Notes under the pieces: model-generated
Seen by the model: the letters and a program-made list of their open reading frames with translations, nothing else
The model's database searches: none
Told to the model about the DNA's origin: nothing
Assembly: GCF_000482245.1 (NCBI RefSeq)
Contig: NZ_AWNH01000080.1
Span: 1-64,000 of the forward strand
Source of the DNA: Leptolyngbya sp. Heron Island J
GTDB taxonomy: Bacteria > Cyanobacteriota > Cyanobacteriia > Phormidesmidales > Phormidesmidaceae
DNA length: 64,000 nucleotides
Direction of reading: 5' to 3'
Program-made: the position numbers and the translations under genes
In this document: piece by piece, positions 1 through 64,000 of the stretch
How the letters are laid out: each line of letters opens with the position of its first letter
Numbering within the stretch: the stretch's first letter is position 1

Positions 1-792
1 TTTGATCCCGCCAATATGATGCTCCACTTCTACTCGAAGACTCGATATGCCCCGATTAATGACTTTCTCGACCTCAGTTAACTCTCCATTACGGGGTTTC
101 TTCTTCGGTTGCACAATGGTCACTCCCTCGGGCTGATATCCTTGAAATCCCGTGTCTTGAAGCAGCGTGCTCCCCTCTGGGAAATGGTAGTCTTCTTCAT
201 CGGCTATCTTCTTATCATGCTTCTTGCCGACATAGGTCCTACTCAAGTAAACCACTTTACCTTTGCGCTCATTGATCACAAGATTTTTGACACTATGGGT
301 TTTCTGCTTGCCGCTGTAAAAATCCTTCTGTTTGTCTTTATCCTTGGGACGATTAATCGCACGGTCGGTCCCATCAATCATGAACTCTAAGCTTGGACAG
401 GATGACAGGACGGTTTCCAAGTTGGCAGGGCGTCTTTCGGGTAACTGTTGCTCTTTCCCTAATGCCTCATTAAGGAGCCTCGTGAGGCGATGCACCCATT
501 CATTAGCTTGCGCTTGACTCATGCCGAATAGATAACCCTGGACTTCTTGCGTGGGGTAGATTCGGAAGTATACCAGGATGAACAGTAACTTATCTTCTAG
601 CAGCTTTAGATGGGCTTTGCGACCGGCTCCATAGGCTCGCTTGCGACCGGTTCGCTCGAACGTTTCTGATACAAACTGGTCCCAAGCAATACCGAAACTC
701 GGCAATAATCCCTCAAACTCAGATGGATTCAATCCAGTCAAACTGCGGAGGGTACGAGGCTTATTTTTAAGGGTCTCGTACTGCATTTTCAT
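1..792 (-). CDS. IS5-family transposase (DDE_Tnp_4 type), C-terminus missing
   Basis: The frame is open from an ATG at 792 to the window edge, 264 codons without a stop; a second ATG lies two codons later. The N-terminal third is a helix-turn-helix region ending in a segment reading FGMSQAQANEWVHRL. A DDE catalytic core follows, with MIDGTDRAINRP (first Asp) and then DFYSGKQKTHSVKN. A QDTGFQGYQP segment carries the second Asp, and the visible end, VEVEHHIGGIK, contains the Glu. All three acidic residues are therefore present, and nothing in the visible part is broken. It probably catalyses cut-and-paste transposition of the element that interrupts xisH. The few residues after the Glu lie outside the window, so integrity of the C-terminus is unknown. 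Confidence 0.88.
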   Translation of the reverse strand, partial: MKMQYETLKNKPRTLRSLTGLNPSEFEGLLPSFGIAWDQFVSETFERTGRKRAYGAGRKAHLKLLEDKLLFILVYFRIYPTQEVQGYLFGMSQAQANEWVHRLTRLLNEALGKEQQLPERRPANLETVLSSCPSLEFMIDGTDRAINRPKDKDKQKDFYSGKQKTHSVKNLVINERKGKVVYLSRTYVGKKHDKKIADEEDYHFPEGSTLLQDTGFQGYQPEGVTIVQPKKKPRNGELTEVEKVINRGISSLRVEVEHHIGGIK

Positions 793-811
793 CGGACCTA
801 ACCTGGGTAGC

Positions 812-842
812 GATAATATCCGCTATTCTAGCGAATATCATT
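812..842. repeat. imperfect inverted repeat near the IS end
   Basis: AATATCCGCTA and TAGCGAATATCA face each other around a TTC loop with one C/T difference. It lies about 20 bases upstream of the transposase ATG and about 15 bases inside the presumed terminus. It may block impinging transcription or serve as a transposase binding site. Confidence 0.5.
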
Positions 843-856
843 ATTTCCGATTAAGT

Positions 857-1090
857 CTATTGACCAACCGCTCTTTCAAGATCATTAAAAAATGAGCGCC
901 CTAAGAAGCTCTTGACTTCAACGAGGATCTTGTTGCCTTGTTTTTCAGCAACTATTGGTTTCTCCGCAGCAATATCAACATACAGACGATCGCCACCGTA
1001 CTCTAGGCTGTAATCCTCTGCCAAAATAACCCAACCATCTTTGATTAGCGCAAATCGAACAGCATCATGATAGAGATCTTTAGCAGGCAT
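857..1090 (-). pseudogene. xisH: xisH-like excision-factor gene, truncated by an IS
   Basis: The 77 visible residues start MPAKDLYHDAVRFALIKDGW and match the start of the XisH family (fdxN-element excision controlling factors, PD-(D/E)XK-like fold). YVDIAAEKPIVAEK and ILVEVKSFLGRS carry the typical acidic/Lys core (E-x-K). XisH proteins are about 138 residues. Here the frame reaches ERAVGQ, where the family continues with a YILY-type segment, but hits a TAG made by the inserted IS. The remainder, and the xisI partner that normally follows, would lie beyond the left window edge. In genomes without heterocyst excision elements, xisH/xisI pairs are scattered accessory genes of unclear role, possibly toxin-antitoxin-like. 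The product is almost certainly non-functional unless the truncated form folds. Confidence 0.85.
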
Positions 1091-1190
1091 TATGCACCGA
1101 TATTAGAGCACCTTATGCCTTTATTCTAGTTCGCATTAGCAATAGTCAAGTGCCAAGTGCAGGGTGTTCCTAGGATTAATAGCGTACTCA

Positions 1191-1215
1191 ATTTGACAGA
1201 CACTGTCTGCCAAAT
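1191..1215. repeat. 10-bp inverted repeat between xisH and the next gene
   Basis: ATTTGACAGA and TCTGCCAAAT pair with one mismatch around a 5-base loop. It sits between the divergent-side start of xisH and the 3' end of the 1248 gene. It could terminate the leftward operon (no clear T tract) or be an operator. Confidence 0.4.
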
Positions 1216-1247
1216 TCGATTAGCACGTGTACACACAAAGACAACTC

Positions 1248-2312
1248 CTACACCCCCGCACCCCGCACCTTATAATCAATCTCTTCCACTGGCAGATTCT
1301 CGCAATCCCAATCGCCATAACGCAGCTGCAGCCGTCGCTCTTTGGCATACTCCACCAGCTCGCCGCTAAACTTGTCTGCATCCGTGCCCAGCCCCTGAAT
1401 CCGGACCTTGCCATTAAATACCGTTGCCCGCGCTAGATAAATCACCAGGTCATCCCGCGAAGGCCGATTCACCGTCACACTGGCGGTCAAATGCGCTACG
1501 CCCCGCTCATCTAGTTCCTGGGGCAAGGCCATCGCCGTATTGCGAATTCCCCGAATGGCCACAATCGCAGCGGCGACCGCCATAGTAATATCCACCCCAT
1601 CATCGGTAAAGATACGATTGCTGGATAGATACTGAAAGTTGCGCTCTCGTAAATCGTCGCGAATGCGGCGATGGATCAGGTTCTGGGGATTGTACTGGGT
1701 CAGGGCTCCTACAATCGCCCCGCAGGCTGCCCGTGGCTCACGCCAGGGAGACTCTCGGGTTTTACCGTACACTTGTTTGTCCCCATCCCGCAATCGACCA
1801 ACATGGGTCTTCAGGTCAATGGCCACTAGCGAGATGGACTGGGGATTGCCAGCATATATCCGCTGCTTTAGCTGTTCGTCTAGCTCATGGGCTACGGTCA
1901 CATGGGCCAGGGTGGCACCATTGTCCGTGCCCCCACCCGCTGGGAAAAAGGCTTCTAGCTTCAGTTCGCCAATTTCGGATAGGGTGGCAAATCGGGAGGC
2001 GACGACATCGCGATAGCGTTTGGTGGCTTCACCCTGGTGGATGCGATCGCCACAGTTGGTATAGGCCAACGTCGTGACTACGCTGGGTAGCTTCATGTCG
2101 GCACCGCAGGCTTTTATATCGGTGGGGCTGGCAGCCGCAAACTGGAGTTCATCCCGTAAAATCTGTAATCCTTTGATCAGGGCATAGCGATCGCTAACAA
2201 TCTCATTTAAATAGTTGTGGTAGGCATTACGTTCCATCCCAAAGCTAGCACCAAGCTTCCAGAAATTGTCGACACGGCGCTGGGTAGCAACAGCATCAAA
2301 CGGTATTTTCAT
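1248..2312 (-). CDS. unrecognised 354-residue protein, second gene of a phosphoesterase operon
   Basis: I do not recognise a family. The protein is soluble, with no signal peptide or membrane segment. The ATG at 2312 has a strong purine-rich GAGGGGGA about 8 bases upstream, which supports this start. Notable segments are a Gly-rich FFPAGGGTDNGATLAH near residue 130, SISLVAIDLKTHVGRLRDG near 175, a central REPRAACGAIVGAL, and a hydrophobic DITMAVAAAIVAIRGI helix near 245. The C-terminus is charged. It follows the phosphoesterase gene by 15 bases on the same strand, so the two are probably co-transcribed. A role linked to the phosphoesterase is only inferred from this. Confidence 0.75.
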   Translation of the reverse strand: MKIPFDAVATQRRVDNFWKLGASFGMERNAYHNYLNEIVSDRYALIKGLQILRDELQFAAASPTDIKACGADMKLPSVVTTLAYTNCGDRIHQGEATKRYRDVVASRFATLSEIGELKLEAFFPAGGGTDNGATLAHVTVAHELDEQLKQRIYAGNPQSISLVAIDLKTHVGRLRDGDKQVYGKTRESPWREPRAACGAIVGALTQYNPQNLIHRRIRDDLRERNFQYLSSNRIFTDDGVDITMAVAAAIVAIRGIRNTAMALPQELDERGVAHLTASVTVNRPSRDDLVIYLARATVFNGKVRIQGLGTDADKFSGELVEYAKERRLQLRYGDWDCENLPVEEIDYKVRGAGV

Positions 2313-2327
2313 AGTTGTTTTCCCCCT

Positions 2328-4145
2328 CTATCGACCAATACTAAACACATCAAACGGCATGACATCTGAGTCAGGTTCACGGGTATCAAAGTAATAGCTG
2401 GTGACGGTACCTGAACTAGTATCGAGAATGCTAAAAACGGTTAGATCATTACTAGAAACGTAGGGCATTGGCTGACCCGCATCATCTTTAAGGGGTTTGA
2501 GTGTGGGTATAATCGGGGTTAACCCATTGGGGTCGCCAGCGGCGATATAGGTTTCTTGAAAGCGGCTATCGTTAGGGACTACTTGCCGGGGGTTGGCAGC
2601 GGTATAGGCTCCATAGGTATTGCCCACATTAGATGATTCTAAAAAATGCAAACCGCGATCGCTAGCAAACCGGTTCCAAACATGAGAGTGACCATAAAAC
2701 ATCAGATCGGTGCCAGCGTCTTCTAACAGCGGCAACAGATATTTGATAATGTGGTCTTCATCTTGAGGATATTCGTAGCGAATCCCGGTGAGATTTCCAT
2801 CATCATCATGATCATAGACCGGCACCGGAGTGGTAAACGCAGGTACTACATTGTCACCCAGGGTATGGGCCGGATGGTGTAGCATAACAACTTTGTACCT
2901 GGCCTGCTGAAATTCGTCGCTGGCGAGTTCTGTTTGCAACCATTCATACTGAGGACTATCGGGCTCAATGCTCTCAAAAATCATATGGCCATGGCCCCAG
3001 TTTTGTGGTTTATCGAGGTCAGCCGCCCGTTCTTGATAACGTCCCCGGATTTCATCATCGACGGTAAACATGCGCCAAATCTGGGTGACATATAGAGACA
3101 CCAGTCGTACATCCCCCAAGGTGGTGGCATAGTAGCGCTGGGTTTGGCCATCACCACGGGAGACTTTCGGTAGTGAAAAAATCTCGTTATAGGTATCGAT
3201 ATTAAACGAGTTGTTTTTGAGCCAGCGTTGTTCTACGTCATCGCTATTGGTGGGGTTAAACACATTAGGGTGCTGGTCATAGAGTTGTTTGGCGGCACTC
3301 CAGGGAACCGGATCATTAAACTGGTCATTCAGGTCCACCATGATGCTGTTGCGACCCATGACTTCATGGTTGCCGATGGCTGGGAACAGGGGGGCATTTT
3401 GGATCAGCTGCCCTCCTTTATACACGGTACTAGTATCATTCTTTACCAGGGTGTAGTTGCCCCGGCCTTGCAAACAAGGAAAAAAGGCTCCACCGCGAGC
3501 ATCGTCAAACCACTCCGATGCCCGGTCTGGAATATTGACTAAATCGCCTGCCAGAAAAACACCATCAACCTGACCGATGGTTTCTTCTACTTTTTGTAAA
3601 TTGGCCGCGGTCATCGGCATCATCTGATGATCGGAAGTGAGCAGGATCTTCAGGGGCTGACCTGCCGGGGGAGATGCATTCAGGGAGAAGCGATCGCTTT
3701 GCACCGTAGTACCATCCTCTGTAGTACTAATAACGTTATAGGGGACTCTGAAGCCAGGCTGTAATCCTGTAATTTCTGCTTCATGTCGCCAGATCGGTCG
3801 GTTTGTAACATTTTCGTAGGGTTCCGTGGTTTTAGATTTGGCATCTTCACGGGTGCGACTAAGTTGGGTCGTATTGGCAATCGCTATCTGATCGCCGGGA
3901 CCATAAATCACTTGATGCTCGCGACCTGCAAATTCAGTAAACCAGACCACTCGTACGGATGAATCAGTTGGTGACTGTAAAAATGGATCGGTGAGTAGGG
4001 TAACTTGGGGGGGCATGGACGTGGGTTGCAGCGGCACTATTTGTCGGTTGGTCAACTGTACAAATAGCACCACGCCCAGGGAAAACAATAGTCCCAAGGC
4101 TACTAATGTGCCGGTTTTAGTTTTGCCGGTTTTGGCTCGGGCCAT
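2328..4145 (-). CDS. membrane-anchored calcineurin-like metallophosphoesterase
   Basis: A 605-residue protein with one N-terminal transmembrane anchor (about residues 12-31), then a fibronectin-III-like domain as in purple acid phosphatases (about 45-160). The dinuclear-metal phosphoesterase core follows. Core motifs appear in order: TSDHQMM, LAGDLVN, GNHEVMG, LHHPAHT and GHSHVWN, giving the Asp, Asn and His ligands of the family. The catalytic part probably faces the periplasm and may release phosphate from esters; the substrate cannot be read from sequence. ATG at 4145 is preceded by CAGGAA. The gene heads a two-gene operon with the 1248-2312 gene. Confidence 0.88.
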   Translation of the reverse strand: MARAKTGKTKTGTLVALGLLFSLGVVLFVQLTNRQIVPLQPTSMPPQVTLLTDPFLQSPTDSSVRVVWFTEFAGREHQVIYGPGDQIAIANTTQLSRTREDAKSKTTEPYENVTNRPIWRHEAEITGLQPGFRVPYNVISTTEDGTTVQSDRFSLNASPPAGQPLKILLTSDHQMMPMTAANLQKVEETIGQVDGVFLAGDLVNIPDRASEWFDDARGGAFFPCLQGRGNYTLVKNDTSTVYKGGQLIQNAPLFPAIGNHEVMGRNSIMVDLNDQFNDPVPWSAAKQLYDQHPNVFNPTNSDDVEQRWLKNNSFNIDTYNEIFSLPKVSRGDGQTQRYYATTLGDVRLVSLYVTQIWRMFTVDDEIRGRYQERAADLDKPQNWGHGHMIFESIEPDSPQYEWLQTELASDEFQQARYKVVMLHHPAHTLGDNVVPAFTTPVPVYDHDDDGNLTGIRYEYPQDEDHIIKYLLPLLEDAGTDLMFYGHSHVWNRFASDRGLHFLESSNVGNTYGAYTAANPRQVVPNDSRFQETYIAAGDPNGLTPIIPTLKPLKDDAGQPMPYVSSNDLTVFSILDTSSGTVTSYYFDTREPDSDVMPFDVFSIGR

Positions 4146-4397
4146 GGAGAGTTCCTGCTGATGTCTGGTTTAGCAAGTAGTCGCCCAGAAAACACTATCT
4201 GAGTGACCGATATCAATGCGACTCAATGTTGGCTAATTTACCCTGGAAAGGGCATACTCTTGTCCCAGCTCCAATTAAAAAATTGACCAGGCTAGGGTCC
4301 ACTGCCAAATTCTGCAAGGAATGATCATTAAGCAGTCAATCTCCGTTCTTTGTCATCCCGCTTAATTCTTCTCTCCTCTTTCCTCGTCCCTCCTACC

Positions 4398-5243
4398 ATG
4401 ACCAAATTTCGCGTGTCGAAATTAAATAGCTGGGTAACATCCCTGGTGATGGTCTCGATTGGTTTACATGGTCTAGTGCTGGCACTACCTATGCCAAACC
4501 TGGTTGAAGAAAAAAACGAGCCGCCAGAACCGTCTGAGCCAGAGGTGATTCAGGTGGTAACCTTGCCAAAGCTGGCGACAGCTCCTGACTCGCTGCAGTC
4601 CCCCGTGCCGGAGCCAGCCGAGCCGCTCCCGGTAGAGCCGCCAACTGTGGAAGAAGCCGTTGAGGACATTGTTATTGCTGACCCAGAAATATTAGATGAG
4701 CTTGAGCCGGAACCCGAGCCATTGGATGATAGTGAGTGGGAAGATAATTCAGGTATAGAAAATCACCAGACCGATCTGGGTAATGGTGAGGATGAGGCAA
4801 CATCTGAGCCGACGCTCGATCAGCGTCTGGCCAGCCTTGATAGCTATAGTAATTTTGACGGAACACGAGTTGGTGATACGGTGGCCCTGAGCCGACTAGG
4901 GGAGATATCACAGCAGGGTGGTTTGCCCAGTCGTTTGCGTGATTTAGAGCGGGCATTATCTCCAGTGACTGTTCCTTTACAGGAGTGTTTGGATGAGGCA
5001 CCTGGAGATTCCGTCAGTGTGATGGTGGAGGTTGGTCCTGATGGCATGTTGAGCGGTGACCCAGAACTGTTGAACAGTTCTGGCTATGATGTGCTGGATG
5101 AAAAAGTGTTGGCCACGCTTCGCGAGGCGAACTACGCTGCGTATCACTCTGCCGGTGAGTCTAAGCTGTACTCATTTGCCATCCAGATTGACTACGCGGC
5201 TTGTAATGTAGCTGGGTTAGCCAATACCAAGACGTCCGGCTAA
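4398..5243 (+). CDS. TonB-like energy transducer protein
   Basis: From the ATG at 4398 the product has 281 residues. It has a short basic N-terminus, one membrane helix (VTSLVMVSIGLHGLVLALP), and a long Pro/Glu-rich spacer of about 100 residues that would cross the periplasm. The C-terminal domain (about 200-275) has the TonB_C pattern, with VMVEVGPDGML, NSSGYDVLDEKV and LATLREANY. TonB proteins transmit proton-motive force to outer-membrane transporters; no exbB/exbD is nearby. An upstream in-frame ATG at 4350 would add 16 residues but lies in a C/T-rich leader, so I prefer 4398. The last 27 bases overlap the 3' end of the convergent metalloprotease gene. Confidence 0.78.
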   Translation: MTKFRVSKLNSWVTSLVMVSIGLHGLVLALPMPNLVEEKNEPPEPSEPEVIQVVTLPKLATAPDSLQSPVPEPAEPLPVEPPTVEEAVEDIVIADPEILDELEPEPEPLDDSEWEDNSGIENHQTDLGNGEDEATSEPTLDQRLASLDSYSNFDGTRVGDTVALSRLGEISQQGGLPSRLRDLERALSPVTVPLQECLDEAPGDSVSVMVEVGPDGMLSGDPELLNSSGYDVLDEKVLATLREANYAAYHSAGESKLYSFAIQIDYAACNVAGLANTKTSG

Positions 5244-6743
5244 GGCCGGGCTCAGGGGCAACAATGTGGCCAGCATGAGAAAGAGGATCAGTAACGCCAA
5301 AGCCGCACGGGCATCGTCCGGTTCGCTAATGTCGTCAATACAGGGGCGTTCTTCGCCGCGCTGTAAAAATAAGATCAGGGCTCCCCAGTAAAGGGCCAGA
5401 GGGTTCGCCAGGGCAACAATGATGAGGAGAATCAGGGTAACGGCAGTGGCGCGTCCGGCAATTTTGCGACCGTAGATGGCTTGGACGATTCGACCGCCGT
5501 CAATGCGACCAGCAGGCATGACGTTGAGGGCAGTAATTACTAGACCGAGCCAGCCCATCAACACCAGCGGATCAACGTCGATTAGGTCGTTGGTTTGCAG
5601 GGCATCGCCCAGGACGGTGCGGGCCAGAGTACCCACTAAAACTGACTCCTGGAAGAACTCTACTGGTAGCTGGTAGGGGCTGCCGGGATGGGATAGGACC
5701 AGCCCCACTACCAGCATGACCAGGGAAAGCAATCCACCGGCTGCCGGACCCGCAAAGGCAATGTCAAATAGGACGGTGCGATTGGGTAGCAGGGATTCAA
5801 ACCGGGTGAGGGCTCCAAAGGAGCCTAGCTGCCAGGCGGGTAGGGCAAAGGGGGGACTGAGTTTGATGGTATAACGCCTAGCCTGCCAGCGATGGCCGAT
5901 TTCATGCACCACCAGAATGGCTAAAACGGCCAGGGCGGTGGGTAAAACTTGTGGCCAACGATCGGGTTGTTCAAATAGGGTGAAGTCTTTGAGCAGGGCT
6001 CCGGTTTCTAAACTGGTGATAAATGTTGCGATCGCAAGGGCCACTGCCAAAAGCTGCTGGCGAATATCAGCGGCTTTTGGATCGGAGCTGCTGGGCAGCA
6101 CAATAATGGCAGGCCGCTCATCGGGACCATTGATTAAAAACAGTCGATAGCGATCGTCAAAGCGATTTTCCAGCTGCGCCACCAATGTCTTAACCGTGGC
6201 ATCGGGTTCTCCCCGCAGATTGCCCTTAAAGAACACGCCTGCCGCATAGGGCACCGTTTCGGTTTTAAAGAAGGTATCAACACCAAAAATCTCTTCAATC
6301 TCGGCCAGATCTTCTGGTGGAATAGCCGGGGGTCGGGCCGGTGGGGCGTCTACCGCACTTTCTGGTTTCACCTCAATGACGCTGATTTCAGCATCTGAGC
6401 TAGGAACTACCTCTGGCTCCGATGATGCTTCCAGCGGTTCTGCTAGCGTCTCTTTAGGCGGCGGGGCCGCATTCGCCAATGCCCTCAGCTGACGTCCTAA
6501 ATAGATATAGGCCCCAGTGGAAATCACAACCAGGGTTAGCACCCAGGCCAGGTTGAGATAAATACCAAAGGTGAATAAACCAAAAAAGGCCAACCAGGGC
6601 ACCATCAACACCACCGACTGTAGCCAGGCAAAAATTCCCAGCTTGCCATCGGGCCGGGCTCGGATAAACCCCCAAATCAGAATACCAACTGCGGCTAACA
6701 AAATTAGGACCGTCACCATTGCGCAGAAAACCCGAGAAACCAT
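5217..6743 (-). CDS. site-2-protease family membrane metalloprotease (M50)
   Basis: A 508-residue polytopic protein. An N-terminal pair of membrane segments and a Pro/Glu-rich linker precede a soluble domain resembling the N-terminal part of plant EGY proteases (about 145-240). The M50 core follows, with the zinc motif HEIGHRW and the second motif NVMPAGRIDGGRI (N-P-DGG), plus a FAGPAAGG segment between them. All catalytic residues are present. Such proteases cut membrane proteins within the bilayer, often releasing transcription factors or anti-sigma factors. The C-terminus overlaps the convergent TonB-like gene by 27 bases, so transcription from the two genes may interfere. Confidence 0.87.
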   Translation of the reverse strand: MVSRVFCAMVTVLILLAAVGILIWGFIRARPDGKLGIFAWLQSVVLMVPWLAFFGLFTFGIYLNLAWVLTLVVISTGAYIYLGRQLRALANAAPPPKETLAEPLEASSEPEVVPSSDAEISVIEVKPESAVDAPPARPPAIPPEDLAEIEEIFGVDTFFKTETVPYAAGVFFKGNLRGEPDATVKTLVAQLENRFDDRYRLFLINGPDERPAIIVLPSSSDPKAADIRQQLLAVALAIATFITSLETGALLKDFTLFEQPDRWPQVLPTALAVLAILVVHEIGHRWQARRYTIKLSPPFALPAWQLGSFGALTRFESLLPNRTVLFDIAFAGPAAGGLLSLVMLVVGLVLSHPGSPYQLPVEFFQESVLVGTLARTVLGDALQTNDLIDVDPLVLMGWLGLVITALNVMPAGRIDGGRIVQAIYGRKIAGRATAVTLILLIIVALANPLALYWGALILFLQRGEERPCIDDISEPDDARAALALLILFLMLATLLPLSPALAGRLGIG

Positions 6744-6873
6744 TAAAACTCTGAAGATAGTTTAATGGTAGACGTTCCTTTCGGGCTAAACTCAACTGCG
6801 TAATAGCGTAGATGACTATTGCCCTCTCAACCCCGATTTGGACTCGCTGGCCTAGAGAAAACGCAACCTGATT

Positions 6874-8157
6874 ATGAGTGCCCAAAAGCCATTTAATCGT
6901 GATGCTGAGGAACTTTCAGCGGCATTGGCACCACCGACACCGCCTGTTGCAAAAGAGCGGTTTACGGTTGATTACAACCCAGATCCTGATTTTGCTTCTG
7001 AGCCCCATGCTGACCCCCAGATTGAAGAACTGGCTGTGGACCTGGTCAATAGTCAAATGAAGGTGTCTGTACCATTATTGATTGCGATCGCATCCACACT
7101 AATCACCGCTGTCGGTTTAGTGTTAGATAGCTTTTGGTTAATTTTCTTTGGCTCCTTAATTGCCCTGGCCATTTCCATTCGGCTGGCTATGCCTACCCTG
7201 CGGGCCGTCGTCAATGATCTATCCCCCGAGCAACGGTCACTGATTATTGCCATCCCTGGGCTGCTCCTAGGGATCTACGGTCTGATGCAGGTGAGCGGCA
7301 TTAATGCCCAAATCCTGCGGTGGGGAGCAACATTACGCTGGGATGCCATCGGTGCCCTGGGGGATTTTCTTGGAGCGTTAGGCCAAATTTTTATCGCAGT
7401 TTTGGCCCTATATGTTGCCTGGCGGCAGTTTATTATTTCTCGCGATCTGACGACGCAGCAAAATTTAATCACCCAGCAGCAAACTATTGATGCTTACTTT
7501 CAGGGCATTTCCGAACTGGTGTTGGACGATGAAGGCCTGTTAGAAGACTGGCCCCAGGAACGGATTATTGCTGAAGCCCGCACCGCTGCTATTTTAGGCA
7601 GCATCGATGGAGCCGGGAAAGCGAAAGTATTACGGTTTTTGTCCCGCTCTAAGCTGCTCACCCCCCTGGCCCGCGATCAGCGACTGGGGCGTCCCATTCT
7701 GGATGGGGCAGGCGGCTATGCCGAGGACCGACTCAAGGGTACCCGCGTCATTGACCTTGGTGTCATGCTGGCAGCAGGGGACCTATCGGGTAGCGACCTG
7801 CGCTGGGTCGACCTGAGCGATGTCAACCTGATTCGGTCGAATCTATCCCAGTGCAATCTAGTGCGTACAGACTTGGCCCGCGCAGTTTTGTGCGATGCCG
7901 ATTTATCGGGGACCGATGTCATGGGTGCCCGGTTTTTCTATGGCCCTCCAGAAACTGCCACACCCCGCACCCGCAACGATGTCCCCAATTACGAAACTGG
8001 TGAGTTTACCGGCGCAGTGATCGAAGGTGCAGATTTTTCCAACATGCAGCGGCTGTCTGAAGCCCAACGCTGCTACCTGTGCCAGTGGGGTGGCAGCAAA
8101 ACTCGCGCTACTATTCCAGGCGGGTGTCATGATATTCCAAATCGCTTAGGTAGATAG
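6874..8157 (+). CDS. pentapeptide-repeat membrane protein
   Basis: A 427-residue protein beginning at an ATG 130 bases from the divergent protease gene. A polar N-terminus is followed by four hydrophobic segments (about residues 60-185), then a helical linker rich in Gln (TQQNLITQQQ). The C-terminal third holds a short run of A(D/N)LXX-type pentapeptides such as LSGSDLRWVDLSDVNL and SNLSQCNLVRTDLARAVL, which predict a right-handed quadrilateral beta helix. It resembles the gene product at 35125-36426 in architecture (membrane part, linker, repeats). The function of this class is unknown. Confidence 0.82.
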   Translation: MSAQKPFNRDAEELSAALAPPTPPVAKERFTVDYNPDPDFASEPHADPQIEELAVDLVNSQMKVSVPLLIAIASTLITAVGLVLDSFWLIFFGSLIALAISIRLAMPTLRAVVNDLSPEQRSLIIAIPGLLLGIYGLMQVSGINAQILRWGATLRWDAIGALGDFLGALGQIFIAVLALYVAWRQFIISRDLTTQQNLITQQQTIDAYFQGISELVLDDEGLLEDWPQERIIAEARTAAILGSIDGAGKAKVLRFLSRSKLLTPLARDQRLGRPILDGAGGYAEDRLKGTRVIDLGVMLAAGDLSGSDLRWVDLSDVNLIRSNLSQCNLVRTDLARAVLCDADLSGTDVMGARFFYGPPETATPRTRNDVPNYETGEFTGAVIEGADFSNMQRLSEAQRCYLCQWGGSKTRATIPGGCHDIPNRLGR

Positions 8158-8411
8158 GAAAGGGGAGTTTTGCCAACCTTACGTAAACTTGCTTGTATAA
8201 AAAGTTCTTGTAAGGTTGATTCAATTCCAGTGCGATTTATCTATCAATCGCACCAGGTTTGGGTAAATTGAGACTAGTGACCCTGATTAGCCGTGTTCCA
8301 AGATTAAAGCTCTAGAGTTAAGGGGCGAGTTGGTGTTTGTGCTGCCATCATCGACCGATGCTTTGACCACACCGCCCACTGTCTATTGCCCACTGCCTTT
8401 TTTCGTCGCCC

Positions 8412-10142
8412 ATGGTCCCTACAAAGCTTAAGAAACGCTCCCAAAAACGCTCATCCACTATCACTCCTCGCAAATCTAGAAAACGTTCTCGCTCAGCAGC
8501 GGTCGTCCTGGATCAACCAACAGAACCAGTACTCACACGTAAGGAACAACGGGCCAAGGAACGAGAAGCTGCAAAAGCACGGGCTAAGCTGATCCAGTTT
8601 ACGGTTCTGGCCTTTATCGCCTCTGGGCTGGTGGGGCTTTTATTGGGTCTGATCGTAGAACCCACTCTGGGGGTGGCGGCGACGGCCAGTTTGCTCTGTC
8701 TTAGCCTGTCGTTTAAGTACCAGCGCTACGCTCTCTACGCATTTATTATCTATATTCCATTTTCCGGTACCGTCACTTACATGCTGGGGGGCAATGCTTT
8801 ATTGCAGCTGGCTAAAGATGCCTTCTACATCCCAGCCTTGATTGGCGTGATCCAGATGTGTCGTCGAAAACGTCAGCCAATTTTACTGCCAGAGGCGTTA
8901 AAGGTGCCTTTGGTGCTGGTGCTAGCCATCGTCATCTTAAATCTTTTGCTCATCAACTTACCCCAGCAGCTCCAGGCGGGTGGGGGTGAACAACCTTTCC
9001 TGATGGGTATTTTGGGAATCAAAATTTTATTGGGGTATCTGCCGGTCATTACCTGTATCTACTACCTGATGCGCACCTCAGAAGACCTTTACTTTTTGCT
9101 GCGGATTCAGGCGGTGTTGGTAATTGTGGCCTGTGCCCTGGGCTTTGCCCAATATTTGATGCTCAAAACGGGAGTCTGCGCGGGTACTGAGGGTACGGGA
9201 GCCCAGGGGGTCGATTTGTTTAAAGCATCGCTCCAATCCCGCTGTTTTGTGGGGGGATCGCTGCTGTATAGTCCCTCCCAGGGTCAAATTCGGTTGCCAG
9301 GGACTTTTGTTGCCCCCTGGCAGTGGGGCTGGTTTTTGATTTCTAGTGCCTTTTTTAGCTTTGGTACCGCTTTTAACGATCGCTCACCGTTCTGGCGATT
9401 GGTGGGCATTGTTTCGCTGGTGGTTATCTTTGTGATGGCGGTGGTTTCTGGCCAGCGGATTGCGTTAATGCTTGTACCGATTGTGGTCGGTGGATTAAGT
9501 ATCCTGACAGGACAGGTGGCCAACCTGAAACGCTTTGTCCCCGTTGGTGTTGTTTTAGGGCTGATTCTGGTAGGGCTGACTATCCGTAATCCAGCGCTGC
9601 TGCAGGAGCGTATTGATAGCTTTGAGGCTAGATGGAATGCTTCGCCGCCCCAGGAGTTTGTAGTGCAGCAGTTTACGGAGGTCCTGGATGCTCAGAACGG
9701 CATTCTGGGCAATGGTGTGGCGCGGGCAACTAACGGAGCACGGCTGTTTGGTAGAGTGCGCCTCGTTGAGACTTACCATCCAAAGCTGCTCTATGAGCTG
9801 GGTCCCTTAGGGTTGCTATTTGTGCTGGTCTTATATACCGCACTGACGATCGCTACATTTAAGGCCTATCGAAAAACGAGGGATAAAAACCTGCGGGGAT
9901 ATGCGGCGTCAATGTGGGTGTTTGTGCTGTTTATTAGTTTCTTTCCCTATTACTATCCGCTGGATGTGGACCCGGTCTCTGTTTACTATTGGTTGGCGGC
10001 GGGGATTGCGCTAAAGATTCCTACCCTGGATAAACAGGAGCGGGAACTGGCGAATCCGAAGAAGAAAAGGCAAAAACGGTTGCGATCGCGTCAACAATCC
10101 ACCCTAGAACCCACATCCCCAGAACAACCGCAGTCTGCTTAA
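8412..10142 (+). CDS. hpsL: hormogonium polysaccharide protein HpsL (O-antigen ligase-like)
   Basis: A 576-residue protein with a very basic N-terminus of about 60 residues and 10-12 hydrophobic segments. It resembles the HpsL family in the segments ALYAFIIYIPFSGTVTYMLG, GGSLLYSPSQGQIRLPGTF and APWQWGWFLISSAFF. HpsL proteins look like Wzy/WaaL polymerases or ligases and belong to a gene set kept in motile filamentous cyanobacteria, where it is needed for secreted motility polysaccharide. The gene starts a same-strand series with hpsN, hpsO and hpsP. The C-terminal 45 residues are again strongly basic. Symbol assigned from memory of the family and gene order, not a search. Confidence 0.8.
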   Translation: MVPTKLKKRSQKRSSTITPRKSRKRSRSAAVVLDQPTEPVLTRKEQRAKEREAAKARAKLIQFTVLAFIASGLVGLLLGLIVEPTLGVAATASLLCLSLSFKYQRYALYAFIIYIPFSGTVTYMLGGNALLQLAKDAFYIPALIGVIQMCRRKRQPILLPEALKVPLVLVLAIVILNLLLINLPQQLQAGGGEQPFLMGILGIKILLGYLPVITCIYYLMRTSEDLYFLLRIQAVLVIVACALGFAQYLMLKTGVCAGTEGTGAQGVDLFKASLQSRCFVGGSLLYSPSQGQIRLPGTFVAPWQWGWFLISSAFFSFGTAFNDRSPFWRLVGIVSLVVIFVMAVVSGQRIALMLVPIVVGGLSILTGQVANLKRFVPVGVVLGLILVGLTIRNPALLQERIDSFEARWNASPPQEFVVQQFTEVLDAQNGILGNGVARATNGARLFGRVRLVETYHPKLLYELGPLGLLFVLVLYTALTIATFKAYRKTRDKNLRGYAASMWVFVLFISFFPYYYPLDVDPVSVYYWLAAGIALKIPTLDKQERELANPKKKRQKRLRSRQQSTLEPTSPEQPQSA

Positions 10143-10239
10143 GCTATCCATAATCAGCTGCAGATAGGGTCTGAAGGGTACAGCCAGGAGACGCTTGTCA
10201 ACACACTATCTACTATGCCAATTACTACTTTTATTTCCT

Positions 10240-11262
10240 ATGACTAACGTTTCAGAACCATTTATATCGGTTGTGATCCCCACCTATGGCCGAGAAGCCG
10301 TGCTCTGTAGCACCGTTAAAAATGTTCTAGAACAAACCTATCCAGCCTTTGAAGTGATCATTGTTGATCAAACTCAGCGCCATGAACCCGCCACCACAGA
10401 GTTTCTCAACAGCGTCACCACCCATACCCAAGTCACCCTGTATACCGTAGACTGGGCCAGCCTACCCGCCGCCCGTAACTATGCAGTTGAACGCTCCCAT
10501 GGAGACATCATTCTATTTTTGGACGATGATGTGGAACTGCCCCCAGGATTCCTGGCTGCCCACGCGCAAAATTATCAAACCCGTCCAGACATTGGGGCCG
10601 TCGCCGGACGCGTCTTTGACCGGATGAAGCTAGCCGAGACCAAGTCCGCCAAACGAATCGAAACCCTGCCACCAGAAGCGATGGACCCCGGCATTGCCTG
10701 GTACCATATCGACCTGGTGCATACGGTCAAACCCCAGCAGGTACTCACCGCCCGAGGCTGCAACATGTCCTTCCGGCGGGATGTGTTTGCCCACCACGAT
10801 CTCCGATTTGATGAACGCTTTCAGGGCAGCGCTGTTCGCGAAGAATCAGATTTTTGTCTCCGCTTTCGCCGCACGGGGTTAAAAATTTGGTATGACCCAG
10901 AGGCTAATTTAATCCACCTGGGTGAAGAAACCGGTGGCTGCCACGATATTAGTACCCGGTCCCTTAAATATCAGCTGACGTTTTATCACAACCATTTTTT
11001 AATGGCGCTAAAGAACCTCACTCCCTGGCAGCTACTCAGACTCTCAGGACGTTTATTTGACTGTCACGTCCTGGGCAATCCCCCCTGCAACAAAAGCGGG
11101 TCTCCCATCAAAATTGTCAGTCGGTTTGGATTTTACACCCTAGGCTTTTTACAAGCCTGCTGGACTCTGATCACCACCTTTACCAGCAAAGGCAGACGCT
11201 TTAGCTTACCGAGCCAAGCCATGCCTGCTGCCATGACCAAGCCAGAAACTGTTGCCAACTAA
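10240..11262 (+). CDS. hpsN: family-2 glycosyltransferase, HpsN type
   Basis: A GT-A fold glycosyltransferase of 340 residues from ATG 10240. The nucleotide-binding start is PFISVVIPTYGRE, the metal-binding DXD motif is FLDDDVELP (about residue 95), and an acidic segment EESDFCLRFR follows the acceptor region. It probably transfers a sugar to a lipid-linked intermediate at the inner face of the membrane. A TTG at 10195 with AGGAG five bases upstream would add 15 residues; GT2 proteins usually start just before the first strand, so I prefer 10240, though the TTG start is not excluded. It lies about 100 bases after hpsL and 41 before hpsO. Confidence 0.8.
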   Translation: MTNVSEPFISVVIPTYGREAVLCSTVKNVLEQTYPAFEVIIVDQTQRHEPATTEFLNSVTTHTQVTLYTVDWASLPAARNYAVERSHGDIILFLDDDVELPPGFLAAHAQNYQTRPDIGAVAGRVFDRMKLAETKSAKRIETLPPEAMDPGIAWYHIDLVHTVKPQQVLTARGCNMSFRRDVFAHHDLRFDERFQGSAVREESDFCLRFRRTGLKIWYDPEANLIHLGEETGGCHDISTRSLKYQLTFYHNHFLMALKNLTPWQLLRLSGRLFDCHVLGNPPCNKSGSPIKIVSRFGFYTLGFLQACWTLITTFTSKGRRFSLPSQAMPAAMTKPETVAN

Positions 11263-11303
11263 CCACCTGTGAGCCTGCACTACTCTCATTCCCTAATTAA
11301 TCC

Positions 11304-12470
11304 ATGAAAGTTTTAGTTGCCAGCCACAGCTATATTGTTGATCTTAACTGCGAGAAGCTGCGCACCCTGGCCCACATGGGGCACGACGTCACCGTAGTGG
11401 TACCAAAGCGATGGAATCCAGGGGGAGTGCAAAACCGCATTGTTGAACCTCAGCCCCGTCAAGAAGACTCTTTTCGAGTAGTGCCCATCGCCAACTTGAG
11501 CCAGAACAATCAAGGGTTGCTCAGTTTTGGTTGGGGCCTTATAGAACTACTGAAGACATTTAAACCCGATATTATTCAGGTGGAACAGGGCTCAAAATCC
11601 TTGGGCTATGCCGAGTTAATCACGTTAAATCGACTATTGGGCAACAAAGCAAAAAATCTCTTTTTTACCTGGTGGAATTTACCCTATGAGGTGAAATTTC
11701 CACTCTCTTGGTTGGAAGCCTACAACCTACGCCATACAGATGGCCTGGTGGTGGGCAACCAGGACGGGGCCAATATTTTAAAAGACCATGGCTACCAGGG
11801 GCCGGTGCGCGTAATGCCGCAGTTAGGCGTAGACGAGACTCTGTTTTGCCCCAAGGAACAACCTCAGCTACGTCAGCAGTTGGACATTTCTGACGATAGG
11901 TTTGTTGTGGGATTTGTCGGGCGGTTTGTCCCAGAAAAGGGATTAGTGACACTGCTCAAAGCCCTGGCAACGCTGACCAATTTGCCCTGGACCCTGGTGT
12001 TATTGGGGCGTGGCCCCTTAAAGCAAGACCTCCAGAACCAGGCTCAAACCCTGGGAATTGCCCAGCGGATTCGCTGGATCGAGAGCGTGCCCCATGATGC
12101 TGTGCCTGACTACATCAATCTCATGGACAGTCTGGTGCTACCCTCTGAAACCACCTACGAGTTTAAAACCCTGACGTCTGTCGGGTGGAAAGAACAGTTT
12201 GGCCATGTATTAATTGAAGCCATGGCCTGCCAGGTTCCGGTGATTGGCTCCGATTCTGGTGAGATTCCCTACGTGATTGATGACAGTGGCTTAGTTTTTC
12301 CAGAAGGCGATCACCAGGCCCTGGCCGATCGATTAAGCCAACTAATCCAACAGCCCGATATCCATCAGACACTTGCCAAAAAAGGCTATGCCAGAGCCCT
12401 ACAGCGTTACACAAACAAAGCCCTAGCAACGGAACTTTTAGCGTTTTACCAGGAGTTATTAGCCGCTTAG
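11304..12470 (+). CDS. hpsO: family-4 glycosyltransferase, HpsO type
   Basis: A 388-residue GT-B glycosyltransferase. The N-terminal domain begins MKVLVASHSYIVDLNCEKLR. The C-terminal donor domain has VGFVGRFVPEKG, and the EX7E motif region HVLIEAMACQVPVIGSDSGE carries the retaining-enzyme glutamates. HpsO proteins of motile filamentous cyanobacteria have this start and length. It likely extends the hormogonium polysaccharide chain. The gene begins 41 bases after hpsN, so it is probably in the same transcript. Confidence 0.8.
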   Translation: MKVLVASHSYIVDLNCEKLRTLAHMGHDVTVVVPKRWNPGGVQNRIVEPQPRQEDSFRVVPIANLSQNNQGLLSFGWGLIELLKTFKPDIIQVEQGSKSLGYAELITLNRLLGNKAKNLFFTWWNLPYEVKFPLSWLEAYNLRHTDGLVVGNQDGANILKDHGYQGPVRVMPQLGVDETLFCPKEQPQLRQQLDISDDRFVVGFVGRFVPEKGLVTLLKALATLTNLPWTLVLLGRGPLKQDLQNQAQTLGIAQRIRWIESVPHDAVPDYINLMDSLVLPSETTYEFKTLTSVGWKEQFGHVLIEAMACQVPVIGSDSGEIPYVIDDSGLVFPEGDHQALADRLSQLIQQPDIHQTLAKKGYARALQRYTNKALATELLAFYQELLAA

Positions 12471-12718
12471 GCTCGCGCCCTAAAATCATGCCCCCGTTAC
12501 CCCATCCAACCATCTACAGCCTCAACCTGGGACTTGATCTCTGGGCAATTTGGGCAATCCCCTAGACCTCAACCTGCGTACGCATACAAGCACCTCATCG
12601 CGGCACCAACCTCCAAGTTGACAGTTCAAGAAGCTTCATAAGCTATCACTCGCATGTTTTTTTTGATGTTCCGATAAAATCTAGGTTGAGCTGGTTAAAT
12701 CCTTAGCTCACCAGTAGA

Positions 12719-13666
12719 ATGCATCGGTTTCAGCCAGTGAGCATATCATCAACACGGGTCAGTAAGGCATTAATAACTCGGTTACCAGTACTGGCAGGCA
12801 TCACTGTTATGGTGGCGGCCTGTGGTGGTAATGCCGCTAGCGACGATAGTTCATCCCCTGCCACCCCTGTTTCCCTGCGTCAGTCAGATATGCTCGTGCT
12901 GGAAGTGCAGCCGATTCAAGTCTGTGATGATACTGGCTTTATTTGCGCCCAGGTTGAGTTTTTTGAAGCCATTACCGACAAAATTTGGAGCCAGGCCAAT
13001 ATTGATGTCGAGTTCTTACCCCTTAATCAGCTCAACGACAGCACCTACTTGACCACCGATGAGGATGAATTTTTAGATTTATCGTTTTCTGGAAATCCAG
13101 GTGATTTTGGCCGTCATCCTGACTCTACAGAAGATAGCGGTCCGATTAACCTTTGGTTTGTGGATGTGATTGAGACGACCACAGGCCTCATACAGTATGG
13201 CAACGCCTGGATTGGCTTAAACGGGATATTGATCAGCGATGACATTTTAGATTTCAACAACGGCCTTGGTCGAATCGATGTGATTGCCCATGAATTGGGG
13301 CATAATCTGGGTTTGCGCCATTCCACCTTCGGAGCCGGGCCTGCCGAAAATTTGATGAGTAGCGGTCTTGATCGCACCGTACCCGAATCAATTGACGATA
13401 TTTTTCCAGATGGTGACGGCTTATCAACCCTGACATCTGAGCAAATTGAGGTCGCTCGCACTAGCCGCTTCTTAACGGATGCCGAGGCAGATGAGAGCTT
13501 ACCTGCGATCGCCGCCGCAGATGCAATCCCCCAGGAGGCACCCCCGATCCTGCTGGCCTCTACATCCCCCACCCCCATCGCCGTACCCGATGCTTCCCCG
13601 TCACTATTAACCTGGCTATTAGTTTTACCCCTGGGCCAGAAGGTTTATAGTCGAATCAATCGTTAG
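12719..13666 (+). CDS. metzincin-type lipoprotein metalloprotease
   Basis: A 315-residue protein with a lipoprotein signal: basic N-terminus, hydrophobic stretch and lipobox VAAC with Cys35. The zinc motif HELGHNLGLRH occurs at 191-201 (His191, Glu192, His195, His201), and NLMSSG with Met213 fits a Met-turn, so the catalytic site appears complete. The C-terminus ends with VPDASPSLLTWLLVLPLG and a basic tail, weakly like a PEP-CTERM sorting signal; this is doubtful. It sits between hpsO and hpsP on the same strand, 248 bases after hpsO and 14 before hpsP. I infer that it trims or remodels a surface or sheath protein linked to polysaccharide secretion. Confidence 0.8.
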   Translation: MHRFQPVSISSTRVSKALITRLPVLAGITVMVAACGGNAASDDSSSPATPVSLRQSDMLVLEVQPIQVCDDTGFICAQVEFFEAITDKIWSQANIDVEFLPLNQLNDSTYLTTDEDEFLDLSFSGNPGDFGRHPDSTEDSGPINLWFVDVIETTTGLIQYGNAWIGLNGILISDDILDFNNGLGRIDVIAHELGHNLGLRHSTFGAGPAENLMSSGLDRTVPESIDDIFPDGDGLSTLTSEQIEVARTSRFLTDAEADESLPAIAAADAIPQEAPPILLASTSPTPIAVPDASPSLLTWLLVLPLGQKVYSRINR

Positions 13667-13680
13667 TTGGCGCGGTGCCC

Positions 13681-14874
13681 ATGGCTAAGGCCTTAAATAT
13701 TTTGCAAATTGTGCCATCCATCTCCTTGGTGTATGGCGGACCTAGTCAGATGGTCCGTGGCTTGAGCCAGGCCTTAGCGCGTCAGGGTGCCAACGTCACC
13801 GTACTGACCACAGACGCCAACGGGGATGAAGGGCAGGCTCCATTAGATGTGCCACTAAATCAGCCTGTGGAGACAGACGGCTATCGAACGGTTTACTTTC
13901 GCTGCTCTCCGTTTCGACGCTACAAGTTTTCACTCCAGCTGTTGCAGTGGCTAAATCGCTATGGTGCCGACTACGACATTGCCCATATTCACGCATTATT
14001 TTCGCCAGTGAGTAGTGCGGCGGCAACGGTAGCTCGTTGGCAGCAGCTTCCCTATATTTTGCGCCCCCTGGGTACCCTAGACCCGGCGGATTTAGCTAAG
14101 AAAAAACAGTTTAAGCAGCTCTATGCCGCCCTGTTGGAGCGGCCTAATATTCAGGGTGCAGCGGCACTACATTTTACCAGTGAGCAAGAGGCCAGGGTAT
14201 CAGAGCGGTTTGGCGTCAAAACTCAGGATATGGTGCTGCCTTTAGGAGTGACGCTACCAGAGATTACCTGCAATGATGCCGAGGCGCAGCAGCTAATTCG
14301 ACAGCGTTATGGCATTCCGGCTGACGTGCCAATTGTGTTGTTTATGTCGCGGCTCGACCCTAAAAAAGGGCTGGATTTACTGCTACCGGCACTGGAATCC
14401 CTGCGACAGTCGAACCATTCGTTTCACTTGATTCTGAGTGGCGGTAATCCCCAGGACCAGGCCTATGTTGAGGCCATTGGTCAGCAGATCAAGGATTCTG
14501 TGCTCGCAGATTGCACCACGATAACGGGATTTGTCTCCGGCGAACTCAAGCTGCAAATTTTGCAGGCGGCGGATTTGTTTGTGCTGCCGTCTTACTATGA
14601 AAACTTTGGTATCGCTGTGGCTGAAGCGATGATGGCGGGTAAACCTGTGGTGATTTCAGACCAGGTCCATATCTGGCAGGATATTCAGGGGAGTCAGAGT
14701 GGATGGGTAACGGGGTGTGAGCAGAGAAAACTGACCCAGGCCTTGGCTGAGGCGCTGGCGGATGATGCGGAACGACGGCAGCGGGGGGAGAATGGCCGAG
14801 GTTTTGCTAAGGAGAATTATGGGTGGGATGCGATCGCATCCCGCATGATTGAACACTATCGTCGGCTTTTGTAG
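13681..14874 (+). CDS. hpsP: family-4 glycosyltransferase, HpsP type
   Basis: A 397-residue GT-B enzyme. The start MAKALNILQIVPSISLVYGG and the motif LYGGPSQ-like VYGGPSQMVRGL are typical of HpsP/WcaI-like GT4 proteins. LFMSRLDPKKGLDLLLPAL opens the donor domain, and FGIAVAEAMMAGKPVVIS holds the EX7E glutamates. A GTG at 13675 would add two residues; the ATG at 13681 is more usual. It closes the hps series and lies 14 bases after the metalloprotease, suggesting co-transcription. Confidence 0.8.
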   Translation: MAKALNILQIVPSISLVYGGPSQMVRGLSQALARQGANVTVLTTDANGDEGQAPLDVPLNQPVETDGYRTVYFRCSPFRRYKFSLQLLQWLNRYGADYDIAHIHALFSPVSSAAATVARWQQLPYILRPLGTLDPADLAKKKQFKQLYAALLERPNIQGAAALHFTSEQEARVSERFGVKTQDMVLPLGVTLPEITCNDAEAQQLIRQRYGIPADVPIVLFMSRLDPKKGLDLLLPALESLRQSNHSFHLILSGGNPQDQAYVEAIGQQIKDSVLADCTTITGFVSGELKLQILQAADLFVLPSYYENFGIAVAEAMMAGKPVVISDQVHIWQDIQGSQSGWVTGCEQRKLTQALAEALADDAERRQRGENGRGFAKENYGWDAIASRMIEHYRRLL

Positions 14875-14957
14875 CTTAAGTAAATCCAATGAGAGATTCC
14901 ACCTCCATGGTTTCCCTTTAAACTAGGTCTTTGTGTCCTTTGCTACTCGACGATTTC

Positions 14958-15641
14958 ATGACGGAGCAAATTGGTCTGTTTGGTGATCAGCCAGCCGCAA
15001 CCTTAACCCCCGAAACCTGGGAGCAAATACCCACCAGCGCCAGCATTCCAATTCCTGCTGGTACCTACCAGGATCTAGACCAGCTAGCCCAGCATTGCAA
15101 TCAGTGTCAGCGCTGTGGTTTAGCCAGTGGTCGGATCAATGTAGTTATTAGCCGTGGCAACCCCAATGCTGCCATCATGATTATTGGTGAAGGTCCAGGC
15201 CAGCAAGAGGACGAGCAGGGATTGCCCTTTGTCGGTAAGTCCGGTCAGCTACTAGACAAAATTTTGGCCTCGGTGCGGTTAGATACCAAAAACGATGTTT
15301 ACATTTGCAACGTCGTGAAATGTCGGCCACCTAATAACCGCACACCTACGGCCAAGGAAGCCGCCGCCTGCGTGCCCTATTTAAAAGAACAGGTACGACT
15401 GGTAGACCCCAAAATTATTTTGCTAACAGGCGGAACAGCTCTCAAAGGACTGCTGGGTGAAACCAGAGGCATTACTAAAGTCCGAGGTCAGTGGATGGAA
15501 TGGGAAGGCCGCCATTGCATGCCAATTTTCCACCCAGCCTATTTACTTCGCAATCCATCGCGTGAAAAGGGTAAGCCTAAATGGCTGATGTGGCAGGACA
15601 TTCAGGCCATCCGTAAAAAGCTAGATGAATCGGTGGAATAA
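14958..15641 (+). CDS. type-4 (iron-sulfur) uracil-DNA glycosylase
   Basis: From ATG 14958 the protein has 227 residues. HCNQCQRCGL near residue 47 supplies the first cysteines of the 4Fe-4S cluster, and later cysteines lie in VYICNVVKCRPP and AACVPYL. GEGPGQQEDEQGLPFVG is the family's uracil-binding motif A, and FHPAYLLRNP is motif 3 with the active-site His. The enzyme removes uracil from DNA as the first step of base excision repair. An in-frame TTG at 14931 would add nine residues without family support. The gene is followed by a 44-bp perfect palindrome. Confidence 0.9.
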   Translation: MTEQIGLFGDQPAATLTPETWEQIPTSASIPIPAGTYQDLDQLAQHCNQCQRCGLASGRINVVISRGNPNAAIMIIGEGPGQQEDEQGLPFVGKSGQLLDKILASVRLDTKNDVYICNVVKCRPPNNRTPTAKEAAACVPYLKEQVRLVDPKIILLTGGTALKGLLGETRGITKVRGQWMEWEGRHCMPIFHPAYLLRNPSREKGKPKWLMWQDIQAIRKKLDESVE

Positions 15642-15647
15642 ATTTTC

Positions 15648-15691
15648 CCCGGCTTGTAGGGGCGTTCCATGGAACGCCCCTACAAGCCGGG
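15648..15691. repeat. 44-bp perfect palindrome between convergent genes
   Basis: The half-site is CCCGGCTTGTAGGGGCGTTC, followed by CA and its exact mirror, centred on CCATGG at 15667-15672. It lies seven bases after the uracil-DNA glycosylase gene and 11 bases before the 3' end of the leftward gene at 15703. It could terminate both transcripts. A related palindrome with a compensated base change lies at 38872-38901. Confidence 0.9.
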
Positions 15692-15702
15692 CCCACAATC
15701 GG

Positions 15703-16362
15703 CTACTCAGGAAAAATGGCCTCGGCACGACAATCTCTCAACCATTGCTGGACTGCTTGACCGACGCTGCCCTGACTGCTGTCGCGGGGTGGAATTTGGG
15801 CGTCATCACCCGCTGCAATGGCAGAAAACATAAATACCATGCGCCAGCCCATATCATCAGGTGCCAGAAACAGCCAATGGAAATGGTTAATAGCGGTGGC
15901 TTCTAAACCTGAATATTGTCGTTCTAACGTGGTGAAAAAGAGCTGTCGCAGCTGCTCGCTGCTGTCAGGCAGTGTTGTATACACCCGATCTCTAATCTCC
16001 AGAGGCACCTGATCTGGCTGGCTGGCTGCAATGACATAGGCTGGCCGATAAGCGGTAGGAATGTCGGCAACGCTGCTTTGCAAAATGCGGTTTGTGTAGC
16101 TGGGAATATCTCGGATTAGCAGTTTAGAGAGACTATCTAAGTCGGTAGGGCAGCTGGTCTGGGGGCGAATAAACGTGGTTTCGGTTTGTTCCTGTTCTGG
16201 GGATGTGGGCGTTTTGGGGGCTGCGGTAGAAGCAGACGGGGTGGGGGTTGGTAGTTCTGGTAACTGAGCCAGACTAGGAGAACTGCCCAGGACAATGCTC
16301 AATAGACTCAGCACACCGCTCACCAGTTTTTGGGAACTCAAGTTTGGAGTAAAAAAAGCCAT
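15703..16362 (-). CDS. secreted protein of unknown function
   Basis: From the ATG at 16362 the product has 219 residues with a signal peptide (LVSGVLSLLSIVLGSSPSLA, cleavage after AQ-type site). A Pro/Thr/Ser-rich linker and a globular domain of about 150 residues follow. The domain has DLDSLSKLLIRDIPSYTNRI, a segment AYVIAASQPDQVPL, and near the end LAPDDMGWRMVFMFSA. I do not know the family name, though the layout is common in cyanobacteria. Longer starts at 16476 or 16416 would overlap pyrF and lack a signal peptide, so 16362 is preferred. It is 28 bases after pyrF and probably shares its transcript. Confidence 0.75.
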   Translation of the reverse strand: MAFFTPNLSSQKLVSGVLSLLSIVLGSSPSLAQLPELPTPTPSASTAAPKTPTSPEQEQTETTFIRPQTSCPTDLDSLSKLLIRDIPSYTNRILQSSVADIPTAYRPAYVIAASQPDQVPLEIRDRVYTTLPDSSEQLRQLFFTTLERQYSGLEATAINHFHWLFLAPDDMGWRMVFMFSAIAAGDDAQIPPRDSSQGSVGQAVQQWLRDCRAEAIFPE

Positions 16363-16390
16363 TCCTAAAGCAGTTGCGATCGCCAAAACA

Positions 16391-17125
16391 TCACTTTCTA
16401 CTCCCCGCAATTTCATCACAAATCTGCCGAAATGAGATCGCCGGATCGGCCGCCTGAGTAATCGGTCGACCAACAACCAAATAGCTAGCCCCAGCTGCGA
16501 TCGCTTGAGCGGGAGTCATCGCTCGCTGCTGATCGCCTTTAGCCACGCCAGTCGGCCTCACCCCAGGGCACACCAGCAAAAACTGATCGCCGCAGACCCG
16601 ACGCAGGTCTGCAGCCTCTTGGGGCGAGCAGACAATCCCACTCAGACTGCTTTCCTGGGCCAATAGTGCCATTTGTAAGGCATAGTCCGTTAGCTCCAGG
16701 GATACTTTCAGTTCCATCGCCAGGGTCCGAGGGTTAATGCTGGTCAGCAAGGTAACGGCAATTAGATTGGGCGGCGGACAGCCGGTCTCAGCTGCCCCCT
16801 CCAGAGCGGCCGCCTGGGCCGCTTGCAAAGCTACTTTACCCGCCGGGGCATGAACGGTGACTAAATCGACGCCATAGCGACCGGCAGCACGACAGGCTCC
16901 GGCCATGGTGTTGGGGATATCGTGGAATTTGAGGTCGAGAAAGATCCGCTTTTGGCGCTGTTTGAGTTGCTCCAAAATGGCGGGGCCAGCACTGACAAAT
17001 AGTTCTAGACCGACTTTCCAAAAGGTGACGTCGGGCAACCGGTCGAGGAGTGCGATCGCATCCTCCATACTAGGTACATCCAACGGCACAATAATCCGAT
17101 CCGCAACTGAATTTGTCGCCATCAT
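16391..17125 (-). CDS. pyrF: orotidine-5'-phosphate decarboxylase
   Basis: A 244-residue TIM-barrel enzyme that makes UMP from OMP in the last step of pyrimidine synthesis. The catalytic Lys-Asp array is in [13 protein letters not shown], the start has IIVPLDVPS, and VCPGVRPTG and YLVVGRPIT supply phosphate-binding loops. The start overlaps the tyrS stop by four bases (ATGA), indicating translational coupling. Two adjacent ATG codons are present; the first is given. Confidence 0.95.
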
Positions 17126-18363
17126 GGCACCAGCCTCACAAATTTTTTCTTGCCCACCTGCAAAACTTTACCCGCCAACTCGTCAGGGCCGCCAAACTCC
17201 AGGTTAGGGTCGCTCACTTTTTCCCCATCTAGTTTGACCGCACCTCCCTTAATCTGACGCCGGGCATCGCTGCTGCTGCTACACAGCGGTGTAGCCCCCA
17301 GCAAATAGAAAACCTTGGCTGGAAAATTGACCGCTGTCAGGGAAAACTCGGGCACCGCTTCGGCTTTGCCCGCTCCACCCTGCACCAGGTTAATGGCATC
17401 TTTCTGGGCCTGCTGAGCCGCTGCCTCGCCATGAAATTGAGCCGTAATATCCAGAGCCAGCTGTTTTTGAGCTTCCCGAGGATTGTCTGGCAGATGATCC
17501 AACGGTCGTTTTGTCAGCAGCTCAAAATACTCCGCAATCAATGCATCTGGTACTTTCTCTAGCTTGGAATACATTGACAGTGGATCTTCCTGCAGCCCGA
17601 CATAGTTGCCTAGGGATTTAGACATTTTTTGACTACCGTCGGTCCCTAACAACAGCGGCATCAACAGCCCAAACTGGGGTCTGTGGCCAAAATGACGCAG
17701 CATGTCTCGACCGACAGCAATATTAAACTTTTGGTCAGTTCCCCCTAGCTCCACATCCGCCTGCAGTGCTACCGAGTCATACCCTTGGAGCAGCGGATAT
17801 AGAAATTCATGCAGATAAACCGGATTTCCCTGTTCATAGCGCTTGGCAAACCCTTCTTTAGCCAGCATTTGGCCAACGGTCATGGTACCCAGCAGGTTGA
17901 TGATTTTGCTGAGATCCAGCTCTGAAAGCCACTCTGAGTTATATCGAATTTCTAAGCGACCGGGGGTATCAAAGTCCAAAATGGGCCGCACCTGTTCGAT
18001 ATAGGTTTCAGCATTCGCTTTGACCTCAGCCTCCGTCAGCTGTTTGCGCACCTCCGATTTGCCCGTGGGGTCGCCAATCCGAGCGGTAAAGTCGCCAATT
18101 AACAAAATAGCTGTATGACCAGAATCCTGGAATGCCCGCAGCTTTCTCACCGGAATACTATGGCCCACATGGATTTCTGCCCCCGTTGGGTCAATGCCTA
18201 ATTTAACGCGTAGGGGACGATCGGTCTGCTGGAGTCTGGCCAGTAGACTTTCGTCGGGGTCGTTCGACTCAGGCTGATGGGGAAAAACTTCACTGACGCC
18301 ACGATAAATACTTTGAAATTCGTCAGGGACAGCAGGCATTACAAAATTAGTGGCCTCGGTCAT
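17122..18363 (-). CDS. tyrS: tyrosyl-tRNA synthetase
   Basis: A 413-residue class I aminoacyl-tRNA synthetase. The HIGH motif appears as HVGH (65-68), KMSKS is exact at 246-250, and LGGTDQKFN lies between them. The C-terminal part (about 350-413) is an S4-like RNA-binding domain. The length and motif spacing fit the TyrZ-like branch. It charges tRNA-Tyr in the cytoplasm. It is the first gene of tyrS-pyrF-15703. Confidence 0.95.
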
Positions 18364-18845
18364 GGTGGGTTGAGATAACTGTTGATATAACTAAGAGATG
18401 CGCAGTGAACTCACGGCCTGGATTTGCAAATTTTCCTAGACATTAGGCGGAGATCCACTATAGTGGCGAGTAATTATCCTCATAGGTATGAGGTGGCTCA
18501 GTCCTAGTCCAGGATATGTACCGAGCTTTGATGCGACCTATCCACCCAAGGTTCTTCAGATTGTAGGTACACCATCAGCTCGATGCGCTTGCCGCAAATC
18601 ATTTTACTGGTCGAATGGATCAGCTGAAACATCTGCAGAGGAATGCCTTTGTATATAGATGGTTCAGGTGAACGTTTGCATGACAATCAGGGCAGTCTGA
18701 AATCACTTTCAGCAGTTTCATCCATAGTTTTTTTGCAGACAAAGTTTAATATCTTAACTTGGATGTGATTTCGCTCCTTTTTTAATGGCAGTGACCCTTA
18801 TAATTTATGGCCTGCCGTGTATTTCCGTAAGGATATAGCGTATCT
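18364..18845. other. 482-base divergent gap upstream of tyrS and the PBP gene
   Basis: The gap must hold the promoters of both divergent genes. A 60-codon leftward frame (18504-18686) contains a stretch with coding-like composition ending in SEEPWVDRSHQSSVHILD; I cannot tell whether this is a small gene, a remnant or chance. AT-rich sequence near 18770-18800 precedes the PBP start. I see no RNA gene. Confidence 0.4.
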
Positions 18846-20768
18846 GTGGCATTTAATACTATCCGTCAAACCCGAATACCTCTGCAGTTAAGCGGCGGGC
18901 CTAAGCTGATGAAGCACATTCAAGATGTGCTGCAAATCAGTGGGGCCACACTATTAACGGTGACGATGCTCGGTAGTGCTGTGGCAGCCGGTGGGTTAGT
19001 GGGTTTGGCAATTAGCTTTCGTAATTTGCCAGATGTGCGGGCACTGCGAAATTATATCCCCACTGAAACTAGCTATATCTATGACATTGATGGCACCCTG
19101 CTCGACAGCCTGCACGATGAAGCTAACCGGGAAGTCGTAGACCTCAATGAGATTTCGCCCCATCTTAAGCGAGCTGTATTGGCAGTTGAAGATAGCGATT
19201 TTTACGGTCATGCTGGCATCAACCCCATTGGTATTGGTCGAGCATTTTTAGCCAATTTTCAAGCGGGGAATACGGTGCAAGGTGGTTCAACTATCACCAT
19301 GCAGCTGATTAAAAATCTGTTTTTGAGTCCGCAGCAGGCGATCAGCCGGAAGGTGGCAGAAATTGTTCTAGCTCTGCGGCTAGAGCAGATTTTCGAGAAA
19401 GATGAAATTCTCGAAATGTACCTCAATCAGGTGTATTGGGGCCACAATACCTACGGTGTGGAAACGGCATCCCAAAGCTATTTTAATAAGTCATCTAGAG
19501 ACCTGACCCTGGCCGAAGCCTCAATGATGGCAGGGTTGATTAAAGCACCTGAAGATTTGAGCCCGTTTGTTGACTATCAATCCGCGAAGCGGGAACAGTC
19601 TTTGGTGTTGGACCGGATGGCAAAGCTGCGTTGGATTACGCCAGCCGAAGCTGAAGCGGCTAAACAGCAACCGCTGCGGTTGGGTCGGGTGACATCTTTT
19701 ATTTCTAGTAAAGCGCCCTATGTGACCGAGGCAGTTATTCAAGAACTGCTGGAGCAGTTTGGCCAAGAGGCGGTACTGAAGGGAGGAATGCGCGTACAGA
19801 CGACAATCGATATCAAACTGCAGAACCTGGCTAAGCAAACTGTTCAATCAGCCCATAGGAATCGGTTTGGTAGCGGTGCGATCGCAGATCAGATTGCGCT
19901 CGTTGCCATCGACCCACGCACCCACTTTGTCAAAGCCATTGTGGGCGGCGTAGACCATGAGAGCAGCCAGTTTAATCGGGCTGTGCAGTCTCGGCGTCAG
20001 CCCGGTTCAGCCTTTAAACCCTTTGTTTATTACGCCGCCTTTGCCTCAGGTCGATACACCCCTGACAGCATCATCGGCGATACTCCTGTGACCTATCCTG
20101 ACGGGTCTGGTTACTATTCACCCAAAAACTATGGTGGCTCGTTTATGGGCAACATGCCGATCCGCCGCGCTTTAGAGCTGTCACGGAATATCCCAGCCGT
20201 TAAGATTGGCCAGTCAGTGGGGATTTCTCGGGTGATCGAAGTAGCTCGCACCTTAGGTATTGAAAGCCCGATGGACCCCATTATTTCTCTACCGCTCGGC
20301 TCGGTAGGCCTGACACCAATGGAAATGGCTGGAGCCTATGCCACCTTTGCCAACAACGGCTGGCACTCTGACCCCACCCTGATTGCCCAGGTTACCGACA
20401 GTGATGGCAATGTGCTGCTCGACAATACACCTAAACCCCAACTGGTGCTTGATCCGTGGGCCACAGCTGCTCTCAACGATGTCCTCCGAGGCGTGCTTGA
20501 GCGCGGTACAGCTACCAATGCTCGGATTGGCCGACCGGCAGCTGGCAAAACTGGCACCACTGACTCTCAACGAGATGTGTGGTTTGTGGGCTATGTACCG
20601 CAGCTAGCAGTTGCCGTCTGGGTGGGTAATGATGATAACAGTCCCATGGGACGGGGGGCCACCGGAGGCAGCTACGCGGCTCCCCTCTGGCGTGATTATA
20701 TGGCGCAGGCACTGCGTAATGAACCAGTGCAGAATTTCCGTCGCCCGTCGGAGTTTATTCGTCCTTAG
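18846..20768 (+). CDS. class A penicillin-binding protein (PBP1A-like)
   Basis: A 640-residue bifunctional peptidoglycan synthase. After one membrane anchor (about 33-58), the GT51 glycosyltransferase domain shows AVEDSDFYGH with catalytic Glu115, GGSTITMQLIKN and EILEMYLNQVYWG. The transpeptidase domain has the active-site Ser388-x-x-Lys391 in PGSAFKPF, a SRN motif near 443, and KTGTT near 560. It polymerises and cross-links cell wall in the periplasm. The start is a GTG at 18846; an ATG at 18909 would leave the anchor intact, so the exact start is uncertain. A strong terminator follows. Confidence 0.92.
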   Translation: MAFNTIRQTRIPLQLSGGPKLMKHIQDVLQISGATLLTVTMLGSAVAAGGLVGLAISFRNLPDVRALRNYIPTETSYIYDIDGTLLDSLHDEANREVVDLNEISPHLKRAVLAVEDSDFYGHAGINPIGIGRAFLANFQAGNTVQGGSTITMQLIKNLFLSPQQAISRKVAEIVLALRLEQIFEKDEILEMYLNQVYWGHNTYGVETASQSYFNKSSRDLTLAEASMMAGLIKAPEDLSPFVDYQSAKREQSLVLDRMAKLRWITPAEAEAAKQQPLRLGRVTSFISSKAPYVTEAVIQELLEQFGQEAVLKGGMRVQTTIDIKLQNLAKQTVQSAHRNRFGSGAIADQIALVAIDPRTHFVKAIVGGVDHESSQFNRAVQSRRQPGSAFKPFVYYAAFASGRYTPDSIIGDTPVTYPDGSGYYSPKNYGGSFMGNMPIRRALELSRNIPAVKIGQSVGISRVIEVARTLGIESPMDPIISLPLGSVGLTPMEMAGAYATFANNGWHSDPTLIAQVTDSDGNVLLDNTPKPQLVLDPWATAALNDVLRGVLERGTATNARIGRPAAGKTGTTDSQRDVWFVGYVPQLAVAVWVGNDDNSPMGRGATGGSYAAPLWRDYMAQALRNEPVQNFRRPSEFIRP

Positions 20769-20776
20769 CACCCCAT

Positions 20777-20805
20777 GTCGGTGGGGTTGCCCACCGACTC
20801 TTTTA
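20777..20805. terminator. rho-independent terminator after the PBP gene
   Basis: GTCGGTGGG pairs perfectly with CCCACCGAC around GTTG (20777-20798), followed by TCTTTTA. It lies between the convergent PBP and DUF1825 genes and may act for both. Confidence 0.75.
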
Positions 20806-21120
20806 CTCTCTAATTTCAGACTTCATGCGGTCTAAGGTCATCTGCATCTGGTCAAACATTTTTTGAGGGGTCATCCCAAATTGGCCCAGATGAGTTTTGA
20901 GCTGCTCCATAGTTAGCTGAGCAGTAAAGTCTTCGGATAGCTCAAAGCGCTTCATAAAAACGCGATATCGTTCCATGATGCTTTCCATCTGTTCGATGTA
21001 TAGCTTTTTGCCATCACGGTCAAATTTGCCATAGCTGCTACCGAGCTGCATGAGGGCCTGATAATCCTGAAAGAGCTTCGTGGCTTCTTGCTGCACGATC
21101 TCTGAATCAAAAAAGCTCAT
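20803..21120 (-). CDS. DUF1825 family protein
   Basis: A 105-residue, mostly helical acidic protein starting MSFFDSEIVQQEATKLFQDY. This start and the QLTMEQLKTHLGQFGMTPQKM segment fit DUF1825, a family found almost only in cyanobacteria and without known function. No membrane segment or catalytic motif is visible. The stop codon abuts the terminator of the PBP gene. Confidence 0.85.
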   Translation of the reverse strand: MSFFDSEIVQQEATKLFQDYQALMQLGSSYGKFDRDGKKLYIEQMESIMERYRVFMKRFELSEDFTAQLTMEQLKTHLGQFGMTPQKMFDQMQMTLDRMKSEIRE

Positions 21121-21243
21121 ACATCTACTCCCAGGGTCTTACTTTCGTTGGCGGCACGCTATCAGTAGGCGTTCAAGCCGACTACTCTTTCAGAGTAAAA
21201 GCTTGTTTGAGTGTACGCAAAGGTGAGATATCCCTACCTGTGG

Positions 21244-22182
21244 CTAGCGTCCTAACAGTTTGTTAATCCAAGATTGTTGTTTTGGTTCAGACTGAGGAGC
21301 TGCTTGTACCTCTTGGCTAGCTGCTTTGCGTTTCTCAGCTACGCGCTTTTCTAACACCTGACTATATTTTAGAGCCACTGAATGATTGGGATTCAATTCT
21401 AGTACTCGTTTGAGATGGGCACGGGCCATACCGTAGGATTTCTTCATCAGATAGGCCTGCCCAAGCATAGAGTGCAGCTCAATGCCGTTGGGGACAATTT
21501 TAAGCGCCTCTCTTAGTTCTTGAATCGCTAAATCATAATTACGCTGATTCAAGTATGTCCGCGCCCGAATACCGTACTTTTCGGCATAGTTAATGACGGG
21601 AGGTTCTGTCGGTTTGGGGTCTTCTGATTGTGGCTCTTCGGTAGCAAGATCGGAGTCAACAGCAACTAGACCGGTGCGCTTAGGTCGGATTGGTTTGCTG
21701 ATGGTGCGGTGGAGAAAGGCTAAATTTAGCTGCTTCAGACCAGACAACACTGTGCCAAATTCGCTGACTGATTCCAATTGTCTAATCGCCAGCTGATTGA
21801 CGGTATTTTCGTAAAAGACTTCAACCTCAGCCTCAGGAATGCGCAAAAGCTGCTGAGCACTTTCAAATGAAGGGGCCAGCTTGCCCTGCCGATCTAGCTG
21901 CCTAACCCGGAACCGCATATTGGCTAAGGTTTCTGAACGACTTTTTTCTTGCTTGAGCCGCTGATAGGCAGGGTTAATGACCTTAGCAATTAACTGGTCA
22001 GCCATCTGGTTAATCGAAGAATTGCTGCCAGCTTGAACATCTGGATGAAGGAGCTTTGCTATTTGATGATAGCGCTTGAGAATACGGCGATCCTCAGCAT
22101 TAAGAGAAAGTCCCAGGGCGGCATAGGGATCTTTCTCAGCCGCTGTAATCCATTCATCGTGAAATGACTTGGCGTTGGTCAT
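21244..22182 (-). CDS. J-domain protein with C-terminal TPR repeats
   Basis: From ATG 22182 the protein has 312 residues. The N-terminal 70 residues form a J domain: DPYAALGLSLNAEDRRILKRYHQIAKLLHPD, in which HPD, the DnaK-stimulating motif, is intact. A Pro-rich linker leads to two or three TPR units (about 205-290; LNQRNYDLAIQELREALKI and KSYGMARAHLKRVLELNPN). The short basic C-terminus ends SWINKLLGR. It probably recruits DnaK to a bound partner. The 11 residues from the upstream ATG at 22215 are not family-like, so 22182 is preferred. Confidence 0.82.
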   Translation of the reverse strand: MTNAKSFHDEWITAAEKDPYAALGLSLNAEDRRILKRYHQIAKLLHPDVQAGSNSSINQMADQLIAKVINPAYQRLKQEKSRSETLANMRFRVRQLDRQGKLAPSFESAQQLLRIPEAEVEVFYENTVNQLAIRQLESVSEFGTVLSGLKQLNLAFLHRTISKPIRPKRTGLVAVDSDLATEEPQSEDPKPTEPPVINYAEKYGIRARTYLNQRNYDLAIQELREALKIVPNGIELHSMLGQAYLMKKSYGMARAHLKRVLELNPNHSVALKYSQVLEKRVAEKRKAASQEVQAAPQSEPKQQSWINKLLGR

Positions 22183-22595
22183 GCAATGACAGGCTTGGAA
22201 TTGGGTCACGTACAATTCATAAACAGGATGAGATCACTAGATTCCGGTGACGAGCCCCCTAAACGGGCTAGTTGAATGAAATGTCATACTCGGATACCTA
22301 GGGTTTCATGTTTGATTTCTAACCTCGGGCCCCACTCTCAGGAGTCTATACAGATTAAATTTACAAAAAGCACATTGGCTATTGGCCAAGACTAATCAAT
22401 CAATATGTATCTACTCTTAGTAAATTCTAGACGCTACAACTGAAACATCGCTGAAGATTCAGCGTCCTGAATCCATCATGTTATATAGATACATATCAAA
22501 TCTTAACGGTTTCATTCATGGACGGGGCATTCGCTATATTGCGGATTGATCGGATCAGGGATGGCGTATCTCATTACTGGGGTTTAGGACAGTTT
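22183..22595. other. 413-base divergent gap
   Basis: Between the J-domain gene and the TM2 gene, this holds an inverted repeat GCTGAAGATTCAGC at 22450-22463 and generally AT-rich sequence near 22360-22400 suitable for promoters. I see no gene or RNA. Confidence 0.5.
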
Positions 22596-22997
22596 ATGGA
22601 GGCCACTCAAGCTAATCACCAAAAAAACAGGAAACTTGTCGGCCTCCTGGCCCTTGTAGGGGCAGTACAGCCAACACCAATACCGTTTGCAGGTATACAC
22701 AAGTTTTATTTAGGTGATTACGGTTGGGGAATAGTTTATATGCTGTTGGGCCTGACACCAGTGCCACGGATTGCCTGTGCGGCTGAGGGGATTTGGTATT
22801 TGGTGGGGCCGATGTGTGAAAGACTTTGGTTAACTATGGCAGCCTTGTCCCTGCCAGCTAACAACTCGCCGCTCGACCAGACGGTGGAAAATGTGGCCAA
22901 CAGCCTCCGCGAAATTGAGCATTTGCGGCAAGAAGGACTGCTATCAGACCATGAGTTTGAGCAGAAACGGCGCAGTTTACTGGAGCAAATTCCTTAA
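22596..22997 (+). CDS. TM2-domain membrane protein with C-terminal SHOCT-like motif
   Basis: From ATG 22596 the protein has 133 residues. The TM2 domain has two membrane helices joined by a short turn: AGIHKFYLGDYGWGIVYMLLGLTPVPRI then GIWYLVGP. The C-terminal 30 residues (IEHLRQEGLLSDHEFEQKRRSLL) match a SHOCT oligomerisation segment. An ATG at 22518 would add 26 residues not typical of TM2 proteins. The role of the family is unknown. Confidence 0.75.
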   Translation: MEATQANHQKNRKLVGLLALVGAVQPTPIPFAGIHKFYLGDYGWGIVYMLLGLTPVPRIACAAEGIWYLVGPMCERLWLTMAALSLPANNSPLDQTVENVANSLREIEHLRQEGLLSDHEFEQKRRSLLEQIP

Positions 22998-23040
22998 TAT
23001 GAGCACCGGCTTCCTTTTAGAACAACAGTAGATTGGTGCC

Positions 23041-23628
23041 ATGGGTAGAGAGCGAAACAGTTGGCAAGCATGGCGACGGTTGTTAGTCAGACAGGTGCTG
23101 CATAGCTTGGATGCCCTTGAAGGTGAGTTAAATCCTCTGAAAAAAAAGCTGGCAAAGGACCATTACTATCGCTTTCGATCCGTTGAAGAGGTCAAGCTGG
23201 GCATCAAACTAGGGGTCTGTATAGATGCTAATCGGGCCACCGTTGATGACTGGTTGAGGTTGCCAGGTATTTCCATTCATCAGGCTAGAACTCTGGTAGA
23301 GCTGAGTCGTGCGGGCAGTCCTCTCACCTGCTGGGAGGATGTGGCAGCCGCGACTGGGATCAGTGCGCACAGCTTCAGGGCGTTTGGTGATGTGGTGAAA
23401 TTTTATTATTACGACCCAGACAGCGAGATCACTCCCAGACAGCTGAATGTCAATCGGGCTAGTGCCAGAGAATTAGCGTTAATTCCCACTATTGAACCGT
23501 CACTGGCTAAGCGTTTGGTTTACTACCGAGAACGGTTTGGTCCCTATCAAGACTGGTTAGACCTCAAACACCGGTTACAGTTGCCCCCACAGGTGATCAC
23601 AGCCTTATTACACTACCTGCGATTTTAG
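23041..23628 (+). CDS. ComEA-like helix-hairpin-helix protein
   Basis: A 195-residue soluble protein with two helix-hairpin-helix units. The first is around CIDANRATVDDWLRLPGISI, the second around LNVNRASARELALIPTIEPS, followed by LAKRLVYYRERFGPY. The arrangement resembles the DNA-binding part of ComEA, but there is no signal peptide, so the protein is cytoplasmic. Binding to nucleic acid is likely; the role is unknown. It follows the TM2 gene by 43 bases. Confidence 0.8.
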   Translation: MGRERNSWQAWRRLLVRQVLHSLDALEGELNPLKKKLAKDHYYRFRSVEEVKLGIKLGVCIDANRATVDDWLRLPGISIHQARTLVELSRAGSPLTCWEDVAAATGISAHSFRAFGDVVKFYYYDPDSEITPRQLNVNRASARELALIPTIEPSLAKRLVYYRERFGPYQDWLDLKHRLQLPPQVITALLHYLRF

Positions 23629-23822
23629 CCAGCTTTGGAGTTGACCCCCTCTATGCCCCATTCCGTATGCCTCAGGGTGATAGTTATATCAAGTTTTGGT
23701 GATGGGACTCACACCAGTCTTGTAAAAGGCGAAGTTTACTTAAGTTGTCTGCAAATTCTATGGGATTGTTCTGAGTCTGCCTGTGGAATTCAGTAGGTTG
23801 AGATAAGTATAGAGTCAGTACC

Positions 23823-24083
23823 ATGCAGGGATTCGGAAAGGTCAAGGAGACAATTAATCGAGGCATTACAGCTGTTGCCATGACTGCTGCGATCGCAACT
23901 ATCTATGCCGCTACGGCTACAGATGGGCAGACTACGACTGGTGATGTCTTGAGGAATCAGATACAGGCTCTTTTAAAACTTCACCAAGCTGACGGAAAAA
24001 TTACTCAGGAGATCCAGAAACCTCAAGAGAGTTTAGCAACACTCTTACTAAGTTCCCGCAGCAACACTTATAGCCATCAGTGA
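23823..24083 (+). CDS. possible small exported protein
   Basis: An 86-residue frame with a basic start (MQGFGKVKETINRG) and a hydrophobic stretch AVAMTAAIATIYAATATDG like a signal peptide. The Gln/Lys-rich mature part is predicted helical. No family is recognised. It lies alone between the HhH gene and the dehydrogenase gene on the same strand. The signal-like start is the main reason to believe it. Confidence 0.45.
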   Translation: MQGFGKVKETINRGITAVAMTAAIATIYAATATDGQTTTGDVLRNQIQALLKLHQADGKITQEIQKPQESLATLLLSSRSNTYSHQ

Positions 24084-24171
24084 ACAATCACTAGTTAATA
24101 TTTATTGCGGTTAGTTGCGTTGCCCTGGCTTTAGGAATTTACCGTCACGTTAGTCCCGTACCATGGGGGCT

Positions 24172-25467
24172 ATGACTAACTCACTGCTAACTGACGCTAG
24201 TCGTCGTCTCGATCGTGCTCTCAAATACATCACAATTTCTGAGGATGCGACGGAACGGTTAAAGGCACCAAAGGCTAGCTTAAAGGTGTCGATCCCAGTA
24301 CGTATGGACGATGGGTCCCTGCGAGTTTTTGAAGGATATCGCGTTCATTTTGACGATACCCGTGGTCCCACTAAAGGGGGGATTCGATTTCATCCCCAGG
24401 TCAATCTGGATGAGGTCCAGTCTCTGGCGTTTTGGATGACGTTCAAGTGCGCCGCTCTCAATATTCCATTTGGTGGGGCCAAAGGGGGGATCACGCTAAA
24501 CCCTAAGGAACTGTCCAAGGCAGAGCTAGAACGCTTAAGCCGGGGCTATATTGATGCGATCGCCAACTTTATTGGCCCCGACACCGATATTCCGGCCCCT
24601 GACGTCTACACCAACCCCATGATTATGGGTTGGATGATGGATCAATACAGCATTATCCGGCAGCAGCGCACTCCGGCGGTGATCACCGGCAAACCCGTGG
24701 CCCTGGGTGGCAGTTTAGGCCGAGCAACAGCCACCGGCACCGGCGCATTTTATGTGCTAGAAGCAATCATGGCTCAGCTGCAAACTAACCAGGGATTGCC
24801 CTCAAAAACAGTTGCTATTCAAGGATTTGGTAACGCTGGCAGTGTGGTAGCGAGACATCTGTTTGACGCTGGCTACACCATTGTTGCGGTCAGTGATTCT
24901 CGTGGGGGCATTTATACCCCCAGCGGATTAGACATTCCCAGCATTCAACAATTTAAGGCCGATACCCGGTCGGTTAAAGCCGTCTACTGTGACGGTAGCG
25001 TCTGTAGTTTGGTCGAACACGAGATTATTACCAACGAGGAGCTACTCAAGCTGGATGTCGATATTTTGATCCCAGCTGCCTTAGAAAATCAGATCACCGC
25101 CGCCAATGCCGATGCCATTCGAGCACGGTACATCTTTGAAGTGGCCAATGGACCGATTAGTGCCGATGCCGATGACATTTTAGAAGCCAAGGGAATTACG
25201 GTATTTCCCGATATCTTGGTCAATGCCGGCGGTGTCACCGTTAGCTACTTTGAATGGGTGCAAAACCGTAGCGGTCTTTACTGGTCGCTTGAAGAAGTCA
25301 ACCAGCGGCTAAAGCAACAGATGGTTGCCGCTGCTAACACCATTTGGACAATTGCCCAAACTCAGAACACATCAGTGCGCACGGCGGCCTATGTCCATGC
25401 CTTAAATAGTCTGGGAGCCGCAATGGATGCCAGGGGGACGCGGGCAGATTATGTGGCACAAAAATAG
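24172..25467 (+). CDS. gdhA: Glu/Leu/Phe/Val dehydrogenase family protein (NAD(P)-dependent glutamate dehydrogenase-like)
   Basis: A 431-residue enzyme from ATG 24172 (an ATG nine bases earlier is also possible). The substrate domain carries GYRVHFDDTRGPTKGGIRFH and PFGGAKGGI, whose Lys residues bind the acid and catalyse; APDVYTNPMIMGWMMD follows. The Rossmann domain has IQGFGNAGSVVARHL. The C-terminus ends in LNSLGAAMDARG-like family sequence. It interconverts an amino acid and 2-oxo acid with ammonium, most likely glutamate and 2-oxoglutarate. Size and motifs fit hexameric enzymes. Confidence 0.88.
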   Translation: MTNSLLTDASRRLDRALKYITISEDATERLKAPKASLKVSIPVRMDDGSLRVFEGYRVHFDDTRGPTKGGIRFHPQVNLDEVQSLAFWMTFKCAALNIPFGGAKGGITLNPKELSKAELERLSRGYIDAIANFIGPDTDIPAPDVYTNPMIMGWMMDQYSIIRQQRTPAVITGKPVALGGSLGRATATGTGAFYVLEAIMAQLQTNQGLPSKTVAIQGFGNAGSVVARHLFDAGYTIVAVSDSRGGIYTPSGLDIPSIQQFKADTRSVKAVYCDGSVCSLVEHEIITNEELLKLDVDILIPAALENQITAANADAIRARYIFEVANGPISADADDILEAKGITVFPDILVNAGGVTVSYFEWVQNRSGLYWSLEEVNQRLKQQMVAAANTIWTIAQTQNTSVRTAAYVHALNSLGAAMDARGTRADYVAQK

Positions 25468-25537
25468 GGGATTTTGAGTTCAAATGCGGCCATCGGTCTA
25501 AAACGGTAGAATTGCTAGGCACGTTACTAGGCCCGGC

Positions 25538-26107
25538 ATGACCAATCAAAAATCCACCGCTGAGACGGCTACTGGCACCTCAATTCAACATTTGGTGAGG
25601 TCTAATGCCAAGCTAATGGCCATCGCCGTGGCTATCGCTGTGGTCATTCGGCTATTTATTGCAGAACCCCGGTTTATTCCATCCAATTCGATGGACCCTA
25701 CCCTGCACATTGGCGATCGGCTGCTGGTGGAAAAACTCTCCTATCGCTTTCATCCCCCCCAGCGCGGTGACATTGTGGTGTTTGAGCCACCACCGCAGCT
25801 CCAGGCAGTAGGCTATCGACCCGATCAGGCATTTATTAAACGCGTTATGGGTCTACCTGGCGATACTTTAACTGTGCATGACGGTCGGGTGTATTTAAAT
25901 AATCAGCCCCTGACAGAGCCATACATTCTGGCGTTGCCTAACTATGAAATGAAGTCGGTGACGGTGCCAGACAATACGCTGTTTGTGATGGGCGACAATC
26001 GCAACGATAGTAACGACAGCCATATCTGGGGCTTTTTACCCATAAAAAACGTGATTGGTCATGCTACTGTGCGCTTTTGGCCCCCGGATAGTTGGGGAGC
26101 GGTTTGA
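25538..26107 (+). CDS. lepB: signal peptidase I
   Basis: A 189-residue membrane serine protease. One N-terminal membrane anchor (LMAIAVAIAVVIRLFI) precedes box B with catalytic Ser in FIPSNSMDPTL. The catalytic Lys is in AFIKRVMGLPGD, and box E is MGDNRNDSNDSHIWG. It removes signal peptides from exported proteins at the membrane surface. The ATG at 25538 fits the usual length in cyanobacteria. Confidence 0.95.
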   Translation: MTNQKSTAETATGTSIQHLVRSNAKLMAIAVAIAVVIRLFIAEPRFIPSNSMDPTLHIGDRLLVEKLSYRFHPPQRGDIVVFEPPPQLQAVGYRPDQAFIKRVMGLPGDTLTVHDGRVYLNNQPLTEPYILALPNYEMKSVTVPDNTLFVMGDNRNDSNDSHIWGFLPIKNVIGHATVRFWPPDSWGAV

Positions 26108-26408
26108 AGAATTAACTATCTGATTCAGCGCCTCTAAGAAACAGCCACTAAAGCTAGGGGATAATCAGGTCGCAGATGCCAGATTCTAATCTTGAGCCAG
26201 GGTGGGACTGGAACGGCGGAATACCGAACCTCTTTACCTCACAAGCTTTGCTAGGCTAAGAAATGAGAGGCTGTTGCTGATTTTAGGGCAAACTGATCCA
26301 CATCGAATGCTATCGATCAGGAGTTGTCGGATGACATGCTGCTAACGATCAGTGACACTCAAGATAATACTGTGACAGGATTTTGCGATCGCAACGAGGA
26401 GCTTGGTT
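26108..26408. other. 301-base gap upstream of the DnaJ-type gene
   Basis: A HIP1 octamer lies at about 26386. GAGGAG at 26396-26401, seven bases before the ATG at 26409, is a clear ribosome binding site. I see no other gene, and no CIRCE-type inverted repeat. Confidence 0.5.
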
Positions 26409-27383
26409 ATGGCAGCAACTGACTTCAAAGATTATTACCAAATTCTCGGGGTCAGTAAATCTGCTAGTACTGAGGATATTAAACGAGCCTTCCGTAAACT
26501 GGCTCGCAAGTATCACCCGGATGTCAATCCGGGTGACAAGGTTGCAGAAGCCAAGTTTAAAGAAATCAACGAAGCCAACGAAATTTTATCGGACCCCGAA
26601 AAGCGCCGTAAATACGACCAGTTTGGCCGTTACTGGCAGCAGGGCGGTCGTACTAGCGCAGCCCCTGGCGACTTTGGTGGGTTTGACTTTAGTAACTACG
26701 GCAGCTTTAACGAACTGCTCAATGAACTATTAGGTGGCTTGGGGGGGGGCTTCCCCGGTGGAGCCCGGACTAGCTATCGTCAGTCCACTACCGGTGCTGG
26801 CCCTGGGTTTGGCTTTGATACCGCCAGTGCTAACAACAGCGCTCAGTTTGACCAAGAGGCCAGTATTACCCTGGCGATGGCCGATGCCTTTAACGGTGCC
26901 CAAAAGAAATTTCGCATTGGTGGTGATGCGCTGACAGTCAAAATTCCAGCTGGCGTTAAGCCCGGTAGTAAAATCCGTTTGCGGGGCAAGGGTCAGATGA
27001 ATCCTTATACCCAACAACGGGGCGATATTTATCTAACAGTAGAGATTCAACCCCATTCATTTTTCCAATTTGATAGTGACCACAATTTGATCTGTGAGGT
27101 CTCAATCTCTCCCGATGAGGCGGTACTGGGGGCCAAGATTGATGTTCCGACCCCTGACGGTAGCGTTACTGTCAATATTCCAGCCGGTATCCGCTCGGGA
27201 CAAACGCTGCGATTACGAGGTAAGGGCTGGCCTAAACCAAAGGGAAACCGTACCGATCAGCTAGTCAAGGTTATGATCAAAGCACCCAAAACAGTGACTG
27301 ATAAAGAGCGGGCTTTATACCAGCAGCTGCGCGAGCTACGGAGTTATAACCCCCGCCAGGATCTGCAGAATGTGCGGCTGTAG
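26409..27383 (+). CDS. DnaJ-type chaperone lacking the zinc-finger domain (CbpA/DnaJ3-like)
   Basis: From ATG 26409 the product has 324 residues. The J domain DYYQILGVSKSASTEDIKRA carries HPD in KYHPDVNPGD. A Gly/Phe-rich linker (about 80-150) follows, then two beta-barrel substrate domains with VKIPAGVKPGSKIRLRGKG and VNIPAGIRSGQTLRLRGKG. No CXXCXGXG repeats are present, so this is a type II J protein of the CbpA class. It delivers unfolded clients to DnaK. The ORF ends one base before the convergent MCE gene ends. Confidence 0.9.
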   Translation: MAATDFKDYYQILGVSKSASTEDIKRAFRKLARKYHPDVNPGDKVAEAKFKEINEANEILSDPEKRRKYDQFGRYWQQGGRTSAAPGDFGGFDFSNYGSFNELLNELLGGLGGGFPGGARTSYRQSTTGAGPGFGFDTASANNSAQFDQEASITLAMADAFNGAQKKFRIGGDALTVKIPAGVKPGSKIRLRGKGQMNPYTQQRGDIYLTVEIQPHSFFQFDSDHNLICEVSISPDEAVLGAKIDVPTPDGSVTVNIPAGIRSGQTLRLRGKGWPKPKGNRTDQLVKVMIKAPKTVTDKERALYQQLRELRSYNPRQDLQNVRL

Positions 27384-27384
27384 C

Positions 27385-28746
27385 CTATTGGTCGGTAGCC
27401 GGAACTGCTGAGCGATCGGCCAGATCGATAACATAGCGCTCGCCATCATATCTGAGCACTGGTTGGGTCTCCGGTAGCTCTGTGGCTTCGGGCATCGTTG
27501 ATTCATCCAGTGCCATGATCGGCTGCAGTGACTCGTCCAGTTCTAGCAATTGTTCATCCAGCTCCGTCACTGTCTGCAGCTGTTGATCAATCTGCTCGGC
27601 GACAGCGGTTTGATCTTCTAGATCGCCTGTAAAGGAAATCAAAGCAGACAAGCTGTTGAGTAAGTCCCGGACGGTACTGCGCAAGGATGGATCACCGGTT
27701 AGGGTGTCCACATCAGCCATAATTTTTTGAGCGCTTTGAAATACATCGCGAGCCGATTCGATGGTTTGCTGCAGTAGCACCAGATTTTCGCCGGTATTGA
27801 GTGTAGAGGAAATGTCCCGCAGATCCTGGGATGCGATCGCAGCATTATTTGCCAGCAGCTCTATGTTGTCAACCAGGGATCCTTCTTGAATCACTGGCGC
27901 TAGAGTATCCATGGCCAGCCGTAGCTGACCTGTACTAGCACTGATATTGTCCAGGGTAACCGCGAGATTATCCTGGTTACTCGTCAAAATAGTATTCACC
28001 TGGGTCAGGGTCGTATCTAATTGCTCAGATGTACGGATGGTGGTGGCTTCCAGCTGGCTGGCTGCCCCAGAAACCGATTCCAGGGTTTGGCGAGCCGATG
28101 CGGACAGCGGTCGAATTTCATCACGCAAATCCTGTGTCATCAGCGTCACCTCATCGGTCAGACTGACGACGTTGCCTGAAATTGCTCGGGTATTTGCCAG
28201 AATTTCCCTAATGTTGGCAAGGGTTTCAGGGTCATCCAAGGTTCTAGAAAGGGCCTCGGAAATTTGCTGGGAGGACTCTAGGAGATCTTCGTAGTTAACA
28301 CCGGTTACACCATCAATGCGATCGCCATTGCACAGGATGCTATCACTGTCACAGTTTCTATCGTTGGGGCCTGGAACTGACGCTTCATCGAGCATCGCGG
28401 TTACTGGCGGTTCAATGGATATCGTTGTTTCACCAATCAAGCCAGACTGGCTGGTTTTGACCACTGAATCAGCTGGAATCCGTAAGCCTGATTGATGGAT
28501 TTCAATCTCTACCAATACCGTATTAGAATCTGGCGAAATATTGAGAATGTGCCCCACTGGCACACCGCGATAGCTAACAACGGACCCTTCCTGGATACCA
28601 TTAGCACTTTCAAAATCTGCAGAAAATCGGTAGCTCCGTTGGCCAAAGGCCATACCACGCAGCCACATTACCAATCCTCCAAACAGGAGTAATCCTGCTA
28701 GAATCAGCAATCCAACAGAGCCTTCACGGATGGTTCTTGCACGCAT
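27385..28746 (-). CDS. MCE-domain (MlaD/TGD2-like) lipid transport protein
   Basis: A 453-residue protein with one N-terminal membrane anchor (SVGLLILAGLLLFGGLVMWL). The MCE domain (about 38-115) contains ANGIQEGSVVSYRGVPVGHI and SGLIGETTISIEP. A long helical region with repeating hydrophobic pattern follows (about 150-420), as in TGD2-like proteins, and probably forms an oligomeric tunnel across the periplasm. It is the substrate-binding part of a phospholipid ABC transporter. The ATPase gene lies 129 bases upstream; no permease is present nearby. Confidence 0.88.
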   Translation of the reverse strand: MRARTIREGSVGLLILAGLLLFGGLVMWLRGMAFGQRSYRFSADFESANGIQEGSVVSYRGVPVGHILNISPDSNTVLVEIEIHQSGLRIPADSVVKTSQSGLIGETTISIEPPVTAMLDEASVPGPNDRNCDSDSILCNGDRIDGVTGVNYEDLLESSQQISEALSRTLDDPETLANIREILANTRAISGNVVSLTDEVTLMTQDLRDEIRPLSASARQTLESVSGAASQLEATTIRTSEQLDTTLTQVNTILTSNQDNLAVTLDNISASTGQLRLAMDTLAPVIQEGSLVDNIELLANNAAIASQDLRDISSTLNTGENLVLLQQTIESARDVFQSAQKIMADVDTLTGDPSLRSTVRDLLNSLSALISFTGDLEDQTAVAEQIDQQLQTVTELDEQLLELDESLQPIMALDESTMPEATELPETQPVLRYDGERYVIDLADRSAVPATDQ

Positions 28747-28875
28747 GGTTTCCTATGGATTAACGGTAGACGGTACAGCCAGTCGTACACCCTGGGTGAA
28801 ATTATACGGGGGACTCTAAACCTCGTCCACCTGGACGTGTGGTTTTGCTTGAGGAGAATTTTAGAGGCGGGGGGC

Positions 28876-29703
28876 TCAATTGGTGATACCAATGGGACCC
28901 TCAATGGCGGCACTAAAAAACTGTCGCATATAGGGGTTAGGGGTGTGGTCAATCTGATCGACCGGGCCCATCCATTGAATTGTGCCTTTGTGCAGCATGA
29001 CTACCCGATCGGCGGTACGGCGGATGGTGCTGTCCTGGTGAGTGACAATAACGTAGGTGCTACAGCCTCGATTGCCATGGATATTCCGGATCAAATCTTC
29101 AATTACAGTTGATGCAATGGGATCTAATCCAGCGGTGGGTTCGTCATAAAGCAAAACGGTGGGTTTGTCTTGGGACTCACGGGGATTGGTAATGACGGCT
29201 CTAGCAAAACTGACACGCTTACGCATACCGCCAGAGAGTTCAGCGGGGTAGCGATCGCAAATATTAGGGAGTCCTACCATTTCCAGTGCTTCGCGGGTTA
29301 ACTGACCAATCTCAGAGTCCGACAGGTTTGAGTTTTGATAGAGCGAAAACCCAACATTTTCTTGCACCGTTAATGAATCAAAGAGGGCGGCTTGCTGAAA
29401 TACCATGCCAATATTGACCGGATCTTTCGCATCTTCAATCAGTCCCTGGCGTTGTTGGCCAGCGACAAAGATATCCCCCTGGTCAGCCGCTAGTAAACCA
29501 GCAATGATGCGCAAAATCGTCGATTTTCCAGTGCCCGACGGTCCAATCAAGGCGACTGCTTCGCCAGGTTTGATAGTCAAATCGACATTATCAAGTACCT
29601 GGTTACTCCCAAATTGTTTGGAAATTCCCTTGAGTTCAAGAATAGGAGAGTCACTTTCACAGGGGGATTCGGGAACAATCCCATTTGATTCTGAGACAGA
29701 CAT
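28876..29703 (-). CDS. MlaF/TGD3-like ABC transporter ATPase
   Basis: A 275-residue ATPase. Walker A is GPSGTGKS, the signature is LSGGMRKR, and Walker B is VLLYDEPTAGLDP, followed by the switch histidine in IVTHQD. The signature with Met-Arg-Lys-Arg is typical of MCE-linked ATPases. It would drive lipid movement with the MCE protein encoded downstream. Its membrane permease must be encoded elsewhere. Confidence 0.9.
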   Translation of the reverse strand: MSVSESNGIVPESPCESDSPILELKGISKQFGSNQVLDNVDLTIKPGEAVALIGPSGTGKSTILRIIAGLLAADQGDIFVAGQQRQGLIEDAKDPVNIGMVFQQAALFDSLTVQENVGFSLYQNSNLSDSEIGQLTREALEMVGLPNICDRYPAELSGGMRKRVSFARAVITNPRESQDKPTVLLYDEPTAGLDPIASTVIEDLIRNIHGNRGCSTYVIVTHQDSTIRRTADRVVMLHKGTIQWMGPVDQIDHTPNPYMRQFFSAAIEGPIGITN

Positions 29704-29802
29704 GGCGGCAGTTGCTATAACTCGCTAACAAGCTGGTAACAGCTTATGACAAGATTTCTTACGATTTTAGCTTTCAGCATTTTACAATGCATACCATAGC
29801 CC

Positions 29803-29851
29803 ACATGAGCTGACTTATTGCGCAGGACATTACCCGCTGGTCAGCTCATGT
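29803..29851. repeat. 12-bp perfect inverted repeat at the 3' end of the IS110-type recombinase
   Basis: ACATGAGCTGAC (29803-29814) and its exact complement (29840-29851) enclose a 25-base loop. The right arm touches the stop codon of the recombinase. It may terminate that transcript or mark the element's end. Confidence 0.7.
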
Positions 29852-31151
29852 TACGGGGCTATTTCGTTGGCCAGCTTTTTGTATAGCCTTCTGATAAATC
29901 TTGAAGCTGTGGCCATTCTTCTTTTAAAGTCTATTTCTCCAGGGCGTGCGAATTGGTAATGAAGCCTTAGTGCTACTACTTCCTTCGGGCTATCGGTAAT
30001 TCGTGCGATCGCATTGATTAGCTCTCCGTTTAGCCAGTGGGGTGTGTTCGCGGTGCCCAGGGTGTTAATAGCTTGATCAATATCATCGGTGGCGTTTTTT
30101 GCTCGTTTTGATCCGCTTCTGATGATCACGATGGTGGAGACGTACCCCCATAGACTGGCTCTTGTATGTCCTGGGCCGCCTTTGACCCAGCCTTTCTTTT
30201 TACCGGACTCTTTGAATACTAAGCCCATGCCTAGGCTGAGTTTAAATGCGCTTTCGCTGCGGTTTCTGCGGGATGGCTGTCCTTTTTTTCCGGAAACGTA
30301 TTCGATGATTTCTTTGTGATTTTTATCTAGGAATGATTCGAATGGATAGATGGCTGATAGTAAAGCGGCCCTGGTTTTTGCTGGTATTGCGAACTCGTCA
30401 AAAATTTTGTTGTAGGTGCTTAACTCGTTACGGTAGATAAGTGTGTCTAACTGTTGCTCGATTCTGTATTCCTCTTCGTAGCAGTTGCATAGTTGCTTGG
30501 CTAGGAACCTGGTGTGTGGTGATATTCCTCTACCTAATGTATTTTTGATCTTCTCTTCTCGCTGGGCGGCCCATGTTCCGGTGACCTGCTCCCCTGATAT
30601 TGCGCGTATTGTAGCGGGGGCCTTGGGGGCTAGCCATTCTCGCTTGCTTCCTTCTACCGTTTTTACTAGCTCTGGGCACTCGTAGGCTAGCCGCTGGCAT
30701 AGGCGGTTGTGGATGGGACTACGATTTTGGACGGTATTTTTAATGCTAGATAGGACTGTCTGAGCTCGATTTTGTCTAGGCTGACAAATGCGGTTGGGTC
30801 GTTGAAATTTTCTAGGGCATAGCAGGCGATTGCGGCTGCATCGGGACGATCTTGTTTATTGGCAACACCTTTGGCGATTCTATAGGCGGTTACTCGTCTC
30901 GGAGCGACTAGGCGAACCTCCTTGTTATTCTTTTTGAGCTGGTCAATCCAGATATATCCATATGAACCGGTAGGCTCTAGCACATAGGCATCGGCATTGA
31001 GTTCTAAAAGGTAATCGATAGCATCGCTACTGATTTTTACTTTTTTGGGCTTGTAGCTACGGGCAAAGCTTTTGAAATTGCTCGGTAATTCGTTGACAAC
31101 ACAAACTTGCAGACTGTCTTTACCGCAGTCGCATCCGACTATTTTGGTCAT
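29851..31151 (-). pseudogene. IS110-family recombinase, split by a frameshift
   Basis: The N-terminal part (31151 to about 30742) has the DEDD RuvC-like domain with Asp8 in VGCDCGKDS, Glu59 in VLEPTGSYG, and Asp101 and Asp104 in KQDRPDAAAIACY. Reading continues out of frame to a stop at 30687. From a run of five A residues on the coding strand (30737-30741), the shifted frame stays open for about 295 codons to the TAA at 29851. It contains RNRSESAFKLSLGMGL and GGPGHTRASLWGYVSTI, resembling the C-terminal Transposase_20 domain with its serine. One extra A in the run would restore a protein of about 430 residues (LALKNTVQNRSPIHNRL). It is therefore a recent pseudogene or, less likely, uses slippage. 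Confidence 0.82.
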
Positions 31152-31411
31152 AAAGTCTAGTTCCTGATTTCCTTAAACCGAAAGTTCGGTCACATTGCCT
31201 CTCAAAGCAAGACTTTTTGGAGCGTCCGGTATAACACTAAGTCGTTTGCCGACCATCTTGTCATTAAGACTTTGCTCCATGCGGGTAACCCCGCGACCCT
31301 GATTAATAGGGTTTCGATCCTTCCCAGGGGATCTCATCAGGCGGATGGCTATATGAACTAGATTTCTTGAAGTCATCAGACCGGTATGTCGTGAATTTAT
31401 ACCTTCTGATG
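31152..31411 (-). ncRNA. candidate bridge RNA region of the IS110-type element
   Basis: IS110-group elements encode a structured bridge RNA in the non-coding stretch upstream of the recombinase. Here 260 bases upstream of the start codon have no gene but several compact stems: 31177-31190 (ACCGA/TCGGT), 31281-31294 (GCGGG/CCCGC), 31296-31312 (ACCCT/AGGGT), 31316-31333 (GATCC/GGATC) and the double stem 31374-31411 (CATCAGA/TCTGATG with inner GGTAT/ATACC). The RNA would be read leftward with the recombinase. I could not fold the region or identify target and donor loops, so the assignment is inference from position and structure. Confidence 0.5.
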
Positions 31412-31450
31412 CACCTCATTTTTTATGCCCTATATCGAAAGCAGCTAGCG

Positions 31451-31528
31451 CTATACATTCAATATTAATTTGCATAGCATAATTTGTATAGCGTTAATTA
31501 TGAAAAATGCATAGCATAATTTGTATAG
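31451..31528. promoter_or_regulatory. iterated heptamers upstream of the RHH gene
   Basis: A 21-bp direct repeat, TGCATAGCATAATTTGTATAG, occurs at 31471-31491 and again at 31508-31528, 37 bases apart. Each copy holds two TG(C/T)ATAG heptamers 14 bases apart, and an inverted heptamer CTATACA lies at 31451-31457. The block ends about 43 bases before the RHH start codon. This is the layout of an operator for a ribbon-helix-helix autorepressor. Confidence 0.7.
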
Positions 31529-31571
31529 TGAATTTGATAAGCTTAGTCCTGTAGAACGATGAGTCAACCAA

Positions 31572-31766
31572 GTGGCCAAGAGAGCAGGACATCGAAAGTG
31601 GGGGGAAACGAAGTCGGAGCAATTACCGCTGCGCATGACCCCAACAGGCGTCAAGCTATTGAAGGAAAAGGCAGCCAAGGCGCAGGTTTCGCTAACGGAA
31701 TATCTGGAGCAGATGGCCCGGCAACCCGACTCCCTGACAGGCTTGGGGGAATCCTCTCCCAGCTAA
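31572..31766 (+). CDS. small ribbon-helix-helix-like DNA-binding protein
   Basis: A 64-residue basic protein, MAKRAGHRKWGETKSEQLPL at its start. KSEQLPLRMTPTGVKLLKEK could be the strand and first helix of a ribbon-helix-helix fold, and QVSLTEYLEQMARQ the second helix. It lies directly behind iterated heptamers. The frame stops at GESSPS. In the neighbouring frame a coiled-coil segment continues (to 31900), so the gene may have been longer before a frameshift. It probably represses its own promoter. Confidence 0.55.
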   Translation: MAKRAGHRKWGETKSEQLPLRMTPTGVKLLKEKAAKAQVSLTEYLEQMARQPDSLTGLGESSPS

Positions 31767-32266
31767 TCCAAGAAACGGAAGATTTGCTGGGGGAATTACA
31801 TACAGAGCTAGCGGCTTGCCAGAATCGCCTAACTAACCTGAAACGGATTCAGGGGGAGATTATGCTTCTTACAGATAAAAGCAGCGATGAAGAAGCATAG
31901 TCATGTTGTCCGTTCTCAGGCCTCGCTAGCTGGAAGTTCAGAATTGTTTGGTTATTTGTTTACCCTAGTCATGGGCGTCGTTACTATCGGCTGCAGTGGG
32001 GTGAATGCGCTAAGGTCCTGGGCCAGCTGCATGTGCGGGGTGGGCAAGTAGGTAATGAGTTAGTAGAAGGGAGAGCGGGTAAATTAGTCCGGTGGATTGA
32101 AGAAGGGTGTGATTTAACTGAGTGTAAAACGCTGGTACTTTCTTGGGATAAGAAGAATTCTAAAGGGGATACTCGCGGGAAAACCAGACGACCTAAAAAA
32201 CCTGGGGCTCTAGGTATGCCGACTGTTGCTACTTTTGGTATTCGTATGACTACAGTCAAAGGGTAG
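31767..32266 (+). pseudogene. remnants of coding sequence downstream of the RHH gene
   Basis: In one frame, a Leu-rich coiled-coil segment (LIQETEDLLGELHTELAACQ) runs to TAG at 31898. In the same frame after this stop comes a coding-like stretch containing GRRYYRLQWGECAKVLGQLH and AGKLVRWIEEGCDLTECKTL, ending with a basic tail at 32266. No ATG, GTG or TTG starts the second piece before its conserved-looking part; a GTG at 32033 lies inside it. I read these as broken pieces of one or two former genes, of a kind seen on mobile DNA. No function can be assigned. Confidence 0.4.
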
Positions 32267-32346
32267 CCACAGAAGGCGAAATGAAAAAGTACCAGGAATG
32301 ATGTATCAATAAGCACATGCTAAAAAAGCTCTGCGGCGAGGCCGAG

Positions 32347-34012
32347 AGCCGGGTATCGTAGCCCTGATCAATTCAAACAATGGGTACGATGCCACTCACT
32401 ATACGAGAACGCAGCCAAAAAGTCGCCAATTGCATCAAAACGAATGTTCGCCAAACGCTCAAGACCATCGCAGAAGCGACGGGCCTGAGCCCAAGCAGTG
32501 TCTATCGGCATCGTCAGGCAATCACCCGGCGCAATCAGTACCCAGAATCGAGTTTTTGGGAAACCGAGGTGGGGTATCAGTGGCTGGTGCGGCTGGTGTT
32601 CGGCCTCATCTACTACTTCGGCATCAAGCAAGGGGTCGGCGCTGAGAGTCTCTCCGAGTTCATCCGAGCCATTCACCTGGACACCCATGTGGCTAGCTCG
32701 GCCAGTGCCCTCCGCCAACTCAAGCACCGTGTGAATCAAACCCTACTCGATTAGGCCACTGCCCAAGCGGAGCACTGTCAACCGTCAGCGGGCCAAGGTA
32801 TTTGTGTCGGAGCCGATGAAACCTTCTTTGGCTTACCGGTGTTGGTGCTGCTGGAGCTTGCCAGTGGATTTATTTTTATCGAAACCGAATGTGAGAATCG
32901 CACCTATGAGACCTGGATGAGACAGGTGCAACAGTGGTGGGATAACAGCCAATGGCACTGTCATTACCTGGTCAGTGACGGGGCTCGAGCTCTGGTGAAG
33001 TTAGCCGTATCGGGTATCGGGTGTGTGAGTGTCGCCGACTTGTTCCATGCGTTGCGTGCGTTGGGATGTCCGATTGGTCGTGCGCTGAGCAGTCAGTATG
33101 CGACGCTGCAAAAACAACACAACACACTTCAGAAAGAACTGAGCAAACGCAGTGATGTGAGTCCTCCTCCTCAATCATTGCAGTCGCTGATTGAGAGCAA
33201 CGCCGTTGCTCAACAACGCCTACAACAAGACCAACAAACCTACCACGAGATGCTTGAGCAAATTAGCCAAATCATCCATCCCTTCACCCTGGATAACCAA
33301 CAATGGCAAACAGGAAACGCATTGTTGACTCACCTGGCTCCCCCGTTGCAGAACCTGTGGGATCTTGCCCAATCCTATGGTGGGCAGAAGGCGCAAAAGG
33401 CCATTGACACCTTTGAAGAACACATCACCTCCTGGGCTCAAGGGATTGATGCTTGGCGACAATGGGTGACCTTAACCCTGCAAACTCAAACGCCAGACCC
33501 GGCTATCCGTGACTGGGTGCTCATGGCCCTATTGCCATGGGTCTATTGGACACAGCAAGCCGATAAAACCCGACAACCCGCTCTCAAACATCGCTATCAG
33601 CAAGCGGCTAGCAGCACTTTTGACAGGCTCTTAGAGCAATCGATAACCTTGCAACTGGACGCCAACGAACTGGAGTGTTGGGTGCTCTGGTGTCGAGACT
33701 TCTGTGCCAAATATCAGCGCACCTCCTCAGCGGTGGAGGGACGTAATGGCTATCTATCCAAGCTCCACCATGCCAGTCGGGGATTTTCTGAGCAATCTCT
33801 CAAGGGGCTCACTATTATTCATAATTTTGATCTTAAACGACCGGATGGGACCACCGCCGCTCAGCGACTGTTTGGTCACCCTTTCCCGGACGTATTTGAG
33901 TGGATTCTCGAACATATCGGTGATTTACCGATGCCCCGGAGGTCATCTAAAACACAGCAGCCGAATCCCTCATACGCAAATACTTTTGCGGCTTAAGTTG
34001 ATACCCTCGGCT
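32347..34012 (+). mobile_element. DUF6399-type transposable element, inactivated
   Basis: The interrupted transposase-like gene is flanked by imperfect inverted sequences: AGCCGGGTATC at 32347-32357 and, reversed, AGCCGAGGGTATC at 34000-34012. These differ by a two-base gap and may be terminal repeats. I did not find a clear target duplication. Confidence 0.55.
32380..33996 (+). pseudogene. DUF6399-type transposase-like gene with in-frame TAG
   Basis: The frame is open from ATG 32380 for 124 codons, meets TAG at 32752-32754, then stays open in the same frame to 33996, for about 538 codons in all. The first part has a helix-turn-helix (LKTIAEATGLSPSSVYRHRQ). The second part has GADETFFGLPVLVLLELASG and HYLVSDGARALVK, which look like strands of an RNase H-like core with acidic residues. 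Its end matches DUF6399: SSAVEGRNGYLSKLHHASRG and LHNFD-like IIHNFDLKRPDGTTAAQRLFG. A single base change (from TTG or CAG) could have made the stop. The protein is otherwise undamaged. Confidence 0.75.
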
Positions 34013-34338
34013 GTGACAGCTAGTCTCATTTTTGGACTAAAAATGCACTGTTTGAGAGTGTGACAGTTACCTGAAAGCCTAATGTTGGCGTTGGCTCTGA
34101 GAAGCTAAGATAAACTGTGTTGCTAAGGCTATGGCTCTTTTATAATAACGGATTTCAGGGTTCTCTCAGTTGTTGATTGGCTGCGGCCATAGCAACTAAT
34201 CTATTACTGCGAGTTTTGGAAGTTATATGGAAACTTTCCTCCTATGGGTATGCTGAGAATTGTTCATATATCCAGCTTATATGGGGTGGATATATGGATA
34301 GTGTAGATCTAATAAACTGTTGGATTTTTATAAGCACC
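34013..34338. other. 326-base gap after the transposase remnant
   Basis: TTTTTGGACTAAAAATG-type inverted sequence near 34027-34048 and AT-rich stretches near 34136-34150 are present. An in-frame extension of the next gene reaches back to 34177 but its sequence does not look coding. The promoter of the HEPN-like gene is probably here. Confidence 0.4.
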
Positions 34339-35055
34339 ATGAATGAAGGCCAGTTAGTAGATCAGCTAGACAAAGATCTTAAAGATCTTCTTGTTTCCCG
34401 TACACTTTCTGCGTTTGTATTATCACTAGTACGTAAACATAATGCTAATGAATTAGATCTATATCAAGATGTAAGTCTAGAAGCTCTAACTCAAATTCTT
34501 CTTGAATTTGGAGCGAGTCCAGAAGATCCTATGGAGTTTTATGGTCATACCTTTAATGAAGATCTGTCGTCTATAGAAACTTGTTTGAACTCCGGGGATT
34601 CCTTCTCTGCAATGATTCTTGTCAGTGCATTCGTAGAACGCCAAATCAACGTTACAACTCGGGTTTGTATGCGACTGAGAAACTTTAGTCATCGTAAGAT
34701 TACTGAAGCGATCAAAGGTGTTAGCTTCATCGCTAAAGTTAATACTCTTCTTCCACTTTTGGATGTTAAGTTGACTGAGCGTCAGTGCCAGATTGCCCTT
34801 AAGCAAAACTCAATTAGAAATGAGTCTGTGCATTTCAAGACTGTTCCTAATCGCTGGCATGATGATGGGAGCTCTCGAATGTCAGAGGAAAAGCTACAAG
34901 AGGATATCAATAGATATTTTGAAGTGGATCCCTTTTCCCTCATTAAGTCTGAATTCCAAGGTTTTTTAGAGCACGTAGTGTCGGAACAGCCCCATGTTCA
35001 ACATACGTGTGTATTAGTCGAAAGGACGTTTGGTATTCAAGGATATTTCCTGTGA
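34339..35055 (+). CDS. putative HEPN-like domain protein
   Basis: From ATG 34339 the protein has 238 residues, is mostly helical and has no membrane segment. I recognise no named family. The C-terminal half reads AMILVSAFVERQINVTTRVC at its start, then ITEAIKGVSFIAKVNTLLPL and SIRNESVHFK. The last piece has Arg160-Asn161-x3-His165, which matches the R(N)X4-6H motif of HEPN ribonuclease domains, set in the usual position near the end of a long helix. Codon use is more AT-rich than neighbouring core genes, and mobile elements lie just upstream, so recent transfer is plausible. It could be a toxin or defence ribonuclease, or a catalytically silent DUF4145-like protein. Confidence 0.6.
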   Translation: MNEGQLVDQLDKDLKDLLVSRTLSAFVLSLVRKHNANELDLYQDVSLEALTQILLEFGASPEDPMEFYGHTFNEDLSSIETCLNSGDSFSAMILVSAFVERQINVTTRVCMRLRNFSHRKITEAIKGVSFIAKVNTLLPLLDVKLTERQCQIALKQNSIRNESVHFKTVPNRWHDDGSSRMSEEKLQEDINRYFEVDPFSLIKSEFQGFLEHVVSEQPHVQHTCVLVERTFGIQGYFL

Positions 35056-35124
35056 TTTGATTGATTATTTGCACCGTTAGCAACCGATCCACACAATTAT
35101 AGGAATGGTTAGTGCATCGTCAAT

Positions 35125-36426
35125 CTACGCATCAATACCTAGCTCTTGACAATCACGATTGGGATCTAGATTCAGCGACTGGCGTAGAAATAGAATTCCA
35201 GTCATGCAATTGTATCCTCTAAGGAGTAGCCAAACAATCGGAAGCTTATTGCGTTGCAAGTCTCTTATATTATCTGGAAGTTTTGTACGGCAAAGCTTAG
35301 CACTGCTAAGATCAACGCTTGAAAGATCAGTATCTCTCAGATCAGCATCGCGGAGATTAGCACCACTAAAGTTTGCAGCCATGAGATTGACTCTACTAAA
35401 GTTTGCATTGCTGAATGTGGCACCCCTGAGATTCGCTTCGCAGAGATTAGCATTACTGAAATTGGCACCTATAAGACATGCCTTTTGGAGGCTGGCACCA
35501 CTAAGATCAGCATTGCTAAGATCGGCATGGAGAAGGTCTGCTTTTGGAAGAATAGCACCACGTAAGAGAGTACCATTGAGCTTAGCCAGGTCAAGGTAAG
35601 CATTAGTAAGACTGGATTGATGGAGACTGGCATTGCTAAGAATAGCTTTGCTAAAGATTGCACTGTCAAGGGTAGTACCAGTAAGATTAGCGTTACTGAG
35701 GTCAACAAAGCGAAGATTTGTGTTTTTTAGGACCACTCCCTTAAGGTTAATACCACTGAGATTAAAACTCTGAAGGTTAAGCTTTGCTTTACTAATCGCT
35801 TCAGTATCGATCAAGAAACGGATGACACTACTTTTGCGCTCTGTATCATTCTTTAGCCTCCGCAAAACAGATAATGTTCTAGCTCGAATGATGTCAACAG
35901 ATGCATTCAGTAGTTCCTGCTGCTCAGTTGTTGGCGGTGAGGTCGAGAGACTAAATAGCTGAGATTCTCTATTCTGGCTATGGACTTTAACGGCTAAGGC
36001 GATAAGATTTTTGTCAACTAAAAGCGATGATAGTCGGTCAATATAAGTTTGTAGAACTTCTTCTCTAGTCTCGTCAGCTGAAATCTTTTGTTGTGCTTTA
36101 GCCGCTATCTCAGCACGCTTTTTATCCCTCTGCTGTAGCCAGTAACCTAGAATCACTAATGTCAATGGAACTAATATTAAACCTAGCCAGTCCCAGAGTG
36201 TTTTACCAGGTTCACGGGTCGTTGTTGCAGTTGAGATAATGTTTCCGTTGGCGTCTCTGTTGTTGACGGTTATGGAAACCGACTCCTTTCCCCCAAGTCC
36301 TGTCCAGCTAGCCCAGTTATTTGCCCTGATGGCTATTATTAGCAAGTAAAAGAAGAGCATAGTTCCGATGGAAACGGAAACAACAATTGCCCATCTATTT
36401 TTCTTTACCCATTGATTTAAAGGCAT
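35125..36426 (-). CDS. pentapeptide-repeat membrane protein
   Basis: From ATG 36426 the product has 433 residues. Two membrane helices (WAIVVSVSIGTMLFFYLLI and LWDWLGLILVPLTLVILGYW) enclose a Ser/Thr/Asn-rich loop of about 60 residues. A charged helix (QQRDKKRAEIAAKAQQKISA) follows. From about residue 220 to 400 there are some 35 consecutive A(N/D)LXX pentapeptides (LSNANLTGTTL, LSNADLSGASL, LRDADLRDTDL), making a long quadrilateral beta helix. The first 26 residues from a start at 36504 do not fit. The repeats also create many open frames on the other strand, which are not genes. Confidence 0.82.
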   Translation of the reverse strand: MPLNQWVKKNRWAIVVSVSIGTMLFFYLLIIAIRANNWASWTGLGGKESVSITVNNRDANGNIISTATTTREPGKTLWDWLGLILVPLTLVILGYWLQQRDKKRAEIAAKAQQKISADETREEVLQTYIDRLSSLLVDKNLIALAVKVHSQNRESQLFSLSTSPPTTEQQELLNASVDIIRARTLSVLRRLKNDTERKSSVIRFLIDTEAISKAKLNLQSFNLSGINLKGVVLKNTNLRFVDLSNANLTGTTLDSAIFSKAILSNASLHQSSLTNAYLDLAKLNGTLLRGAILPKADLLHADLSNADLSGASLQKACLIGANFSNANLCEANLRGATFSNANFSRVNLMAANFSGANLRDADLRDTDLSSVDLSSAKLCRTKLPDNIRDLQRNKLPIVWLLLRGYNCMTGILFLRQSLNLDPNRDCQELGIDA

Positions 36427-36508
36427 TGCCAGCCTATGTAGAATAGATATTACCCAATAATAATTCCAAAATGTTGGATGACGCTGATCGCTCACCCAAC
36501 CCACGCGA

Positions 36509-36613
36509 TTATGAAGCCCTACGCTGGCGCTCCAGCTTAAGCTGCCGTCTCCTCATCTCTATCGATAAACGACCATTAACAATACGCTCTTGATAAAGCC
36601 AGAACCCAGACAT
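36509..36613 (-). CDS. possible 34-residue basic protein
   Basis: A short frame starting MSGFWLYQERIVNGRLSIEM and ending in a basic helix (RRRQLKLERQRRAS). Composition looks coding, and it lies in a same-strand series of small genes upstream of the pentapeptide gene. There is no family match and it could be chance. Confidence 0.25.
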   Translation of the reverse strand: MSGFWLYQERIVNGRLSIEMRRRQLKLERQRRAS

Positions 36614-36691
36614 CGGCCATACCCTTGGCGACGATCACACACGCAGCCCCCCGCCACTAGCCACGCACCAACTTAGCCTGAGGCTCCTCAG

Positions 36692-36973
36692 CTACGATCT
36701 CAACAATACGCCATCATCAACCCCCACCACCGGCATATGATCCACCACATAGCGAGCATACATCAGCCCCCGCAGCTGCCGGCACTCATGCTGAGCCCTA
36801 AACATCAGCCCCGTAATCATCTTATCCAAAAACCTAAGAAACTTCGGATTAGACCACTCAAGCAAACCATGCTCCAAGCACAGATATATCAACCCCTCCG
36901 CTTCGAGGTAATCGTAATTACCCAGCTGGTTTAACTCTGCAATGACAGAATGATGACTGGCAATAGATTTCAT
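36692..36973 (-). CDS. small unrecognised protein
   Basis: From ATG 36973 the product has 93 residues. Helical segments include HHSVIAELNQLGNYDYLEAE and PKFLRFLDKMITGLMFRAQH, then a possible beta end VDHMPVVGVDDGVLL. No membrane segment is present. Amino-acid composition is that of a real folded protein. An earlier ATG at 36988 adds five residues. It follows the 47-residue gene at 37053 by 79 bases. Confidence 0.5.
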   Translation of the reverse strand: MKSIASHHSVIAELNQLGNYDYLEAEGLIYLCLEHGLLEWSNPKFLRFLDKMITGLMFRAQHECRQLRGLMYARYVVDHMPVVGVDDGVLLRS

Positions 36974-37052
36974 ACGCACTAATCCCACAGCAACCAGCTA
37001 TTTAGCTTTTGGGCTGTGATAAACGAATCATGGGCCACCTGCCCAGGGTCAC

Positions 37053-37196
37053 TCAGGTCTTCCATGCCTTCAGATGATCCATCAAACTGCGATAGCTGCC
37101 ATCGAAATGTTCGAGGGCTTCTTCAAGTATCGCCAGGTGCTCAGGTGTTACCATCGCTGCGATGTCTGCTGGAATATCTCGTTTTCGTCGTGGCAT
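37053..37196 (-). CDS. 47-residue protein of unknown function
   Basis: Starts MPRRKRDIPADIAAMVTPEH and continues through a predicted helix (LAILEEALEHFDGSYRSLM) to a basic end (DHLKAWKT). The basic N-terminus plus amphipathic helix could suit a small DNA-binding or antitoxin-like protein, but this is speculation. It heads the leftward series of small genes. Confidence 0.5.
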   Translation of the reverse strand: MPRRKRDIPADIAAMVTPEHLAILEEALEHFDGSYRSLMDHLKAWKT

Positions 37197-37488
37197 GATT
37201 CCCCAGCTAACTGAACTAATAAATTCTTAATGTGCCTACAGTATCCAGGGTGATGAGTCCAATTATAGTTAATCTGTACTGCTTGTTGATTTGCGACTCA
37301 CATACTCTGGCAGGTGCGATCGCATATCGACTCCCCGGTATCTCCCAATATTTACCTTCACCTTACTTTGCAGAGAAGATATTTTTTTTTGATGTGAGGT
37401 ATTTAAGGTAGCCTAAGACCTTGAAAACTGTCCTAAATTAACTAGGGCACATACCCCATGGCTATGAAAAGGGCGTGAGAGACAGACT

Positions 37489-38865
37489 ATGCTCTTATGG
37501 ATCGGTGCAATCAGGAAGTTTCTAAAGCGTAATATTCGCTTTGTTTGGCGTGAAACTCGGGACTTGAGTCCAGTGCATAATCGCTGGGTACGCTGGCTTC
37601 TACCTGGCTTGTTAGTCAAGCGCTGGCTGTTTTTGAGTACCGTTGGCGTGCTCCTGGTGGGGCTGGGGGCCATGATTTGGCTGCGGCTGACACCGGTCTT
37701 TCTGACAGTCCGATTTGTATCTACAGTATTACGGACAATCACCCAGATTATTCCTCGCTACATTAGCGGTCCCCTGGCCATCATATTTGGGCTATCTTTG
37801 ATTATTTGGGGCCAGAGTCGCACCCTGGGTTCAATTACGGAGGTATTGCTACCAGGCAGTCCTGAAAATAGTCTTTGGGATGCGATCGCAAACCACCGCA
37901 AACTCAATCGCGGTCCTAGGATTGTGGTAGTCGGTGGTGGCACCGGCCTCTCGACCATGTTGCGGGGGTTAAAACGCTACAGTGCCAACATTACCGCCAT
38001 TGTTACCGTGGCAGATGATGGCGGTTCATCGGGGCGGTTGCGTCGAGAAATGGGGGGACTGCCGCCGGGGGATATTCGTAACTGTCTGGCGGCTTTAGCC
38101 GATCAAGAAAAGCTAGTCACTGAATTATTTCAATATCGATTTAGTAGCGGTAGTGGGCTGAGCGGTCACAGCTTTGGCAATTTATTTTTGGCCGCCATGA
38201 ACGAAGTGACCGGCGACTGGGAAAAGGCCATTGCCGCCAGTTCTCAAGTGCTGGCCGTGCGGGGTGAGGTGCTGCCCTCCACCCTGAGCGATGTCAAACT
38301 GTGGGCCGAACTCAGCGATGGTCGCCGGATTGAAGGCGAATCCAATATTACTAAGGCTCGCGGTCGGATTATCAATATTGGCTGTACACCTGCGGCACCG
38401 CCTGCTTTACCAAAAGCTATTAATGCGATTAAAGAGGCCGACTACATCATCATTGGTCCCGGCAGCCTTTACACCAGCATCGTGCCGAATTTGTTGGTGC
38501 CCGACATTGCCGATGCGATCGCCGCTACCCCGGTGCCTCGCATTTATGTCTGCAATATTATGACGGAGCCGGGTGAAACGGACGGCTACAGCGTATCCGA
38601 ACATATCCGTGCCATCGATCGCGCCTGTGGTCGTCGGCTTTTTGATGCGGTTCTGGTACAAAAACGCTCACCCTCAGCTGCAGCCCTAGAACGCTATCGC
38701 AAAGAAGGCGCAGAACGAGTGGTGTTTGACCGAGATGCCGTCATTGCTTCTGGCCGCCGGATTGTCATTGCCAATGTGATGAACGAAACCGAAAAAGGCA
38801 CCATTCGCCATGACTCACCTAAGTTAGCCAAAGTGCTCATGCGCTGGCACGCCAGGGTGTATTAA
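37489..38865 (+). CDS. yvcK: YvcK family protein (gluconeogenesis factor / CofD-like)
   Basis: A 458-residue protein. The first 130 residues have two membrane segments ([20 protein letters not shown] and [15 protein letters not shown]), an extension usual in cyanobacteria. The YvcK/CofD domain follows with [40 protein letters not shown] and [12 protein letters not shown]. These loops bind a UDP-sugar in YvcK, which affects cell shape and carbon metabolism in other bacteria. [15 protein letters not shown] and [10 protein letters not shown] complete the family pattern. A palindrome follows the stop. Confidence 0.9.
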
Positions 38866-38871
38866 TAATTT

Positions 38872-38901
38872 TGTAGGGACGTTCCATGGAACGTCCCTAC
38901 A
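38872..38901. repeat. 30-bp perfect palindrome, related to the one at 15648
   Basis: TGTAGGGACGTTCCA is followed directly by its reverse complement. It lies six bases after yvcK and three bases before the 3' end of the convergent gene at 38905. Relative to 15648-15691, one base in each arm differs in a way that keeps pairing. Confidence 0.9.
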
Positions 38902-38904
38902 GGG

Positions 38905-39150
38905 TTATCCCTTGGCAAAAAAACGATTGGATACCCAGCCAATAATGCCGCTAATAATCGCCCCTGCCATCAAGATGCCAATGGCGGGCATAAATAATGG
39001 CTCCCAAAGGCTGTACCACAGATCAAACCCCAGATTAATATTGGCTGCTCGCCCCACTAAAGCCGAAGCAAACCAAACAAAACTAAATAGAACAAAGAAA
39101 AGATTTAGGGTTAATGCAGTGTTTAACCAGTTAATTAAACGGTCTTTCAT
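38905..39150 (-). CDS. small protein with two membrane helices
   Basis: An 81-residue protein. Membrane helices are TALTLNLFFVLFSFVWFASA and LFMPAIGILMAGAIISGIIG, joined by a loop with aromatic residues (FDLWYSLWEP). The basic C-terminus is VSNRFFAKG. I do not know a family; such small membrane proteins are common in cyanobacteria. The stop codon almost touches the palindrome at 38872-38901. Confidence 0.65.
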   Translation of the reverse strand: MKDRLINWLNTALTLNLFFVLFSFVWFASALVGRAANINLGFDLWYSLWEPLFMPAIGILMAGAIISGIIGWVSNRFFAKG

Positions 39151-39328
39151 GCAAGCAATAGAACGTCAGTAGTTTTTGATGTTTCAGGATAGCCCTCAAC
39201 ACATTATCAAGCTCTAGAACGATAATCAAAACCTTGGTTCATACCTAGATTATCAATAAAAATATGACTAGCCTTGGCAGACTAGCCATACTGTAGAAGT
39301 TGAGTTTTACCGACTGCTAAGTACAGGG

Positions 39329-39350
39329 GTGTAGGGTTGAACCCCTACAC
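39329..39350. repeat. GTGTAGGG inverted repeat at a gene end
   Basis: GTGTAGGG and CCCTACAC pair over 8 bp around TTGAAC. The stop codon of the next leftward gene lies inside the right arm. The TGTAGGG core is shared with the palindromes at 15648 and 38872. Confidence 0.65.
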
Positions 39351-39539
39351 AGCATCCACATCCAATCCTTGAGATGCTTTCAAATTATCAGGATCAACGT
39401 AGTGACAAACTGACTCATCGATACAAATTAAAGCCCATCCAGACTTTTCAATCCCCATTAATTCGTAGGGGCCATCCTGAACAAAAAATCCCTTGTGGTT
39501 TCTAGTATCAGGTTTAACTTCTACAGCATGCTTATCCAT
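39345..39539 (-). CDS. small unrecognised soluble protein
   Basis: A 64-residue acidic protein (MDKHAVEVKPDTRNHKGFFV at its start) with a likely beta segment GWALICIDESVCHYVDPDNL. AAGGAG lies about ten bases upstream of the ATG, which supports translation. It resembles short cyanobacterial proteins whose core reads like a small SH3-type barrel, but I cannot name the family. The stop codon falls in a hairpin that may end the transcript. Confidence 0.6.
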   Translation of the reverse strand: MDKHAVEVKPDTRNHKGFFVQDGPYELMGIEKSGWALICIDESVCHYVDPDNLKASQGLDVDAV

Positions 39540-39858
39540 TTTTAAAAGGCTCCTTGCAACGGGGTGAGTTCCAATAAAAAGAAAAACTTATTGGAATCTT
39601 TTCTTAAGCTTATCAGTTCCTTTTTATTCCGAGCGTTAAGTTATCTGACCAAGAAAAACAGTCAAAAAAAAAGCGGGGATCATTGCCCCGCAATCCTTAT
39701 ATAAAGCTAAAGAACGGCTGCTCATGCCTGATGCGAAAAGATGGCCTAACTAACGACTAAGTAAGGACAAAAGACAAAAGTTAATCAACTTTTGTAAAGC
39801 TATTAATCTCATCTGTTCGAGTGATGGGGATATGCAAAACCGTTTCAGTGCAAGTGTT
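39540..39858. other. 319-base gap with a terminator
   Basis: Apart from the terminator at 39664-39691, the gap holds AT-rich sequence around 39570-39640 that could contain the promoter of the 39345 gene. No other gene is visible. Confidence 0.5.
39664..39691 (-). terminator. rho-independent terminator of the TPR/IscA transcript
   Basis: Read leftward, GCGGGG and CCCCGC enclose a 7-base loop and are followed by nine T residues. It lies about 170 bases after the TPR gene that ends at 39859. Confidence 0.88.
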
Positions 39859-40281
39859 TTAACTGTTAAAGATCCAGTTTTCTACTTTTTTGAGACTGTC
39901 CCAATCGGGTTTTCTTGTTAATCCTTCTTCAAAGTTCTGGCGAATATCTTCCTGAACTTCTTCTACAGACATCACCAGTTGAGTCGCTAACTCAATGTGC
40001 TCGCGCACTCCTTTACGGCCACTCTCAAGAATTGCGATCGCTATATTGATGTGAGCCTGTGGGTCCTGCGGTGTAATCTTAATGGCTTTCTGAGCTGCCT
40101 TATACGCAGCATTCGGTTTCCCTACCAATAGATAGAGCCATGACAAACAGGTATAGATGGCACTATTTTTAGGTGCCTGTGCACTCAGCTCCTTGAAAAA
40201 GGGGATCAAAGCTTCTGCACTTTCGCCAGCCTGGTAACGGTTTAAACCGTCTTCAAACTGTTCTTCAATGGTTTGGCTCAT
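39859..40281 (-). CDS. TPR-repeat protein next to the A-type Fe-S carrier gene
   Basis: From ATG 40281 the product has 140 residues. Three TPR units run from SQTIEEQFEDGLNRYQAGES to PQDPQAHINIAIAILESGRK; the end is acidic and aromatic (KPDWDSLKKVENWIFNS). It is soluble and probably binds a protein partner. The gene lies downstream of the IscA/SufA-type gene on the same strand. Such pairing recurs in cyanobacteria as far as I recall, which suggests a link to Fe-S cluster work. Confidence 0.75.
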   Translation of the reverse strand: MSQTIEEQFEDGLNRYQAGESAEALIPFFKELSAQAPKNSAIYTCLSWLYLLVGKPNAAYKAAQKAIKITPQDPQAHINIAIAILESGRKGVREHIELATQLVMSVEEVQEDIRQNFEEGLTRKPDWDSLKKVENWIFNS

Positions 40282-40395
40282 AGGGAAAGTCTTTGTCAAA
40301 AACCTTCCCATTCTAAACCGTGTCCACACCCAGGAAGGCGATTTTCAACTAGAGCCCAGGGTTTAATAAATCATCTGGACGCGGCTTTAGCGGTC

Positions 40396-40749
40396 TTAAG
40401 CACTAAAAGACTTGCCGCAGCCACAGGTTTGATCCGCGTTGGGGTTAGTAAACTGGAATCCTCCGCCAATTAGAGCATCACTGTAATCGAGCATAAGTCC
40501 GTAGAGGTAGAGCATGCTCTTTTTGTCACAGATCACTTTGAAACCTTCATAGTCGAACACCTCGTCATGTTCGCCAATGTTGCTTAAGGTATCAAAATCC
40601 ATCATGTAAGACATGCCAGAGCAGCCACCTTGGCGTACCCCTACTCGTAGACACAGCTCGTCACCTTGCTTCTCTTTAAGAGCAAGGACATGATTCAGGG
40701 CTGATTCAGTCATCAGGATGCCCTGTTGCGATTGGGTAGCTTGGGTCAT
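40396..40749 (-). CDS. A-type iron-sulfur carrier protein (HesB/IscA/SufA)
   Basis: A 117-residue protein. Three conserved cysteines are present: one in [13 protein letters not shown] and two in the C-terminal [26 protein letters not shown] is the family signature. A-type carriers pass Fe-S clusters or iron to target proteins in the cytoplasm. It is preceded by a divergent gap of about 230 bases and followed by the TPR gene. Confidence 0.92.
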
Positions 40750-40978
40750 GGGTCGTCTGGTTTACTACGTTACTGACGTTTGAATTCAATGCTTTAGTCT
40801 ATTTTAGCTCAGGCATTGTTGGAGAATGTTTTTAGCTTTAATGGTTGGTATTGACTAAGTCCGGTGTTGAGGCTCGATTCTGCAATCCATGATCGGCAAT
40901 AGTTGAACAAATCTATCGGGTCGTAGCCAATGGTTTGATTCTTTTCCACAATAGAGTCTGTTCATATCCCCATCTTTT

Positions 40979-42577
40979 ATGCCCCCTCTGAGTCCATTTA
41001 CCCGCCGTCGTATTCAGAAACTGCCTCAAACAAATAGCGTTTGGGAAGGTGGGCGTTGTTCCATGCCTGACGTGGAACATGACGACCGCGATTGTATTTT
41101 GTGGGTGGATGGCCATCAGGGATACGTACGCAGTGTTGATATGGTTGCGGCTAATAGCGGGTATGAAGCTGTGGCGCGGAGTTTGCTCCAGGCGATTGAG
41201 CATCCCCAGGGGCCTGCCGAACCCAGTCGCCCCCAGCGTGTGGTAGTCAATGATCGTGAGCTGCAGTTTTTTTTGAGGGGTGTGCTGCAGGAGCTGGATA
41301 TTGATGTGGTGTATGGCGCGACGCTGCCCTGGGTAGATGAGATTTTTGATCATTTGCTTTCTCAAATCAGTGTGCCGTCATCGTCGGTACCGGCAGCCTA
41401 CGATGATTGTCTGCGCGAAAAAGCCCTGGCACTCTGGCATCAAGCTCCCTGGTATCGTCTCAGTGAGCAGGAGCTGTTAGCGGTTGAGCTCAATCGTTGG
41501 GATACGGACACGCTCTATGTGTCTATTTTGGGCATGGCCGATGTGGATTATGGTCTGCTGTTTTATCGCAGTCTGGAATCGTTATTGCATTTTCGTGAAC
41601 AGGTGCTGAATTGCGATCGCACAACAACCGATTTATCCACTGGCATGTCACCCCAAATGCTGCAGCAAGTCTTCTTAACCCAGGACTGCTTTTTTCTCAA
41701 CTATGTTGTCGAACGACCACGGCAAACAGAGCCTGACAATTATGAAGTTGGCAGTATTCATCCCCTCGAAGGCATGCGTCATGAACTGGATGAAACCGAA
41801 GCGGCTATTTTGATTATCACCTTAGAGGCTCTAAACCGCTTTTTTCAAAAAGCCCCTGATCCACTTGACGTACTACAACCCCTACAAAAAACTCTGCGAA
41901 TCCCTAACCCCATAGAAGGAGACTCTCCTAAACAATGTACGGTCAAGATTAAGTCGTTGCCAGAGATTTCTGCCAGCCTGATGGCGGAGACAGAACAGAT
42001 TTTGGACATGGGTAACGATATAGAGAATGAGCCCATACTACACGATGACCTGGTGCCTGATGGTTCACTGATTTTGCTGACTAAGCTTTCTCCTGAGCGG
42101 TTAACAGAGCTACGGAAAACCACGACCCGCTATCAGGCGACTGCCACAGAGCCAGCCAACGCAAACACCACTTCCTGGCCTGTGGTTATTATTCAGACAT
42201 CGCGCCCTAAAGCCATGGTGCTATTTGAGCAAATTGAATCCATAGGTGGGATTCAAGCAATGTGCTTTAATCCTGGTCACGATCCATTTAACCAGCTCAC
42301 ATTTCAACTGGGTATTTGGCAAGCTGGCGATCGCAGTTTACATCTATTCCATGAATATGACAGTAGCGATCGCTATCATCGCGAAGCTCTAGAAAAATGG
42401 CATCAACAACAAATTAAAAGTCGTGGCCGCTGCGGCATCATGATTGCGGCAGGTGTGACCGGTCGCAATCGAGGTAATCCTCAGCCAAAAGATATTGTCG
42501 CCTTTTTAGAAGTAAATTTTTGCGCTCCAGAGATGCTCAATCTGGAACCCTTAGTGTTGAGCTATGCCATTGAGTAA
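40979..42577 (+). CDS. DUF6930-like cyanobacterial protein
   Basis: A 532-residue soluble protein. The start (LSPFTRRRIQKLPQTNSVWE) and DDRDCILWVDGHQGYVRSVD fit a family I recall as DUF6930, widespread in cyanobacteria and of unknown function. A strand-rich first domain (to about 240) and an acidic second half with KPKD-type ending (GNPQPKDIVAFLEVNF) are seen. No catalytic motif or membrane segment is evident. It is divergent from the Fe-S carrier gene. Confidence 0.7.
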   Translation: MPPLSPFTRRRIQKLPQTNSVWEGGRCSMPDVEHDDRDCILWVDGHQGYVRSVDMVAANSGYEAVARSLLQAIEHPQGPAEPSRPQRVVVNDRELQFFLRGVLQELDIDVVYGATLPWVDEIFDHLLSQISVPSSSVPAAYDDCLREKALALWHQAPWYRLSEQELLAVELNRWDTDTLYVSILGMADVDYGLLFYRSLESLLHFREQVLNCDRTTTDLSTGMSPQMLQQVFLTQDCFFLNYVVERPRQTEPDNYEVGSIHPLEGMRHELDETEAAILIITLEALNRFFQKAPDPLDVLQPLQKTLRIPNPIEGDSPKQCTVKIKSLPEISASLMAETEQILDMGNDIENEPILHDDLVPDGSLILLTKLSPERLTELRKTTTRYQATATEPANANTTSWPVVIIQTSRPKAMVLFEQIESIGGIQAMCFNPGHDPFNQLTFQLGIWQAGDRSLHLFHEYDSSDRYHREALEKWHQQQIKSRGRCGIMIAAGVTGRNRGNPQPKDIVAFLEVNFCAPEMLNLEPLVLSYAIE

Positions 42578-42720
42578 AGCTGGCTAAATTAGTACGTGTT
42601 TTATTGATACTGTTACAAAGCCTTTTATGGCCGTGGACCTGTTGCTTAACTGGGCGAGCTATGGCTGCATGAGCACCGTAAGATCTAAGTCGCAAGGTCC
42701 ACGGTTGTTACTATCAGGGG

Positions 42721-43350
42721 TTAGCCTACACTGCTTGAAAACATTACCTTTTTACGTTTTGAATGGATGCTTTTCATGTGTTTTTTCACCGTATTGGGGG
42801 TAATCTCCAGCTCAAGTGCAATTTGTTTGTAGGTGCGACCTCGTCTATGCAGTAACCAAACCTCTCGTTCCCGAGGCGTTAAACCATATTGTTCTGCCTC
42901 TTGAGAGACAATTTTATTGATTGTGGTTTGTCGATCTTCTATGAGCAACAGCAGATAGGGTTGATCTAGTTTGTCTACTGTTAGCCACCTAGCACGAATA
43001 TGCAGGATCGCCAGGTTCTCAATGAAAATATCGAACTGAGTTAGCCAACACTGATTGGGAAACAGATTACGAACCTCCATTAACGACTGACAAATCTGAC
43101 AAATCTCTTGGGGCACCTGGACAGACTCATCCACAACTGAATTGAGTTGTTTCAAGACGCGTCTACCATATAGATTTGAATAAACTATCTTTTTTTGGTC
43201 CGTTAGTACAAGAATACCGCTAACTAATTCTGAAATAATGTCTTCTTCAATAAAAGATTTGTCTAAATCTTTTATTGAAGAATCTTCTGCTCCACAACTC
43301 TTGTGATTCGGGGGCTTGACAGAAGTGTCAGTGTTAATCAACCTTTTCAT
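42721..43350 (-). CDS. PAS-like sensor with LuxR-type DNA-binding domain (copy A)
   Basis: A 209-residue regulator. The N-terminal 120 residues resemble a PAS fold (DIISELVSGILVLTDQKKIV then SNLYGRRVLKQLN). The C-terminal LuxR/GerE helix-turn-helix is YGLTPREREVWLLHRRGRTY followed by KQIALELEITPNTVKKHMKS. There is no receiver domain. It is clearly a paralogue of the gene at 46667-47311, at the other edge of the island. It lies last in a leftward series of four genes. Confidence 0.82.
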   Translation of the reverse strand: MKRLINTDTSVKPPNHKSCGAEDSSIKDLDKSFIEEDIISELVSGILVLTDQKKIVYSNLYGRRVLKQLNSVVDESVQVPQEICQICQSLMEVRNLFPNQCWLTQFDIFIENLAILHIRARWLTVDKLDQPYLLLLIEDRQTTINKIVSQEAEQYGLTPREREVWLLHRRGRTYKQIALELEITPNTVKKHMKSIHSKRKKVMFSSSVG

Positions 43351-43431
43351 AATAAGCTTCGCAGAAGATTAATTTACAGGGTTTTATAAAAAGGGGGGCT
43401 CCATCCTAGTGATGTGGCGGACCATAAAACA

Positions 43432-44070
43432 TCAGGTATTGGTAAGTTCAAGAAAAATTTTGTATTCAGCTTGCATCATCTCCCGAAAGGAGCGATAACG
43501 ATCGGCTCCAGGCAGCCAATCTCCAAAAAACCAAGCTTCCCATTCGCCATTTCCGGTAACGACCTGAGGATTTAAGAGATATATAGATGATTCTCCCCTA
43601 TCACTGATTTCCAGGGTGTTTCTTAAATATTCGATTCGTAATTTACTGCAGTCCTGGCGTTCTCCATAAACGAAATAGTCACGATCCGATATTTCCTGGG
43701 GGCAAGACAGTCCATTATTGTTATGGGACTGTGCCTGTTGTATCTCATTGTTTTCTAAAATAAATTGCTCAAGCCAGGTAGGATTTCTAATTGAAAACCA
43801 CTCAACTTCTTCTATCGACCACATGCGATATATAAAAGGTGTAGTCTGTCTCCAACCATTAGAGACTTTTAAGAAGTTTCGATAGGATGGTGGCAGTGTG
43901 GTTTGTAATCGAACTTCAGTTTGCACAATGAGTTCTTCAGTGGCACCCGGATAACCTAACCATCCAGATTCAATAACTTCTGTGGGTAACTGATTAATTC
44001 GATCTTCCATAGAAGCTAAGATTTCTCGACTCCACCGTCTTAGAAATTCGTGCCAGTCAAATGTATTCAT
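43432..44070 (-). CDS. SMI1/KNR4 (SUKH-type) family protein
   Basis: From ATG 44070 the product has 212 residues. The SUKH core is YPGATEELIVQTEVRLQTTL then PPSYRNFLKVSNGWRQTTPF, followed by a strand-rich part with WFFGDWLPGADRYRSFREMM. SMI1/KNR4 proteins often act as immunity proteins of polymorphic toxins, but others bind regulators or act in cell-wall signalling. No toxin gene is recognised here. It follows the HhH-repeat gene by 86 bases and precedes LuxR copy A. Confidence 0.82.
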   Translation of the reverse strand: MNTFDWHEFLRRWSREILASMEDRINQLPTEVIESGWLGYPGATEELIVQTEVRLQTTLPPSYRNFLKVSNGWRQTTPFIYRMWSIEEVEWFSIRNPTWLEQFILENNEIQQAQSHNNNGLSCPQEISDRDYFVYGERQDCSKLRIEYLRNTLEISDRGESSIYLLNPQVVTGNGEWEAWFFGDWLPGADRYRSFREMMQAEYKIFLELTNT

Positions 44071-44156
44071 GGCCTTAGACAATTATGGAAAATCTAGAAA
44101 TGGGGATACGCCAGCTGTGAAACTGTTTCCAGTTGGATGACTGGAATTGCCATAGG

Positions 44157-45446
44157 TTATATAACTTGCAGAGCAGGTATTTCAAATAAATCTGAGGTGC
44201 CCACAGTATCAGCAAAATTAACAATCAGCTGAAACCGATAAATTCCCATTTCTAACACGGTTTCTGGCAAGTCAACTTTGACAGTAGACTGTACGTCTTT
44301 GCATAAAACAGTGTGGGAACTGGTTATGGAAAAGTTATCACCCGTTATCCGATTGGCGATAAATGCTTGCAACTGCAAATGCAGCGACTCCTCCAGGTCC
44401 TCCAACGCCTCAACATTGAAGCTTAAACTAACTTCTGATAAAAAGGGGCGACTGCTTTGAATAGGGCCGATCATTTTAGTTGGTTGCCCAGCTTGAGCCC
44501 CATATTCAATGTGAGGGGGTTGTAAGAAGCGTACCTGTTCTATTTGAACGGGGGTTGGCATATCAACCTCTTGTTCAACCTCTTGCTCCGTTACTGTGGT
44601 TTCTGGAGCAGATCCTGGAAGAGCGGTATCGTCAATACGAGCCAATATCCACGCAGGTAGCCGTTCGATATCCCCAAGCGGCCAAGTCTGCTGTATATCG
44701 GTCTCAGTCTGCTGCACCTGAATACGTGCTTCAGGTTGGCTAGCCACTTGTCGGGTTTGGTAAGTGACGACAAAAGAGATCAGGCTATGCCAATCAGTGT
44801 CTTGAGAGATTTCTGGAGGCGACACTTCTGAGGAATGGAGCGCTGGCTCATCGGTTGAACTTGTTGAGCCTAAACTGTCCGTTAGTGGAGATGCGCTATC
44901 AAGGGCGTTGCTGTCCTCTTCAGTCTCCTCTTCAGTCTCTTGTTCAGCAATATCAGGAGCATGTACCTCAGCTGGTTCAGGTACAAGTTCTTTAGATTGA
45001 TCAATCCAGTCCTGGATTTCATTAACTGTGACTGTATGCCCTGCTTCCCGTAGCCGAGCTTCAACCTCTTCTGCAGAAGATTCAGCTAAATCTGCAAAGG
45101 TGCATATCTCCAATGAGTAAAGCCACTGTTGGCTAGCTGTATTAATCCCCTCTAAATCGGTAAATGGATCACGGTTCTGCTCCTGACGGCTGTTGTCTTG
45201 GTCCTGTGCCAACCTTCTGGCTTGCTCAATCCATTGTTGAATCATCGCAAGCTTAATTGAATGTTCTGCTGCCTGCAGCTGAGTGGCCAGATCTTCGGCG
45301 GACGACTCAGCCAATTCTGAGAAGGTATAAATTCCTAAATCGTTTAGCCACTGCTGTCTAGCACGACCTATATCGGCAATATCTGTTAGCTGATCGTGGG
45401 ATTGGCTGTCGCGATCTTTTGTATTATCAGTTGGTGGCCCACTCAT
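44157..45446 (-). CDS. protein with two helix-hairpin-helix-like repeats and a C-terminal beta-rich domain
   Basis: A 429-residue acidic protein. Residues about 18-80 and 95-155 are a tandem repeat: LTDIADIGRARQQWLNDLGI with YTFSELAESSAEDLATQL, and LEGINTASQQWLYSLEI with CTFADLAESSAEEVEARL. They have the DUF4332-like pattern of helix-hairpin-helix units. A disordered Glu/Ser/Thr-rich linker (about 160-215) follows. The C-terminal 100 residues form strands ending YRFQLIVNFADTVGTSDLFE. That end resembles the neighbour at 45613. No catalytic motif is visible; a scaffold or adaptor role is an inference. Confidence 0.68.
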   Translation of the reverse strand: MSGPPTDNTKDRDSQSHDQLTDIADIGRARQQWLNDLGIYTFSELAESSAEDLATQLQAAEHSIKLAMIQQWIEQARRLAQDQDNSRQEQNRDPFTDLEGINTASQQWLYSLEICTFADLAESSAEEVEARLREAGHTVTVNEIQDWIDQSKELVPEPAEVHAPDIAEQETEEETEEDSNALDSASPLTDSLGSTSSTDEPALHSSEVSPPEISQDTDWHSLISFVVTYQTRQVASQPEARIQVQQTETDIQQTWPLGDIERLPAWILARIDDTALPGSAPETTVTEQEVEQEVDMPTPVQIEQVRFLQPPHIEYGAQAGQPTKMIGPIQSSRPFLSEVSLSFNVEALEDLEESLHLQLQAFIANRITGDNFSITSSHTVLCKDVQSTVKVDLPETVLEMGIYRFQLIVNFADTVGTSDLFEIPALQVI

Positions 45447-45524
45447 GTTGATGCCCCCTTATAGGTTTTGGGTAACTTACGTATTATTGCCTTGGCAGGA
45501 GTCTCGTCACACATCACGATAGGG

Positions 45525-45590
45525 ACTCAAACTCCCGATGATATCTGGGAGTTTGAGTGATTGTATTAACGATTTGAACGTTAATACAAT
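45525..45590. repeat. two tandem perfect 12-bp stem-loops
   Basis: ACTCAAACTCCC (45525-45536) pairs with 45547-45558 around 10 bases. ATTGTATTAACG (45560-45571) pairs with 45579-45590 around 7 bases. Both lie in the gap between two leftward genes of the island. They could attenuate or process the transcript. Confidence 0.85.
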
Positions 45591-45612
45591 GTTCAGAGTG
45601 TGATAGTAGTGG

Positions 45613-46227
45613 CTAGAAGTTGGGTTGTTTTGCAACTTGAAGTCGCCGCTCACCAATGTAGCCATAGCCAAAGATATATTGACCACATTTATGGGTTAGC
45701 GGTCCTACTTCAACGGTGGCTGCAACCAGATAGTAGCCAGGTGTTAGACCAATCTCTTCGGGTGTGATCACATCGCCAATCCAGTAACGATGCTGACCTT
45801 CTCGGGACTTAATGCACACTTTTAGATCTTTCTCAGCGGAACAGCCACCCAGTCCTTCGAAATGGAATTTTGCACAAAGAGTGACTCCTAGACACAACAG
45901 CAGTCGCGTCAAGGGACTGTGGTCAAACTGCATGCACAGCCCTACAACCATGTTCTCTGCATCATCATCGACAATGAAAGGAGATTGATTAGGACCTACT
46001 TGCCAGGGATAGGGGGGATATCCTCTAGTGCCATAAACAAGCAAACAATACAGTTCAAAGGAAGTCTTTCCTAGAATCTGCTTGGTATATGTTTCAGTAT
46101 CGGAATAAAGAGGGCCTTGGGGGGGATATAGGGCATTTGGAGCAGACGCTGCCTCTGGAGGTGCGGGTAATTCACTTTCAGAGGGTAACGTTGATACTGT
46201 CTTTTCAACTTCAGGTAGGCTTGCCAT
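45613..46227 (-). CDS. unrecognised island protein with beta-rich C-terminal domain
   Basis: A 204-residue protein. The first 45 residues are Pro/Glu/Ser-rich and probably disordered. The rest contains TSFELYCLLVYGTRGYPPYP and a strand-rich end with TPGYYLVAATVEVGPLTHKC then YGYIGERRLQV. This end aligns by eye with the end of the 44157 product (GIYRFQLIVNF...ALQV), so the two may share a domain. Five or more cysteines are spread through it. It is the first gene of the leftward series and is divergent from LuxR copy B across a 439-base gap. Confidence 0.62.
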   Translation of the reverse strand: MASLPEVEKTVSTLPSESELPAPPEAASAPNALYPPQGPLYSDTETYTKQILGKTSFELYCLLVYGTRGYPPYPWQVGPNQSPFIVDDDAENMVVGLCMQFDHSPLTRLLLCLGVTLCAKFHFEGLGGCSAEKDLKVCIKSREGQHRYWIGDVITPEEIGLTPGYYLVAATVEVGPLTHKCGQYIFGYGYIGERRLQVAKQPNF

Positions 46228-46666
46228 AGGAATTTCCTCTGACTAAACGGTGATTCAACAGGCATTGAGTGAAAACCGATATGGGTCTCTAACCTTGTTG
46301 ACACCTTGAATCATGACAAACTTATCCAGCTTCGAAAATTCCCCTAAAAGGGTACCCTTTACAAAAAGCAATAGGTAATTATACCTCTCGTTTCTGATTT
46401 GAAAACTGCTTTTTCCAGACTTTGAATCTTGGAATTAAACCATTATGGTTATAAGCAGGTAAGGTTAGCAGCATACATTTTGATTGGTTGCATACAGCAC
46501 TTGCCCATCCTGATGACGTCACCAGAAAAGTGACGCATATACGTTTATCTTTCCTCATTTGCTGCAAACACAAGCTGACACGGCTCGCGCAGTCTGTGTT
46601 TATAGCAAAATCAGCAAATAAAACAGCAATTGAGAGTTTTAAGTTCGGCCTTGGGAGATATATGAA
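46228..46666. other. 439-base divergent gap with palindromic sites
   Basis: AAAGGGTACCCTTT at 46347-46360 is a perfect 14-bp palindrome; TGACGTCA at 46514-46521 is a perfect 8-bp palindrome. A related GGGTACC sequence follows LuxR copy B. The gap should hold the promoters of both divergent genes, and these are candidate operator sites. The 60-64 codon frames here look like chance. Confidence 0.5.
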
Positions 46667-47311
46667 ATGACTGGACTGCCTTGTTCTGCGGCATTAAGAG
46701 ATGCAATGAAACCTGAAAAAAATATCGTCCAGATAAAGCATACTACCAGTAAAGATAGTTTTTTCTTCGTAGAGAGAGATGCTCAGTTTTTATTTGACTT
46801 ATTTAATGACTACATGCAAGGTGTCCTGGTTTTGTCTGATACAGGGGATATAGTATATGTTAATAAACCAGGTCAAACTGTACTTGAAGAAATGAATGGT
46901 GCTCAAGCAGACTATCCTTGTTTACCCAGAGAGATTTATCACTTATTTCAGTTCCAGTCTACTATCTGCCATCATTTTCCCCATCAAAATTGGTCTGTAA
47001 CTACGAAAATTTCAACAAACACGTATGCTTTCTTGGATATTCAGACCCGCTGGATTCGCGTACGATCGTCTGATAGTGATTGTTTGCTGTTCGTGATGGA
47101 AGACGCTAATCAACGCATTCAAGAAATTGTTCTTAAAGAAGCCCGTTGCTATGGATTAACGCCACGGGAAACGGACGTCTGGTTATTACATAAATCCCAC
47201 TATACCTATAAGCAAATTGCAGAGAAATTAAATATTATGCCGAATACGGTCAAGAAGCATATGAAAAATATTCTCACAAAGCAACGTCTAGCCAATGAAA
47301 AATCGGACTAA
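46667..47311 (+). CDS. PAS-like sensor with LuxR-type DNA-binding domain (copy B)
   Basis: A 214-residue paralogue of the 42721-43350 product. The PAS-like part has YMQGVLVLSDTGDIVYVNKP, and the LuxR domain YGLTPRETDVWLLHKSHYTY then KQIAEKLNIMPNTVKKHMKN. An ATG at 46706 would shorten it by 13 residues. The two copies share the YGLTPRE start, the TYKQIA helix and NTVKKHMK almost exactly, but differ more in the sensor. It likely controls the divergent island genes. Confidence 0.82.
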   Translation: MTGLPCSAALRDAMKPEKNIVQIKHTTSKDSFFFVERDAQFLFDLFNDYMQGVLVLSDTGDIVYVNKPGQTVLEEMNGAQADYPCLPREIYHLFQFQSTICHHFPHQNWSVTTKISTNTYAFLDIQTRWIRVRSSDSDCLLFVMEDANQRIQEIVLKEARCYGLTPRETDVWLLHKSHYTYKQIAEKLNIMPNTVKKHMKNILTKQRLANEKSD

Positions 47312-47722
47312 CTACAAATGAGTAGTACCCTCTGAGGGTACCAAAAACTTAATGTATCGACATTTTTAGAGAATTTTGTGATTCAACTTTACTTTTCCAG
47401 AGCTAGTGCTCCCTTTTGGATTGAAGATGTAAAGGAGTAATAGGATAGATGTATTCTATTAGCTCGTCAAGTTTAGAAATTTGGGTGATGTGTTGACAGA
47501 GTGAAGAGTGGACAGTGATGAGGAGCCACTCTTTACCCTTGGCTCTTCATCGGCTCTCTACCCAAAAATAAGTCCTGACAGACTACTAGCTTTGCTTACA
47601 TATCAGCTGATTTGTGAGGGATCAGTTGATCGGGCGTGAGATCGCATCGCAGCAACGCCTCTAGGTGTGCGATAAACAAGCCCGATCATGAATTTTCTTC
47701 CAGCCCATTTAAGCCCAGACGC
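47312..47722. other. 411-base gap with two inverted repeats
   Basis: GTACCCTC-T-GAGGGTAC lies at 47325-47341, 13 bases after LuxR copy B. TGATCGGGC at 47627-47635 pairs exactly with GCCCGATCA at 47680-47688, closing a 44-base loop that contains a further ATCGCA/TGCGAT pair. The latter lies just past the end of the leftward flavoprotein gene. No gene is visible. Confidence 0.5.
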
Positions 47723-49282
47723 CTATGAACTTAACGCCGTCTGCAATACGGACATTGGTCTTCTATATACCGATTGGCCAGTGATGAGCTCCACCACATT
47801 CATCCCATTGCCAATGACGCCAGGCACGCTGGGATAGCCTGCACTCGCCCCCACCAAAAACAGATTGGGTAACTCTGTACGATATCCAATCCGCCCCAGG
47901 CCAACCTGTCTAGGAATCAGATTAGCACCGTAGATATTGCCCTGTGGTTGCCCCAGGTAGTACTCACTGGTGGTTGGGGTGCCATACAGTTTCATCCGAG
48001 TGTAGGCATCAATATCTGGAATCAGATCTCGAACGCTGGTCATTACTGATTGATACACGGCTCGTTTTTTTGCTTTGTACGCTTGCCGATCCTGTTCATA
48101 AAGCTGGTGAAACGGCTCATAGGGACAAACGGTAGCAATTTCAAGTACGTGATGACCGTTTGGAGCCATGCCAGGTGCCGTGGATTTTAACGTGGGGCAA
48201 GACAAGAAAATCCAGGGATGGTCTAAGTTCCCCTGATACTGTTGTTGGTATTCTTGATTCAGGTTGCCGGTTGGGTAGTACCAAATGTTCCAGCTGCCGA
48301 TGCCATAGCGGGCAGGGTCAAAGCGGCTATCGAGACCGAGATAAATATTAAACGCACTCATCGAGTATTCGTAATCTGTTAGACGATGGCGTTCTTGCGG
48401 GCTGACAGCAGTCTTCTCGTGCATCAGTGCAACGGTTTTTTTTGGGTCTAGATCGCTGATATAGGCTTTTTTGGCACGATAAGAGATGCCACCGGCATTG
48501 ATAAACTGAACGGTGCGATCGCAAACTTCAATATGATCGACGGGCGTGGAAAACTGCACCAAACCACCGCCTGCCGTAATTGCTTCAACGATGGTGTCTA
48601 CCAAATGCTTAAAATGGTGTTGAGGATAGTAAGCCCCGTCTGCATAGTCTGACACCAAGCTGGCATGGGTGATTAAAGCAATATCCTTAGGGGGGAGTGC
48701 ATAGTCGCCACTCTGTCCAGCAAACAATGCCTGTAGCTTAGGAGACAGGCCAATTTGATCATAAAGATCTTGCAGCGTGTATAACCGTTTTGAGAATAGA
48801 TGCCAATATTTAGGCAATTTCAGCCAGTCAGACCATTTTATGTCATACCAATGTACCTCTTGCCCCAGGTCTACCATCTCTCGGTGCAGCTGTTTAATCT
48901 CGTCACAATAGCGATTAATAGCAGTGGCTTCATCCGGAAATGTAGTCAGGAGACGTTCACGAAATGTCTCCCAGCCTGAGGGAATCCGAAAATCCACTTC
49001 AGGGGTAATTACCCGATCAATACAGTCTGGATCTAACGAGTTAAACGGCACATCTCTCTCAATGTAGTTGAGAAACTGATCAACCGTCTGACCCTGACCA
49101 CACTGATAGATGTAATGAACATCGGCACAGAAGGAATAGTCTCCGTAGGCAAACGTATGGCAGCACCCGCCTGGCAAATAATGCTGTTCTAAAACAGCGA
49201 CACGATTTCCCTGACGAGTCAGACAAGCCGCTGCTGACAATCCACCCAGCCCTGCACCTAAAATGACATAGTCAAAGTCTTC
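47723..49282 (-). CDS. FAD-dependent carotenoid isomerase / desaturase-like oxidoreductase
   Basis: From ATG 49282 the product has 519 residues. It begins with the dinucleotide-binding motif YVILGAGLGGLSAAACL and VLEQHYLPGGCCHTF; the second FAD contact near the C-terminus is NLFLVGASAGYPSVPGVIGN. The overall pattern fits the CrtISO/retinol saturase branch of the phytoene desaturase superfamily. The substrate may be a carotenoid or another polyene. A start at 49333 would add 17 residues before the FAD motif. Na/Pi transporter and flavoprotein genes lie on the same strand about 100 bases apart. Confidence 0.8.
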   Translation of the reverse strand, partial: EDFDYVILGAGLGGLSAAACLTRQGNRVAVLEQHYLPGGCCHTFAYGDYSFCADVHYIYQCGQGQTVDQFLNYIERDVPFNSLDPDCIDRVITPEVDFRIPSGWETFRERLLTTFPDEATAINRYCDEIKQLHREMVDLGQEVHWYDIKWSDWLKLPKYWHLFSKRLYTLQDLYDQIGLSPKLQALFAGQSGDYALPPKDIALITHASLVSDYADGAYYPQHHFKHLVDTIVEAITAGGGLVQFSTPVDHIEVCDRTVQFINAGGISYRAKKAYISDLDPKKTVALMHEKTAVSPQERHRLTDYEYSMSAFNIYLGLDSRFDPARYGIGSWNIWYYPTGNLNQEYQQQYQGNLDHPWIFLSCPTLKSTAPGMAPNGHHVLEIATVCPYEPFHQLYEQDRQAYKAKKRAVYQSVMTSVRDLIPDIDAYTRMKLYGTPTTSEYYLGQPQGNIYGANLIPRQVGLGRIGYRTELPNLFLVGASAGYPSVPGVIGNGMNVVELITGQSVYRRPMSVLQTALSS

Positions 49283-49381
49283 CATAATAAACTCCCGATG
49301 GTTCACATAAGACAACAGCACAAGCAGCCCCACATTTAGGCTATCGCCGAATCGTGAGGAACTTATGATGGACCTGTTTGC

Positions 49382-50968
49382 TCACTGCCCCACAGCCAGC
49401 ACAGCCTGACTCATGTGGTCGGTGATGCGTCGGATATGTTTACTAACTCGACGGAGCCAGCGAATGGCTTCGAGACGTTCTGTACTGGTGAGTACATCAA
49501 TTTGCCCCACTGCCGCTTGAGTAATTGTTGTCGCACGGTAGGGCTCAACCTTATGGTGAATTTGGCTTGAGGTTGTTCGTGCCTGGTCAGCAGCAGCCTG
49601 CCAGCGGCCTGCTTGTACCAACATCATAATCTTCTGAATACTGTCAATGAGAAGATTCTTTTCTGCCATTAGTTCCAGAGTTGCCTGGGCAGTTTTAGCC
49701 CGATCTTCATCCTCTTCACAGCGTTCATGAATACGTTGCAGATGGTCTAGAGCATGCATCATACTCACCAGCCGGTCCCAATTGGGGCCTGCACCAGTTT
49801 TAAGATGAATCTGGTCCAGATATGCATGGGTTTCATCCAACGCCGTTTGCAGTTCAATCAAATCTCCCCGCTGACCATGGGGGTCACCTAAAATGGCAGA
49901 CACATGCCGTAAAAGCAGCAATAGTTCAGTTTGAATTGCGGACTGGGCAGCGTTTAAGGCCAGATCGGGTTGTTCCAATAGACCATCGCTCAGTGTGTCA
50001 GTATAGGCGCGGTCTTTGCCAGGTACCAACCGCATAATTAACCGAGCAAACTGTTGGGTAAAGGGCAAGATTGTAGTCACACCAACCAGGTTAAAACAGG
50101 TGTGAAAGGCCACCAGCGCAATTTCTGCATTTTGAATCAGCTGCCCTGGTGCTAGCCGCTGCCAGACAGTGGTATAAGGGGTAATTAAGGTCAGGGCCAG
50201 ACCGGCGGTCCATATATTGTAGACAACGTGGGAAAGACCGGTACGACGAGCATTGACTGAACCACCCAGGGTGGCGATGATGGCTGTTATCGTGGTGCCC
50301 ACATCCATCCCAATCACTAAGGCGGCGGCCTGTTCAAAATTGATAGCACCCGCATATAACGCAGTTAGGGTAGCGGCTACACCGACACTAGACGCTTGGG
50401 TGATAATTGTTGCAAGTATGCCCAATGCCACTAGCTGTAGGCGACCTATGAGCGTATCCATGGGCAGTTGTTCAGGGGTGATCAGCCCGTCCAGAGTGCC
50501 CATGGCATCCTGCATTGAGGTGATGCCGACAAAAATCAAACCAAACCCTGCGATCGCATAGCCAAAACTAGCCCAGCGGCCCTTAGTAAACAGCTTTAAA
50601 CTAGCGCCAATAAACAGGAGCGGCAGCACCGCTGTACCCAGCTTTAGCTTAAAGCCTAAAATAGCCACTACCCAACCCGTAAACGTGGAGCCAATATTTG
50701 CGCCAAAAATAATCCCCAGTGCCCCTGAAAAACTAATTAAACCGGCACTGACAAACCCTACTGTTGCGACAGTGGTGGCACTGGATGATTGTAAAATAGC
50801 GGTTGCGATCGCTCCTGTCAGGACTCCCGAGCCAGCATTACCAGTAAACCGCATCAGCGCCCGGCGCATGGCATTTCCAGCCAGAACCCGCAGCCCATCT
50901 GTCATGACAATCATGCCCAGTAGAAATAATCCGAGACCACCAATGGCATGAATAACCGTTGTTGTCAT
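49382..50968 (-). CDS. Na/Pi cotransporter family protein with PhoU-like C-terminus
   Basis: From ATG 50968 the product has 528 residues. The N-terminal part has 8-9 membrane segments and two inverted halves with the Na/Pi signature, ILQSSSATTVATVGFV in the first and ITQASSVGVAATLTAL in the second. GANIGSTFTGW and GMDVGTTITAII are the paired loop motifs. The C-terminal 200 residues are helical and PhoU-like. It probably moves phosphate with sodium across the cytoplasmic membrane. ATG codons at 51004 and 50989 are possible but add only polar residues. Confidence 0.85.
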   Translation of the reverse strand: MTTTVIHAIGGLGLFLLGMIVMTDGLRVLAGNAMRRALMRFTGNAGSGVLTGAIATAILQSSSATTVATVGFVSAGLISFSGALGIIFGANIGSTFTGWVVAILGFKLKLGTAVLPLLFIGASLKLFTKGRWASFGYAIAGFGLIFVGITSMQDAMGTLDGLITPEQLPMDTLIGRLQLVALGILATIITQASSVGVAATLTALYAGAINFEQAAALVIGMDVGTTITAIIATLGGSVNARRTGLSHVVYNIWTAGLALTLITPYTTVWQRLAPGQLIQNAEIALVAFHTCFNLVGVTTILPFTQQFARLIMRLVPGKDRAYTDTLSDGLLEQPDLALNAAQSAIQTELLLLLRHVSAILGDPHGQRGDLIELQTALDETHAYLDQIHLKTGAGPNWDRLVSMMHALDHLQRIHERCEEDEDRAKTAQATLELMAEKNLLIDSIQKIMMLVQAGRWQAAADQARTTSSQIHHKVEPYRATTITQAAVGQIDVLTSTERLEAIRWLRRVSKHIRRITDHMSQAVLAVGQ

Positions 50969-51279
50969 AACAGCGAACCGACGCAACATGACCAGGCTAG
51001 ACAAAAGTTATGAGGATTGTATGGAGATCTGCGATATAGACATATCACTCGCTCAACTGAGGTGTGATATAAAAAAAATCTGGCCGAAGGTGCCGCCATA
51101 GAGATTGAGCTGGAGGAATTTGACACTAGCCAATCGATTATCAGTACCATGCCTGACGACGACTTGAATAACTCAAAGAGATTTATTAACGAGTTGACAC
51201 AGAATCTACTTTTCTGGAGCAAATGCAAATTCTACATCTTCATACAGGGATGTAATATCAAATCTTACATTCAGGCTCA

Positions 51280-52686
51280 CTAGCGTACCTTTACCTGACG
51301 GTCAGCTTCTAGCTCTTCGCTAGGGTGTAGCACCACCTGTTCACCATCGCTTAGTCCCTCTGTTACCTCAGCTGCCATCGTACTGCGATGGTCAATACTA
51401 ATCTCACGGGGCTGTGCTCGATTGGCTTCTACGACAAACACACACCAGCTCTCACCACAGCGATAAAGGGCACTGACCGGTACCTGTAGAACATTCTCAT
51501 CAGCCCAAATGACAATCTGGGCTTCAATGCGATACTGATCGCCTAAAGCACTGGTCGCAGGCTCTGCTAGGGTAGCAATCACATTCACTCGCTGTTCGTC
51601 TACGCCAAGGGCAGAAACCTCGGTAAACGCTGCCGGTTCGATGTAGCTCACTGTCGCCATTAACGGCTCTGCCCCCCCCCATTGGTCAACAATAATCGAG
51701 TCACCAGGTCTAATCTTGACAGCATCTGTAGAGAGGACATCAATTACCAGTTCTAATTCTCCTGGATTACCTAATTCAATCAACGGGTCGCCTGCCTGGA
51801 CAAACCGAGCACTCTTATCGGGAATCCGCAGTACGGTCCCATTAATCGGAGCTGAGATAGCGGTGCGACGGGCCTCATCCACCAGATTAGCTAGCTCGGC
51901 TTCTACACCGGCAATTTGGGCTCGGTAGGCGTCTTCTAAATAGTCGGGGTCGCGCTGTTCCTGACGTAACAGGGCTAATGCTTCCTGGGCGGCTGTGACA
52001 TTAGCGATCGCACTACCCAACCGTTTGTCATCCGCTGCCAACTCTTGAATCAGACGATTTTCTTCTAGTTCAGCCGCCTCTCTTGACTGGCGAGAAATAG
52101 CACCCTGGGCTTCGAGTTCCTGCGCCCGGTTGCGATCGCGACGCGCCTGAGCTAGCGCCACCCGAGTCTCCTCCACTTCAGCGGCTCTCGCCTGCTGGTC
52201 TTCCTCAGCGACCTGCAATCGAGCTGCTGCCTGAGCTAACGCTTCCGTTTTAGGACGCTGAGTATCTACCCCCACCAGCTCCGCCTGTAGCTCCTGCAAT
52301 CGTGCTTGAGCTGTCCGTACCCGAGAATCCAGGGGCAGTGGATCAATCTGCGCGACCATCCCATTAGCCTCCACCATATCCCCCGCCTCCAGATCAATCC
52401 GCTGCAGCCGACCATCCACCGGAGCTGAGACTACATATCGATCCTCTACCCGAGTTTCTCCCTCAGCATCAATAGTTACCTGGAGCGGTGCCGTCGTCAC
52501 TGTCCCGATATCCACCGGAATTGGCGCAGGCCGAAAAGCCAGACCGACCAAAACTGCAAGACTTGTCCCCGCCAGACCATAAGGTAGCCAGCGAGGCACA
52601 CGCACACGCCGTTGAGTCACGGCCCCTAATGTCTCCCGAGGCCGCCGAAAAAAGTCTCTTACCGTCTGTTTTTGAATCTGAGTCAT
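51280..52686 (-). CDS. HlyD/RND-type periplasmic adaptor of an ABC exporter
   Basis: From ATG 52686 the product has 468 residues. One membrane helix (LPYGLAGTSLAVLVGLAF) is followed by a lipoyl half (VVSAPVDGRLQRIDLEAGDM), a long coiled hairpin (about 110-250, rich in Ala/Glu/Arg/Gln) and the second lipoyl half (AISAPINGTVLRIPDKSARF). Beta-barrel and membrane-proximal domains follow. It bridges an inner-membrane permease and an outer-membrane TolC-like channel. It is the third gene of the leftward operon with permease and ATPase. Confidence 0.88.
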   Translation of the reverse strand: MTQIQKQTVRDFFRRPRETLGAVTQRRVRVPRWLPYGLAGTSLAVLVGLAFRPAPIPVDIGTVTTAPLQVTIDAEGETRVEDRYVVSAPVDGRLQRIDLEAGDMVEANGMVAQIDPLPLDSRVRTAQARLQELQAELVGVDTQRPKTEALAQAAARLQVAEEDQQARAAEVEETRVALAQARRDRNRAQELEAQGAISRQSREAAELEENRLIQELAADDKRLGSAIANVTAAQEALALLRQEQRDPDYLEDAYRAQIAGVEAELANLVDEARRTAISAPINGTVLRIPDKSARFVQAGDPLIELGNPGELELVIDVLSTDAVKIRPGDSIIVDQWGGAEPLMATVSYIEPAAFTEVSALGVDEQRVNVIATLAEPATSALGDQYRIEAQIVIWADENVLQVPVSALYRCGESWCVFVVEANRAQPREISIDHRSTMAAEVTEGLSDGEQVVLHPSEELEADRQVKVR

Positions 52687-52771
52687 GCCATAGCCTCCCA
52701 CTTCCTCTGTCCCTGGTCCCCTGATCCGCTGCTTCCTCGTTCTTCTCTCTTTCTCTTTTTCTTTTCTTCCC
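52687..52771 (-). promoter_or_regulatory. purine-rich inter-gene leader before the adaptor gene
   Basis: Read leftward, the 85-base gap between permease and adaptor genes is almost only A and G (GAGGGAAGAAAAGAAAAAGA is typical). It may contain several ribosome binding sites or affect coupling. A similar C/T-rich stretch, on the opposite side relative to the gene, precedes the TonB-like gene near 4361-4395. Confidence 0.45.
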
Positions 52772-55147
52772 TCACTCTCGCGTCTTCAAAACAGCAATTA
52801 AATCTAACCGACCTAGCTGTCGCCGAATCAACAGGCCTGAGGCCAGTGCCGCCGCCATGATGACCACAAAAGCAAAAGCATAGGTTGTCGGAGTAATCAC
52901 TAAAGGAAAACGAAATAATTCCCAGTCATACATCTCCGTCATCAGTGCTGCCAAGCCAAAGCCTAGCGAAAACCCGACCGGAATCGCCAGGGTTAACAGT
53001 ACAGCCTGTTCTCCCAGAAGAATAAATGCGATTTCACCTTTGGTAAAGCCAATGATACGTAGGGTAGCGAGTTCTCGCTCTCGCTCTGATAGAGCAATCC
53101 GGGCCGCGTTATACACCACCCCAAAGGCAATCACTGAGGCAAACCCGACTAAGACCACCGTAAACCCAGCCATACTCTGGGTTAAAATTTTGTTGAACTG
53201 GTCAATGGTAGTTTGACGCATGGCAACGCTGGCCACGGCAGGGGTTTCTTTTAACTGGGCATAGAGCTGTTGTTGTGCTTGCTCGTCCACCTGCAGATAG
53301 GCACCGGAGAGGGTAAACCCTTCTCGCATGAGCCGATTTAGGGCGTGGAGGTCCATATAAGCAGAAATACCCACCAACTCATCAAAGATGCCCGTGACGT
53401 GAACAGTACGTGTGGGTCGTCCTCCTTCTAGCACCTCTACAGTCAGCTGATCGCCTAGATGAGCCTGGAGGGTCTCCGCTAGTTTAGTGGATAATACAAT
53501 GCCCTCGGGTGGCAATGTAACGGGACGCTGCTCACGATCCAGCAGGCGACGCAGTTCGCCACCCGGTTCCACTCCATTGATACCGCTGAGTTTTTGGTAA
53601 TGGCCAAAACGCAGTCGGGCCGGTACTGTTCGAAATGGCTCAGCGTGTAAAACTCCAGGTAGATGATATAGCTCAAACTGAGCCCGGCTTGATAGGGGAT
53701 TGTTAAACACCAGGGTAATGTCTTCTCGTTGAATGGTGCGAAACTGAATGTCAACCAGGGCATCCATTGCATCGGTAAAGAAACGCCCCAGAATCAGGAT
53801 TGCGATCGCAACACCAATTCCCACCACTGACAACAATCCTTGCACCGGCCGGCGCTCCAGATTGCGCAGAATAATCCGACTAGGGGCAGAAAACCATCGC
53901 TGCAGCCCCAATTTTTCCACCACCGTGGGTCGATAGGTGGAGGGCGGTTCCGGTCGCATAGCTTCAGCCGGGGGCAGGATCACCGCTCGTCGAACCGACA
54001 ACACCGCTCCCAGAATAGCGGCCCCAAAACTTACCAACAACGCCGTCAGCAACACCACTGGTGGCACCTCATACTGCAGCACTGGGAAGTGATAAAAATC
54101 TGCATATATACGAGTCATGCCTCGTCCCATCCACCAGCCCAGACCGCTGCCCAATGCCATACCTAGCAATACAATGCCCAGTACTAACTTTAAGTAGTGT
54201 AGCCCCACTGTCAGATTGTCGTACCCAAAGGCTTTCATCACAGCAATCTGATCTCGCTGGGTACTGATCAAACGACTTAACAACAGATTGAGTAAAAAAG
54301 CAGCAATTCCAAGGAAAATAGAGGGCACAAAGATGGCATGGGCCGACAGCTGACGAATCTCATCAGAAATAAACGTGTGGGAAATTTGATCCTCTCGACC
54401 AAAAGCCCCTAATCCACCATAGGTTTCTAGCAACTGATCAAGCTGAAAGATCACCGCCGCCTCGCTGGCCCCTGGCATCAACCGGAGACTCACGTCATTA
54501 AATGCACCTTCCATATCAAACGCCGTAGCCAGGGCTTGTTGTGGCATCCAAAGAATGCCAAAGCGTTTGTTGTCGGGGACAATTTCGGTACCACGAATCT
54601 CATAGATATACTCGGGCGATAGGGCAAGGCCCACAATTCGCAGGGTTTGCCAACGGCCATTGAGAATTGCCCCCACCGTATCATTCAGCTCTAAGTGATT
54701 CGCCTTGGCAAAGACCTCGCTCGCTAGCACCTCATCTCCTTGTTCCGGATAGCGCCCCTGACGAATAAATAGGTCGTTGAGCATAGGGTGTTGCCGTTCC
54801 GGAATAGAAATCAGCCGTCCAGTAGCCGGTTCCTCTAATCCTTCCACTGACAGGGTGACATCCTTCACAACTCGAGTCTGAACGGCACCTACACCAGGAA
54901 TCTGCTCAAATCGAGAACCCAAGCTTTTTGGTGCCCGTTTCAGCTGTACAAACACATCTGCAAACCGGTACTGGTCATAATAGGTAGTTTGGGTCAGCTG
55001 CAGCGACCCGTGGGTACTCATCATGGTGACCAGGGTAGCGATGCCACAGGCAACAATCAGGACAATTGCCAGCACCTGCCCCCGCATGCGGAGTAGATCG
55101 CGTAAGAGTTTACGGTCGAGGGCTTTCAAGCTCATACCCTTTACCAC
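52772..55147 (-). CDS. FtsX-family ABC exporter permease (MacB/LolC-like, two FtsX domains)
   Basis: A 791-residue membrane protein. It has a first anchor ([20 protein letters not shown]), a periplasmic MacB-type domain (about 45-250), and an FtsX block of three helices ([20 protein letters not shown] onwards). A second anchor near 430 ([20 protein letters not shown]), a second periplasmic domain and a second FtsX block ([20 protein letters not shown] onwards) follow. It works with the ATPase that overlaps it by seven bases and with the adaptor. The exported substrate is unknown. Confidence 0.88.
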
Positions 55148-55884
55148 TCCAACTCTGCTGGGGATGCTTTTCGCTGATTGCGTTGAATATGGGCAATGTT
55201 CCCGCTACGCATATGCACGACTCGATCGGCCATGGCCGCAATCCCAGCATTGTGGGTAATTACAGCGGTTGTCGTACCAAACTCTTGATTCACCTGTTCC
55301 AAGGTCTCTAACACTCGTTTACCAGTCTCAAAGTCAAGGGCACCAGTGGGTTCATCACAGAGGAGAACTTCGGGGCGTTTGGCAATAGCGCGGGCGATCG
55401 CAACTCGTTGTTGTTCCCCCCCTGACAGCTGCGCCGGAAAATGATCAAGCCGGGCTGCCAAACCCACCAGTGCCAGTGCCTCTTCCGGCTTCATCGGCTG
55501 ACGGGCAATATCAGTCACCAGGGCAACATTCTCCCGTGCCGTTAAGCTTGGAATGAGGTTGTAAAACTGAAACACAAACCCCACCGACTGACGGCGAAAC
55601 CGGGTCAGCGCCTGTTCATTGGCTTTGTTCATTGCCTGATTACGAAAATAGACCTGGCCGCCAGAGGGCACATCTAACCCACCTAAAATATTTAGCAGTG
55701 TGGACTTACCGCTACCCGATGGTCCCAGTAGCACCACAAACTCGCCCTCATACAGGTCTAAATCAACTGACCCCAAGGCGTGAACCTTTACTTCACCCAT
55801 CACATAGACTTTACTCACCTGCTCTATGTGAAAGACCGCAGGCGATGTCATTGCTGCTGAACTTGACGTTACGTCCGAAATCAT
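55141..55884 (-). CDS. LolD/MacB-type ABC exporter ATPase
   Basis: A 247-residue ATPase. Walker A is [12 protein letters not shown], the signature is [20 protein letters not shown], Walker B is [12 protein letters not shown], and the switch histidine is in AVITHNAG. It powers the adjacent FtsX permease by mechanotransmission. Its stop overlaps the permease start by seven bases. ATG at 55884 is used; a later ATG at 55851 is possible. Confidence 0.9.
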
Positions 55885-56201
55885 ACTAACCGCCAGTAAG
55901 CACGGAATTTTCCTGAGCTCATCACTCCCACAGCACCGAACATTAAAAATGCGTCACCATTACCTTGCTGTAAATCTTAGACAAAAAGATTGAAGACTTT
56001 ATGAGGAGCGTCATAACAACCGACATTCGCTGACAAAAAAACATTCCCATAAGTTCTTCAAGATATTCGTCTATACTTATAGAGAAGAACTAAGGAGCTT
56101 TCTCTACTCCCTACAGCCTATCTAAAGGTCTTAGTTTTGATCCTGGTTTCTTCGTTAAACATGATGATCTTGAGTAAACCTTTCTTAGGAGACAGCTCAG
56201 C
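55885..56201. other. 317-base divergent gap with a long inverted repeat
   Basis: AGTTCTTC (56052-56059) and its complement (56084-56091) enclose 24 bases that contain a TATACT promoter-like box. AGGAG at about 56188 lies ahead of the small gene at 56202. The arrangement would allow a repressor to close a promoter for the small membrane protein gene. Confidence 0.5.
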
Positions 56202-56423
56202 ATGTGGACAACATTAATTATCGTAACAGCCCTATTTTTAATTGCACTCCGAGTTTTCTTAACCGCCCACAATCAAACTGAGGTGATCTCGGCGGGTCTG
56301 GTGGCCACAGCCTGTTTAATGATTGCCATAGGGGCCTCTCCCTTAGCGCTCAAAGTAGCCTTGTTGGCATCTATACTGCTGTTTGAACAGTGGTTGTTAC
56401 ATCGTCAAATACCTGCTAAGTAA
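56202..56423 (+). CDS. small membrane protein, two helices
   Basis: A 73-residue hydrophobic protein. Helices are MWTTLIIVTALFLIALRVFL and a longer segment VISAGLVATACLMIAIGASP through ALKVALLASILLFEQWLLH. A ribosome-binding AGGAG lies 11 bases upstream. No family is recognised. The next gene downstream, also small, is on the same strand after 114 bases. Confidence 0.6.
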   Translation: MWTTLIIVTALFLIALRVFLTAHNQTEVISAGLVATACLMIAIGASPLALKVALLASILLFEQWLLHRQIPAK

Positions 56424-56494
56424 TCACTGTTGTGTAGGTTTATTTTTCTTTAAAAGATACCAAACCTCATAACATCCTCAAAGTATTCGAGTAT

Positions 56495-56517
56495 GCTAAC
56501 CGTTAGCATTAATGCTA
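56495..56517. promoter_or_regulatory. overlapping palindromes upstream of the 56538 gene
   Basis: GCTAACCGTTAGC (56495-56507) and TAGCATTAATGCTA (56504-56517) are perfect palindromes sharing the TAGC arm. The gene starts 20 bases later. They may be two operator half-sites or alternative hairpins. Confidence 0.6.
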
Positions 56518-56537
56518 GTCGCACATAAGGAACCCAG

Positions 56538-56786
56538 ATGACTATTGAACAAGATGCCAGAACAGCTGCTACCCAGGCTCGTCAGCATACAGAACAGCTA
56601 GATGAGAAAGTACTTAATCGGGCTGCAGACAGTTTACACGAAGACTCTTCAGTCACTGCTGAAGAGCGTGAACATGTTACACAACAACGACAAGAAGCCC
56701 GGCACATAAAGGAAACTATGCTCAGCCGCGCAGAAGAAACTATAGATGCGACAGATAGTGCGGATACTTCAACGTCACAAACTTAG
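56538..56786 (+). CDS. small hydrophilic helical protein
   Basis: An 82-residue protein, highly charged and without hydrophobic core: TQARQHTEQLDEKVLNRAAD and EEREHVTQQRQEARHIKETM show two similar helical halves. The end is Thr/Ser/Asp-rich. Composition resembles stress-response or LEA-like small proteins. AAGGAA lies ten bases upstream of the start. Upstream palindromes suggest it is regulated. No family is recognised. Confidence 0.6.
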   Translation: MTIEQDARTAATQARQHTEQLDEKVLNRAADSLHEDSSVTAEEREHVTQQRQEARHIKETMLSRAEETIDATDSADTSTSQT

Positions 56787-56940
56787 AACGACCACTTTTT
56801 GAAGTATGACATCAGGAGTCTGGCAGTGGGGCAGACTCCCAGTTCGCTCTTGCTAAAAACATTGGTATCAGACACGATCCATGGATGGCACATACCGGCT
56901 GTAGACCTGCCATTCACATAAACTAGGAGACGCTGTACTT

Positions 56941-57609
56941 CTAGGATTGGCTAGTTAAATGACTGACACCTGTTGCTTGCTCTAGTAGCGTACAAACTTG
57001 CTCATCGGTGACTTGGTTAAAATTTTCATACCAAAGACCAATGGCATACATGTTACGGGGAATGGATAGACACACGATGCGATCAACCTGGGTTTTAAGT
57101 TGTTTATAAGCGCCCATAGCAGCAATAGGAACAGCAATAATTAGTTGTCTTGGCTGTTGCGATCGCACCCACATCACCGCTGCTCGCATAGTTGCCCCAG
57201 TAGCCAGTCCATCGTCTACTAAGATGACAATCCGATCATAGACATTCACTGGAGGACGATTACCACGATAGACCTGTTGGCGTCGTTTTAATTCCTGACG
57301 CTCGCCTTCTGTAATCTTTTGAAGTTCCTGTTGAGTAATCCCTGAATAGCGCAGAGCATAGTGATTGAGTACGCGCACACCGTTGGCCGCAATAGCTCCG
57401 ACGGCACTCTCCCGGTTACCAGGCTCTCCCAACTTTCTAACCAGACAGATATCCAAAGCTAGATTCAGGGCGCAAGCAATCTCATAGGCAACCGGTACCC
57501 CACCACGTGGCAAGGCCAGCACTAAAACATCGGCACGGTTAGCATAGACGTTTAGCTGCTGTGCCAGTTGTTGCCCGGCATCGGTGCGATCGCAAAATCG
57601 AGTTGTCAT
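56941..57609 (-). CDS. phosphoribosyltransferase family protein
   Basis: From ATG 57609 the product has 222 residues. The PRPP-binding loop is IVILVDDGLATGATMRAAVM. LVLALPRGGVPVAYEIACAL near the start and LVRKLGEPGNRESAVGAIA complete the pattern seen in stress-linked PRTases of cyanobacteria. The central insertion (RQELKRRQQVYRG) is typical of this branch. The real substrate is not known. A start at 57648 would add 13 Cys/Gly-rich residues without support. Confidence 0.82.
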   Translation of the reverse strand: MTTRFCDRTDAGQQLAQQLNVYANRADVLVLALPRGGVPVAYEIACALNLALDICLVRKLGEPGNRESAVGAIAANGVRVLNHYALRYSGITQQELQKITEGERQELKRRQQVYRGNRPPVNVYDRIVILVDDGLATGATMRAAVMWVRSQQPRQLIIAVPIAAMGAYKQLKTQVDRIVCLSIPRNMYAIGLWYENFNQVTDEQVCTLLEQATGVSHLTSQS

Positions 57610-57780
57610 GAGCGTCCCTCCACAGCTGCTCCACAGGAGATGCCCCACTATTGCTCTTAGGGTAGGGCAAAAATCTGAGGAACTTATGAAGAACGCAGCC
57701 TAATGCAGGGCCTTACAAGTGTTTTGTCCTTAGCCGCTAGCAATAGCCTGCCATCGAAACAGTTGATACCAAGATCGCAC

Positions 57781-58203
57781 CTAGCGGGGCTGACGCATGA
57801 CCCCTAACTGCTGAAACTGTTGCGACTGCTGTTCGATCTGAATCGATAACGCATTACAAACCAGATCGCAAAGTTCAAATAGAAATGGGTTAGCAATTTG
57901 ATAATAGACGCATACACCCTCCTGACGACGGCTGACCACACCAGCCTGGGTCAGCATCTTTAAGTGTTTTGAAACATTAGCCTGCCCCAACCCAGTAATC
58001 TCAATGATCTCTGTGACATTTTTTGCCCCTGATTTTAAGGCACAGACAATCTGTAGGCGACTCACCTCAGATAAAACCTTAAAAAACTCAGCCATCAATC
58101 CCAGGGCCGCTGGTGAAAGAGACGTGATACCGCTGTCAGACGACTCGACGGTAGCCGTTGAAGTTCTGAACGTTTTCTTCTTAGATTTCTTAGTAGCAGG
58201 CAT
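57781..58203 (-). CDS. ArsR-family repressor with candidate thiol-sensing cysteines
   Basis: A 140-residue repressor. The winged helix is RLQIVCALKSGAKNVTEIIE, then GLGQANVSKHLKMLTQAGVV and EGVCVYYQIA. The basic first 20 residues are an extension. Cys54 in the helix before the DNA-binding helix and Cys112/Cys116 in the last helix lie roughly where BigR/SqrR proteins keep their persulfide-sensing pair; no typical metal-binding CXCXXC is present. It is divergent from the YeeE/YedE genes and next to SQR, so a sulfide or persulfide signal is likely. A start at the ATG given is supported by the basic family-like extension only. Confidence 0.82.
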   Translation of the reverse strand: MPATKKSKKKTFRTSTATVESSDSGITSLSPAALGLMAEFFKVLSEVSRLQIVCALKSGAKNVTEIIEITGLGQANVSKHLKMLTQAGVVSRRQEGVCVYYQIANPFLFELCDLVCNALSIQIEQQSQQFQQLGVMRQPR

Positions 58204-58354
58204 AGGTGCAATTCGCTTGGCAGGAACTGTGAGGGATGAGAACAGGTGATGGACCGTTAACTATATTACCATAAAGTATTATAAAGCTTTTGCAGCACTT
58301 TCGCCCTGATCGTCTTGGAATCAGGCCTTTTCAGCATTTAGGTAGCCAATATAC

Positions 58355-58442
58355 CAATGGTGACAATGGTGAAATTTCAATGGTGAATGTTTGCACAACT
58401 CGGGAAATGTCATGGCATTATATTACTAATTAATTATATAAT
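58355..58442. promoter_or_regulatory. candidate operator region between the ArsR and YeeE/YedE genes
   Basis: CAATGGTGA occurs three times, at 58355-58363, 58364-58372 (directly adjoining) and 58378-58386. An AT-rich dyad follows: ATTATAT (58417-58423) and ATATAAT (58436-58442) flank the palindrome TAATTAATTA (58427-58436). The dyad ends 22 bases before the start of the first transporter gene, a fitting place for an ArsR operator. Confidence 0.6.
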
Positions 58443-58464
58443 TTTCTGAGATATTGCTGCTACC

Positions 58465-58881
58465 ATGATGGAATCAACCTGGGTAACGGGGTTTTTGGGA
58501 GGTCTGTTAATTGGTCTGAGTGCAACGTTGCTGCTGGCATTTAACGGTCGCATAGCAGGCATTAGCGGCATTGTTAATGGTGCGATCCAGGGTGATGAGA
58601 TTTGGCGATGGTTGTTTATCGCTGGCATGCTGCTGGGTGGGCTCGTCTATGAGCATGGTCTTGCAGCCGAGGTGACGCCTCGACCGATACTAGCGCCTGG
58701 CTCGATGATATTGGGTGGGTTTTTGGTGGGATTTGGCACTCGTTTAGGCAATGGCTGCACCAGTGGTCATGGGGTGTGTGGGTTGGGTCGATTGTCATTG
58801 CGATCGCTAGTGGCAGTCCTTACCTTTCTGACTACAGCGATGGTGACTGTCTGGATTACCCGTCATGGCATTGCTGGATAA
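58465..58881 (+). CDS. YeeE/YedE-type sulfur transport half protein 1
   Basis: A 138-residue membrane protein with four helices. It carries LLLAFNGRIAGISGIVNGAI near the start and the conserved GGFLVGFGTRLGNGCTSGHG then VCGLGRLSLRSL, with cysteines in NGCTSGH and GVCG. YeeE/YedE proteins move small sulfur compounds such as thiosulfate or act in sulfur trafficking. Two adjacent ATG codons occur; the first is given. The partner half starts five bases after the stop. Confidence 0.88.
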   Translation: MMESTWVTGFLGGLLIGLSATLLLAFNGRIAGISGIVNGAIQGDEIWRWLFIAGMLLGGLVYEHGLAAEVTPRPILAPGSMILGGFLVGFGTRLGNGCTSGHGVCGLGRLSLRSLVAVLTFLTTAMVTVWITRHGIAG

Positions 58882-58886
58882 AAGAC

Positions 58887-59339
58887 ATGAACAGACTCTC
58901 ACTACAACAAACATTAGCTTTGAGACAGAATTTGATTGCGATCTTAGCGGGTTGGCTATTTGGCCTGGGGTTAGGGTTATCGCAAATGATTGACCGAGAG
59001 CGGGTGTTAGGATTTTTAGACATCGCCGGTAATTGGGACCCGACACTTTTATTTGTCCTGGGTGGAGCCGTGAGCGTCACCGTAATTACATTTCGATTTG
59101 TTTTGCGATGGCCCCACCCACTTGTCGCCACTCAATTTAGATTGCCAACTCGCAGGGACATTGACCTATCTTTAGTGCTAGGGACCGCCATCTTTGGCAT
59201 CGGTTGGGGCATTGCAGGCTACTGTCCAGGACCTGCCATTGTTGCACTGACATTAAATGCATGGAACCCTGTTATCTTCCTGGCTGCTTTTATTGCTGGC
59301 TCACTCACCTTTCGAGTATTCAACCGTCAACGCCTGTAG
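58887..59339 (+). CDS. YeeE/YedE-type (DUF6691-like) half protein 2
   Basis: From ATG 58887 the product has 150 residues and four membrane helices. LAGWLFGLGLGLSQMIDRER and FGIGWGIAGYCPGPAIVAL are family hallmarks, the latter with a conserved Cys. An in-frame start at 58776 would overlap the first half by 105 bases, so 58887 is preferred. The two halves probably form one transporter. The 3' end overlaps the convergent SQR gene by 20 bases. Confidence 0.88.
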   Translation: MNRLSLQQTLALRQNLIAILAGWLFGLGLGLSQMIDRERVLGFLDIAGNWDPTLLFVLGGAVSVTVITFRFVLRWPHPLVATQFRLPTRRDIDLSLVLGTAIFGIGWGIAGYCPGPAIVALTLNAWNPVIFLAAFIAGSLTFRVFNRQRL

Positions 59340-60630
59340 CCCTAGATCCCACCACAGACGACGTGTCTGCTTTTAACATTTTGAGACCAAATAGGGCACG
59401 CAGACCCAGTTTTTCAAACCATGGCATCCCCAGACCCGATCGCATTTTGAGCATAAAATAGTGTTCGAATGCGGTCTTAACCCAGACAACCCATGGCCCT
59501 CGCACTGCATAGGAACGCTTACGTTTGCCGGTTTCAGGGTCGGGGAGAACTGGGGCGGCAATGTAGGCAATACCCGTCTGACCAAATTCTGCAAAACAAA
59601 GGGCATCCAGCGTTGGCACCTGCAACGGGGCACGCATTGCTCCTAGTTCAACAGCAATGTTGTGGGCTACTGCAGCAGCCATGGTTTCTGCCATTTGACC
59701 ACTTTTGGGTGATGTGATGGGAATAGGAGTTTGATCAGGCTGTTCGAGTTGAGTGCTGACACCTGCTGCATAAATTGTTGAAAACTGAGGGTGGCGTTGG
59801 TTTGGCAATACAGGAATAAATCCCTGGTCATCCGCTAAACCGGGCACTGCTCGCACAAAGTCAACACCGCGAAAGGTGGGTAGGATCATGGAATACGCGA
59901 AGGGCAAGGTGCGGCCATCGGCCAGAGTAATCGTTTGTTGGTTTACAGCGGTGATTTCAGCATTCTCAATCACCTTAATCTCTCGTTCCTGCATCAGAGC
60001 AGTGGTTAGTTTTTGAGAATGCTGAATATTAGAAACACCTAAATGTCCTACATAGGGTTCCGGCGTGATGTAGGTAATGGGTACCTGCTGACGTAAACCA
60101 AGGCGGCGGAGTTCGTGCTCGGCCATGAGAACAAACTCATAGGCAGGGCCAAAGCACCCCACACCCGGAGCTGCACCAACAACTAGAGGTCCCGGATTTT
60201 TCAGAAAGTCGAGCCAGGCCTGTCGGGCCGCCAGGGCATGGTGAGGAGTACAAACAGACTGGGTGTAGCCGTTGGGGCCTGAGCCTGAAATTTGGTCAAA
60301 GGCAAGAGCGGCACCGGTTGCGATCGCAAGGTAGTCATATTCGATAACCAGACTCTCCTCAATCACAAGCTGTTTCCTATCAGGGGTCAAGTTAGTCACC
60401 CGACCATGCACCCAATTGAGCTGATGTCGCTGGGCCAGTCGCGACAGATCTAACTGAATATGGTCTAACGATTTCAGGTTTAGCGCCACCTGAATAAGCC
60501 CTGGAATAAACGTGAACTTAGACTCATTAGAAATCAGCGTTACCGTGTGACGCTTAGGTAACCAGTGGCGTAGCTCATAGGCTGTTGGCAACCCCGCTAA
60601 ACCAGCCCCAATGACAACAACATTTGCCAT
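59320..60630 (-). CDS. sqr: sulfide:quinone oxidoreductase
   Basis: A 436-residue flavoprotein. The FAD motif is VVVIGAGLAGLPTAYEL. Cysteines at 127 (YTQSVCTPHH), 159 (GVGCFGPAYEF) and 345 (DALCFAEFG) match the three-cysteine set of the classical SQR group, two of which form the active disulfide. ITSPKSGQMAETMAAAVAHN contains the quinone-side Lys. The C-terminal amphipathic part (FEHYFMLKMRSGLGMPWFEK) would attach it to the membrane. It oxidises sulfide and passes electrons to the quinone pool. It is convergent with the YeeE/YedE pair and divergent from DUF302. Confidence 0.88.
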   Translation of the reverse strand: MANVVVIGAGLAGLPTAYELRHWLPKRHTVTLISNESKFTFIPGLIQVALNLKSLDHIQLDLSRLAQRHQLNWVHGRVTNLTPDRKQLVIEESLVIEYDYLAIATGAALAFDQISGSGPNGYTQSVCTPHHALAARQAWLDFLKNPGPLVVGAAPGVGCFGPAYEFVLMAEHELRRLGLRQQVPITYITPEPYVGHLGVSNIQHSQKLTTALMQEREIKVIENAEITAVNQQTITLADGRTLPFAYSMILPTFRGVDFVRAVPGLADDQGFIPVLPNQRHPQFSTIYAAGVSTQLEQPDQTPIPITSPKSGQMAETMAAAVAHNIAVELGAMRAPLQVPTLDALCFAEFGQTGIAYIAAPVLPDPETGKRKRSYAVRGPWVVWVKTAFEHYFMLKMRSGLGMPWFEKLGLRALFGLKMLKADTSSVVGSRATGVDG

Positions 60631-61194
60631 AATTAATGTCTCCTTTTACTAACCTGGCTATCTGAGCCGTCAGCAATCAATTAATCTTTGTTGACGTTGA
60701 GCAGTTGAGTTTTTCTGTAAAAACCTCTGGTTTTCGCTTAAACATAGCTTACCGCATATAGCCGATGAAGAATTAGCTATAACAATTTAGGTCAGCTTAA
60801 AACTTGACCAGTGCAGATATCCTCTTCATGTCTCTGTCTCACCCTTCCATCTTTGGATCTAAGAGGGCTTAGGAATGGGGAGCCAACAGTTTTGACTTTG
60901 CTGATGTTCGGATAGCCCTTACCCCAGTCCTCACCCCCTGAGGGGCTGCTCACAGAGTGGGCAAAAATCTAGACATTAATAAATTCTGATTTCTTAGCAC
61001 ATCATTTTTATTATCTTTTAGCTATTCAGATATTAAAAACCATCGCATTCTGTCAATGACCCTGAGAGATTCTAATCAAAGGATAAAAAAAGTGGTTGAT
61101 TAAATCACTATTTAGTTATATGATGATTTTAGAGATTAAGGCATCACGCCAGTCCGATACATTTCTCAGCAATTTAGACAAACTCACATTCGCT
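60631..61194. other. 564-base divergent gap upstream of sqr and the DUF302 gene
   Basis: A CCCCTGAGGGG palindrome lies near 60935-60945. AT-rich sequence at 60990-61095 could hold promoters for DUF302. An in-frame extension of DUF302 to 61096 does not look coding. No gene or clear operator is visible. Confidence 0.45.
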
Positions 61195-61602
61195 ATGTAT
61201 CACTTTAGTAAGACAATTCAGGCTTCCTTTGATGAAGCCATAGCTCAGGTGACTGAAGCGCTTCAAGCCGAAGGACTGGGAATCTTGACCGAAATCGATG
61301 TGCAGACCGCTTTTAAGAAAAAGCTAGACACCGATTTCCGCAACTATAAGATTCTCGGAGCCTGTCATCCGCTAATTGCCTATCGCATGTTGCAAACTGA
61401 CGACAAAGCTGGAGCGCTTTATCCCTGTAACGTTGTCGTTCAAGAGCACGACGATGGACGAGTAGAAGTCTCAGCAGTCGATCCATTAATTATGTTTTTG
61501 ATGATTCACAGTCCTCAAGCTAAAGAGATCGCCTTAGAAGCCAGTCAGAAGATGCAGGCTGTAATGGATCGTTTGCCAGCTGCAACGCCGGTTGTAGCTT
61601 AA
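61195..61602 (+). CDS. DUF302 family protein
   Basis: From ATG 61195 the product has 135 residues. The start YHFSKTIQASFDEAIAQVTE and LGACHPLIAYRMLQTDDKAG then LYPCNVVVQEHDDG match DUF302. Two cysteines lie in GACHP and LYPCNVVV. DUF302 proteins often occur beside SQR, rhodanese-like and YeeE/YedE genes. The biochemical role is unknown, but a sulfane-sulfur or redox role is suspected from neighbours. The longer start at 61096 adds 33 unrelated residues. Confidence 0.87.
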   Translation: MYHFSKTIQASFDEAIAQVTEALQAEGLGILTEIDVQTAFKKKLDTDFRNYKILGACHPLIAYRMLQTDDKAGALYPCNVVVQEHDDGRVEVSAVDPLIMFLMIHSPQAKEIALEASQKMQAVMDRLPAATPVVA

Positions 61603-61656
61603 GCCTGACAGAACAGATGAGCCGTAGTTAATACTAGATTTTGGAGGTTACGTTCC

Positions 61657-61875
61657 ATGTTTAATAATGTTGGTACTGTTGATCGCCTGCTGCGATTACT
61701 TGTAGCAATTGGGTCCCTTTATTTTGGGTTGACGGTTTATGCCGGTTCAACCTTAGGAATGGTGTTAGATATTGTTGGCAGTGTGGCTTTACTCAGTGGA
61801 GTATTTGGTTCCTGCGCTCTCTATGGTCTACTGGGTATCAACACCCGGAAAACCAACCAGGATTCAACCACATAA
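61657..61875 (+). CDS. DUF2892 (YgaP-type) membrane protein
   Basis: A 72-residue protein with two membrane helices. The start FNNVGTVDRLLRLLVAIGSL and the Cys-containing second helix LLSGVFGSCALYGLLGINT are typical of DUF2892, the membrane part of YgaP-type rhodaneses. GGAGG lies ten bases upstream. It follows DUF302 by 54 bases and is probably co-transcribed. The family is frequent in sulfur-oxidation gene sets. Confidence 0.88.
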   Translation: MFNNVGTVDRLLRLLVAIGSLYFGLTVYAGSTLGMVLDIVGSVALLSGVFGSCALYGLLGINTRKTNQDSTT

Positions 61876-61961
61876 TTCCTACTTAACGTTCTCTTATCTC
61901 TTCTAAAGCCAATACTCGGCTGGAGCATTTGCTCCAGCACGAGTTTTTTTTAGTCGTCTTT

Positions 61962-62420
61962 TTAGATAACATCCATGGATGATGGACTGTACAGTATGTC
62001 GTTGCTGCGTCGACAATTACTTAATTCCTTAACCGGTACTGTGGTAGCGGCAACCGTAGGTTCAGCATTTTCGGTAATGGGACAGACACAGTCGTCTCGA
62101 TGCAACCACTGCTGACCAACCTGATAGAGGGCCATAAATACAGGCTTCAGCTCTTTACCTTTTGGAGTGACAGAATATTCCACACGAGGCGGGATTTCTG
62201 GGTAAGCCCGTCGAGCGATAATCCCATGCTCCTCTAAGCTTCGCAGTTTGGCCGTTAGGGTTTTGCTACTGATTCCAGGTAAAGCAGTTAACAGCTCATG
62301 GGTGCGACAATCTTGATCCCAAAGCTGGCGTAAGATCAATAATGACCATTTGCCACCTAACATATCAAGGATGAACTGAATCGGACATTGGGACTGAAAA
62401 CAACTATGGGTGTCGAGCAT
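61962..62420 (-). CDS. HxlR-family transcriptional regulator
   Basis: A 152-residue winged-helix protein. The start has Cys7 and Cys12 (CFQSQCPIQFILDMLGGKWS), then LPGISSKTLTAKLRSLEEHG and PPRVEYSVTPKGKEL, the HxlR signature. A conserved Cys near the start is used for redox or electrophile sensing in related YodB/HypR proteins; two are present here. The C-terminal 40 residues (with Cys at DDCVCPIT) extend past the usual fold. It is divergent from the alternative oxidase gene and probably controls it. Confidence 0.85.
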   Translation of the reverse strand: MLDTHSCFQSQCPIQFILDMLGGKWSLLILRQLWDQDCRTHELLTALPGISSKTLTAKLRSLEEHGIIARRAYPEIPPRVEYSVTPKGKELKPVFMALYQVGQQWLHRDDCVCPITENAEPTVAATTVPVKELSNCRRSNDILYSPSSMDVI

Positions 62421-62439
62421 ATTGTCCGAAAAAATAGGC

Positions 62440-62460
62440 CTACCTGTATCTACTTACCTC
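62440..62460. promoter_or_regulatory. possible HxlR operator
   Basis: TACCTGTATCTACTTACCT, about 20 bases upstream of the HxlR start, repeats TACCT directly at 14-base spacing. It lies in the divergent HxlR/alternative oxidase gap, where an autoregulatory site would be expected. Evidence is only the repeat. Confidence 0.35.
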
Positions 62461-62683
62461 TTATTTTGTCTGATCAGTTTGCGACAAAAATTAAGACATT
62501 CTTAAATGGATTGAAGTTTAATTTTTCTTTAAGGTGAAAGCCCAAATCACCTAGTAATCATTTTTTTACTGAAAGAAACTCTAATTTTTCCTATTACTCC
62601 CCTAAGAGACCCTAAAGAAACGGTCTTGCCATTTTTGAGAGACAAGTGAGGATATAAGGAGCACCAAGAAAGAGAGCTTTAGC

Positions 62684-63355
62684 ATGATTAGACTATTGGT
62701 TGGCATACTGGTCTTTGTCATTAATGTTGTCTATCGAAACCGCCCTTATCCACGATTTTATGTTCTTGAAACAGTTGCTCGTGTTCCTTACTTCTCCTAT
62801 TTATCGGTCTTACACCTCTACGAAACGCTTGGATGGTGGCGTAAAATAGATTGGCTGAAAGTTCATTTTGCTGAATCTTGGAATGAGTTGCATCACCTGT
62901 TAATCATGGAAGAGCTAGGAGGTGATGGACGCTGGATCGATCGATTTTTGGCTCGTCATACAGCCTTGCTTTACTACTGGATTGTGATCGGGCTCTATTT
63001 AGTAGCACCTAATGCTGCTTATAACTTTATGGAGCTAGTTGAACAGCATGCCTATGCAAGCTATGACAAGTTTTTGATCCAGGAAGAAACTCATCTCAAA
63101 ACCCTACCTGCCCCTCAAGTTGCCATTGATTATTACCGAGATGGCGATCTCTACATGTTTGATGAGTTTCAAACAGCTCAGCCACCGGCCCAACGTCGAC
63201 CCGAGATCAACAATCTCTATGATGTTTTTGTTGCCATTCGTGATGACGAGATGGAACATGTCAAAACAATGGTCGCCTGTCAACAGCCTGATGCTCACCT
63301 GCAATTTAGCAGTCCTCACACCCCTCAACTACAGACTGAAGTTGCTGGCAACTAA
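62684..63355 (+). CDS. aox: alternative oxidase (PTOX-like ubiquinol/plastoquinol oxidase)
   Basis: A 223-residue di-iron oxidase. Iron ligands are in place: Glu29 (VLETVARVPY), Glu68 and His71 (NELHHLL), Glu120 (VEQHAYASYDKFL), Glu189 and His192 (RDDEMEHVKTM). SVLHLYETLGWW and the membrane-facing hydrophobic region YYWIVIGLYLVAPNAAYNFM complete the family pattern. It oxidises plastoquinol with oxygen and pumps no protons. Being cyanide- and sulfide-tolerant in known members, it would suit a sulfide-exposed cell, consistent with its place near sqr. Confidence 0.93.
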   Translation: MIRLLVGILVFVINVVYRNRPYPRFYVLETVARVPYFSYLSVLHLYETLGWWRKIDWLKVHFAESWNELHHLLIMEELGGDGRWIDRFLARHTALLYYWIVIGLYLVAPNAAYNFMELVEQHAYASYDKFLIQEETHLKTLPAPQVAIDYYRDGDLYMFDEFQTAQPPAQRRPEINNLYDVFVAIRDDEMEHVKTMVACQQPDAHLQFSSPHTPQLQTEVAGN

Positions 63356-63461
63356 GCCATAACTAAAAAGATTCAGCCTGCTCCACAATGACAAAAAAAC
63401 ACTGGCTCTATTGCATTTATCAGCAGGGCCAGTGTATACCTCTATTCAAAGGAGCCCCCCT

Positions 63462-63881
63462 ATGGCTAAATCTCTATTTCAAACCACCAGACATATTCTA
63501 GTGATTACTCCAGTTGAAGATATGGAAGTGATTCTACGGTTGAGTCTTGAATTAATCGCCAACGCCCACATTTCAACTGTCTCTACAATTACCCAAGCAA
63601 TTGGTATTGCTACAGTTTACCAGCCCGATCTGTTGTTATTAGATACTGATGTCATTCAAGAGTACCAGTTGTTTGTTTTGAGATCAGTTCCCGTGCTACG
63701 GCAAACCCCGATGATTTTTCTTGTTCCCCGCGTGCGAACCAGTGATCGACAACAAAGTGAACGATTAGGAATCAACAGCATTTTGGCAAAACCATTTGAC
63801 CCATCCGAACTCATAAAACAAGTAAATATCAGCTTAAGGTGTGCGTCTATTTCACCATTGATGGCTACAAGCAATGCTTAA
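63462..63881 (+). CDS. response-regulator receiver-domain protein
   Basis: From ATG 63462 the product has 139 residues: a single receiver domain with no output domain. The phospho-acceptor Asp is in DLLLLDTDVI and the conserved Lys in ILAKPFDPSEL. The acid pair normally near residue 12 is replaced by Glu-Asp in VITPVEDMEV, so phosphorylation is possible but not certain. No kinase gene is in the window. It is 106 bases after the alternative oxidase gene, so may be co-transcribed. Confidence 0.82.
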   Translation: MAKSLFQTTRHILVITPVEDMEVILRLSLELIANAHISTVSTITQAIGIATVYQPDLLLLDTDVIQEYQLFVLRSVPVLRQTPMIFLVPRVRTSDRQQSERLGINSILAKPFDPSELIKQVNISLRCASISPLMATSNA

Positions 63882-64000
63882 TTAAGTTTACTCTGACCGC
63901 AACAATAGCAGTAGATTAAGTTTTAGCATTGGGGCACCAATACTCTAGTATCTGGTTTGCTTTTCTCTTTATAATGCCCACAAAGCTATAAACAGACATT
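63882..64000. other. window end, no gene
   Basis: The final 119 bases are AT-rich and hold no open frame I can support. A promoter for a gene beyond the window could be here. Confidence 0.4.

Follow-up and report, generated by a model that had tools for sequence, protein, structure and literature searches.

Type I sulfide:quinone oxidoreductase (SQR) passes electrons from sulfide to plastoquinone, and enzymes of the alternative oxidase (AOX) family oxidize plastoquinol with O2. SqrR and BigR are persulfide-responsive regulators of the ArsR family, each with a regulon. In Thermostichales, type I sqr is flanked by petC2, and the petC2 gene adjoining sqr is reported to be induced at low O2 (PMC11304991). 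The sqr gene has also been reported near psbA variants (PMC5061849) and together with arsR and a DUF302 gene (Nagy et al. 2014, as cited in PMC5061849). Linkage of SQR to petC2 is already published in part.

Here we compare with these systems a locus at the end of the window (the whole 64,000-nucleotide stretch of cyanobacterial DNA that was analyzed). Like the type I sqr-petC2 loci of Thermostichales metagenome-assembled genomes (PMC11304991), it encodes a type I SQR adjoined by a gene for a Rieske isoform of cytochrome b6f, but here petC2 is a stub and an HxlR-AOX pair stands in its stead. With the plasmid-borne sqr operon of Synechocystis PCC 6803 it shares SQR, ArsR, and DUF302; to the extent that the operon is described in the citing paper (Nagy et al. 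2014, via PMC5061849), the window differs in having an ArsR of another subfamily with a different cysteine pattern, a divergently oriented DUF302 gene, and PmpAB. As in SqrR and BigR regulons, an ArsR protein with a cysteine aligned to one of SqrR is linked to PmpAB and SQR, although this ArsR scores far under the BigR cut-off and its second cysteine appears shifted. The AOX resembles other cyanobacterial AOX/PTOX proteins (PF01786, six di-iron ligands, 73 to 87% identity to the copies compared) and differs from them in its divergent HxlR gene and operator-like dyad. The locus is a sulfide-oxidation cluster of a known type, altered by petC2 truncation and by HxlR-AOX.

Gene content of the locus

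The source assembly is the 8.06-Mb genome of a marine filamentous cyanobacterium in 119 contigs. Every gene that a sequence-only reading of this DNA had named (ArsR, the YeeE/YedE pair, SQR, DUF302, DUF2892, HxlR, and AOX) was recovered at about the position given there and matched its family above curated cut-offs (Table 1). That reading had missed the truncated 5′ end of petC2 and left unnamed the last gene of the interval, which encodes a response-regulator receiver protein; this gene did not recur beside AOX in the other AOX loci read. In a further difference from the Synechocystis operon, the interval yielded no gene for a chromate or arsenite transporter.

Table 1. Features of the interval, in window coordinates
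Feature	Position	Strand	Evidence
ArsR/SmtB-family repressor	57781..58203	-	PF01022, E=1.1e-12; HTH_metalloreg above cut-off
PmpA-like half of split YeeE/YedE (sulfur-transport) pair	58465..58881	+	PF04143 Sulf_transp, above cut-off
PmpB-like half (DUF6691)	58887..59339	+	PF20398, E=2.9e-43
Type I SQR (sulfide:quinone oxidoreductase)	59320..60630	-	phmmer, E=1e-86 to 3sz0 and 4e-82 to 3hyv
DUF302 protein, divergent from SQR	61195..61602	+	PF03625
DUF2892/YgaP-like transmembrane protein	61657..61875	+	PF11127
petC2 relic (Rieske subunit, cytochrome b6f), N-terminal ~37 codons	61975..62085	+	tblastn, synteny, alignment score
HxlR-family regulator	61962..62420	-	PF01638, E=5.9e-30
Candidate HxlR operator dyad, TTACTGAAAGAAA	62566..62578	.	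Consensus TTAC-N5-GTAA, one mismatch
Alternative oxidase (AOX), apparently of PTOX type	62684..63355	+	PF01786, 113 bits
Orphan response-regulator receiver protein, likely start 63462	63411..63881	+	PF00072

The PmpB and SQR genes lie tail-to-tail and overlap by 20 bases. SQR and AOX are encoded on opposite strands, 2.05 kb apart, with three genes between them and two separate regulators nearby; they therefore do not form one operon. These opposite strands, together with the lack of conservation described below, rule out a sulfide-specific SQR-AOX operon.

Both enzymes were identified correctly in the sequence-only reading. Cys127, Cys159, and Cys345 of SQR align with the three cysteines of the Acidithiobacillus ferrooxidans enzyme (3sz0, E=1e-86), and with all three kept the protein is, as judged from its sequence, a genuine type I SQR. 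In the AOX, E29, E68, H71, and E120 match positions in the mitochondrial AOX structures, and an E-x-x-H pair (E189/H192) supplies the other two ligands; these four glutamates and two histidines, the full set of di-iron ligands, are invariant in 37 cyanobacterial sequences. From its EQHAY...DKF and IRDDE motifs we take the oxidase to be PTOX-like. That SQR and AOX would both act on the quinone pool agrees with established biochemistry, and coupling of the two through the plastoquinone pool of the host organism is possible.

Both regulators, described in that reading as thiol-sensitive repressors, have conserved cysteines. Most close relatives retain Cys54, Cys112, and Cys116 of ArsR. Cys54 aligns with a cysteine of Rhodobacter capsulatus SqrR, the second SqrR cysteine appears shifted in the alignment, and the SqrR-type structures 6o8k and 13ct are among the best ArsR matches. 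On the BigR model, the protein scores 43.7 bits against a cut-off of 155. Its position and cysteines suggest that ArsR may control PmpAB and SQR. The HxlR protein resembles HxlR, YybR, and YodB structures, and five aligned orthologues share an N-terminal cysteine (CP) and a C-terminal CxC motif. Control of AOX by sulfide found no support in the sequence comparisons made.

Distribution of SQR and AOX across cyanobacteria

To determine how widely SQR and AOX occur together, we surveyed 390 cyanobacterial genomes. SQR was present in 107 and AOX in 71 (a count that leaves out divergent matches from family f2), and the 26 genomes with both did not amount to significant co-occurrence across the 390 (Fisher p=0.077). 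The two genes lay less than 10 kb apart in 1 of these 26 genomes, that of the window, although many of the draft genomes are fragmented and pairs split between contigs may have been overlooked. The next-closest spacings were 23.5 kb (G275) and 34.6 kb (G222). An island with SQR and AOX common to these two genomes is unsupported, since their SQRs are only 55% identical; their AOX proteins are sisters in the tree, and both loci also share a neighbor of 763 amino acids.

A similar pattern was found closer to the window. Among 65 genomes of its family, 10 carry AOX, 27 carry SQR, and 5 carry both (no significant co-occurrence, p=0.73), with adjacency in the window's genome only. Of the same-genus genomes, G162 and G349 have both genes, but on different contigs or separated by over 1 Mb, and G210 and G370 have AOX without SQR. 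The sequence-only reading had proposed that SQR and AOX form a module and had regarded their adjacency in this genome alone as one outcome that would refute it. The survey found the pair side by side in this genome alone, and the proposal therefore falls by its own standard. What stands of that reading are the enzyme identities and the regulator cysteines; the module does not, and a chain from SQR to AOX is weakly supported as a reading of the locus.

Conserved neighbors of SQR

Around 71 SQR loci, we found ArsR in 40, DUF302 in 24, DUF2892 in 14, and AOX in 1, the window. Where DUF302 occurs at other SQR loci it is divergent from SQR, as in the window. Clustering of neighbors added a Rieske protein at 28 loci, its gene almost always on the strand opposite SQR, and psbA at 15. 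The Rieske protein is PetC of cytochrome b6f (NCBIfam equivalog, 294 bits versus a cut-off of 250). At E<=1e-68, this SQR-linked isoform, petC2, was detected in 76 genomes. SQR is present in 55 of them (Fisher p=2e-20), and the two genes lie within 10 kb of each other in 37 of those 55. Within the window's genus, petC2 was present in all four SQR-bearing genomes searched and in neither of the two without SQR. The true partners of SQR are ArsR, DUF302, DUF2892, petC2, and psbA. ArsR, DUF302, and DUF2892 lie near SQR in the window as they do at sqr-petC2 loci, but no intact petC2 was found beside the window SQR, where the 5′ stub is all that is present.

A petC2 relic at the junction

When the window HxlR was compared by blastp with SQR loci, matches in eight loci suggested that HxlR might be a joint regulator of SQR and AOX modules. 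These matches were short and covered only the last ~38 residues of HxlR. Outside the window's own locus, each paired the C-terminal tail of HxlR with the start of petC2 read in antisense, and this candidate was rejected. The same matches led to the relic. The plus strand of the window reads MDDGLYSMSLLRRQLLNSLTGTVVAATVGSAFSVMGQTQSSRCNHC followed by a stop, versus MDDALSFEVPSLSRRQLLNFLTGATVAATAGSALYP... in the full-length petC2 that occupies the syntenic place at other SQR loci. Identity was 67% over 33 amino acids by tblastn, with place and strand both syntenic, and the protein alignment score was 82, whereas no other stretch of the window, read in six frames, scored above 40. At the DNA level, matches of 60 to 70 bases exceeded shuffled sequences for four of eight relatives, clearly so for two.

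HxlR residues 1 to 115 are homologous to the HxlR partners of other AOX genes, and residues ~116 to 152 are the antisense of the petC2 relic. Homology to petC2 ends at 62085 (protein) or 62067 (DNA) and homology of HxlR to its orthologues at about residue 115 (62076), which places the join to within about 10 to 20 bases. The petC matches of the window's genome include no 3′ remainder, and a simple insertion into petC2 was rejected on this ground. The sole full-length SQR-type petC2 of this genome is on another contig (C14, 52960 to 53490), is 96% identical to that of G162, and lies 0.5 kb from a second SQR, so the SQR-petC2 locus is intact there. Given the stub on the window's contig (C80), the intact locus on C14, and the missing remainder, petC2 was apparently deleted or replaced at C80. 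As for the SQR of C80, it belongs somewhere within a clade that also holds copies from genera g1 and g4. By its sequence, the petC2 stub, into which the HxlR gene runs in antisense, is a recombination scar.

Recurrent pairing of HxlR with AOX

HxlR is the recurrent partner of AOX. Among about 80 AOX loci read, it is encoded divergently from AOX in 10 genomes belonging to at least five families (G000, which is the window's genome, and G103, G183, G024, G168, G256, G270, G045, G235, and G222). The HxlR-AOX intergenic regions share a TTAC-N5-GTAA dyad that follows a run of T. Within one mismatch, the dyad was found in 9 of the 10 HxlR-linked AOX promoters versus 8 of 60 promoters without HxlR (p=3e-6, a value that ignores kinship); the window copy has one mismatch. 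Together, the recurrent divergent pairing and the dyad indicate that the neighboring HxlR probably controls AOX by way of this site. No description of an HxlR partner with an operator-like dyad for a cyanobacterial AOX was found in the papers searched.

In the AOX tree, the window protein clusters (support 96/88) with its counterparts from G082, of genus g2, and from G103, of genus g4, which has HxlR; the four other AOX proteins of the window's genus form a separate clade (100/97). Forcing the AOX proteins of the genus to be monophyletic cost 19.5 log units and was rejected (p-AU 0.031), an only moderately strong result for a group that was chosen after the tree had been seen. This placement fits, and suggests, lateral acquisition or replacement of the HxlR-AOX pair; we infer the direction of transfer.

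Discussion

We conclude, with a probability of roughly 0.78, that a rearrangement in the window's lineage brought together two gene modules that had been separate. The left one (57781 to 61875) is a cyanobacterial sulfide module, in which SQR is predicted to oxidize sulfide and reduce plastoquinone, the gene for the cysteine-bearing ArsR repressor is divergent to the PmpA/PmpB pair, and SQR has DUF302 and DUF2892 on its divergent side. The module of relatives runs on into petC2, often near psbA, and these neighbors imply that the usual exit for its electrons would be cytochrome b6f and photosystem I. Here petC2 is cut after ~37 codons, and a divergent and probably foreign HxlR-AOX pair abuts the break, a unit that was seen beside SQR in no other genome. 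The PTOX-like AOX would oxidize plastoquinol with O2, probably under the control of HxlR rather than ArsR. Any electron flow from SQR to AOX would pass through the common plastoquinone pool and be incidental or recent.

The position of HxlR-AOX in the petC2 slot, with the catalytic residues of both enzymes intact, could also mean that AOX took over the electron-exit role of petC2, the pair having been kept because plastoquinol from SQR is burned directly with O2 by a sulfide-insensitive oxidase; the chain of the sequence-only reading would then be a recent, local innovation. If genes were placed at random, the 26 genomes should hold 0.04 SQR-AOX pairs within 3.5 kb, so the adjacency would be mildly surprising if purely accidental; one this tight is expected by chance in ~4% of such surveys, a figure calculated only once the case was known. 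Against such a replacement, the genes are on opposite strands with separate regulators, neither the 390-genome nor the 65-member survey yielded a second genome with the pair, co-occurrence was not significant, and an intact SQR-petC2 locus is still present in the same genome. We consider it unlikely. Improbable, too, is a rewired SQR module in which loss of petC2, whose product would normally help to drain plastoquinol made by SQR, and an HxlR-controlled AOX in its place change an energy-conserving route of sulfide oxidation into a non-conserving, sulfide-insensitive detoxification valve.

Another signal may unite these genes. If petC2, the psbA variant, a second AcsF, and AOX were micro-oxic isoforms, the locus would be a low-oxygen island responding to low O2 or redox state, not to sulfide. 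A gene for an isoform of AcsF (oxidative cyclase) follows AOX past the window end (G000:C80, 64018 to 65085), AcsF lies ~3 kb from AOX-HxlR in G103, a further copy is found ~22 kb away from SQR-petC2 on C14, and the petC2 adjoining sqr is reported to be induced at low O2 (PMC11304991). Linkage of AOX, HxlR, and AcsF was seen in only two genomes, however, and the C80 AcsF is nearer to copies of its own genus (90%) than to that of G103 (82%); this explanation is conceivable but doubtful. The uniqueness of the SQR-AOX pair, known from one genome and one contig, might instead reflect an assembly chimera of two unlinked pieces joined at the petC2 5′ end. Yet the join is inside a 102-kb contig, the HxlR frame continues through it, and a downstream P-type ATPase gene also occurs at the second SQR locus of both G162 and G349, evidence that the contig is genuine. 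The stub has also diverged from the intact C14 petC2 and is therefore not a misassembled copy of it. We regard a chimera as highly improbable.

Taken together, these results indicate that (i) the SQR-AOX chain is a single-genome juxtaposition arising from petC2 loss and HxlR-AOX arrival and is not a module; (ii) the electron-transport protein whose gene is conserved beside cyanobacterial SQR is PetC2, the Rieske isoform of b6f, rather than AOX, and the window offers one natural case in which that neighbor was lost and an oxidase occupies its slot; and (iii) the recurrent HxlR-AOX pair and its candidate operator would open the regulation of cyanobacterial AOX/PTOX to direct tests.

Candidate HxlR operator upstream of the alternative oxidase

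The dyad TTAC-N5-GTAA, a candidate HxlR operator, lies ahead of AOX at HxlR-linked loci, which come from several families. Candidate sites lie within window interval 62421-62683 and in the intergenic regions of loci L090, L098, L105, L108, L145, L150, L017, and L030; in HxlR-linked AOX loci, a T run mostly lies 5' of the dyad. The AOX promoter of L010 (genome G265) carries the exact dyad, and HxlR was not found within its 1.5-kb flank. The sister AOX, from G270, has HxlR at the corresponding place.

Neighboring genes and the second SQR locus

When the window ArsR (57781-58203) is compared with those beside SQR at other loci, the ArsR proteins near SQR in cyanobacteria fall into two subfamilies: the window type, with Cys54/112/116, and a second, which lacks Cys54 and carries Cys112 plus three different conserved cysteines. 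The second SQR of the genome is 75% identical, its petC2 matches Leptolyngbya PCC 7375 at 96%, and this locus is orthologous to one of two SQR loci in G162 and likewise in G349, both of the same genus. The genome encodes three AcsF genes, one ~22 kb from this SQR-petC2 locus; AcsF is also present in G103, ~3 kb from the AOX-HxlR pair.

Features outside the window in the Heron Island J genome
Feature	Location	Remark
AcsF isoform (Mg-protoporphyrin monomethyl ester oxidative cyclase)	C80 64018-65085 (locus L072, 7018-8085)	adjoins AOX, just beyond window end
Second SQR and intact petC2	C14 51211-53490	

Within the window, two ORFs (30687-31151 and 32839-33996) appear transposase-like from by-eye reading of translations alone, one an IS110-like fragment and one of another transposase-like type.

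The AOX genes of G275 and G222 (L087/L088) are sisters, and their host families differ. Each adjoins an ~763-aa ORF (copies 78% identical), with SQR 23-35 kb from AOX in both genomes; this is possibly a laterally moved unit.
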